This document shows, one piece after another, positions 1 to 31,495 of a DNA stretch of 31,495 bases. Source of the DNA: a virus; the IMG/VR virus record IMGVR_UViG_3300044815_000033, positions 1 to 31,495 of that record; one strand, written 5' to 3'. The number at the start of each line of letters is the position of its first letter. The stretch's first letter is position 1. Under the pieces are notes generated by a model. That model saw nothing but the letters and a program-made list of their open reading frames with translations, ran no database searches and had not been told where the DNA came from. Both the position numbers and the translations under genes were made by a program.

Positions 1-86
1 CACTTATTAACAGGATTGATGTCATCAATACTGGTGCCGGCCTTTATGCCGCGGGATCTGAAATCATCGTTCTTGGTCATGATTGA
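1..86 (+). CDS. Tail-fibre C-terminus (wrap-around copy of the end of 30234-31454)
   Basis: This is the last 28 codons and TGA stop of the fibre gene that starts at 30234, repeated here because the circular contig overlaps itself. It is not a separate gene. In a circularised record the fibre gene runs from 30234 through the junction to this stop at 84-86. Confidence 0.95.
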   Translation, partial: LINRIDVINTGAGLYAAGSEIIVLGHD

Positions 87-95
87 TTAGTGTAT

Positions 96-127
96 GAACG
101 TCGCAAGGTATAGATTTTACGACGTTC
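96..127 (+). repeat. Recombination-site-like element S2 (32 bp, dyad symmetric)
   Basis: The element has perfect 8-bp inverted arms, GAACGTCG and CGACGTTC, around a 16-bp centre. It recurs inverted at 849-880 with two differences. A weaker copy in the same orientation lies at 30943-30974 inside the fibre gene. The element is in frame with the cassette and encodes T-S-Q-G-I-D-F-T-T-F. Arms of this size around a non-palindromic centre resemble tyrosine- or serine-recombinase crossover sites. The protein-level motif alone could account for part of the conservation. Confidence 0.65.
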
Positions 128-475
128 GATGTTTACTCAACATCAGAGGTGGACACAGGCCGAAAGTGGGTTGATGGCCGTACTATTTACAGAAAAGTGC
201 TTCGTGGCACCGTTAATATTGCAACCGGAACGGTGAATGTGGCGCATGGTATTTCGGGTCTTACAACTGCATGGGAACTGATTCGATTTTCACAAGCAAT
301 AAAGCTTGCTTCAGCCACAAACACAAATGGTCAAAACACTATCATTCACCGCGAACCCGGAGGCTCACAAAACTGGGCGTGGTTTGCTGACATGGATCAG
401 GTTCAAATGCAGATCGCAGCTTCATACCCGTGGGGCAATTCATGGTATACGGTCGTTGTTGAATACGTTAAATAA
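98..475 (+). CDS. Silent tail-fibre C-terminal cassette B
   Basis: The frame is open from 98, just after a stop at 95-97, and runs to TAA at 473-475. There is no usable start before GTG 149 and no Shine-Dalgarno at either place, so it is probably not translated where it stands. It encodes S-Q-G-I-D-F-T-T-F followed by a domain beginning D-V-Y-S-T-S-E-V-D-T-G-R-K-W-V-D-G, which resembles the C-terminal receptor-binding part of many Gram-positive phage tail fibres. The motif aligns codon for codon with residues 238-247 of the fibre at 30234, where a constant shaft changes to a variable tip. The simplest reading is a spare tip expressed only after recombination. The alternative is a decayed or separately started gene from GTG 149 (108 aa). 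Confidence 0.6.
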   Translation, partial: TSQGIDFTTFDVYSTSEVDTGRKWVDGRTIYRKVLRGTVNIATGTVNVAHGISGLTTAWELIRFSQAIKLASATNTNGQNTIIHREPGGSQNWAWFADMDQVQMQIAASYPWGNSWYTVVVEYVK

Positions 476-476
476 T

Positions 477-896
477 TTAGTACGCAACCGGCTTAAATAT
501 AATGAATCCTGAGCCGCTATTTGCAAGCCCTGAAGAGGTGTTTGCACGAAGATCGAACGTAACTGTCGTTCCCGGAGTTACAGCAAGTCTTCCAATGAGC
601 GCAGCTGTCGCGCCATTGTATGTGGTGTTCTGTGTCGTGACGGCCGCAGCAGTACTCACAAGCGTTGTCATATTTTTTATATACACGTTATTGTCGTGCT
701 GCAAGTTGTCTTGATTGCTGATTCTCACCGCACCATATATCTCAACAAAGTTGCAGCCGGCCGGAACTACAACCGCTTTTGTCCCGAGTGATGTGTCTGT
801 GGTGCCGAAGTTTCCGCCGGCCCAACCTGTCCACGTTACAACCGGCGGGAACGTCGTAAAATCTATACTTTGCGACGTTGGGTCCATAGTGAACAC
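477..896 (-). CDS. Tail-fibre C-terminal cassette C, inverted
   Basis: This is the only convincing coding frame on the minus strand (139 aa from GTG 896, or 136 aa from the in-frame ATG at 887-885). After a short lead it encodes T-S-Q-S-I-D-F-T-T-F, the same site-borne motif as cassette B. A beta-rich domain follows, with P-A-G-C-N-F-V-E-I-Y and an ending in G-F-I-I-F-K-P-V-A-Y, typical of a jelly-roll-like phage head-binding or receptor-binding domain. No Shine-Dalgarno precedes either start; an AT-rich TATAAA lies a few bases upstream on the minus strand. Its stop is one base from the stop of cassette B. I infer a stored alternative fibre tip, in frame with the fibre shaft if joined at the shared element. 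Confidence 0.65.
   Translation of the reverse strand: MFTMDPTSQSIDFTTFPPVVTWTGWAGGNFGTTDTSLGTKAVVVPAGCNFVEIYGAVRISNQDNLQHDNNVYIKNMTTLVSTAAAVTTQNTTYNGATAALIGRLAVTPGTTVTFDLRANTSSGLANSGSGFIIFKPVAY
849..880 (-). repeat. Recombination-site-like element S3 (inverted copy)
   Basis: Reverse-complemented, this 32-bp element matches 96-127 at 30 positions. The differences are the outermost base and one central base (A for G). It is in frame with cassette C. The central 20 bp from GTATAG onward are identical between the two copies, enough for strand exchange without altering either protein. Confidence 0.65.
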
Positions 897-906
897 ATAA
901 TTTATA

Positions 907-960
907 TGTTACAATGAGGACGCAGCACCCCACGCGAATGACGATTCCAGTGGGGCTTTT
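907..960 (+). ncRNA. Extended -10 promoter running directly into a terminator hairpin
   Basis: TG (907-908), one base, then TACAAT (910-915) matches the extended -10 form used across this genome. The expected start near 922 is followed at once by a hairpin pairing CCCCAC with GTGGGG, then CTTTTTG. A transcript would be only about 40 nt. It could be a small RNA, or simply a terminator for the fibre region that happens to follow a promoter-like sequence. Confidence 0.4.
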
Positions 961-1145
961 TGTTTGAAAGACCACTCCCCCGCCGGCTTTTTCGCGGATC
1001 TGCGCAAAAAATGCCAAAATACACGTCACCCCTGTTAAGACCACTCCCCTACCCTACCGAAACGCCCGAAAAAAGGGCTTTTTGTTTGATTTCGTGTGTT
1101 TTTGAGTGAGTGGGGGAGAGGGGAGGGGAGTGATGATTGCATGGG
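961..1145 (+). other. Intergenic stretch with duplicated motifs, weak terminator and purine-rich tract
   Basis: No convincing gene lies here. The 13-mer AAGACCACTCCCC occurs at 968-980 and 1037-1049, and GGGCTTTTTGTTTGA occurs near 953-967 and again near 1075-1089, so the area looks like a partial duplication of a terminator region. A weak hairpin, GCCC (1064-1067) with GGGC (1075-1078) followed by Ts, may terminate transcription. Positions 1103-1132 are almost purely A/G with runs of four or five Gs on the top strand. Confidence 0.4.
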
Positions 1146-1154
1146 TGGTATAAT
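1146..1154 (+). promoter_or_regulatory. Promoter of the lysis operon
   Basis: TG, one base and a perfect TATAAT (1149-1154) form an extended -10 box. A strong Shine-Dalgarno (AAGGAGGAG, near 1170-1178) and the ATG at 1184 follow. No clear -35 box is visible. It should drive 1184 through 2485. Confidence 0.7.
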
Positions 1155-1183
1155 AGAATAGTAAAGACATAAGGAGGAGAATC

Positions 1184-1279
1184 ATGAGCGAAACAGAACA
1201 ACAAGATCTTCCGGTTTCTGATGACATTTTTGTGGCACCAGACAACACGAAAGAGCCGACTGAGGAGGAATCAAAATAA
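1184..1279 (+). CDS. 31-aa acidic peptide opening the lysis operon
   Basis: ATG 1184 sits behind a near-perfect Shine-Dalgarno and a perfect extended -10 promoter. The stop overlaps the ATG of the endolysin (TAATG at 1277-1281), so the two are translationally coupled. The 31-residue product is rich in Glu, Asp, Thr and Ser with no hydrophobic stretch, hence soluble and acidic. I do not recognise a family. Its position suggests either a leader that couples translation into the lysin or a small lysis regulator. It also ends in a string of GAG/GAA codons that supply the Shine-Dalgarno for the lysin. Confidence 0.7.
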   Translation: MSETEQQDLPVSDDIFVAPDNTKEPTEEESK

Positions 1280-2139
1280 TGGCATTCCGTCAAAAATATT
1301 TACCAAACATTGGCATTGCCGCGGTCCGCGGTTGGTGCTTAAAATACATTGATGACGCGGGAAGCGCGCCGACTCGCAGGGCCACAGCACAGCTCGCGTC
1401 TGACGCAGAAAAATCGGCCGGACGTTTGCGCGGCGATGACTTGCCTGTTGGCGTTTGGGTGGTCCTATTCTACGCACTGACGCGTGGAGCTTATGCCGGA
1501 CTTGGACATGTTCAGTTCGCACGAAAGAATGCTGATGGCAGCGTTGAGATTCATGACAGTGAAGTTCACGCCGGAGCGCGCGCGCCGTACACTAGCATTG
1601 CGCAAGTGCTTGCATGGTTCGGTCCATCAACCGGAATCACCTATTCAGGTTGGTCAACACAATGTGATGGCCGCGAATATGCTGAAGAGTATGCGCCGGT
1701 TGTTGCTTCAAACGATGTGATTGCTGATCAAGTGATCGCAGGTGCTTGGGGAACTGGTGACGATCGCAAGGCTCGTCTCGCGGCTGCCGGTTACGACTAC
1801 ACCGCGATTCAAGCGATTGTGAATCAAAAACTTGGTGGCGCAAAACCATCATTGCTTCCAAACGATCAAATTGCTGCGCAAGTTATTGCCGGTGCATGGG
1901 GCGTGGGTGATGATCGAAAAGCTCGACTTGCTGCGGCGGGTTATGACGCGGCGGCTGTTCAGGCTGAAGTGAATGCGCAAATGGGCCACAACGCAGCAAC
2001 AAAGTCGAATGATCAAATTGCAAACGAAGTGATCGCACAGCAATGGGGTAAGGGTCAAGAACGAAAAGACCGTCTCGCGGCTGCCGGTTACGACTACACT
2101 GCGATTCAAGCACTCGTGAATCAGAAGCTCGGATTCTAG
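1279..2139 (+). CDS. Endolysin: cysteine peptidase/amidase-like domain plus three Cpl-7 (CW_7) repeats
   Basis: This enzyme would cut host peptidoglycan at the end of infection. Residues 1-135 look like an NlpC/P60- or CHAP-like hydrolase: Cys20 in R-G-W-C-L-K-Y, His77 in G-L-G-H-V-Q-F and an acidic residue in E-I-H-D-S (90-94) are the likely catalytic set. From residue 145 there are three tandem repeats of about 42 residues (starting near 145, 195 and 244), each with N-D-x-I-A, a W-G-x-G segment and R-L-A-A-A-G-Y-D. This is the signature of the Cpl-7/CW_7 muropeptide-binding domain. There is no signal peptide, so export depends on the holin just downstream. Cpl-7 repeats are common in lysins acting on actinobacteria and streptococci. 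The start is fixed by overlap with the preceding stop. Confidence 0.88.
   Translation: MAFRQKYLPNIGIAAVRGWCLKYIDDAGSAPTRRATAQLASDAEKSAGRLRGDDLPVGVWVVLFYALTRGAYAGLGHVQFARKNADGSVEIHDSEVHAGARAPYTSIAQVLAWFGPSTGITYSGWSTQCDGREYAEEYAPVVASNDVIADQVIAGAWGTGDDRKARLAAAGYDYTAIQAIVNQKLGGAKPSLLPNDQIAAQVIAGAWGVGDDRKARLAAAGYDAAAVQAEVNAQMGHNAATKSNDQIANEVIAQQWGKGQERKDRLAAAGYDYTAIQALVNQKLGF
1774..2099 (+). repeat. Near-identical DNA within endolysin CW_7 repeats
   Basis: A 29-bp stretch at 1774-1802 is repeated exactly at 2071-2099, in the first and third cell-wall-binding repeats. The middle repeat is diverged at the DNA level. Identical DNA in repeats 1 and 3 suggests recent duplication or gene conversion and gives scope for loss or gain of a repeat. 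Confidence 0.8.
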
Positions 2140-2140
2140 C

Positions 2141-2485
2141 ATGGACGCTGTGATCACCATCATTGGAGTGTTCCTGAGTGATTTGTTCGCAGTGAATTGG
2201 GCCGGATTGATCGGTGCCGCTATTGCAAGCGGTGCCGGCCTCACGGTCGTCACGCAGCTTCTCAAGGTCCAATGGATCAAGGTTCCGGCAAAGAATAATC
2301 CACGGCTCGTGTCATTTGCATTGGCGCTTGTCGTTGGTATTATCAGCGCGATCGCTTCCGGACTGGTCCTGAGTTCAATCACCACATTGATCGTCTTCAC
2401 TATCATCGCATTCATCGTCAGTGGACTCACCTATGACGCAGTGAAAGGCCTTGTGGCGGAAGCCAAAAGCGAAGATTCAAAATAG
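2141..2485 (+). CDS. Holin
   Basis: This 114-aa protein has three hydrophobic segments (about residues 3-35, 57-78 and 80-98) and a charged C-terminal tail (K-G-L-V-A-E-A-K-S-E-D-S-K). It begins one base after the endolysin stop. Size, membrane content and position fit a holin that permeabilises the membrane and releases the lysin. Holins are too diverse for me to name the family. The gene is the last of the lysis operon and is followed by a strong terminator at 2537-2567. Confidence 0.75.
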   Translation: MDAVITIIGVFLSDLFAVNWAGLIGAAIASGAGLTVVTQLLKVQWIKVPAKNNPRLVSFALALVVGIISAIASGLVLSSITTLIVFTIIAFIVSGLTYDAVKGLVAEAKSEDSK

Positions 2486-2495
2486 ATTGATCATC

Positions 2496-2567
2496 TGATA
2501 CAATGATCGTGTAGGGAAGAAAGCCCCCTACAGTAGAAAAAGGGACACTCTGCGAGGGTCCCTTTTT
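2496..2567 (+). ncRNA. Promoter plus short two-hairpin RNA ending in a strong terminator
   Basis: TG, one base, then TACAAT (2499-2504) predicts transcription from about 2511. The RNA would open with a GTAGGG/CCCTAC hairpin (2511-2516 with 2526-2531). It would end at a perfect 10-bp terminator stem (2537-2546 with 2558-2567) with a run of Us. The product is about 57 nt with no start codon of use. It may be a small RNA; the second hairpin also terminates the lysis operon. Confidence 0.5.
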
Positions 2568-2571
2568 CGTG

Positions 2572-2577
2572 TATCAT
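2572..2577 (+). promoter_or_regulatory. -10 box placed for a leaderless start at 2584
   Basis: TATCAT is followed by exactly six bases and then ATG 2584, where there is no Shine-Dalgarno. Transcription starting seven bases after the hexamer would begin at the A of the start codon. The same spacing recurs at 13592 and 25976. Confidence 0.5.
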
Positions 2578-2583
2578 TATATT

Positions 2584-3012
2584 ATGGCAAAAAACGTGAC
2601 ACCGCTTGAGCATGAAGAACAAGTGAAAGTGATTGAATGGCTGAAGACCGAAAACGATTTGGCAGCATTATTCAAAACGCGCGGACTCGATCCAATCATG
2701 TTCAGCGCGATCGCAAATGGACATTATCAGCCGTCAATCAAGCAACAGAACTCACTCAAGGCGGAGGGCATGAACTCCGGAGTGCCTGATTTGCTCATTA
2801 TCGTGCCGCAGAATCGTTGCAAGCTCGGCAAAGCATTGATGTTATGGATCGAAATGAAAAGGCTTCAGGGAGCTTCTGTGAGTGCCTCACAGCATGAATG
2901 GATTACTGCGATCAATACAGTGTCCGGCGATAAAGGCGATGTGGGCGCATTTATTTGTTATGGCCATAAAGAGGCGATCAATTTATTGAAAGATTTTGTG
3001 ATTAAATTATGA
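2584..3012 (+). CDS. VRR-NUC (PD-(D/E)XK) nuclease
   Basis: This 142-aa protein is small, as phage VRR-NUC proteins usually are. The core is visible: G-V-P-D-L-L-I-I (near residue 67-75) carries the catalytic Asp, W-I-E-M-K-R (near 90-96) is the E-x-K element, and S-x-x-Q-H-E-W follows it. Family members are Holliday-junction or flap-type nucleases acting in replication and recombination. Here the gene stands alone between the lysis terminator and the replication region. I chose ATG 2584 because a further-upstream GTG would fall inside the terminator and promoter, and because 2584 fits a leaderless transcript. The longer open frame from 2569 is unlikely to be used. Confidence 0.85.
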   Translation: MAKNVTPLEHEEQVKVIEWLKTENDLAALFKTRGLDPIMFSAIANGHYQPSIKQQNSLKAEGMNSGVPDLLIIVPQNRCKLGKALMLWIEMKRLQGASVSASQHEWITAINTVSGDKGDVGAFICYGHKEAINLLKDFVIKL

Positions 3013-3200
3013 TATTATTTATTGAGAAGCAGATTGCTTCCCCTGTCAGAGAGGACAAAATTATATGATCAGCCATGAGCGATCGGGCCTCATCAGACCA
3101 AGGGGGTGATCTGTATCTCGCGTCCACTGCGTCAGTGTGGTCCCTGTTTTCCTTAGGGTGGAAACGTGCTGATCCCACACGCTAAAGGGATCTTTTCTTG
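3013..3200 (+). ncRNA. Structured non-coding stretch ending in an intrinsic terminator
   Basis: No coding frame fits. The stretch holds a perfect hairpin (GAAGCA-GAT-TGCTTC, near 3026-3040), a nested pairing of GTGTGG with CCACAC enclosing TCCCT/AGGGT, and a terminator GATCCC (3171-3176) with GGGATC (3187-3192) followed by TTTTCTTG. It could be the structured 3' end of the nuclease mRNA or an independent small RNA. I find no convincing promoter inside it, and I do not recognise an Rfam family. Confidence 0.4.
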
Positions 3201-3209
3201 TGGTCAGAC

Positions 3210-3238
3210 TTGACAGAAAAGCCATTGTGTGCTAATAT
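3210..3238 (+). promoter_or_regulatory. Classical -35/-10 promoter
   Basis: TTGACA (3210-3215), a 17-bp spacer and TAATAT (3233-3238) form the clearest two-box promoter in the genome, unlike the extended -10 promoters elsewhere. It faces the 40-aa gene at 3271 and may be a strong early promoter read by the unmodified host sigma factor. Confidence 0.7.
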
Positions 3239-3270
3239 AATTAAGTAACAAACAAGGAAACAAAAACATT

Positions 3271-3393
3271 ATGGAAAATTTCAAAATCTACCGATCAAAC
3301 AAATACGATGTCAAAGAGAACCTCAAAATGAAGATCCGAAACGAATTGCCATCAATCATAAGCAAAATTGACAATTTCTTTGAAAATCATTAA
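3271..3393 (+). CDS. 40-aa basic/amphipathic small protein, unknown
   Basis: The frame starts at ATG 3271 and stops at 3391-3393. It lies between a strong promoter and a strong terminator, so it is a one-gene transcription unit. A Shine-Dalgarno-like AAGGA lies 12 bases upstream, which is a little far. The product is Lys- and Asn-rich with a predicted amphipathic helix (K-M-K-I-R-N-E-L-P-S-I-I-S-K-I). No family is recognised. Its own classical promoter next to the replication region suggests an early host-takeover or regulatory peptide, but this is inference. The RNA itself could instead be the functional product. Confidence 0.55.
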   Translation: MENFKIYRSNKYDVKENLKMKIRNELPSIISKIDNFFENH

Positions 3394-3431
3394 GATGAAA
3401 CCATTGCTCGCACGACAAATCTCACACACTT

Positions 3432-3465
3432 AAAAAGCCGCACTGCCACGCGGCTTTTTTATTTG
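3432..3465 (+). terminator. Intrinsic terminator
   Basis: A perfect 10-bp stem (3432-3441 with 3450-3459) of the form AAAAAGCCGC/GCGGCTTTTT with an 8-base loop is followed by further Ts. It ends the 3210-3393 unit and works in principle on both strands because of the A-rich and T-rich flanks. Confidence 0.85.
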
Positions 3466-3770
3466 GAAGTTTTCCACCGGTCCTGTGGATTGCATGTGCA
3501 TAAACACTTCCCTTTCGTTCAGAGATTGGACACTCAATGTCTCAAAATTGGACACTCAATGTCCAGAAATTACACGTTTAACAGTGACTAGAACAGTATT
3601 TTAGAAAAGCACTTTAGAATTCAATAAATTGAATTGGCTACGCGTGAAAATTTTTGGGTTGTTGAATTAAATTTCATTATGCTACAATAAGGACATCAGC
3701 CGATTCATCAATCAGCCGATAAACTACAAAAACATTGTTTGAGGGGTTGAACATTCTTCGTTTCCTGTTG
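3466..3770. other. Candidate replication origin / operator region
   Basis: There is no gene here. Sequence elements, in order: two DnaA-box-like sites in opposite orientation near 3469-3492 (TTTTCCACC and TGTGGATTG, each about 7 of 9 to the consensus); two copies of GGACACTCAATGTC near 3528 and 3550, each an imperfect or perfect palindrome GGACA-n5-TGTCC; an AT-rich palindrome AATTCAAT-AA-ATTGAATT near 3618-3635; and AT-rich DNA up to a promoter at 3680. A replication initiator gene follows. Iterons, operators and an unwinding element would be expected in such a place. Function is inferred. Confidence 0.45.
3680..3720 (+). promoter_or_regulatory. Upstream promoter and leader repeat of the replication gene
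   Basis: TG, one base, TACAAT (3683-3688) is an extended -10 box. The transcript would begin near 3695 with ATCAGCCGAT, repeated at 3711-3720. CCGATTCATC (3700-3709) is the exact complement of GATGAATCGG (3783-3792), which contains the ATG of the replication gene. A transcript from this promoter could therefore fold to hide that start. Confidence 0.5.
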
Positions 3771-3776
3771 TATAAT
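3747..3776 (+). promoter_or_regulatory. Proximal promoter of the replication gene
   Basis: TTGAAC (3747-3752), an 18-bp spacer and TATAAT (3771-3776) predict a start at about 3783-3784. ATG 3784 lies eight bases after the -10, so transcripts from here would be leaderless or nearly so and would lack the pairing segment at 3700-3709. Confidence 0.6.
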
Positions 3777-3783
3777 AAAGGAG

Positions 3784-4668
3784 ATGAATCGGACGGCCCC
3801 CTCAAAAAAGGGGGCTTTCTTTATGCAAAAAATCGGTGGAGTGAAAAGACGATCGGGAACCGTTATATTTGACGATCTCGCATTCAAACTCACACCATCG
3901 GAAAGAATAATCTTTGGAATAATTCACCGCTTCTCAGGCTATAAGCTCGGAGAATGTCGATTGAAACCGGCAGCGATCCAAAAGCTTGCCGGCGTGTCAC
4001 GATCAACCGTCTATAATGCAACAAAGCACCTGATGGATCTCGGAATGGTGAAAGTGGTCCGGCACCGGAAAGCAAACGGCGCTTATTTCCGCGCACTCAA
4101 GGTGATCCGCGAAAACCTCGATGGAATGGCCAAAATGACCGGTGAGGAAATCGAATCAATCGAAACAAAAGTGATCGACAACGGCCGCGCAGCATTCATG
4201 GCAGCGCCGCAGATATTCATTGATCCTGATTATGCAGAACACGAAGCAATGAGCGAACTTGCTGAAGCGATTCCACAAGACGCAATTGACGTACTGAATG
4301 ATTTTGGAGACAACGGTGTGAACGCATTATTGGAATATTGGTTGCAGGAAATGAAAACACCGATCACCAACCGCGTAAAAGCCAACCGGCGCGCAGCGTG
4401 GAACCTGTTGAAAAAGCATGGTCAATATACGCTTCGACAAGCGGTCCAGTTCGCGGCCCTTGCGCAGTTCAATGAATACGCGCCATCAATTTCCGACTAC
4501 GTTGATTTACAATCGAAGTGGGGTCCACTGCATATGTGGGCGCAGAAACGCGCTCATGCGAAACTCATGGAACGATTTGAGGAAATGAGCATTGAGGATC
4601 GCGTTGAATTCAAAAAAGCGAATCCGGAATTGGCGCAAATAATATCACAGAAAAGGAAAGCAATATGA
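3784..4668 (+). CDS. Replication initiator-like protein (winged helix plus phage replisome-organiser C-terminus)
   Basis: The 294-aa protein has an N-terminal helix-turn-helix region (about residues 33-95: S-E-R-I-I-F-G-I-I, then K-L-A-G-V-S-R-S-T-V-Y-N-A-T-K-H-L), which resembles the winged helix of phage and plasmid replication initiators. Its C-terminal region (about 195-255: A-W-N-L-L-K-K-H-G-Q-Y-T-L-R-Q-A-V, then P-S-I-S-D-Y-V-D) resembles Phg_2220_C/DnaD-like replisome organisers. It would bind the nearby origin and recruit the host helicase; no phage polymerase is present. The start is uncertain: ATG 3784 fits a leaderless transcript, while ATG 3823 has an AGGGGG Shine-Dalgarno inside the hairpin 3796-3815. 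Confidence 0.65.
   Translation: MNRTAPSKKGAFFMQKIGGVKRRSGTVIFDDLAFKLTPSERIIFGIIHRFSGYKLGECRLKPAAIQKLAGVSRSTVYNATKHLMDLGMVKVVRHRKANGAYFRALKVIRENLDGMAKMTGEEIESIETKVIDNGRAAFMAAPQIFIDPDYAEHEAMSELAEAIPQDAIDVLNDFGDNGVNALLEYWLQEMKTPITNRVKANRRAAWNLLKKHGQYTLRQAVQFAALAQFNEYAPSISDYVDLQSKWGPLHMWAQKRAHAKLMERFEEMSIEDRVEFKKANPELAQIISQKRKAI
3796..3822 (+). terminator. Terminator-like hairpin inside the 5' end of the replication gene
   Basis: GCCCCCT (3796-3802) pairs perfectly with AGGGGGC (3809-3815) and is followed by TTTCTTT. In codons 5-13 of the long reading frame it would act as an attenuator unless ribosomes are translating through it. Its right arm also supplies the likely Shine-Dalgarno for ATG 3823. 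Confidence 0.55.
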
Positions 4669-5024
4669 CAAAGCGAAGCGAATTCAAGAAACAGATCAAG
4701 AACATTCAAAAGACGTTCACTGACGCAAGTGATGAGCAGATTGAAACCACTGCAACACATTTGATCGGTGTGGTTGATAAATACGTTGCTGAATCAGCAC
4801 AAAAGAATTTTGACAACGGATTCACTGCCGGCAATCACCACGGCCAACAATCAGCACTTGCGGCGTTCGCTGCGGTCCTGAAATCAAATGGCGGCACGTT
4901 GACTGTTACCGCTGAAGACACTGAGGAAATCGGCAAAGCGCAGCACGAAGTCAACGCGGTCCGGAACAAAGATGGCACCATGACTTATACATTAAAAGTT
5001 GCAGTTGCGGAAGAATCGAAGTGA
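4665..5024 (+). CDS. Early protein of unknown function, 119 aa
   Basis: ATG 4665 overlaps the stop of the replication gene (ATGA type), so translation is coupled. The protein is soluble and Lys/Glu-rich, with a helical N-terminal half (residues 5-60) and a C-terminal half rich in Thr and Glu ending in a short beta-like stretch (T-M-T-Y-T-L-K-V-A-V). I recognise no family. Coupling to the initiator suggests a role in replication or its control, which is inference only. Confidence 0.7.
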   Translation: MTKRSEFKKQIKNIQKTFTDASDEQIETTATHLIGVVDKYVAESAQKNFDNGFTAGNHHGQQSALAAFAAVLKSNGGTLTVTAEDTEEIGKAQHEVNAVRNKDGTMTYTLKVAVAEESK

Positions 5025-5206
5025 AAACGATCGTCACATTTGCGGTCCTGATCATTGCGATCTCTGCACTGTCATTGATGTCGATCACCATGCTCGAAGT
5101 CTCAACACGTCAAATGTGTGGGGAAGTGAAGTTGCAAGATTATGTGTCGCGTTCGCCTGATACGCCGGCAAAGTGTTTACAACGATGGCAGAAAGGAGAA
5201 CTTTAA
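5021..5206 (+). CDS. Small membrane-anchored protein, 61 aa
   Basis: GTG 5021 overlaps the preceding stop (GTGA). Residues 4-25 form one strong hydrophobic segment (V-T-F-A-V-L-I-I-A-I-S-A-L-S-L-M). A short polar domain with two Cys residues follows (M-C-G-E and A-K-C-L-Q-R). It is either a membrane anchor or an uncleaved signal with an outside disulphide-capable domain. The family is unknown. Confidence 0.65.
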   Translation: MKTIVTFAVLIIAISALSLMSITMLEVSTRQMCGEVKLQDYVSRSPDTPAKCLQRWQKGEL

Positions 5207-5208
5207 AA

Positions 5209-5328
5209 ATGAGCGCACAAACTGACAAAGCTGCGAACTACATCACTATTGCAATTTTGGTTGTGATTTTGTTGGTGATCATCGCTGCCGCTGCACGATT
5301 CGTGTGGTGGTTGTTCACTGGAAAATAA
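5209..5328 (+). CDS. Single-pass membrane peptide, 39 aa
   Basis: ATG 5209 follows the Shine-Dalgarno AAGGAG at 5193-5198. After eight polar residues the peptide is one transmembrane helix (residues 11-36, Ile/Val/Leu/Ala-rich) ending in F-V-W-W-L-F-T-G-K. With the preceding 61-aa membrane protein it makes a pair of tiny membrane proteins in the early operon. Such peptides often act in superinfection exclusion or host membrane modulation, but nothing here proves it. Confidence 0.65.
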   Translation: MSAQTDKAANYITIAILVVILLVIIAAAARFVWWLFTGK

Positions 5329-5353
5329 TTGAATCTATAAGGAGAAAAAAATT

Positions 5354-5602
5354 GTGGAACACCCGAAAAAAGTGATCAGAATGGCCCTCGATGATTATGT
5401 TATGGGGTTGTCCGGTGTCGTATCTGAAACTATTATTGGTCAAATAAAAGACGAACTGATTCAGAAAAAAATGCTGCCGAATCTACTCAAAGACGATAAG
5501 AAACACGTTGCATATGACAAAAATAATGCACGTTTGCATGTGTTCATTGTTGATCCAAAGCACCCGATCACCGTGATTCGGACTGAAACAGAGGATCTAT
5601 AA
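5354..5602 (+). CDS. Early protein of unknown function, 82 aa
   Basis: GTG 5354 is preceded by AAGGAG with 10-base spacing and is the first start after it. The protein is soluble, with a helical first half (M-A-L-D-D-Y-V-M-G-L-S-G-V-V) and a likely strand near the end (L-H-V-F-I-V-D). Its stop overlaps the next ATG (TAATG at 5600-5604). I recognise no family. Confidence 0.65.
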   Translation: MEHPKKVIRMALDDYVMGLSGVVSETIIGQIKDELIQKKMLPNLLKDDKKHVAYDKNNARLHVFIVDPKHPITVIRTETEDL

Positions 5603-5808
5603 TGGCAAGCGTTGGCGAAGCGATTCTTGATGAACTGAAGCGAAATCGTGAATTGCTTGAGCTGTACACATCAGAGCAATACAAAGAGGTGGGCGCATTT
5701 GCTGCGGCAATCATTCGCAACGATATTGAAGTTGCTGAAAAGGCCCTCGCGGAAAATGACATAGTTCAAATATTATCATCATATGAAAAGCTGAAAGGCA
5801 ATCAATAA
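5602..5808 (+). CDS. Early protein of unknown function, 68 aa, helical
   Basis: It is coupled to the previous gene by a one-base overlap. Charged and almost wholly alpha-helical (E-A-I-L-D-E-L-K-R-N-R-E-L-L-E-L-Y), it could dimerise as a short coiled coil. It lies immediately before the DUF4868-like gene. It matches no family I know. Confidence 0.65.
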   Translation: MASVGEAILDELKRNRELLELYTSEQYKEVGAFAAAIIRNDIEVAEKALAENDIVQILSSYEKLKGNQ

Positions 5809-5810
5809 TT

Positions 5811-6908
5811 ATGAAAAAACCAAAAATCAGCCTCACCGTGAAGCAAGGTGACAAAGTGACGAAGATCGCTGATGACATCAATAATCTTTCACCTGAGGCG
5901 CGTGAAATCGCTGTGGGTATCGTTGACACGTTGGCCGAAGCTGCCGGCGGTCCTGACATCTTTCAATGGGCCAATCAAGCAGACGGCGCGAAGCAGGAAT
6001 TGACAGTTGATCTATTTTTCTTTACGAAAAACTACACCGCGTATGCACTCAAAAGTGCAGAGTCACTCGATCCATATATAAAATCATTGTTCCTATATTC
6101 ACCGATCAATGACATTTTGCTTGGTGCCGGCACCGGAATGATGGTCCGTGAAATTCATAATCAAACGAATGATGACAATGTGATCGACTTCGTCGATCTT
6201 GAAGCTGTTCCGAACGCTCAGGCGGTCATTGAACAAATTGCATATGGTGAAGATCAAATCGAATTGTTCGATGAGAACGAACACTCCCTCAAAAATATGA
6301 AAGGCATTGTCGCGAAATTCTATTTGCAGCGAACGAAACAATCATTTTATATGGTGAAGCAATTGCAGCAATCAACGGTCCTTGAGGGTCCGACTGCATG
6401 GGCCATCACAAAAGGTGAAGCTCTGATGAGTTCTTTGATCACAATGAAAGTTCCGGCCGACAATCAAGTGCTGATCACTGACGATCGCATATTTGCATTC
6501 AACGTGAAGAAACTCACCGCAATGTTTGGCTTTGACGCGAAACGAAAAGCGAAGCTTGCCGGCGTGATTGCGGACATCGAAAAGAATTTCAAACTGAGTT
6601 TCCCTGATGGCCTCACACTTGAAGCAATTGCGAAAAACAATGTGCAGCTCACCGACAAGCTTCTCCGGTCCAATCCGGCAGCCGTCACACAAAATGGGGT
6701 TATCGAACAGGCCGACCGCTTCCAATTGGCCCTCATGACTGACGATGATGGTGCAATCATTATCATGGACGGCCGTGACGCAATAATGTTTGCAAACCTG
6801 ATCAATGACGATTATGTTGATTCCGACATGACCGGCGTTCACTATTTGGCCGTGAAGAAAAAAGAAGTCTTCCCGACCGAAGATCAACAAATGAATTTGG
6901 GAGCATAG
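5811..6908 (+). CDS. DUF4868 / KwaB-like protein
   Basis: The 365-aa protein resembles the DUF4868 family, which includes KwaB, the cytosolic partner of the Kiwa anti-phage system. The supporting features are in the second half: Q-V-L-I-T-D-D-R-I-F (219-228), a helical K-K-L-T-A-M-F-G-F stretch (233-241), and a C-terminal L-I-N-D-D-Y-V-D-S-D-M-T-G-V-H-Y (330-345), close to the family's L-N-D-D-x-x-x-S-x-x-T-x-x-x-Y ending. KwaB is about 300 aa and works with the membrane protein KwaA. The next gene here, at 6911, is a membrane protein. A defence-like pair in a phage could act against competing phages or as a decoy for host Kiwa. Homology is judged by eye. Confidence 0.6.
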   Translation: MKKPKISLTVKQGDKVTKIADDINNLSPEAREIAVGIVDTLAEAAGGPDIFQWANQADGAKQELTVDLFFFTKNYTAYALKSAESLDPYIKSLFLYSPINDILLGAGTGMMVREIHNQTNDDNVIDFVDLEAVPNAQAVIEQIAYGEDQIELFDENEHSLKNMKGIVAKFYLQRTKQSFYMVKQLQQSTVLEGPTAWAITKGEALMSSLITMKVPADNQVLITDDRIFAFNVKKLTAMFGFDAKRKAKLAGVIADIEKNFKLSFPDGLTLEAIAKNNVQLTDKLLRSNPAAVTQNGVIEQADRFQLALMTDDDGAIIIMDGRDAIMFANLINDDYVDSDMTGVHYLAVKKKEVFPTEDQQMNLGA

Positions 6909-6910
6909 TC

Positions 6911-7303
6911 ATGAAAGAACGATTGCCAAAAGAAATCATCGAAATAAAAGAAGCTGAAGCAATTTGGAAAAATACTCGTCTTTGGGAAAAGAATATTGGC
7001 GCTGCCGGTTGGATCGTGTATGCACTGTCAATCGGGCTTTGGATGTTCCGTGATTTTGAAACAGCGTCACCGGCATTCTTATTTGCTTTTGCGCTGATCA
7101 TTGCGAATATTGTGATCGGCCGCAAGGCGCACAAGCAAGCACGTCACATGATGAGTTTAATATCTCGATACCAACGCAAAGCAGCAATGCCATTTTATGA
7201 ACGGCTTGTTGATATGTTTGAGTATGACAAAAATGTTCAACTGACTATTGGCGAAGACGGAACCATCAACGTGAAAGTCCGAAAAGAAGAGGAATCAAAG
7301 TGA
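6911..7303 (+). CDS. Two-pass membrane protein next to the KwaB-like gene
   Basis: The 130-aa protein has two transmembrane helices (about residues 30-46 and 52-71) with a short turn. A cytosolic basic segment (R-K-A-H-K-Q-A-R-H) and a C-terminal tail of about 50 residues follow. It starts two bases after the stop of the KwaB-like gene, so the two are co-expressed. KwaA of Kiwa is a four-helix membrane protein, so this is not an obvious KwaA homologue, but it is the natural candidate partner. Confidence 0.65.
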   Translation: MKERLPKEIIEIKEAEAIWKNTRLWEKNIGAAGWIVYALSIGLWMFRDFETASPAFLFAFALIIANIVIGRKAHKQARHMMSLISRYQRKAAMPFYERLVDMFEYDKNVQLTIGEDGTINVKVRKEEESK

Positions 7304-7569
7304 GCGATTTGAAAACCGAAATAACTATTGAAGATGTGCTTGGCCCACGGCCCTCACATTATCATGGTGGTGAGGGTGATCGTGGCTGTTTCGCTGTGTG
7401 TCCTGTTTGGAATTATGATCAACAGGTCCGGAAGCTTCAAGCGTTTGAAGCTGAGAAAGTTGTTGATTGGCTCGTGTGGTCACTTGGTGGCGCAACTGAA
7501 GAGGGTGCAATCTCGATCAATAAAATGATTGATGAGTTCACAGCGAAAAGGGCAAAATCCTTGTCATGA
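7300..7569 (+). CDS. Early protein of unknown function, 89 aa
   Basis: GTG 7300 overlaps the preceding stop. The N-terminal part has His and Cys residues (S-H-Y-H-G-G-E-G-D-R-G-C-F-A-V-C) that could bind a metal; the rest is helical. The family is unknown. Confidence 0.6.
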   Translation: MSDLKTEITIEDVLGPRPSHYHGGEGDRGCFAVCPVWNYDQQVRKLQAFEAEKVVDWLVWSLGGATEEGAISINKMIDEFTAKRAKSLS

Positions 7570-7775
7570 TCACCGGCGTTGCATGGATCTACGTCTTTTA
7601 TAGAGGAGAGGAAGTTCAATTCGTTGGCGATCTCGAAGAGTCCATTGCACATTTCGGAATGACAAAGCAACACATTACATGGCTCGCAACAGGAGTTGCG
7701 CGCCGGCGCGCTGAGGAGAATCCGGACAGCCGCCGACTATATGCCGAAAAAGTCAATCCGGATTCAGAGGAGTGA
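7566..7775 (+). CDS. Early protein of unknown function, 69 aa
   Basis: ATG 7566 overlaps the previous stop (ATGA). The small soluble protein has a hydrophobic N-terminal strand (I-T-G-V-A-W-I-Y-V-F-Y) and a basic helix (T-G-V-A-R-R-R-A-E-E). The short beta start followed by a basic helix is reminiscent of small nucleic-acid-binding phage proteins, without a firm match. Confidence 0.6.
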   Translation: MITGVAWIYVFYRGEEVQFVGDLEESIAHFGMTKQHITWLATGVARRRAEENPDSRRLYAEKVNPDSEE

Positions 7776-7777
7776 TC

Positions 7778-7996
7778 ATGAACAGTGAGGTGGAGGCTGC
7801 GGAACGAAAAAAGTTGGTTGGGTATTGTGAGAACTGCGAACACTATACAAAATATATTGTTGGCGTAAATCCTGAAGTGTGTGAAGTCTGCGGCGGAAAG
7901 TTCAGCACTCAGCACGGCCATCAGATCACAACACAGCGAACATTCAACGTGAGTAAAACTGCGAAAAAGGGGAAATCTAAAAATGCCGGCGCGTGA
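7778..7996 (+). CDS. Small zinc-ribbon-like protein
   Basis: Two C-x2-C knuckles (C-E-N-C and C-E-V-C) about 18 residues apart form a treble-clef or zinc-ribbon core; a basic tail (A-K-K-G-K-S-K-N) follows. It probably binds nucleic acid or serves as a transcription accessory factor. I prefer ATG 7778, five bases after the Shine-Dalgarno GAGGAG, over the in-frame GTG at 7772 that overlaps it. The 3' end overlaps the next gene by 14 bases. Confidence 0.7.
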   Translation: MNSEVEAAERKKLVGYCENCEHYTKYIVGVNPEVCEVCGGKFSTQHGHQITTQRTFNVSKTAKKGKSKNAGA

Positions 7997-8708
7997 CACA
8001 AGTAAGGATTCATATAAGCAATTGACCGATCTTGGAAACAAGCAACGTGACGTTTATGACGCACTGAAGACGCTCGGTTATGCGACAGACCGTGAGATCA
8101 CCAATCACCTTGAATGGACGATTGACCGCGTGTTGCCGCGCCGTGGTGAGCTTGTGGAGTATGGATTCATTGTGAAGCATGGTGAAAAGTGGAATCCGAT
8201 CACGAAACGAAACGTGACTGTTTGGACAACCAATGATCCAATGGCGCAAAGGGCCGTGGAAAAAGTGGCAGGAAAATCAACACATACAGAGGAGAGAAAA
8301 TCAGTGAACAAATTTTCACTAAGACTCAGGAGCGGAAAGCAATTCATCATCAGTGGCGAAATGCGAGATGAGATCATGGAGGCAATCGCTGCGAAGAAAA
8401 CCGGCAGCCAAACGATCACCATTGCAAATCAGGTGTTCACTTTATCAAATATAGCATTGCCTATGGTTGAGCTGACAGGCGGCGCGCCGGCCGGTCCTAT
8501 TGAAAAAGAAGACACTCGCGAATTGCTGTTGGTGATCAAAGATGGATTATGGATTGAAACAAACGAATCAGAGAGAGTGCTGCGCAAAGCACGAACAATC
8601 TTCCGGACACGGAAAGTTGGCGTGAAATCAGGCGCGATCCATTCAGATTTAATGACAACGTATGATGGGATTTATGAATCCGTGAAAGACATGAGGGGAA
8701 TTGAATAA
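7983..8708 (+). CDS. Winged-helix protein with an extra C-terminal domain
   Basis: Residues 15-85 form a winged helix seen in many phage regulators: K-Q-R-D-V-Y-D-A-L, then Y-A-T-D-R-E-I-T-N-H-L-E-W-T-I-D-R-V-L-P-R-R-G-E-L-V-E-Y-G, then a wing ending V-W-T-T. The remaining 135 residues are a separate mixed alpha/beta domain I do not recognise. The two are joined near residue 107, where a strong Shine-Dalgarno (GAGGAGA, 8289-8295) precedes an in-frame GTG at 8304. A 134-residue second product may therefore be made from the same gene. The role is probably transcriptional control in early infection. Confidence 0.65.
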   Translation: MPARDTSKDSYKQLTDLGNKQRDVYDALKTLGYATDREITNHLEWTIDRVLPRRGELVEYGFIVKHGEKWNPITKRNVTVWTTNDPMAQRAVEKVAGKSTHTEERKSVNKFSLRLRSGKQFIISGEMRDEIMEAIAAKKTGSQTITIANQVFTLSNIALPMVELTGGAPAGPIEKEDTRELLLVIKDGLWIETNESERVLRKARTIFRTRKVGVKSGAIHSDLMTTYDGIYESVKDMRGIE

Positions 8709-8824
8709 TGATCACAAGTATCACATTCACAGTCGAAGAGCTTGAGCGAATGCTTGGAAACGCAAAGGCCGGCGGATCAGTCGAAGTCGTATTCACTATT
8801 GAGAAAGAATTGGTGTTGCGATGA
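8708..8824 (+). CDS. 38-aa small protein, unknown
   Basis: ATG 8708 overlaps the previous stop (TAATG), and the frame ends at TGA 8822-8824. The product is soluble and begins with a beta strand (I-T-S-I-T-F-T-V) followed by a short helix. Coupling on both sides and the absence of any gap argue that it is real. Confidence 0.55.
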   Translation: MITSITFTVEELERMLGNAKAGGSVEVVFTIEKELVLR

Positions 8825-8940
8825 ACAAAACAAAAACAATCATCAGGGTCAAATTGTTGATCAAGAATGCTCGCCGCGCACTCAATGAATTGGAACGTGA
8901 GTTGCAGGGTATAATCGAATCAGAGGAAAAGCATGACTGA
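8821..8940 (+). CDS. 39-aa basic helical protein, unknown
   Basis: ATG 8821 overlaps the preceding stop (ATGA). The sequence is a single amphipathic helix, basic in the first half (K-L-L-I-K-N-A-R-R-A-L) and acidic in the second (E-L-E-R-E-L-Q-G-I-I-E-S-E-E-K). It overlaps the next gene by eight bases and supplies its Shine-Dalgarno (AGAGGA). Confidence 0.55.
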   Translation: MNKTKTIIRVKLLIKNARRALNELERELQGIIESEEKHD

Positions 8941-9334
8941 TAAAGAATTCGATAAACAGAAAGCAAGGGTCCAAAAATACATTGATAAGTGGTTCACCAC
9001 GCTTGGCATGGGTTGGTTCACAATAGATTTTGAATGGACGCGTGAGACTGATGGCGGCACCGCCGGCCGCACAACAAGCCAATGGCAATATCGCAGTGCA
9101 ACAATCACATTCTTTTTGTCGATCCTTGCGGAGCATGATGATGATACGGTTGAGCGCACTGTTGTTCACGAAATGGCTCACGTTTTATTATCTGGAATCG
9201 CTCAAAATATGATTCATGACGATGAGACACTTTCAAATCAAGTAAACGAATATACAACTGAAACCGTCACAGCTGCGCTCATGTGGGCGCGATTGGCCGG
9301 TGAAGATCAACTCAAGAAAAGGAAAACGAAATGA
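8933..9334 (+). CDS. Zincin-type metallopeptidase-like protein
   Basis: The 133-aa protein has an H-E-M-A-H motif at residues 79-83 inside a hydrophobic helix (T-V-V-H-E-M-A-H-V-L-L-S-G), with a downstream acidic candidate third ligand in N-E-Y-T-T-E (105-110). This is the layout of small phage SprT-like or HExxH peptidases. A preceding strand pair (S-A-T-I-T-F-F-L) fits the edge strand of such folds. It may process a host or phage protein. The active-site call is direct; the target is unknown. Confidence 0.7.
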   Translation: MTDKEFDKQKARVQKYIDKWFTTLGMGWFTIDFEWTRETDGGTAGRTTSQWQYRSATITFFLSILAEHDDDTVERTVVHEMAHVLLSGIAQNMIHDDETLSNQVNEYTTETVTAALMWARLAGEDQLKKRKTK

Positions 9335-9813
9335 AATTTTTATATAAACTCGAAAAGTTCTTTTTGGGAAACCCGATCAATTTGGTGGTCCTGACGATTC
9401 TCATTGGCGGCGCAATATTTTGCGCATTTATTCCACAAATAAAAGATTTGACCAACGCGATCAGTGAAGCGCAGAAACCAACGCCGATCCCTGTTATTAT
9501 CGAAAAACCGGCCGAATCACCGGCACCGGCTGAAATTCAAGGCCCTGAGAGCGCGCCTGTTGAGTCCAAACCGGTCCAGACGTATCAGCAACCATCTCAA
9601 TCAACCACCACCACAGCGCCGCAGCCGGAGGCAGATCAGGGCGGACATATTCCATTTACAAACAAGCCGGTGACTTCCGGTGATCCTCAAAGCTACGTTG
9701 ACACGGTTGGTCAATGTCCGTTCTATGAAATGGCCGGTGAAAAAGGCTGTGTCCCTCCGGCTGATATTTCATGCAATTCAGACTGGACAATTTGCGAATA
9801 TTTGGGACAATAG
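9331..9813 (+). CDS. Membrane-anchored exported protein with Pro-rich linker and Cys-rich tip
   Basis: ATG 9331 overlaps the preceding stop. Residues 16-38 are one transmembrane helix. A low-complexity Pro/Glu/Ala/Thr/Ser linker spans about residues 48-105, and a C-terminal domain has four Cys residues (Q-C-P-F, G-C-V-P, S-C-N-S, I-C-E-Y). The architecture says anchored outside the cell with the tip held away from the membrane by the linker. Such proteins made early often alter the host surface, for example in superinfection exclusion. Confidence 0.65.
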   Translation: MKFLYKLEKFFLGNPINLVVLTILIGGAIFCAFIPQIKDLTNAISEAQKPTPIPVIIEKPAESPAPAEIQGPESAPVESKPVQTYQQPSQSTTTTAPQPEADQGGHIPFTNKPVTSGDPQSYVDTVGQCPFYEMAGEKGCVPPADISCNSDWTICEYLGQ

Positions 9814-9837
9814 AATCAAGAAAGGCTTTCAATTTCT

Positions 9838-10002
9838 ATGAAAAATTTATTATGTTTCCTTGGGCTTCACAAGTGGAGGGCAATTGCCGGCACTGAGAGC
9901 ATGGAATGGCGTTCAAAGTACAATATTATTGAACACGCAAAAGGTGAGTGCGAACGCGGCTGCGGCGCAACCTCCGACATCAGCAGATCGGTTGACTATT
10001 GA
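9838..10002 (+). CDS. DUF1660-like zinc-binding small protein, 54 aa
   Basis: The sequence begins M-K-N-L-L-C-F-L-G-L-H-K-W-R and later has C-E-R-G-C-G. This matches the pattern of the short phage DUF1660 family (C-x4-H-K-W at the start, C-x3-C later), thought to bind one zinc. AAGAAAGG lies 12 bases upstream as a weak Shine-Dalgarno. The stop overlaps the next ATG. The function of the family is unknown. Confidence 0.6.
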   Translation: MKNLLCFLGLHKWRAIAGTESMEWRSKYNIIEHAKGECERGCGATSDISRSVDY

Positions 10003-10454
10003 TGAAAAAATATAGAGTGATCGCCGGATCATCGTTGGACAGTTTGGAAGATCAAATCAATGACATTATGAATGCTGAGGGCCTCGAATTTATCGGCGGT
10101 GCAAGTGCTTCAAAGTTGAGTGACAATTCTATTTTGTTTATGCAGGGTATCACCTATGATGGCACTGATACGAAAGACGCACCTATTTCAAAAGAAGAAT
10201 ATATTGAAAAAACATTTATTCACGGAGTATATGAACATGATGGCCCGAACGATTGGAATGTGCTTCATATGTCTGATTGTGAGGGTGGAGAAAATTGTCG
10301 TTTGCTTAAATATATAACATCAGCCGCCGGAATTCTTGATGTCGAATTAAAAACAGGTTACGAATATACTGTCACCGAAGTCGATGGCAAGTTTCAGTTT
10401 GAAGAGAAAAAACTTGATTCGGAAGAGTCGTCAATTGGTGAGGAATCAGCATGA
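10002..10454 (+). CDS. DUF1737-like domain protein
   Basis: ATG 10002 overlaps the previous stop (TGATG). The first 40 residues (K-Y-R-V-I-A-G-S-S-L-D-S-L-E-D-Q-I-N, then G-L-E-F-I-G-G-A-S) match the short DUF1737 pattern found in phage and bacterial proteins. The remaining part is acidic, with an isolated C-x5-C (D-C-E-G-G-E-N-C). The role is unknown. Confidence 0.6.
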   Translation: MKKYRVIAGSSLDSLEDQINDIMNAEGLEFIGGASASKLSDNSILFMQGITYDGTDTKDAPISKEEYIEKTFIHGVYEHDGPNDWNVLHMSDCEGGENCRLLKYITSAAGILDVELKTGYEYTVTEVDGKFQFEEKKLDSEESSIGEESA

Positions 10455-11881
10455 TCAAGTTAGCGATCGCCATCACCACATTCAATCGAACTGATATTTT
10501 ATATCGCGGCCTCGAAGAACAATTGAAATATATTCCAAAGACTGATTCGGTAAAAGCTGCGATTTTTATTGTTGACGATGGATCCACTGATCAGCCGGAC
10601 ATCACGAAGATCGCTGAAATGGTTGGTGACAAATGCGAACTTCAGGTCCATATTGCAAGTGAGAACAAGGGGATTGCAGCGGCCAAAAACAAGTGTCTCG
10701 AAATGGCAGATGATTGGGGAGCTGATCACATATTCTTATTTGACTCCGACACATGGCCACGCCGCAAAGGTTGGTTCATTCCCTACGTTGAAAGCCGTGA
10801 GCCGCACCTTATGTATATTTTCACAAAGTTTGCAGTTGAGGGCCGGAACGGTCACAACCTTTCTGATTGCAAAGAAATCTATCGTGACAGCGAAATCGTT
10901 GCATTCAATCACGTCCGCGGCTGTATGCTGTATCTTGATCGCAAGGTGCTTGATGTTGTTGGTGGATTTGATGTCCGGTATGGAAAGGCGATGTTTGAAC
11001 ACACAGATTATTCAAACCGGATCCACAACGCCGGACTCACAAGCTTTCGTGTCATGGACGTTCCGAATTCGCAAGGACTTATTTATTCAATGGACGAATT
11101 TCGCGAAACTCAAAGCTCGATCAGCGCACTCGATCGCCGCAATGGATTGATCAACAACCGGCCCTTGCATGCACAGAGTCTCACGTCAAAGGAGTTCTGC
11201 CGCTACAAAGAACAATGGTCCGGTGATCGTGACATCGTGCTTGCAAGCTATTTCACAAGCGGTCCAGACTTTCAACGCGACAATCGAACATGGTCCGCGG
11301 AGCTTGAAGCGATTGAGCCGCTGAAGAAATCCGTTGAGGATCGTGAAATCGAATTTATATTGCTGCACGATTGCTTTGATCTGCCGAACAAAGTTGAATG
11401 CACTATGGACGTTTACATGAACAGATTCCTCAGGGCTTATGAATATTTGAGAGACAATGAAGACGTGCGCCGTGTGTTTATGGTGGACGCAACAGATGTG
11501 ACGATGTTGAACAATCCTTTTGATCAAATGGAGATCGGCAAAATATACACCGGTGATGAACCGGCCAAACTGAGCATTCGTTGGATCCGTGAGCGCGCGC
11601 AGCAAGAGCCATTCCGAACATTCGTGATGTCGAATCTGAGTTTGCAACTGTTGAACGCCGGTATTATTGGCGGCAGCCGCGAAGACGTGATGATGTTGCT
11701 GCATGATATTTTGACCATGTATTCAGACGCTTTGATGAAAGGCAATGACATGGTGATCCTTAATTTCCTCATGCGCACTCGGTATGAACATAAATTGGTC
11801 CACGGTACAGGATTGGTGAACAACCGGTTCAAGTCATTTGAGCCAACAGAGGGAGGCACTGAATGGTTCAATCACAAGTAA
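10451..11881 (+). CDS. Two-domain glycosyltransferase
   Basis: The 476-aa protein looks like two fused transferases. Residues 1-245 are a GT-A family 2 domain: A-I-T-T-F-N-R (8-14), V-D-D-G-S-T-D (41-47), and F-D-S-D-T-W (97-102) with the metal-binding D-x-D. Residues 260-476 form a second domain with V-D-A-T-D-V (345-350), L-N-A-G-I-I-G-G (401-408) and N-D-M-V-I-L-N (432-438), the order of motifs in family 8-like transferases. It may decorate the virion or the host envelope. It overlaps the genes on both sides and heads a small glycan cluster with 12266. Confidence 0.75.
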   Translation: MIKLAIAITTFNRTDILYRGLEEQLKYIPKTDSVKAAIFIVDDGSTDQPDITKIAEMVGDKCELQVHIASENKGIAAAKNKCLEMADDWGADHIFLFDSDTWPRRKGWFIPYVESREPHLMYIFTKFAVEGRNGHNLSDCKEIYRDSEIVAFNHVRGCMLYLDRKVLDVVGGFDVRYGKAMFEHTDYSNRIHNAGLTSFRVMDVPNSQGLIYSMDEFRETQSSISALDRRNGLINNRPLHAQSLTSKEFCRYKEQWSGDRDIVLASYFTSGPDFQRDNRTWSAELEAIEPLKKSVEDREIEFILLHDCFDLPNKVECTMDVYMNRFLRAYEYLRDNEDVRRVFMVDATDVTMLNNPFDQMEIGKIYTGDEPAKLSIRWIRERAQQEPFRTFVMSNLSLQLLNAGIIGGSREDVMMLLHDILTMYSDALMKGNDMVILNFLMRTRYEHKLVHGTGLVNNRFKSFEPTEGGTEWFNHK

Positions 11882-12066
11882 ATCCATCGCACAAACACTC
11901 AGGGTTGGTGAAGCGTCTTGAAAAAACGATCGCAAAAGAACTGTATGACGAAGATCCAATGGTCCTTACTAAAACTGAAATGCTCGATGTGAGAATTTTC
12001 ACTCAAAAAGTCATGCTCGACTTCAATGAATATATTGATCGAAATTATACAAGGAACGAAGAATGA
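11863..12066 (+). CDS. Small protein of unknown function, 67 aa
   Basis: It overlaps the end of the glycosyltransferase by 19 bases and the start of the next gene by four. It is charged and helical (L-V-K-R-L-E-K-T-I-A-K-E-L-Y-D-E). A similar arrangement of a short helix-rich gene is often found beside glycosyltransferases in phages, but I cannot name it. Confidence 0.55.
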   Translation: MVQSQVNPSHKHSGLVKRLEKTIAKELYDEDPMVLTKTEMLDVRIFTQKVMLDFNEYIDRNYTRNEE

Positions 12067-12248
12067 TCCAATTAAGAGCGCATTGCGTCAGCTGCAACCG
12101 CAAACGCCTGATGAGATTCATCTATACATTGCAGCTGCCATTCAACCGGCAGCATGTGAAAGTCTGTTCCGATTGCTATAATAAATATATCAATAGAGCT
12201 ACAATAATAGAGTCCGCTGAAGTGGACATTCAGGCGCAACCAAAATGA
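12063..12248 (+). CDS. Small zinc-finger-like protein, 61 aa
   Basis: Two C-x2-C pairs (C-V-S-C near residue 8 and C-S-D-C near residue 35) frame a basic stretch (N-R-K-R-L-M-R-F). This suggests one structural zinc and nucleic-acid or protein binding. The start overlaps the previous stop (ATGA). Confidence 0.6.
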   Translation: MIQLRAHCVSCNRKRLMRFIYTLQLPFNRQHVKVCSDCYNKYINRATIIESAEVDIQAQPK

Positions 12249-12265
12249 AAAATGGGGGGATTAAG

Positions 12266-12973
12266 ATGGAGAACGCTGACATAGTTATTCCGGTCAAATG
12301 GGGTGAACACAACGAGGAACTGCGATATTGTTTGCGGTCCATCGAAAAGAATCTTCCACACCGAAATGTGGTGATCGCCGGTTATAAACCAAAGTGGGTG
12401 AAGAACGTGAAGTTCATATCTGTCGCAATGCTTGAGCAGAATAAATATAAGCGTGTCGCAAATAATATTTTGGCCGCAGCCAATTTCCCTGAGCTTTCAG
12501 ATTGGTTCATTCTATTCAATGACGATATGTTTGTTGTTGAGCCGGTGAAATCAATCCAGACGGTCCACCGTGGAAAACTCGATCCAATGGCCCACATCTA
12601 TGACAGCGCGCCATTGCAGCGCAAAAGCATGATCACCACGCTTGAAATATTGATCGCAGCAGGAATCAAAGACCCGATGAATTATGAGGTCCATTCACCA
12701 ATGATGATCAACCGGCACGGATTATTGAATGTTGAAGTGATCCTCCGCACTATGTCTCAAAAGAGGGCTGTGTGGCAGCTGCGCAGCTTATATGGAAATT
12801 TGCACCACATCGCCGGTGAAGTGCGTCATGACGTAAAAATTGCGGACAATGCTTCATTTGAATACGCGGACGATTTCCCTTTCATTTCCACCACCGATCA
12901 ATCTTTCAAACACGGTGAAGTGGGTGAGGTGATTCGCTCACGATTTATTGAGAAAAGTAAATATGAAAGGTAA
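12266..12973 (+). CDS. Stealth-like / GT-A sugar transferase
   Basis: I start at ATG 12266 because GGGGGA precedes it with about six bases; an in-frame ATG at 12245 overlaps the previous stop and would add seven residues. The 235-aa product carries D-I-V-I-P-V-K-W at its N-terminus and W-F-I-L-F-N-D-D-M-F near residue 80. The F-N-D-D-M-F motif is characteristic of Stealth-type capsule phosphotransferases and related GT-A folds. S-P-M-M-I-N-R-H and D-F-P-F-I-S-T-T further on fit the later conserved regions of that group. With 10451 it suggests sugar or sugar-phosphate modification of the host surface or the virion. Confidence 0.65.
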   Translation: MENADIVIPVKWGEHNEELRYCLRSIEKNLPHRNVVIAGYKPKWVKNVKFISVAMLEQNKYKRVANNILAAANFPELSDWFILFNDDMFVVEPVKSIQTVHRGKLDPMAHIYDSAPLQRKSMITTLEILIAAGIKDPMNYEVHSPMMINRHGLLNVEVILRTMSQKRAVWQLRSLYGNLHHIAGEVRHDVKIADNASFEYADDFPFISTTDQSFKHGEVGEVIRSRFIEKSKYER

Positions 12974-12976
12974 ATT

Positions 12977-13294
12977 ATGAATCCACATCAAATTGTCATT
13001 ATTGAAGATATACTGCGCGAAGTCGATCACGTCACATGGGATCGCTACACCACCGACATTGATGAAGTTATCGTGTATGGTTGGATTGAACGCGAACAAG
13101 ATAAATATAAGGATTTCATTGTCGTCTCATTCAAGTTCGATCCTGACATGTTTGGCTATGAATACAGCTTCGTGACATCATCTGCAAAGTATTCAGAATA
13201 CTTCCATATGGCGCTTGAGATGGACGGTGAACACGTTGATTGTTCACGAGTGGAAGACATGTTCAAGTCTTTGAATTCGGTCCATCTGGTATAA
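12977..13294 (+). CDS. Unknown protein, 105 aa
   Basis: ATG 12977 comes three bases after the previous stop. The protein is acidic and soluble, with a run of aromatic and hydrophobic strands (D-F-I-V-V-S-F-K-F-D-P-D and Y-E-Y-S-F-V-T). No family is recognised. The -10 box of the next promoter (13290-13295) overlaps its last codons. Confidence 0.6.
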   Translation: MNPHQIVIIEDILREVDHVTWDRYTTDIDEVIVYGWIEREQDKYKDFIVVSFKFDPDMFGYEYSFVTSSAKYSEYFHMALEMDGEHVDCSRVEDMFKSLNSVHLV

Positions 13295-13295
13295 T
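13287..13295 (+). promoter_or_regulatory. Extended -10 promoter
   Basis: TG, one base, then perfect TATAAT (13290-13295) sits at the end of the upstream gene. A start near 13302 would give a transcript whose first codon could be ATG 13303. Confidence 0.65.
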
Positions 13296-13302
13296 AGAAG
13301 CA

Positions 13303-13350
13303 ATGGGAAAAACAATTTTTGTTGCCGATGGGGATCCACAAACCGTGTAG
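13303..13350 (+). CDS. Possible 15-residue leader peptide
   Basis: ATG 13303 lies eight bases after the -10 box, so the transcript would be leaderless or nearly so. The frame ends at TAG after 15 codons (M-G-K-T-I-F-V-A-D-G-D-P-Q-T-V). It precedes a well-spaced Shine-Dalgarno (AGAAAGGGG) for the gene at 13377. It may be a leader peptide or just an untranslated leader. Confidence 0.25.
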   Translation: MGKTIFVADGDPQTV

Positions 13351-13376
13351 GCTTGTTGATCCAGAAAGGGGATTCA

Positions 13377-13475
13377 ATGATTCACCATATTGACATCACC
13401 AAAATTGACACTCGAAAAAAAAGAGTGGCCGTGCAAATTGACCGTCCTGAATGGCAACAGTTCATTCTCACATGA
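13377..13475 (+). CDS. 32-aa small basic protein, unknown
   Basis: ATG 13377 follows AGAAAGGGG with good spacing, and the frame ends at TGA 13473-13475. The peptide starts with an Ile/His/Asp-rich strand and a basic patch (T-R-K-K-R-V-A-V). It is the last gene before the late structural block. Confidence 0.5.
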   Translation: MIHHIDITKIDTRKKRVAVQIDRPEWQQFILT

Positions 13476-13545
13476 TAGAATAAAGGGGTGGGAGTCACGG
13501 CCCGCAAAAGCAAATTTTTTCTCCTTATAGAAACGGTTGCTTTTT
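13473..13545 (+). ncRNA. Promoter plus short RNA ending in a terminator
   Basis: TG, one base and TAGAAT (13476-13481) predict a start near 13488. The RNA ends at a hairpin pairing AAAAGCAA (13506-13513) with TTGCTTTT (13537-13544) across a 23-base loop. It contains no plausible gene. The pattern repeats that at 907-960 and 2496-2567. Confidence 0.4.
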
Positions 13546-13549
13546 GAAT

Positions 13550-13575
13550 GACACGCCACTCGGCGTGTCTTTCTT
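13550..13575 (+). terminator. Intrinsic terminator before the late block
   Basis: Perfect 8-bp stem GACACGCC (13550-13557) with GGCGTGTC (13562-13569), loop of four, then TTTCTT. It separates the early operon from the structural genes, and a promoter follows within two bases. Confidence 0.9.
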
Positions 13576-13576
13576 A

Positions 13577-13585
13577 TGCTATAAT
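13577..13585 (+). promoter_or_regulatory. Late promoter, leaderless type
   Basis: TG, one base and TATAAT (13580-13585) are followed by exactly six bases and ATG 13592. There is no Shine-Dalgarno, so the mRNA is predicted to begin at the start codon. Confidence 0.75.
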
Positions 13586-13591
13586 ATGGCC

Positions 13592-13930
13592 ATGAAAACA
13601 ATTGCGCTTGAGTTCCGAAAAAAGGTGGCCACAGGCTTGAAAGATAGTCTGAATAATCCCACTTTCACGATCGGCGCATTTATCATCAATGATTGTCTTA
13701 TCGCACCGGTCATTGAACCGGTTGACCGTATAGAAACAGCGGCACTCGATCGCAATCAAGCAATCGTGCGGATCCATCTTCCAAAGAACGACACGGCTGA
13801 CGTTTCTGATTCTGAAGTTGAATATGGCGGCCAAACATGGAGAGTGATCGGAAAGCCGGTCCAATTCATGAATGAGAACACACCGACACAGTGGAATCGC
13901 TACGTCAGGGCGGAATCAATAAATGGCTAA
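13592..13930 (+). CDS. Head-tail connector (head-closure-like)
   Basis: The 112-aa protein opens the connector-tail block. A beta-rich core (F-I-I-N-D-C-L-I-A-P-V, then A-I-V-R-I-H-L-P, then V-E-Y-G-G-Q-T-W-R-V-I-G-K-P) has the pattern of SPP1 gp16-type head-closure proteins, in which a short strand precedes G-G-x-x-W-x-V. Position, size and the downstream order (tail completion, tail terminator, tail tube) support it. ATG 13592 is chosen over an upstream in-frame codon that would overlap the terminator. The gene overlaps its neighbour by eight bases. Confidence 0.6.
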   Translation: MKTIALEFRKKVATGLKDSLNNPTFTIGAFIINDCLIAPVIEPVDRIETAALDRNQAIVRIHLPKNDTADVSDSEVEYGGQTWRVIGKPVQFMNENTPTQWNRYVRAESING

Positions 13931-14222
13931 GGCTGAAAACTTCTATTTGGAAATTGGCGGTGGTGCCGTTGTATTGCAGCAAATGGCAAAAGAAGTTGTT
14001 CACAACTCGGCCATGCAGATCGCACAGGCTGCAACTCGAATGTCAGGTGTTACCACCGGACACAAAGCGAACCTGAAAGTCACTGGATCAATTGATGGAA
14101 TTGGCGGCAAGCCAAACGCGAAACGCTATGTTGCCTCAATCTATGCAGCCGATGAAGAAACTGAAGCACAACTCACACGCGGAAATTATATTGCAAAAGC
14201 TGTTGACGCAGGAAAGGTGTAA
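13923..14222 (+). CDS. Tail completion / HK97-gp10-like protein
   Basis: 99 aa, mostly helical at the N-terminus (Q-Q-M-A-K-E-V-V-H-N-S-A-M-Q-I-A-Q-A-A) and beta-rich after G-H-K-A-N-L-K-V. It occupies the slot between head-closure and tail-terminator proteins, which in siphoviruses is filled by gp10-like proteins. The assignment rests mostly on position. Confidence 0.5.
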   Translation: MAKAENFYLEIGGGAVVLQQMAKEVVHNSAMQIAQAATRMSGVTTGHKANLKVTGSIDGIGGKPNAKRYVASIYAADEETEAQLTRGNYIAKAVDAGKV

Positions 14223-14223
14223 A

Positions 14224-14583
14224 ATGAACAACATTGAAGAAAAGATCATTGCATGGTTGACCGCGAATGTTCCGGAGGATTGGCCGGTCAGCGGTGATGT
14301 TCCGGAAGACAAGCCGGACAAGTTCATTATTGTTGAGCGCACCGGTGGTGGTGTGGTATCTGAACGGCTTGAGCAGCCTGACATCACTATTCGTTTCTAT
14401 AATAAAAAGAGTGCTGCGGAAGCTTCAAACTTGGCGATCGAAACGGACATCAAACTTCGCCGCGAAATCCCTCAGGTCCGAAACATCAGCAAAGTGCAGC
14501 GTCTCTCACTTGTCAGACTTGATGATCTCGTTATTAAATACCCGACATATCAGGCCTATTATTCATTTGTGCATTTGATATAA
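14224..14583 (+). CDS. Tail terminator-like protein
   Basis: The 119-aa sequence has a helix at the start (I-E-E-K-I-I-A-W-L-T-A-N-V-P), then D-K-F-I-I-V-E-R-T-G-G and I-T-I-R-F-Y-N-K-K, ending in Y-Q-A-Y-Y-S-F-V-H-L-I. The helix followed by strands and the V-E-R-T-G-G element is typical of small tail-terminator proteins that cap the tail tube. ATG 14224 follows GGAAAGG with spacing of six. The next promoter overlaps its stop. Confidence 0.6.
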   Translation: MNNIEEKIIAWLTANVPEDWPVSGDVPEDKPDKFIIVERTGGGVVSERLEQPDITIRFYNKKSAAEASNLAIETDIKLRREIPQVRNISKVQRLSLVRLDDLVIKYPTYQAYYSFVHLI

Positions 14584-14598
14584 TGCATGTGGTATAAT
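14576..14598 (+). promoter_or_regulatory. Tandem extended -10 promoters of the tail tube gene
   Basis: Two perfect boxes, TATAAT at 14579-14584 and 14593-14598, each preceded by TG plus one base, lie 14 bp apart ahead of a strong Shine-Dalgarno (GGAGGGG) and ATG 14631. Doubling suits the most abundant tail protein. Confidence 0.8.
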
Positions 14599-14630
14599 AT
14601 GGACATAGTAAAAACGGAGGGGAATATCAA

Positions 14631-15197
14631 ATGAACAACGAAGCTTCAAATGTTTCAACTGGAAAGCCAAAAGTTGGCGGTGCCATTTTTGTCGCACCGG
14701 CCGGAACAGCTGTTCCAACTGACGCGACAACACCACTTGCCGGCGCATTCGTAAACTTGGGTTATGTGAGCGAAGACGGACTCACTAACACAGTTGCGAC
14801 AGATACAAACGACATCAAGGCATGGGGTGGATCAACTGTTTTGACACAGCAAACCTCTTACAAAGAAACTTTCAGTTTCGGCCTGATCGAACAGCGCGAA
14901 TCTGCGCTTGCACAATACTATGGTCCTGAGAACGTAGAAGTTGACGGCGATGGAAACATCACAGTTAAGCACAACGCAAACACGCTTCCTGAGCAGGTTG
15001 CAGTTGTTGAAACTGTTCTTGCTGACGGACGGATCCAACGAACCGTTATTCCAAAAGCGAAGATGTCTGACCGTTCTGGTGATGTCACACGAACTGATGG
15101 TGACGCGATCACTTATCCGATCGTTTGGGACACTTCACCTGACGCAAACGGTGACACTGCAATCGACTACATTGCAGCAACCGAAGAATCAGCTTAA
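14631..15197 (+). CDS. Major tail (tube) protein
   Basis: 188 aa with the usual features of a siphovirus tail tube protein: an N-terminal A-I-F-V-A-P-A-G-T motif (about residues 20-28), followed by L-G-Y-V-S-E-D-G-L-T-N-T (about 42-55), D-I-K-A-W-G-G (63-69) and a run of beta strands. It has its own strong double promoter, its own Shine-Dalgarno and its own terminator at 15222-15242, as expected of a highly expressed protein. It precedes the frameshifted tail chaperones, as the tube gene normally does. Confidence 0.85.
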   Translation: MNNEASNVSTGKPKVGGAIFVAPAGTAVPTDATTPLAGAFVNLGYVSEDGLTNTVATDTNDIKAWGGSTVLTQQTSYKETFSFGLIEQRESALAQYYGPENVEVDGDGNITVKHNANTLPEQVAVVETVLADGRIQRTVIPKAKMSDRSGDVTRTDGDAITYPIVWDTSPDANGDTAIDYIAATEESA

Positions 15198-15221
15198 TCG
15201 AACCCCCACTCCGTGCAAATG

Positions 15222-15246
15222 GCCGCCCCTCTTTGGGGCGGCTTTA
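15222..15246 (+). terminator. Intrinsic terminator after the tail tube gene
   Basis: Perfect 8-bp GC stem GCCGCCCC/GGGGCGGC (15222-15229 with 15235-15242) with a five-base loop, then TTTA. It lies directly before the next promoter. The short T run suggests partial read-through. Confidence 0.8.
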
Positions 15247-15255
15247 TGTTACAAT
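15247..15255 (+). promoter_or_regulatory. Promoter of the tail chaperone genes
   Basis: TG, one base and TACAAT (15250-15255) abut the terminator. A strong Shine-Dalgarno (AAGGAG) and GTG 15284 follow. Confidence 0.7.
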
Positions 15256-15283
15256 AAAACGGTAAAGTATAAGGAGAAAAATC

Positions 15284-15694
15284 GTGAATCCAGAGAATCA
15301 AAATCAAGCGCAGCAACCAACTCAACCACCTGTTCCACCGGTATCGGCAGAACTTGACGGTCAGCCAACAGCACAGATCGCACCGGCCCCACAAGCGCCG
15401 GCAGCAACGCCCCCCGAACCAAAGTCACTCGACATTAAATTTGAAGATGATCTGATCCTGACTGTTGCAGCAGACACCATCAATGACATGCGATTCCTCG
15501 AATTGTATGAAGAAATCATGGACAACCAATTGAAGCTTCCAAAGCTATTCAAGTTCATGTTTGGTCCTGAAGAATATGCTCGCATTTTCACATATTACGA
15601 ATCACGCGGCCAAAAATTCACGATCACAAAAATGGGTCAAGTATTCGGGGATCTCGAAAAGGATCTCAACGCACGTCCTGATTTTTTAAGCTAA
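15284..15694 (+). CDS. Tail assembly chaperone, short form (G-like)
   Basis: 136 aa from GTG 15284. The first 40 residues are Pro/Gln/Ala-rich and disordered; the rest is acidic and helical (F-L-E-L-Y-E-E-I-M-D-N-Q-L-K-L-P-K-L-F-K). It sits between the tail tube and tape measure genes, where siphoviruses carry chaperones that fold the tape measure. Most ribosomes stop at TAA 15692-15694; some should slip at 15682-15688 into the next frame. Confidence 0.8.
   Translation: MNPENQNQAQQPTQPPVPPVSAELDGQPTAQIAPAPQAPAATPPEPKSLDIKFEDDLILTVAADTINDMRFLELYEEIMDNQLKLPKLFKFMFGPEEYARIFTYYESRGQKFTITKMGQVFGDLEKDLNARPDFLS
15682..15688 (+). promoter_or_regulatory. Programmed -1 frameshift site
   Basis: The heptamer T-TTT-TTA stands in the zero frame of the chaperone gene (as gaT TTT TTA), two codons before its stop. 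It matches the X-XXY-YYZ rule. After slipping, the reading frame is open without a stop through 16140. This is the conserved trick of siphovirus G/GT chaperones. Confidence 0.85.
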
Positions 15695-16140
15695 TAAGTT
15701 TCAGGCTCGCATTGCGATCGTATCGTGATGAGCTTGAAGCTGACTTTCAGCAATATTATAATTTGGATCTGATCGACATGATGGAATCGCCGCGCGGAAT
15801 GTTTCGCGCGGCCCGTCTCGCATTTCAAATGCCAAAAGAATCACGTTATGTTTCCAAACTGGATCCCTCAATTCAGTGGTCATGGCAAGATTCCTATTTG
15901 ATGTTCATGAGTTATTCATTGCGACAACTCGTGTGGGTAAAGAGTAAAGATTCACAGCGGAAACCACCACGCAATGCGCCTGAGCTGATGGGTCCACAGT
16001 TTATTTTGAAAGCAATGAAAGACGCTGAGAAAAACACCAAACAGCTCGGATCACGAAAACACATTCCGGACGCACAGACAATGACTTCCGATGAGCTTGA
16101 TCGAATACTTAAAAAGCCGCGTAAGAGCGTGAGCGTTTAA
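15688..16140 (+). CDS. Tail assembly chaperone, frameshift extension (T part of GT)
   Basis: This frame has no good start of its own and is reached by the -1 frameshift, giving a fusion of 135 + 150 residues. It begins K-L-I-S-F-R-L-A-L-R-S-Y-R-D-E-L-E-A-D-F-Q-Q-Y-Y and is basic and helical, with a P-R-G-M-F-R-A-A-R element and R-Q-L-V-W-V-K-S-K. The short N-terminal segment before 15712 has no ATG, which supports frameshifting over internal initiation. It ends just before the tape measure promoter. Confidence 0.85.
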   Translation, partial: KLISFRLALRSYRDELEADFQQYYNLDLIDMMESPRGMFRAARLAFQMPKESRYVSKLDPSIQWSWQDSYLMFMSYSLRQLVWVKSKDSQRKPPRNAPELMGPQFILKAMKDAEKNTKQLGSRKHIPDAQTMTSDELDRILKKPRKSVSV

Positions 16141-16177
16141 TGGTATAATATAAGCAAAATAGGATTGAGGGTGAAAT
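16140..16177 (+). promoter_or_regulatory. Duplicated promoter-leader of the tape measure gene
   Basis: These 38 bases are identical to 24557-24594 before the portal gene. The block contains an extended -10 (TG-G-TATAAT at 16141-16149) and a GAGGGTGAA Shine-Dalgarno. The same untranslated leader on two structural genes suggests copying of the expression unit or selection for matched expression. Confidence 0.85.
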
Positions 16178-16179
16178 AG

Positions 16180-18843
16180 ATGTCAGCAAATCTCGGAACA
16201 GCATGGATTCAAGTCAAACCGTCAATGGACGGTGTTCGTGGCTCGATCCTTTCCGGCCTCAAGGGAACAGGCTCGGACTTCGGAAATCAGATGGGATCCG
16301 AAGTTCAAAAGTCTACCGGAATGAATGCAGGAATGGCCGCAATTTGGGGCGCAGCAAGCGCCGTTGCATTCAAGGCAATTGACGCGATCGGAAGCAAGCT
16401 TCAGGCTTCTCTCGATGGCGCAATTCGCCGCGTTGACACATTGAACAACTCAAACCGAACTTTTGCCAACATGGGCTTTGACGCTGCCGCTTCAGCCACA
16501 GCCGTTGACTTACTCGAAAAATCAATCCGTGGACTTCCAACACCACTCGACTCAGCACTTCGCGGAATGACCGCGCTTGCTGCAACCTATTCAGACGTTG
16601 GCCTTGGTCAAAAAGTATTCACGGCCCTCAATGACGCAATCCTCGGATTTGGTGGAACAGCTGATCAAGTGGACAATGCCATCATGCAGCTGTCACAACT
16701 TCCAATGGACGGCCCACTTGACGCGCAAACATGGAACTCACTTCGTAACTCCGGAATCACACCGGTCCTTGTTGCTATGGCGAAAGAATCCGGAGTCAGT
16801 GTCGGAACATTAAAAGAGAATTTTGGATCCGGACAACTCAAGGTCCAAGACTTCGTGAATGAACTGATTAAGATGGATCAAGTTGGTGGCGGTGGATTGG
16901 TATCACTCGCAAACATTGCAAGGGATTCAACAAAGGGAATCGCGACATCAATGACGAACGCGCAGACTGCAACTTCTCGCGGAATCGCTGCAATTATCAC
17001 GGCACTCGGAACGACCGGCATTGCTGACGCGATCTCAAAATCCGGCACCGCAATGGAAACGGCATTGAAGAGCATTGCAAGTGTGATCAAATTTGTCCAA
17101 GACAACGCGGACTTCGCAAAAGCTTCAGTGATTGGCCTCGCAACGGCGTTCACAGCAATCCTTATTCCGGCCGCACTCAAAGCCATTCCACCGATCAACT
17201 TATTGGGAACTTATATCGGATTGTTCGGACTGAAGCTTCAGGCAGTTGCGAAATTTGCATTCATTCCAACACTCATTGGTGCAATCGCTGCCGGAATTGC
17301 TTTCTTTGTTATTTCAGCCGGTGGAGTTGGTCCGGCCGGTGACAAACTTGTTGGAATCTTTGATCAGGTCACGACATTCGCACAAGGACTCATTGCGCAG
17401 CTTCCATCACTGATCACCGCACTGAGCGGATTCTTCACCACACAACTTCCGCAGATTTTCACAGGATTGATCGGAGCGATCGTTCAGGCCGCACCGGTTG
17501 TTTGGAATGGTATTAAGGCCCTTGTTGATGGAATTATCACCACGCTATATTCACAGGGTCCATCACTGATCAGCACATTTGTCACGTTGCTTGGAAACGT
17601 GGTTGATTTCATCACTTCAAACATCGGAAGATTTGCAACGATTGGAACAACAATCATCGTGCAGCTTCTCAACTCACTCACCGCAGCATTGCCATCACTG
17701 ATCACTGCCGGTGTTCAAATCATCAATGACTTGGTGAACTCGATCGTTGCCGCACTGCCGGCAATCATTCAAGCAGGTGTGAACATCATCAATTTCCTTG
17801 TCACGGCAATCGTTGACAACCTCCCGAAGATTATTGCTTCCGCGGTCCTTATTCTCACGGCCCTCATTGCAGGGATCATTTCAGTATTGCCATCACTCAT
17901 TGACGCAGCTTTGCAGATCATTCTCGCACTTGCAAATGCGCTTCTCGACAATCTGCCACAAATCATCACAGCTGCAATCGGCCTCGTCATGGCGCTTGTG
18001 ACGGCCATTCTCAACAACTTGCCGGCAATCATTAAAGCAGCGGTCACATTGATCACATCGCTTGTCACAGGGCTTATTGGCGCACTTCCACAACTGATCA
18101 CGGCCGCAGTTGCATTGATTTCAGGACTTGCGGGAGGATTGATCGCAAACTTGCCGCTTATTATCACCGCAGCGGTCACACTGGTCATTGCACTTGTCGG
18201 AGCATTGATTCAGGCAATTCCAATGCTCATCGGCGCAGCATTCCAACTGATTTTTGCGCTGATCGGAGCGATCATTCAACTCGTGCCGGCAATCATCGGC
18301 GCTGCCATTCAACTGATCGTTGCCTTGGTTGGCGGCCTAATTGGTGGAATTGGACAATTGCTTGTAGGTGCCGGAAAGATCGGCCTCGCATTATTGCAAG
18401 CACTTGGACAAATCAGCCTTGTGAATATTGGTATGGACTTGATCAAGGGATTATGGAATGGAATCAGCAACATGGCCGGTTGGATCGGTGACAAAATTAA
18501 GGGATTCGGTGATGGTATCGTCAAGGGCCTCAAAGACTTCTTTGGAATTCACTCACCATCACACCTCATGCGTGATGAAATTGGTGAGATGATCGGCCGC
18601 GGAACTGGTGTGGGTATCGCGAACAGCACGAAATATGCTGTCAAAGCCGCTGTGCAGCAATCTCAAGCCGTCATGGACGCATTCAGCTCAATGGCCGGTC
18701 CAACGCTCGGATTCAGCGCAAACAGCGATCTAGTGGCCGCAGGTGCCGGCGCAGGGTTCCAACAATTCAACATTACAAACCCTGATCCAAACCAAACAGC
18801 TGCCATCGTTGCCTCACGAATAAAACAAAACGGAGGAATCTAA
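16180..18843 (+). CDS. Tape measure protein
   Basis: At 887 aa this is the longest protein in the genome. It runs through the tail lumen and sets tail length; by the rule of about 0.15 nm per residue the tail would be around 130 nm. The N-terminus (A-W-I-Q-V-K-P-S-M-D-G-V) and a G-x-x-x-S-x-x-A-F-A-x-x-G pattern are typical of the actinophage/Firmicutes tape measures. Residues 504-723 are ten tandem 22-residue hydrophobic repeats. The C-terminus holds F-G-I-H-S-P-S-H-L-M-R-D-E-I-G (about 787-801), the standard tape-measure end motif. It has its own promoter. Confidence 0.93.
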   Translation: MSANLGTAWIQVKPSMDGVRGSILSGLKGTGSDFGNQMGSEVQKSTGMNAGMAAIWGAASAVAFKAIDAIGSKLQASLDGAIRRVDTLNNSNRTFANMGFDAAASATAVDLLEKSIRGLPTPLDSALRGMTALAATYSDVGLGQKVFTALNDAILGFGGTADQVDNAIMQLSQLPMDGPLDAQTWNSLRNSGITPVLVAMAKESGVSVGTLKENFGSGQLKVQDFVNELIKMDQVGGGGLVSLANIARDSTKGIATSMTNAQTATSRGIAAIITALGTTGIADAISKSGTAMETALKSIASVIKFVQDNADFAKASVIGLATAFTAILIPAALKAIPPINLLGTYIGLFGLKLQAVAKFAFIPTLIGAIAAGIAFFVISAGGVGPAGDKLVGIFDQVTTFAQGLIAQLPSLITALSGFFTTQLPQIFTGLIGAIVQAAPVVWNGIKALVDGIITTLYSQGPSLISTFVTLLGNVVDFITSNIGRFATIGTTIIVQLLNSLTAALPSLITAGVQIINDLVNSIVAALPAIIQAGVNIINFLVTAIVDNLPKIIASAVLILTALIAGIISVLPSLIDAALQIILALANALLDNLPQIITAAIGLVMALVTAILNNLPAIIKAAVTLITSLVTGLIGALPQLITAAVALISGLAGGLIANLPLIITAAVTLVIALVGALIQAIPMLIGAAFQLIFALIGAIIQLVPAIIGAAIQLIVALVGGLIGGIGQLLVGAGKIGLALLQALGQISLVNIGMDLIKGLWNGISNMAGWIGDKIKGFGDGIVKGLKDFFGIHSPSHLMRDEIGEMIGRGTGVGIANSTKYAVKAAVQQSQAVMDAFSSMAGPTLGFSANSDLVAAGAGAGFQQFNITNPDPNQTAAIVASRIKQNGGI
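17689..18348 (+). repeat. Ten tandem 66-bp / 22-residue repeats in the tape measure
   Basis: Each unit begins with L/I/V-P and reads roughly L-P-x-I-I-x-A-A-x-x-L-I-x-A-L-V-x-x-L-I-x-x. Ten units follow without a gap. The period is exact although DNA identity between units is moderate. The units are long hydrophobic helices, consistent with the membrane-inserting part of a tape measure. Confidence 0.85.
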
Positions 18844-19790
18844 TGTCCAATCGTATTTCATCAGTAATTCTCACAAGCCTTGACCGTCCGGACATTGGCA
18901 GCATTTCATTTGCACTTTACACTTCCGGTCCTTACATTCTCGAAAGAATGGACGGTTGGAATGCGATCAGTGACATCAATACAAATGTCGATCCATTCCA
19001 ATTCCGCAACGGAAGCAATGTCTCAGATCCGAATCAAATTGGCGGAAAGATCGTCATGTTCACTGTTCACATAAACGGAGACAATGAATCGGAAACGATC
19101 AAAACGGTCCGGAAGATAAACGGAATATTGCAAGGATCAATGCGTTTGAATGTGATTGATAATGGCATTGAGTCATATCTTGATCAAGTGAATATGATTC
19201 AAGGCAGTTACAAGCTCACGCGAGAGGCCCCTGAGCTTTACACACTTGAATTCGGTGTTGCTGCGGCTTCAGCATATACGATCAGAACACAAGTCTTTGA
19301 GCAGGTTCTTTCGGCCGCCGGCAGCGTCATTTCTGGTGGTATCATATACCCTACTTTCACGCCTTATGATGATTCTGTTTCATACCCTGATTATGTGAAT
19401 GCTTATGACACAGTGACGCAGATCTATCAGCAAAAAATTGTCATTGATGGTTATGGTGACATCTTCCCTTATTTCAAGATTGTTGGAAATTTCTATCGCG
19501 CAACCATCACATACACATCATCAACCGGTGAGAAAAAGACAATCAAGATGAAATCACTCGGTGCAGTCGATACGAATTCATATCACGAATGGTGGGTGAA
19601 CACCGAAACGCTTGAATATGGATTCACCACCCCGAACACATATGGATTGCCTGTTTTCGATGATACGCCTGTGATCGAACAAGCGGACTGGTTCATTTTG
19701 AATGTTGGTGAAAACATCATCAGCGTTACATTTGACGTAACAGGCGCAACCGGAACAGTCACAGCGAAGTGGCAAGAAAAGGACTTGTAG
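18843..19790 (+). CDS. Distal tail (Dit-like) protein
   Basis: 315 aa, directly after the tape measure with a one-base overlap. The N-terminal half has the strand pattern of Dit/siphovirus tail-component proteins; the C-terminal half carries an extra beta domain (about residues 190-300) with Y-F-K-I-V-G-N-F-Y-R-A-T-I-T-Y and D-T-N-S-Y-H-E-W-W. Dit rings close the tail tube and anchor the tip. The extra domain may bind carbohydrate. Confidence 0.75.
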   Translation: MSNRISSVILTSLDRPDIGSISFALYTSGPYILERMDGWNAISDINTNVDPFQFRNGSNVSDPNQIGGKIVMFTVHINGDNESETIKTVRKINGILQGSMRLNVIDNGIESYLDQVNMIQGSYKLTREAPELYTLEFGVAAASAYTIRTQVFEQVLSAAGSVISGGIIYPTFTPYDDSVSYPDYVNAYDTVTQIYQQKIVIDGYGDIFPYFKIVGNFYRATITYTSSTGEKKTIKMKSLGAVDTNSYHEWWVNTETLEYGFTTPNTYGLPVFDDTPVIEQADWFILNVGENIISVTFDVTGATGTVTAKWQEKDL

Positions 19791-19791
19791 A

Positions 19792-21069
19792 ATGGCCACT
19801 GCACCTGTCACACCTCCGGACACAACGTCAGCGGCTTCAGTTGGAAATTCAACCGGCGATCCTGTCATTGAACTCATTCGTGCTTATACGGCATTGACAC
19901 CTTTCAATTTCCTCATGGAATTCAGATATTTGGGCTTTGAAAATTGGATTGAAAAAGTTGAGGGTGACACGGCCGTTGATATTTTAATTGATGAAGCAAC
20001 CGCAAAAAAGCTGTTGGCTATTTACGGCGGATCATTTTCACTCATCATCAGTATGGTCAGCGCCTCACTTGTGAATCGCGTATTTGACGCGGCAAATGTT
20101 GGCACAAAGCAAACAATATCGAATTACATTTATGATTCATTCTATGTTCAAAAGATTTTGCCGATTGAGAACTCATCAAATTATCGGCTTGTTTGTGTCG
20201 GCGCAAAAGAATATCTCGCGCACCGGCTTGCGATTCCGGCCTCTCAAAACACAACCGATGGAACCGCTTCGGTCCCTGATGGATCCGTTGATACAATGCC
20301 GATTCCATCGACACAATATCTCGCGTACACCGGCAAATCATACAAAGGCATTATTGCCGCATTGATTGCGGAAACAGCTTTGCTTCAGGCAATGCCAATC
20401 GGCAACACTACGTTTGATCTGACCGGCACCAATCAAAGAACATATCTTTTGAAAGACTTCCGAACAATAAAAGAAGCGATCGACAACGTGATTGATGATC
20501 AGCTCGGAATTGATGTCACATTTGATGGTGGAGTTGGAACGCGAAACAACGTGCAATTCATGTTCAGTCCAACAAATGCTTTGAATCGTGGAACGGTCAA
20601 CATTCCAATCAATGACCGCAGTTCGGAGATTTTTAAGCCGTCTGTTGAGCTTGCGCAAAATGATGTGACAAACAACCTTTGGGCGGTCGGAAACGCCGCA
20701 GCGGGCAATATATTGCTGTCTCACAAGGCTGTATCGGGTGGAGTATTGCTGCAAAGCGTGGACACGACACGAAGCGACATCACAACGCCACAATTCTTAC
20801 TTGATTACACAGTAGGGTCATTACAGCGGTCCGGAATGACTGTTCGCACGTTGGCCCTGAAGACTGGACTCACACAGCAATTCTTTCTTGCATATGTTGG
20901 CAATTACTTTTATTTCAGAACTCCCGATCACATGGATTTGGATCTTGATAAAACTTGGTGGTATATCACGCAGCGCACCATCAACACTGAAGACAAAATC
21001 ATTGAATTTGATTGTGTTGAGTACATAATGGACAACAACGGTGACGGAATACCGGATCGGGATCAATAA
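19792..21069 (+). CDS. Tail-tip protein, ReqiPepy6 Gp37-like
   Basis: 425 aa in the tail-tip slot after Dit. L-M-E-F-R-Y-L-G-F-E-N-W (about residues 41-52), then R-L-V-C-V-G-A-K-E-Y-L-A-H-R and T-W-W-Y-I-T-Q-R-T near the end fit the Siphovirus ReqiPepy6 Gp37-like family, which is frequent in phages of actinobacteria. It would form the tip hub. No enzymatic motif is visible. ATG 19792 is the only plausible start. Confidence 0.7.
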   Translation: MATAPVTPPDTTSAASVGNSTGDPVIELIRAYTALTPFNFLMEFRYLGFENWIEKVEGDTAVDILIDEATAKKLLAIYGGSFSLIISMVSASLVNRVFDAANVGTKQTISNYIYDSFYVQKILPIENSSNYRLVCVGAKEYLAHRLAIPASQNTTDGTASVPDGSVDTMPIPSTQYLAYTGKSYKGIIAALIAETALLQAMPIGNTTFDLTGTNQRTYLLKDFRTIKEAIDNVIDDQLGIDVTFDGGVGTRNNVQFMFSPTNALNRGTVNIPINDRSSEIFKPSVELAQNDVTNNLWAVGNAAAGNILLSHKAVSGGVLLQSVDTTRSDITTPQFLLDYTVGSLQRSGMTVRTLALKTGLTQQFFLAYVGNYFYFRTPDHMDLDLDKTWWYITQRTINTEDKIIEFDCVEYIMDNNGDGIPDRDQ

Positions 21070-21071
21070 TC

Positions 21072-21425
21072 ATGCAAAAATACACTCGGCCAACAAAGCA
21101 ATTTGACTTCATCGGAAAGGCGCTTTCAAAACTTGATCAAACACAGCGCGCCCTCACACGCCGCACCAATTACAAGGGAACGCCATTCACCGGTGGTGTT
21201 GGTGCCGGCGCTGACGGATCCACTCCCCCACAAGTTGCAAAAGAACTTACAATTGATTGGGACAAAAACGCTGAGGGATTTGAGCTGAAAGGTCCAACAT
21301 TCATCACATTTACTACAGAGGGACAAGCATTGCTTCAATTCAAGGTGACTGATGATTTTCATTATGTGTGGTATTCAAACCAACGATATTATATTGATCA
21401 CGTTGGCAAAATCGAAAGGGAATAA
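21072..21425 (+). CDS. Minor tail protein, 117 aa
   Basis: It is a small protein following the tail-tip gene by two bases. A basic N-terminus (Q-K-Y-T-R-P-T-K-Q) is followed by a Gly-rich linker (G-G-V-G-A-G-A-D-G-S) and a beta-rich C-terminal domain ending Q-R-Y-Y-I-D-H-V-G-K-I-E-R. A helix, a linker and a beta domain is the shape of small tail-tip or baseplate accessory proteins. The family is uncertain. Confidence 0.5.
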   Translation: MQKYTRPTKQFDFIGKALSKLDQTQRALTRRTNYKGTPFTGGVGAGADGSTPPQVAKELTIDWDKNAEGFELKGPTFITFTTEGQALLQFKVTDDFHYVWYSNQRYYIDHVGKIERE

Positions 21426-21427
21426 TA

Positions 21428-21754
21428 ATGCCGCGAATCTCAGGCCAAAGCGCAAGGATTCAAGATCCACGAACACGCAATCCGGCACTCAGGCGGCAGC
21501 TGCGCGCTCGTGTGTTTGCACAAACTGACGTTTGCGCAATATGTGGGTATGAAGTGGACAAAACATTGCCGCCCTACACTCCCCTTTCACCTGAGCTTGA
21601 TGAAAAGATTCCAGTCAATCGCGGTGGTGATCCATATCAATTTGAGAATCTGCAACTGACTCACCGCAAGTGCAACCGGCAAAAGTCAGACAAAATGCCG
21701 TTGTCTTTAGTGAGTGTTCCAATTGAGAACATTCCGCATTCACAAGCATGGTGA
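21428..21754 (+). CDS. HNH endonuclease
   Basis: 108 aa. Zinc Cys pairs: C36-x2-C39 and, later, H79-x2-C82. The HNH core reads L-D-E-K-I-P-V-N-R-G-G (57-67) and N74-L-Q-L-T-H79-R-K-C82-N. The first His of the classical motif is replaced by Glu (D-E instead of D-H), as is usual in this terminase-linked subgroup. HNH proteins beside terminases are needed for packaging cleavage in several cos phages. The gene precedes the terminase genes by about 95 bp. Confidence 0.88.
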   Translation: MPRISGQSARIQDPRTRNPALRRQLRARVFAQTDVCAICGYEVDKTLPPYTPLSPELDEKIPVNRGGDPYQFENLQLTHRKCNRQKSDKMPLSLVSVPIENIPHSQAW

Positions 21755-21790
21755 TCAACCTATACAACGCTTATGCAGACGTTGAAATTG

Positions 21791-21848
21791 TGATATGATT
21801 ATTGCATAAATCGCAACACGCCGACAGGCGGTAAAAATGGAGGGAAAC
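21791..21848 (+). promoter_or_regulatory. Promoter-leader of the terminase operon
   Basis: TG, one base and TATGAT (21794-21799) form the -10. The leader carries acgccgacaggcggtaaaaa (21818-21837), a small CGCC/GGCG hairpin, then the Shine-Dalgarno GGAGGG. The same 20-mer and Shine-Dalgarno occur at 28004-28023 before the scaffold gene. Confidence 0.7.
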
Positions 21849-22760
21849 GTGGCGATAGAGCGGCCGGACAATGGGGCTGCCGGTCCTATTGAAACCGGTG
21901 AAAAGATCGCAACCGTGGGCGATGTTGTTAAGGCTAAAGAAAAAAAGCTTGCTGCGAAGCCTCGTATAAACAAGAAACAGGGGTCAACAAAGCCTCGTAC
22001 AAATAGAAAGTCCACTTCAGCGGACACGAAAAAGAAACCGGCAGCAAAGAAACGTGCGCCGGCCAAACCAAAAACATTATTGCCACCGAAGCACCTGAAG
22101 ACTCAAAGCGATTGGAAATCATATTTTGAAAGCGTTGTCATTGGCAAGCTTATTGAGTATATGGAAAAGAAGCCGGACAAAATCACTGTGACGATGGCCA
22201 TTGTGCTGCGGGCCATTGCGAATCGAATCCTGAAGCTCACTGAAGCCTTTCCAACCAATTATAATGATTGGCTTGAATACTTCAGCACAATGACTCCGGA
22301 AGAGACTGAGGCCTTTGTGAGTGATCATTCTGGTGTGCTTGGCAATGAGGGCCGTGCTGCCGGCATGCGTTGGGTGGCCATTGCTGATAATCCAACCATG
22401 ATCGACAAGATCGTGAACAGCCGGCTTGAGCAGCGAAAGACCGAGGAGCTTGGTGACATCATGGCCGCTTCAAAGTCTGGTGATCGTGTGCAGCTGTTTG
22501 AAGCGATCCGCGACAATATTGCTTATAAGATCTCGGAGAATGCCGGCGCTCGTGATATGACGGTCCTGATCAAGCAACTGAATGAAGTCACACTCACACT
22601 CGATGAACTATATCGTGCGCGTGGTGATAAAGGTGATGGCAATTCATCGGTCCGCAAGTTGCTTCTCAAGGCCCGAAAACGTGCGCAGCGGCCGAAATCA
22701 AGTCAGGCGGCACAAACAATTGATGACGCTGAAGACGATGATGATGAGGACGATCAATAA
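21849..22760 (+). CDS. Terminase small subunit candidate
   Basis: I start at GTG 21849, just after the Shine-Dalgarno GGAGGG; an in-frame ATG at 21837 overlaps it. The 303-aa protein has a Lys/Arg/Pro/Ala-rich basic N-terminus (about residues 25-75) for DNA binding, a helical core, and a C-terminal part (Y-K-I-S-E-N-A-G-A-R-D-M-T-V-L-I-K-Q-L-N-E-V) similar to actinophage small terminases. A very acidic tail follows (D-D-A-E-D-D-D-D-E-D-D-Q). Its place right before the large subunit, with overlapping ends, supports the call. Confidence 0.6.
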   Translation: MAIERPDNGAAGPIETGEKIATVGDVVKAKEKKLAAKPRINKKQGSTKPRTNRKSTSADTKKKPAAKKRAPAKPKTLLPPKHLKTQSDWKSYFESVVIGKLIEYMEKKPDKITVTMAIVLRAIANRILKLTEAFPTNYNDWLEYFSTMTPEETEAFVSDHSGVLGNEGRAAGMRWVAIADNPTMIDKIVNSRLEQRKTEELGDIMAASKSGDRVQLFEAIRDNIAYKISENAGARDMTVLIKQLNEVTLTLDELYRARGDKGDGNSSVRKLLLKARKRAQRPKSSQAAQTIDDAEDDDDEDDQ

Positions 22761-24328
22761 TGAAAGGTGGAGTCAGCAAGCAAAAACCGGACGTTCGGCA
22801 GCGGCTTGATAAAGTTGTCCGCAAATCACTCGTTTATGAAGACGATGGCAAGTGGTATATCTCAACAGTCAACGGCGAACTGCGCATTGGGAAGCAAACG
22901 CCTCGCATTGATATTTATAATAATGGGCTGACCCTTGAAGCAAAAGAAGCTTTCAAATTGGTCAAGGATTACGGCAATCCCCTGTTCAAATGGCAGAAAT
23001 CAACGCTCATGCGATGGTTGGCCGTTGATGGTGACGGGAAACTTGTCAACACATTGTGTGGGTTGGAAGTGCCGCGACAGAACGGAAAGTCTGAGTTGGT
23101 CACGGTCCGTATTCTTTATGGCATGATCGCTCGCGGTGAACACATTATTTTCACAGCTCAATCAGATGATACCGCTGAAGCAATCAAGAAACGTGTGTTG
23201 AATTTCTTCTATGAAACTGATGATCCTGAGATCCATGATTTGCTTATGCCTCGATGGAAAAAGAATCACCCTTTCAGTTTGAAGTCAATCGAACTGACAA
23301 CCGGCGGCCGCTGCGTATTCACTACACGTCACCGCGTGTCGGGCCTTGGTACTACGAACGATGTGTTGATCAACGATGAGGCGCAGGAAATGACTGACGC
23401 ACAGGCTGAAGCACTGTCACCAACAGTGTCAGCGTCCGCACTTGGAACGCCACAGGTGATCTATATTGGCACCCCACCGGATCCACTTGGAGTCGGATTC
23501 ATATTCAAATCTATTCGTGAGAAAGCGATGGGGAAGCGTCATGATGTTTGTTGGCGTGAGTGGAGTGTTGAGAACTTGCACGATCCGAATGATGTGGAGG
23601 CGTGGTATGATTGCAACCCCTCACTCAACCTCACGATCCTTGAAGATACAGTCCGGAAGATCGACTTGGCCACACTGTCAGATGATTCATTCAACCGGCA
23701 AAGGTTGGGTTGGTGGTCGGGTACTGAGTCGAAGCGCGCCATCACTGACAATCAATGGCTCGAATGCACGAACACTGAACCGGTGTTCCCTACTGAACAA
23801 CAACGCGTGTATGCTGTGAAGATTGCGCCTGATCGCGGTGAGATGACACTGACTGCCGCCGTGGAGTTGGGTGGTGAGCTGATACATGTGGAGGTCATTG
23901 ATTCAAAGCCATTCGGTGATGGCCACAAGTGGGCCGTTGATTTCCTTTCGCAGCGATGGCGTGAGTCGAATGGGATCATCGTTGATGGTTGGTATGGTAA
24001 GCAGATCATTGAAGAGGATTTGCGCGCAGCAGGGGTGCCGGCAAAAAGAATTATTTCGTTGGCCATGAATCAAATCGCTGACGCTCATGTGTTCTTCTAT
24101 GAGGGACTAGAACAACAGACCGTTTCACATTTTAATCAACCAATATTAAATATCAGCGTTGCCAATGCGAAGCGCCGCACCCTCGGCAAGCACGGTGGCT
24201 TCGGTTGGGAGTCGATGAGTGCTGAGGTATCATCGGCCCCACTCGATTCAGCAACGCTCGCATATTGGGGCGCAAAGACACTGCCGCATTTGCCACACGG
24301 CCACAAGAAACAACGAATGCGCATGTGA
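22760..24328 (+). CDS. terL: Terminase large subunit
   Basis: 522 aa, the genome-packaging motor and nuclease. ATPase: Walker A V-P-R-Q-N-G-K-S-E (104-112), Walker B V-L-I-N-D-E (202-207), coupling motif Y-I-G-T-P (235-239). Nuclease: D358 in A-P-D-R-G, D409 in I-I-V-D-G-W-Y-G and D496 in P-L-D-S-A-T-L-A-Y-W are the expected RNase-H-fold acidic residues. Its ATG overlaps the stop of the small-subunit candidate. It is a good phylogenetic marker for this phage. Confidence 0.95.
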   Translation: MKGGVSKQKPDVRQRLDKVVRKSLVYEDDGKWYISTVNGELRIGKQTPRIDIYNNGLTLEAKEAFKLVKDYGNPLFKWQKSTLMRWLAVDGDGKLVNTLCGLEVPRQNGKSELVTVRILYGMIARGEHIIFTAQSDDTAEAIKKRVLNFFYETDDPEIHDLLMPRWKKNHPFSLKSIELTTGGRCVFTTRHRVSGLGTTNDVLINDEAQEMTDAQAEALSPTVSASALGTPQVIYIGTPPDPLGVGFIFKSIREKAMGKRHDVCWREWSVENLHDPNDVEAWYDCNPSLNLTILEDTVRKIDLATLSDDSFNRQRLGWWSGTESKRAITDNQWLECTNTEPVFPTEQQRVYAVKIAPDRGEMTLTAAVELGGELIHVEVIDSKPFGDGHKWAVDFLSQRWRESNGIIVDGWYGKQIIEEDLRAAGVPAKRIISLAMNQIADAHVFFYEGLEQQTVSHFNQPILNISVANAKRRTLGKHGGFGWESMSAEVSSAPLDSATLAYWGAKTLPHLPHGHKKQRMRM

Positions 24329-24556
24329 TTAAATAAATTATTCAAGCATGGCATGCCTTATGTGCGGCCGCGGCTGCCGGCTGCCGGCGAAGAAACACAT
24401 TATTTATTTTTAAAAATATTTGAAATAAAATATTTATTTTTTTTATTTTTTTGAAAAATAACAGGGGGGGAGGGTCCCTTTCTTTTTTGCTTGGAAGAAT
24501 CGCCGTGTGAATGTGAATATTTTCGGCTGTCTTTTTGACCAGAGCTAAAAACCGTT
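24329..24556. other. Compositionally odd intergenic region after terL
   Basis: About 230 bp without a gene. It starts with a GC-rich patch (near 24361-24389, containing GCGGCCGC and two GGCTGCC units), then about 70 bp of almost pure A/T (24400-24460), then a G7 run (24464-24470) followed by AGGGTCCCT and a T-rich tract (24477-24486). The G run plus GGGTCCC could be a cos or packaging signal, or a weak terminator. The AT block could be a bend or an unwinding element. Confidence 0.35.
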
Positions 24557-24594
24557 ATGGTATAATATAAGCAAAATAGGATTGAGGGTGAAAT
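24557..24594 (+). promoter_or_regulatory. Duplicated promoter-leader of the portal gene
   Basis: Identical over 38 bases to 16140-16177. It contains TG-G-TATAAT (24558-24566) and the GAGGGTGAA Shine-Dalgarno. The identity stops just before the ATG at 24597. Confidence 0.85.
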
Positions 24595-24596
24595 CA

Positions 24597-25934
24597 ATGT
24601 ATAGCGAAGCAGAATTGTTGGCCCTGAGCCAAAAACTACTCGGAATCATAGTCAGCAAGCGCGATCGTGTAAAAACGAAATATGCATATTATGAAGCCGA
24701 ACAACGAATGCGCGATTTGGGCATTTCTATGCCGGCTCGATTGCTCGCACTTCAATCCGGACTTGGTTGGGCTTCAAAGGCCGTTGATGTTATGGCTGAC
24801 CGCCTGAGCTTTGACGCATTTGAAAATGACCGCCTCGGAATCAATGATCTTTACGAGATCGCTGATGAGACTGAAGCGGTTGATCAAGCGAAGCATGACA
24901 TGTTCATTGCCGGTTGTTCATTCATCGCCATCACTGACGATGATCAGATTTTTGAGAAACGATTCGTGCCTTTCTCTGCGTTGGAAGCCACTGGCGTTTT
25001 AAATGTAACGACTGGCCTTTTGCGGTACGGATTGACAATAACTCAATACAACCGTGATCAATCGCTTGCTGATAAATACTCAACAAACTCGATAAATTAT
25101 GCAGAGGATTGGATCCTTTTTGCTGAGGGGTACACTGCTATATTTGAAAAGCGCCGATTGGTTCGTGTCGTTCCAAACAATACCGGCCGCAATTTGCTTT
25201 ATTTACTTGCAAACCGTCCAACAACGAAAGAGCCGTTCGGCCGCAGCATTATTTCTCGTGAGGCCCGATTGCTTATTCAATCCGGACTCCGCACAATGAA
25301 CCGCGCTGAAGTTGCCGGAGAATTCTATTCCGCACCTCAACGCTATTTATTGGGAGTCAGCGAAGATTTTGAAAAAGATGAAAGCATGGATCTCACACTC
25401 GGAAAGATTGCAGTTATTGAATCAGATGATGAGGGCAAGGCACCAACCGCCGGCCAATGGCAGCAACAGTCAATGACCCCTTATGCCGGTCAACTTCAAA
25501 TGATTGCACAACAATTTTGTGCAAAGACTAGCTTGACGCTGCACTCTCTTGGATTCGACACGTCAAATCCAACAAGCGCCGAATCATACGAAGCACAAAA
25601 CGAAGATCTCCGACTTGTTGTTGAAAAAACTGGCAAACACTTGGGCGTGGTCCTGAAAAAACTTGCGATCGGACTCCGACTTGCAAAATCAGACACATCA
25701 CTCATCACACCGGAAATGCGCGCGATCGTTCCTCATTGGCACCCTGTTTTCAAGGTCGATATTGGGCCGGCCGGTGACGCATTCAACAAGGTGCTTCAAA
25801 CGGTCCCAGAATTAAAGGGATCTGTTCGCATGTACTACATGTTGGGAATGAATGTTGCTGAAGCAACGAAGTATGCTGACGCGGCGAACAAAACAGACAT
25901 CGCAAATGCGATGGGCGGTGGTGCCGGCGCATAA
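24597..25934 (+). CDS. Portal protein (SPP1 gp6-like)
   Basis: 445 aa. The N-terminal Y-Y-E-A-E-Q-R-M-R-D-L-G-I (about residues 27-39), the stretch L-G-W-A-S-K-A-V-D-V-M-A-D-R-L (59-73), and S-A-P-Q-R-Y-L-L-G-V (about 243-252) are features of the SPP1-gp6 portal family common in phages of Gram-positive bacteria. The start at ATG 24597 is set by the Shine-Dalgarno GAGGGTG and by comparison with the duplicate leader of the tape measure gene. It forms the dodecameric DNA channel at one capsid vertex. Confidence 0.9.
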   Translation: MYSEAELLALSQKLLGIIVSKRDRVKTKYAYYEAEQRMRDLGISMPARLLALQSGLGWASKAVDVMADRLSFDAFENDRLGINDLYEIADETEAVDQAKHDMFIAGCSFIAITDDDQIFEKRFVPFSALEATGVLNVTTGLLRYGLTITQYNRDQSLADKYSTNSINYAEDWILFAEGYTAIFEKRRLVRVVPNNTGRNLLYLLANRPTTKEPFGRSIISREARLLIQSGLRTMNRAEVAGEFYSAPQRYLLGVSEDFEKDESMDLTLGKIAVIESDDEGKAPTAGQWQQQSMTPYAGQLQMIAQQFCAKTSLTLHSLGFDTSNPTSAESYEAQNEDLRLVVEKTGKHLGVVLKKLAIGLRLAKSDTSLITPEMRAIVPHWHPVFKVDIGPAGDAFNKVLQTVPELKGSVRMYYMLGMNVAEATKYADAANKTDIANAMGGGAGA

Positions 25935-25960
25935 GCGTCATGGCACCTATGCTTTAAAAA

Positions 25961-25969
25961 TGGTATTGT
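25961..25969 (+). promoter_or_regulatory. Leaderless-type promoter before the membrane gene trio
   Basis: TG, one base and TATTGT (25964-25969) are followed by exactly six bases and ATG 25976, with no Shine-Dalgarno. The box is a weaker match than others, but the spacing is identical to 2584 and 13592. Confidence 0.5.
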
Positions 25970-25975
25970 AAACAC

Positions 25976-26122
25976 ATGGATTATCTCCTCTCCCTCGGTT
26001 GGCAAGACTACGCATTGTGCGCCATTGCTTTCATCTTGGGCGTTGCAGTTGGTCGTCTCAGCAAAACAGAATTTTATCATGTATGGGTGAAAAGGAATGG
26101 CAAAAAAAACCACAAAAAATAA
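25976..26122 (+). CDS. Single-pass membrane protein, 48 aa
   Basis: ATG 25976 starts a short protein with one transmembrane helix (A-L-C-A-I-A-F-I-L-G-V-A-V-G-R-L, about residues 13-28) and a basic tail (K-R-N-G-K-K-N-H-K-K). It overlaps the next gene by 26 bases in another frame. It is the first of three membrane proteins placed unusually between portal and minor head genes. Confidence 0.65.
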   Translation: MDYLLSLGWQDYALCAIAFILGVAVGRLSKTEFYHVWVKRNGKKNHKK

Positions 26123-26354
26123 GCAGACAAAAGCCGAAGACGATCGCAAACAAGTAGTCGTTGACGGTTACGCGCGCGTTCTTCAAATGGTGGCGATCGT
26201 GGGGGTCGTCATTCTTGTGATTGCCGGACAAATCATTCCAAATGCTGACATTCCAATATGGGTGCCGGCCGGACTTCTCGGAGTTGCGATCGGATTGTCA
26301 CCCGAACAGATTGGGAATATAATAAAGAATATGTTTACAGGAGTGAAGAAATGA
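26097..26354 (+). CDS. Two-helix membrane protein, holin-like
   Basis: 85 aa with a basic N-terminus (A-K-K-T-T-K-N-K-Q-T-K), two hydrophobic helices (about residues 28-48 and 53-70) and a basic end. The shape matches small holins or antiholins, but the likely holin is at 2141. ATG 26097 has GAAAAGGA ahead of it. It could be a second holin or a superinfection protein. Confidence 0.6.
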   Translation: MAKKTTKNKQTKAEDDRKQVVVDGYARVLQMVAIVGVVILVIAGQIIPNADIPIWVPAGLLGVAIGLSPEQIGNIIKNMFTGVKK

Positions 26355-27109
26355 AAAAGTTTTTGCGAACAATTCTCAGCCTCATTCGCGTCATTTTCAG
26401 CCGCGCCGTTCCGATCATAACTTTTGCCGTCATGTTTATCATCATAGCAACAGTAGTTGATCGGTATGCGATCCAAAAAGCGCCGGCCACTGATTTCGTG
26501 AACTATTATTCCTTTCAGGTGCCAAATGCGCGCACCGGCGAAGATGTGTTTTTCACCGTCTGCCGCACTCACAAAGAAAACTTCCACTATGACGGAGATC
26601 TTCAAGTCCTCGTTTATAACAGCACTGATCCATCTGAGAAACCGACAACAGTTTTCTCAAAAGATATTGGCGGAACGCTGCGCGATGGCGATTGTCAAAA
26701 TAAAGTTCTTTTGGCCTCTGATTATAGCCATAAAACCGGCACTTATAAAATGTCATTTTGTATCACTTTCAATGTGAAATATGGTATTGAAAAAACGGCA
26801 TGCAAAGAATCAAACATCTATAAGATTTATGCACAGCCATCAGACGTTCAGTCACAAATCGAATTCTATCAAAAGCAAATTGATGATCTGCAAAAGCAAC
26901 TCAGTGATTCGGAATCTGCGGCCGTAAATAAAAGCTCAAGTCTCGACACATCAGATTCATCAACCGGTTCAAATGGTGCCACCGGATCAACAACGAACAA
27001 CACAAGCACAGACAATTCCACCACCAACAATTCAACCGCAACTCCCCCACCGGCCCCAACGACTTGCACAATTGACGCATTGGGGATCATTAAATTGGGT
27101 TGCCGATAA
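26351..27109 (+). CDS. Membrane-anchored exported protein with coiled coil and Ser/Thr/Asn-rich linker
   Basis: ATG 26351 overlaps the previous stop. The 252-aa protein has a basic start, one transmembrane helix (about residues 17-37), an outside domain with four Cys (F-F-T-V-C, D-C-Q, S-F-C-I, A-C-K-E), a coiled coil (about 175-196: Q-I-E-F-Y-Q-K-Q-I-D-D-L-Q-K-Q-L) and a low-complexity Ser/Thr/Asn linker. It ends in P-P-P-A-P-T-T-C-T-I-D-A-L-G-I. It is organised like 9331. Being exported by the host, it may sit on the infected cell surface. Confidence 0.65.
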   Translation: MKKFLRTILSLIRVIFSRAVPIITFAVMFIIIATVVDRYAIQKAPATDFVNYYSFQVPNARTGEDVFFTVCRTHKENFHYDGDLQVLVYNSTDPSEKPTTVFSKDIGGTLRDGDCQNKVLLASDYSHKTGTYKMSFCITFNVKYGIEKTACKESNIYKIYAQPSDVQSQIEFYQKQIDDLQKQLSDSESAAVNKSSSLDTSDSSTGSNGATGSTTNNTSTDNSTTNNSTATPPPAPTTCTIDALGIIKLGCR

Positions 27110-27423
27110 TGGCCACGGTTGATCAACAAGCTTATATTAAAGACTTAGTGCTGAAAAAGTTCGGCACTTTTTCTGATTTTAAAAAATGGCTCGCGACAAC
27201 TGGCATTGTCCGCACGAACGGTCAAATTTTCGCTCAATCATTGAATCTTGTTGAGATCAGCAACAGGATCACGCCGGCGCAAGCAACCGCGATCATCGAA
27301 GCACTCACACCACTTGAAGATCTCAATTATAAAACATCATATGAACAGGATCAGATTGATGAAGTGTCTGCATTATTAAAAGAAATTGATGAGGAGGTGC
27401 AATCATGGACTTTTCCCGCTTAA
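27109..27423 (+). CDS. Unknown 104-aa protein before the minor head gene
   Basis: ATG 27109 overlaps the previous stop (TAATG). The protein is soluble and helical: F-S-D-F-K-K-W-L, I-T-P-A-Q-A-T-A-I-I-E-A-L, ending in an acidic coil. It overlaps the minor head gene by 19 bases. Position suggests a head-morphogenesis accessory. No family is recognised. Confidence 0.6.
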   Translation: MATVDQQAYIKDLVLKKFGTFSDFKKWLATTGIVRTNGQIFAQSLNLVEISNRITPAQATAIIEALTPLEDLNYKTSYEQDQIDEVSALLKEIDEEVQSWTFPA

Positions 27424-27956
27424 TTGCTGAACTTACTCCGAAGATCAACCGTCTCACCAATATTTTGAATGATCCGTCTGTCAGCCCCGAACTCAGAAAG
27501 AGTGTGCTGCAAAACGCATTGAATCAGGTGGGCCAATCAATTTATGGTAAATCATATGACATGACCGCATGGGACATGGAGATCGCTGAAACAATCGGTG
27601 CCGGCATGGATCCGAACATTGCACTCGGACTCGCTCGCAATCTCTCTGACAGTGTTGCGACAGGAAATAAAGTGAATGCAATTGATCAGGTGAACACATA
27701 CGCGCAAAATGCGGCCGGTGTTGCGATGGCTGCCGCTTTTTCAACCGCCGGTCAGCTTGGAAAATATAGAACGCTGCGCGTGACGCTGCGCGGCCGTGGT
27801 GATTGTGATTGGTGCCGTGCAAGGGCTGCGCGTGGAACGATCGCGAATCCTACCAATCAAGATTTCAGCCGCCACGATCACTGCGATTGCTATATCGTTG
27901 TCAAAGGCTATATGTCGCGCAATGGACTTTTGGCAAACTACGCGGTCCGATCGTAA
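27405..27956 (+). CDS. Minor head protein with CxxC / H-D-H-C-D-C zinc-like motif
   Basis: 183 aa. After a helical half, residues 132-162 hold G-D-C-D-W-C-R-A-R-A (C134, C137) and R-H-D-H-C-D-C (H157, H159, C160, C162). This pairing is typical of the minor capsid proteins that follow the portal in phages of Gram-positive bacteria (MuF/VG15-like capsid-maturation proteins). It lies in the usual portal, minor head, scaffold, capsid order. Confidence 0.75.
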   Translation: MDFSRLIAELTPKINRLTNILNDPSVSPELRKSVLQNALNQVGQSIYGKSYDMTAWDMEIAETIGAGMDPNIALGLARNLSDSVATGNKVNAIDQVNTYAQNAAGVAMAAAFSTAGQLGKYRTLRVTLRGRGDCDWCRARAARGTIANPTNQDFSRHDHCDCYIVVKGYMSRNGLLANYAVRS

Positions 27957-27982
27957 ATCTTTTGCTGAAATGTTTTTGCTTG

Positions 27983-28038
27983 TGGTATGATTATATTGTC
28001 AATACGCCGACAGGCGGTAAAAACGGAGGGATCTGACA
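27983..28038 (+). promoter_or_regulatory. Promoter-leader of the scaffold gene
   Basis: TG, one base and TATGAT (27986-27991). The leader repeats the 20-mer at 28004-28023 seen before the terminase small-subunit candidate, then the Shine-Dalgarno GGAGGGA and ATG 28039. Confidence 0.75.
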
Positions 28039-28512
28039 ATGGGAAAATACTTTAAGAAAAATGATGATGGAACTGAAGTTGAGGTGGAAGCCTTTGAACA
28101 AGTTGAAGTTGATACGATTCTAAAGAATCGGCTCGATCGCGAAACTAAAAAATTCGCGGACGAAACAACCACCATCAAGACACAGCTCGAAGACGCAAAC
28201 AAAAAAGTTTCTGACTTCAATACGGAGAAGAAAACTTTGGAGGAGCAGCTTCAGTCGAAAGACAAAGAAGTCACAGCCGCAAAGCTTGGCGCTGCGCGCG
28301 TTGAAATACGAACTGAGTTTGGTATTCCCAAGGACCTAGACAAATTCTTGATCGGTGATACTGAGGAAGATATTCGTGCAAATGCCGAAATCCTCAAGAA
28401 AAATGGTTCAGCCGGTGGAGTGATCATCAAGAAAAAAGATGATGGCGAAGCTGAAGAATCTGCATCAAAAGAGTTGGCCAAGGGACTGTTCGGATCTGCA
28501 AAAGACGAATAA
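28039..28512 (+). CDS. Scaffold protein
   Basis: 157 aa. It is acidic and strongly coiled-coil (about residues 35-85: E-T-K-K-F-A-D-E-T-T-T-I-K-T-Q-L-E-D-A-N-K). A flexible C-terminal part follows (A-E-E-S-A-S-K-E-L-A-K-G-L-F-G). It lies immediately before the capsid gene. This is the composition and place of capsid scaffold proteins (GP20-like). It has its own promoter-leader, and the capsid gene has only a Shine-Dalgarno. Confidence 0.85.
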   Translation: MGKYFKKNDDGTEVEVEAFEQVEVDTILKNRLDRETKKFADETTTIKTQLEDANKKVSDFNTEKKTLEEQLQSKDKEVTAAKLGAARVEIRTEFGIPKDLDKFLIGDTEEDIRANAEILKKNGSAGGVIIKKKDDGEAEESASKELAKGLFGSAKDE

Positions 28513-28547
28513 TAAGTCCAATTAAGTCAAAAGATTAGGAGAAAATC

Positions 28548-29453
28548 ATGACTTTAAAAACCACTGACCTCAATCTTGGCAATTTCGTTGCAAAGGGTGT
28601 TTTCCAAAAAAACATTCAATCCGGAACGATTCCTCGCCTTGTTGATGAAGCCCCTGAAAAACTGCTCGTTGGTAAAACCGATGTGATCACCCTCACAGGT
28701 ACACCAAAAGCCGAACTTGTCGGTGAGAGTGTAGAAAAAAGCCCAACCCCTCGTGGCACTGGCAAGGTTACTGTTCGCACATATAAAGTTCAATACACAG
28801 AACGCTTCAGCGATGAAGTCATGTTCCAAGACGAGGACGCACAACTCGGATTGATTGACGCATATGTTGCCGGACTTTTGAAAGCACTTAGCCGTGCAGT
28901 TGACCTCGTGGGTTACCACGGAATCAACCCTCTGACTGGTATTGTTTCCGGTCAGGCAACCAACTACGTTGACGCAGTTGTTGCAAGCGTGTATGACGCT
29001 GACGCAGGTGACGCACTTGACCTCGCAGTTGACGCATTATTCGCAAACAGCCAATCACCAAACGGAATCGCCATTGACCCTACCTACCTTTCACAGCTTC
29101 GTAAGCTGAAGAACGCGGACGGATCAAAGGTATATCCAAACATCGGATTCGGTGTTGAGCTTGGTGATCTTGACGGACTCCGTGCAGCAGTTTCAAACAC
29201 TGTTTCTGGATCTGAAGAGATGACTGACGAAGCTGCGGTTGACCTTGCGATTGTCGGTGACTTCGCAAACGCGATCAAATATTCTGTCGTTAGGACTGTG
29301 CCTGTTGAACTGATTCAACACGGTGATCCAGACGGTCAGGGTGACTTGAAGCGACACAACGAAATCGCGCTTCGCGGTGAAGTTTACTTCGCTGTTGCGG
29401 TCCTTGACCCTGAAGCATTCGTTCGTATCACGAAGACTGAAGAATCAGCCTAG
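28548..29453 (+). CDS. Major capsid protein (HK97 fold)
   Basis: 301 aa with AGGAG ahead of ATG 28548. N-arm, then I-P-R-L-V-D-E-A-P-E-K (about residues 28-38), E-L-V-G-E-S-V-E-K-S (about 56-65), Q-Y-T-E-R-F-S-D-E-V-M-F (about 82-93) and G-E-V-Y-F-A-V-A-V-L-D-P-E-A-F near the end match the standard Gram-positive siphovirus capsid. There is no cleavage-prone pro-domain of the long HK97 type and no protease gene, so the separate scaffold does the job. A terminator follows at 29476. Confidence 0.93.
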   Translation: MTLKTTDLNLGNFVAKGVFQKNIQSGTIPRLVDEAPEKLLVGKTDVITLTGTPKAELVGESVEKSPTPRGTGKVTVRTYKVQYTERFSDEVMFQDEDAQLGLIDAYVAGLLKALSRAVDLVGYHGINPLTGIVSGQATNYVDAVVASVYDADAGDALDLAVDALFANSQSPNGIAIDPTYLSQLRKLKNADGSKVYPNIGFGVELGDLDGLRAAVSNTVSGSEEMTDEAAVDLAIVGDFANAIKYSVVRTVPVELIQHGDPDGQGDLKRHNEIALRGEVYFAVAVLDPEAFVRITKTEESA

Positions 29454-29475
29454 TCACGATCGGTAAATAAAAGAG

Positions 29476-29503
29476 CAGACGCGAAAGCGTCTGTTTCTTT
29501 TTA
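29476..29503 (+). terminator. Intrinsic terminator after the capsid gene
   Basis: CAGACGC (29476-29482) pairs with GCGTCTG (29487-29493) across a GAAA tetraloop, followed by TTTCTTTTT. Strong. A promoter starts at once. Confidence 0.92.
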
Positions 29504-29512
29504 TGGTATAAT
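29504..29512 (+). promoter_or_regulatory. Promoter of the connector-fibre operon
   Basis: TG, one base and perfect TATAAT (29507-29512) directly after the terminator. It should drive 29534, 29788 and the tail fibre. Confidence 0.8.
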
Positions 29513-29533
29513 TGAAATCAAATAGGAGTGGCC

Positions 29534-29788
29534 ATGTTGTATCGACATATCAAATCAGGTGAGACGCGAGAATTCGTGCAGGGAATGAAAATTGATCCGC
29601 TTTGGCGGCCAATTGCTGCGCAGCGTATCGCGAAAGGCACCATGTCTGTCGTTGAGGTCCACCCCGAAGATGTTCGCCGCATTGATGAGTCCACTGAAGA
29701 GGACTCCGGATCTGATTCGGCCCTCTCAACCGGCGTAGCTGCGGAAAATAAATTGCGCGGTAAACTCAAGAAAAAGGACTCAAAATAA
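29534..29788 (+). CDS. Small head protein, 84 aa
   Basis: ATG 29534 has AGGAG five bases upstream; the in-frame GTG at 29528 lies within the Shine-Dalgarno. The first part (M-L-Y-R-H-I-K-S-G-E-T-R-E-F) looks like the short domain often found after capsid genes. The rest is acidic, then Lys-rich (K-L-R-G-K-L-K-K-K-D-S-K). It may be a head decoration or joining protein. Confidence 0.6.
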   Translation: MLYRHIKSGETREFVQGMKIDPLWRPIAAQRIAKGTMSVVEVHPEDVRRIDESTEEDSGSDSALSTGVAAENKLRGKLKKKDSK

Positions 29789-30234
29789 TGGCTGACACTG
29801 AAACTCCGTCAACAGCATATGCAACGATTGAAGATCTTGGCAAATTTTGGCGGCCACTTGCTGAGGGTGATGAAACCACTCGTGCTGAATACTTGCTTGA
29901 TCTAGCAAGTGACACGCTGCGTCAGATTGCCTTGAATAAGAATAAGAATCTTGATCAAATGCGAGACTCCGGCAAAATCATGGCAAGCACATTGAAGTTG
30001 ATCGTCATGGAATCAGTGAAGCGCGCCATGCTCACACCTCAAAATCAACCACCTGTGAATCAGATGTCGCAAACAGCCGGTCCATATGCGGAATCATTTA
30101 TTTTCGCGAATCCGGCCGGTGATCTTTGGTTCAAAGATAAAGAGTTGAAAATGCTGAAACTGACATCACAGGGATTCGGATCAGTTACAACAAGCCGCAC
30201 GAATATTTATAATTATGAAGAGGAGTCACTATAA
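29788..30234 (+). CDS. Head-tail connector, Gp19/Gp15/Gp42-like
   Basis: 148 aa. Y-A-T-I-E-D-L-G-K-F-W-R at the start, L-I-V-M-E-S-V-K-R-A-M-L (about residues 70-82), Q-M-S-Q-T-A-G-P-Y-A-E-S-F-I-F (about 90-104) and N-P-A-G-D-L-W-F match the Phage_Gp19 connector family, which attaches to the portal. It overlaps both neighbours by one base. It is separated from the other connectors (13592-14583) by the fibre, lysis and early genes. Confidence 0.82.
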   Translation: MADTETPSTAYATIEDLGKFWRPLAEGDETTRAEYLLDLASDTLRQIALNKNKNLDQMRDSGKIMASTLKLIVMESVKRAMLTPQNQPPVNQMSQTAGPYAESFIFANPAGDLWFKDKELKMLKLTSQGFGSVTTSRTNIYNYEEESL

Positions 30235-31454
30235 TGACAAAGCGCCGATCAGTTGTTGCCGGTTGGGATCCAACCTTTGTAAACCCGAATGCCACAACAG
30301 GCCGTCCAAAGGGTGTTCAAACCGTCTCGGACATGCGTGTTTCAACAACAATTGATATTGTTGGTGAGGGTATTTTTGCGCAAAAAGGTATTCCAACGAT
30401 CACCGGCGGTCCTACAAATACCGTCACAATCACGCCCTTTATGGCCGCAATCATCTCAAGCGCCGGTGGCTATTACACACCTAGCGTCTCCGCAAACGAA
30501 ACACTCGCGATCACTATGGCGAATGTTGGTGCCGTCAAGATCTATATTCAACAACAAGATTATGAAACAAATAATGCGAATGTTGATTCAGCTGTGGTCC
30601 TTGGAGTCGTTTATGGCGCAACTGCTATTCCGGCCGGATCATTATTGCTTTGGACAACGACCATCTCAAGCCAAACATCAACGTCAGGACTGACATTCAC
30701 ACCCGCGTTCAAGTACACAGGCGCAGCAAGCGGCTTCACGCGCGTTCCAACGTATGCAGACCTTGCGAATGTCTCAGTCATTGCAACCGGTGTCCGCGCG
30801 CTCGTTACAAGCGGCGCACAGGCCGGTGAATACTTTTATGGTACAGACGCAGCATGGCACGTCACCACTTTTGCCAATACGAAGCTCGACGCGGCCCTTG
30901 CAGCATATTTCAACGCTTCAGGCGTTATGTTGCCGACAGTGGTTAAGTCGTCAAATATAGATTTCGCGACAGGCATTTGGTGGAAAGAAATTGGGCGTAG
31001 TACGTTGAGTGTGGCCGGAAATGTTTTGGCAGTGTCGGGAGGTACCTTTCCAAAATATCTTAGGGTTATTATTATCAATCAAGCTTCAGGCGGTACTATA
31101 AATAGTTTCCTCCGATTCAATAGTGATTCCGGTGCGAATTATTCAGATCGCCGCATTGAAGATTTCGTTAATAACACAGAACAATCCGTGACAATGATTC
31201 TTATGCCCGGCCAAACAACCACAGATGATAATTATATTGTTGTAGATATTGTCAATGTTTTAAATAGGGAAAAGCAAGTGATGATGAATGGCGCGCGCTT
31301 TCCTGTGGGTGCTGCCAACATTCCGCGAGGTACTGTTGTTGGTTGGGGTAAGTGGGCGAATACCATTTCACTTATTAACAGGATTGATGTCATCAATACT
31401 GGTGCCGGCCTTTATGCCGCGGGATCTGAAATCATCGTTCTTGGTCATGATTGA
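30234..31454 (+). CDS. Tail fibre with constant shaft and C-terminal cassette A
   Basis: 406 aa from ATG 30234. The first 235 residues form a beta-rich shaft that includes T-S-G-A-Q-A-G-E-Y-F-Y-G-T-D-A-A-W-H, a common fibre segment. Residues 236-247 read V-V-K-S-S-N-I-D-F-A-T-G, the switch motif that also opens cassettes B and C. The remaining 160 residues are a distinct tip domain ending G-S-E-I-I-V-L-G-H-D. It presumably binds the host receptor. The fibre is co-transcribed with head genes rather than with the tail tip. Confidence 0.75.
   Translation: MTKRRSVVAGWDPTFVNPNATTGRPKGVQTVSDMRVSTTIDIVGEGIFAQKGIPTITGGPTNTVTITPFMAAIISSAGGYYTPSVSANETLAITMANVGAVKIYIQQQDYETNNANVDSAVVLGVVYGATAIPAGSLLLWTTTISSQTSTSGLTFTPAFKYTGAASGFTRVPTYADLANVSVIATGVRALVTSGAQAGEYFYGTDAAWHVTTFANTKLDAALAAYFNASGVMLPTVVKSSNIDFATGIWWKEIGRSTLSVAGNVLAVSGGTFPKYLRVIIINQASGGTINSFLRFNSDSGANYSDRRIEDFVNNTEQSVTMILMPGQTTTDDNYIVVDIVNVLNREKQVMMNGARFPVGAANIPRGTVVGWGKWANTISLINRIDVINTGAGLYAAGSEIIVLGHD
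30943..30974 (+). repeat. Recombination-site-like element S1 inside the fibre gene (diverged)
   Basis: Aligned in codon register with 96-127, it matches at 20 of 32 positions. The match includes TATAGATTT in the centre and the inverted quartets GTCG and CGAC, again with 16 bases between them. It encodes K-S-S-N-I-D-F-A-T-G at fibre residues 238-247. Because register is kept, joining cassette B or C here would give an in-frame fusion. It is less conserved than S2 and S3, so it may be inactive or simply homologous. Confidence 0.5.
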
Positions 31455-31495
31455 TTAGTGTATGAACGTCGCAAGGTATAGATTTTACGACGTTC
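31369..31495. repeat. Terminal direct repeat from circular assembly, copy 2
   Basis: Identical to bases 1-127. Trim one copy to obtain the 31,368-bp circle. The last base of the window is the last base of the 32-bp element S2, not a random place. Confidence 0.95.

Follow-up and report, generated by a model that had tools for sequence, protein, structure and literature searches.

Known switches of phage receptor-binding tips mostly carry their own recombinase. The Gin (phage Mu), Cin (P1) and Min (p15B) systems encode a serine recombinase and have a 26-bp crossover site together with a recombinational enhancer.

The Rin shufflon is found in Bifidobacterium prophages, i.e., Bb423phi1 and its relatives, and combines a constant N-terminus of the receptor-binding protein with a site inside the gene, a second, direct site just past its end and inverted silent C-terminal cassettes, the tips being mutually unlike (PMC6109161). 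Rin comes with its own tyrosine recombinase gene beside it; its site, rix (TTCCCTAACCC), is asymmetric and 11 bp long, and its inversions were seen in reads (PMC6109161). A second inversion locus, in 689b-1 and Bb423phi2, has no adjacent recombinase, and the authors propose that it is served in trans; its site is the 8-bp CAGGGTTA, and it contains genes of unknown function and no fibre (PMC6109161).

Here, we describe a phage locus that we read, with a probability of roughly 0.8, as a three-tip shufflon-like switch of the tail fibre for which the recombinase is supplied in trans.

Results

The window, i.e., the whole stretch of DNA analysed, is an IMG/VR virus record of 31,495 bases. Because bases 1-127 are repeated exactly at 31369-31495, the genome was taken as a 31,368-bp circle; an assembler run at k = 127 (metaSPAdes) leaves exactly such a 127-base repeat on a circular contig. 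In the circular genome, the two silent cassettes B and C thus lie directly downstream of the fibre gene. The window encodes a terminase, a portal, a major head protein, a tape measure protein, a tail tube and a lysin with CW_7 repeats, and no tRNA genes were found in it. The gene at 30234..31454 gave no family match; judged by its place at the end of the late genes and by a site layout common to the fibres of its relatives, it is the fibre gene. Queries with the window fibre and terminase returned no close IMG/VR relatives, and the fibre had no close relative in the phage collection. The features of the locus are as follows.

30234..31454, + strand: active tail-fibre gene (predicted), 406 aa, consisting of a constant shaft (to about residue 237) and tip A; open frame
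30971..31451, + strand: tip cassette A, now on the shaft
30947..30970, + strand: site S1, GTCGTCAAATATAGATTTCGCGAC, within the fibre gene at the shaft-tip boundary; pattern search and codon register
100..123, + strand: site S2, GTCGCAAGGTATAGATTTTACGAC, 13 bases past the fibre stop codon in the circle; pattern search
31468..31491, + strand: S2 listed again in the 127-bp end repeat (same bases as 100-123)
853..876, − strand: site S3, GTCGCAAAGTATAGATTTTACGAC, inverted relative to S1 and S2; pattern search
101..475, + strand: silent tip cassette B, startless; open frame and coding signal
477..875, − strand: silent tip cassette C, convergent with B; open frame and coding signal
127..127: base at which the terminal 127-mer ends, also the final one that S2 and S3 have in common; the B and C orientations are predicted to branch here in the graph
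927..961, + strand: probable transcription terminator just outside S3, with a CCCCAC stem and a U run; fold of 915-968
29504..29512, + strand: promoter-like element TGGTATAAT, the nearest one upstream of the fibre gene

The element TGGTATAAT occurs in six exact copies, all on the + strand (1146, 13287, 14590, 16141, 24558 and 29504; 0.12 expected). Several of them sit just upstream of late genes, and the copies are probably the phage's promoters. The terminator fold at 915-968 has an energy of −15.6 kcal/mol (z −1.55); a strict terminator scanner did not report 927-961.

Elsewhere in the window, a KwaB-like protein is encoded at 5811-6908 (Pfam 7.9e-08, PADLOC 8.3e-15), and the 130-aa protein after it had no PADLOC match. 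The genes at 10451-11881 and 12245-12973 match Glycosyl transferase family 2 and Stealth CR2, i.e., they are sugar-transfer genes in a phage, and a 32-bp element that is 94% identical between its two copies (21814-21845 and 28000-28031) lies just upstream of two genes.

S1, S2 and S3 are 24-bp dyad sites with the common core TATAGATTT, and S1 and S2 form direct repeats on either side of tip A. The site pattern GTCGNNANNTATAGATTTNNCGAC matched six times in the window at ≤3 mismatches, compared to 0.02 expected in shuffles; of these six, one comes from the end repeat and two are a dyad read on the opposite strand. The inverted arms at 97-127 and 849-879 are 97% complementary, with S2 and S3 differing at 1 of 31 bases, and S1 differs from both at several arm positions. 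The fibre gene, B and C have x-S-x-x-I-D-F-x-T in common; at the DNA level, they have the same core and the same outer arms. All three sites are read in an identical codon register and, thus, any of the tips A, B and C can follow the shaft in frame. The coding signal of B and C is found only in the expected frame, as for tip A.

The first-pass annotation had described B and C as two convergent frames with one base between their stops, flanked by inverted 32-bp elements with internal dyad symmetry, beginning with the same motif and having no good start of their own. This description is accurate: the stop of B ends at 475 and that of C, on the minus strand, at 477; the elements at 96-127 and 849-880 agree at 30 of their 32 positions and contain the 24-bp dyad sites; both frames start with T-S-Q-G/S-I-D-F-T-T-F; and B has an in-frame TGA directly before its site while C has an ATG five codons before the motif-core, for which no recognisable ribosome-binding site was seen by eye. 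The fibre gene had been assigned the same motif in the same register; the register is indeed the same, but the motif there is K-S-S-N-I-D-F-A-T-G.

Cassette B partly matches a small phage protein (L024), and cassette C used as a query returned no relative. The predicted structure of cassette C is all-beta with jelly-roll matches at moderate confidence (pLDDT 64); the prediction for tip A (pLDDT 36) was too poor for use and was discarded. For the window tips, PHROGs gave no match at E 1, and no Pfam match exceeded the cut-off of its family. From their position, the tips of relatives, the partial match of B and the moderate-confidence model of C, we infer that the window tips are receptor-binding.

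The locus and Rin have the same layout, including S1 within the active gene and a direct S2 after its 3' end. In both systems, an inverted site (here S3, at 853 on the − strand) lies before silent cassettes in the same register, the tips are unlike one another, and tyrosine-type recombination is likely. However, Rin has an adjacent tyrosine recombinase gene whereas the window record has no PF00589 match, and the Rin site is 11 bp and asymmetric whereas the window site is a dyad of 24-28 bp; rix had no match in the window at ≤1 mismatch. The window system would work like Rin but is without two of its defining features. The second locus of 689b-1 and Bb423phi2 resembles the window locus in being an inversion locus without a recombinase beside it and differs in that genes of unknown function take the place of the fibre; its 8-bp site is absent from the window. 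With Gin, Cin and Min, the locus has in common alternative tail-fibre C-termini, here probably invertible, and convergent spare cassettes. The analogy to Mu and P1 drawn in the first-pass annotation applies to function but not to the enzyme, since the serine recombinase that these phages encode has no detectable counterpart here.

The site recurs in three other phages (L003/L004, L018 and L020). An exact site scan of IMG/VR returned L003 and L004, which are two samples of one phage (99.995% agreement over 20,000 bases), a scan for the coding motif returned L018 and L020, and a third scan returned the same four records. In L003 and L004, the site is inside a 317-aa fibre and a startless cassette faces this fibre behind an inverted copy; the orientation is identical in both, which speaks somewhat against active inversion. 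L018 has an inverted site pair around convergent tip cassettes, in which both cores are TATTGA rather than TATAGA. Thus, the core is equal within a pair and different between phages, as is needed for strand exchange. The fragment L020 contains a single site and a silent cassette matching the Gp10_C tail tip domain, the L018 tip matches Gp53-like_C, and the L004 tip matches receptor-binding tail proteins. Because, apart from the tape measure protein, the window proteins have almost no similarity to those of G001 (the L003 record), the site is common to otherwise different phages. By inspection, L018 and L003 have similar fibre N-termini and similar neighbouring proteins, and these two phages seem to be relatives. 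G001 and two Bifidobacterium asteroides phages have a distant portal homologue in common.

Several matches were set aside. Eight single site matches in unrelated bacteria of the genome_contigs collection were treated as chance because they came without a second site or a fibre context; ∼7-8 would be expected by chance, as estimated from the pattern and the size of the collection. The match in L005 was treated likewise. L019 encodes the peptide and has one site with altered arms.

Other features were observed in these records. In L018, leftover coding-like sequence at 6296-6546 lies between the two convergent cassettes and is possibly a decayed third tip. The L003 and L004 records have one end in common (G2 position 1 corresponds to G1 position 27417), where either the DNA itself ends or both assemblies broke. 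In L021, an 83% near-repeat (3795-3919 and 4532-4655) lies beside a reverse-transcriptase-like gene (4735-5928, named by eye); the two likely form a diversity-generating retroelement in the same phage as the L020 site. This phage also has a GroEL-like gene (7321-8847, named by eye).

Profile searches of the whole window record gave no match for a tyrosine (PF00589), serine (PF00239) or IS110-type (PF01548) recombinase, and PF00589 was likewise without a match in the fragments from which L018 and L020 come. The recombinase is, apparently, not encoded by the phage itself. It is rather unlikely that the phage encodes a recombinase that is too diverged for the profiles used: several small proteins are without assignment, and the related G001 encodes a 279-aa Xer-like protein that scores too low for the curated XerA, XerC and XerD cut-offs, but all three whole-record searches were empty and most of the proteins that are large enough are otherwise assigned.

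In its 28-bp form, the site consists of 11-bp arms around a 6-bp centre (11-6-11). The dif site, at which chromosome dimers are resolved, lies at the chromosomal terminus. Of 28 positions, the G1 site has 18 in common with B. subtilis dif and 16 with E. coli dif, compared to 19 between the two dif; the window sites have 13 to 18 matches to these two dif, somewhat lower than the G1 site (dif sequences checked against PMC3025954). Dyad-preserving shuffles equalled the G1 site in 60 of 50,000 cases for B. subtilis dif and in 150 of 50,000 when the matches to three dif were summed and, because several comparisons were made, this likeness is a lead rather than a test of membership. What the sites share with Xer-dif is the 28-bp length, the 11-bp arms, the 6-bp centre and the partial sequence match; what sets them apart is their place in phage fibre genes instead of at the chromosomal terminus. 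It is possible, if doubtful, that different phages use host Xer recombinases on dif-like fibre-gene sites that double as hinge coding, flip their receptor-binding tips with them and, in that way, need no invertase of their own. A literature search, with most subscription journals outside its coverage, returned no paper joining XerCD to phage tail fiber inversion.

Read rightward from the core, S2 and S3 agree through base 127 and split at the following one, which is G for cassette B and C for cassette C; S1 and S2 agree only through base 117. The 127-mer 1-127 stands at both ends of the contig, and it would be a vertex with two outgoing edges if both S2-S3 orientations were in the reads; the 31-bp repeat cannot itself make a branch because it is shorter than k. 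By chance, an arbitrary cut would fall at base 127 in about 1 in 31,368 cases, or at any of four predicted vertices in about 1 in 8,000, in what is a post hoc test, as the coincidence was noticed after seeing the sequence. The cut at the base of divergence suggests that both S2-S3 orientations were in the reads and, thus, indirectly supports S2-S3 inversion in the sampled population. It also bears on the idea that the locus is a fossil, i.e., that it once inverted but that the sites or the recombinase are no longer in use in this phage. A genome with no detectable recombinase and an S1 that has diverged from S2 and S3 would agree with this idea; however, the single difference between S2 and S3, the open frames of B and C and the cut at the predicted branch make it quite improbable.

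Finally, the synonymous codons of the three sites were resampled with the phage's own codon usage (100,000 samples). Identity between the sites was 60/72 compared to a mean of 43.1 on resampling, dyad matches were 26/36 compared to a mean of 10.3, and 0 of 100,000 samples reached the observed value in either case. This shows that the sites are constrained at the DNA level beyond the encoded peptide. In the codon before TCG, the third base is G in 8/8 collected sites while the residue varies (K, T, A, G, M). That the repeats are only a conserved protein hinge, S-Q-N-I-D-F-T-T, with B and C being remnants of old fibre genes and without any site-specific recombination, is very improbable, because this G is kept despite the varying residue, synonymous choice and dyad are constrained, B and C are still open and paired inverted sites recur, even if the peptide is common to the tips of other phages and L019 has it once without a second site.

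Discussion

Several lines of evidence fit the exchange of tips by recombination that the first-pass annotation had proposed, i.e., the anatomy of the locus, the codon register, the DNA-level conservation, the inverted pairs in two phages and the contig cut. The phage can probably flip its host-binding tip. In the three-tip switch that we favour, one gene would give the constant shaft, and a site-specific recombinase acting in trans, most likely of the tyrosine (Xer-like) type, would act on S1, S2 and S3. Inversion between S2 and S3 would change which spare cassette faces the fibre gene, and inversion between S1 and S3 would swap tip A for the tip then next to S3. Because the codon register is the same at every site, the reading frame would be kept after inversion.

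The layout, the common register, the DNA-level conservation of the sites and their recurrence in other phages can be read from the sequences themselves. The use of S1, without which B or C could not reach the shaft, would be expected from the layout and from the precedent of Rin. We also infer the type and source of the recombinase and the change of receptor.

The cut at base 127 may help to explain why the assembly of some phages breaks at fibre genes, and the site layout provides a sequence signature with which metagenomes can be searched for such switches. A switch consisting of sites and cassettes alone, present in unlike phages with a conserved dif-like site, would show that phages can borrow a recombinase for their receptor-binding tips.
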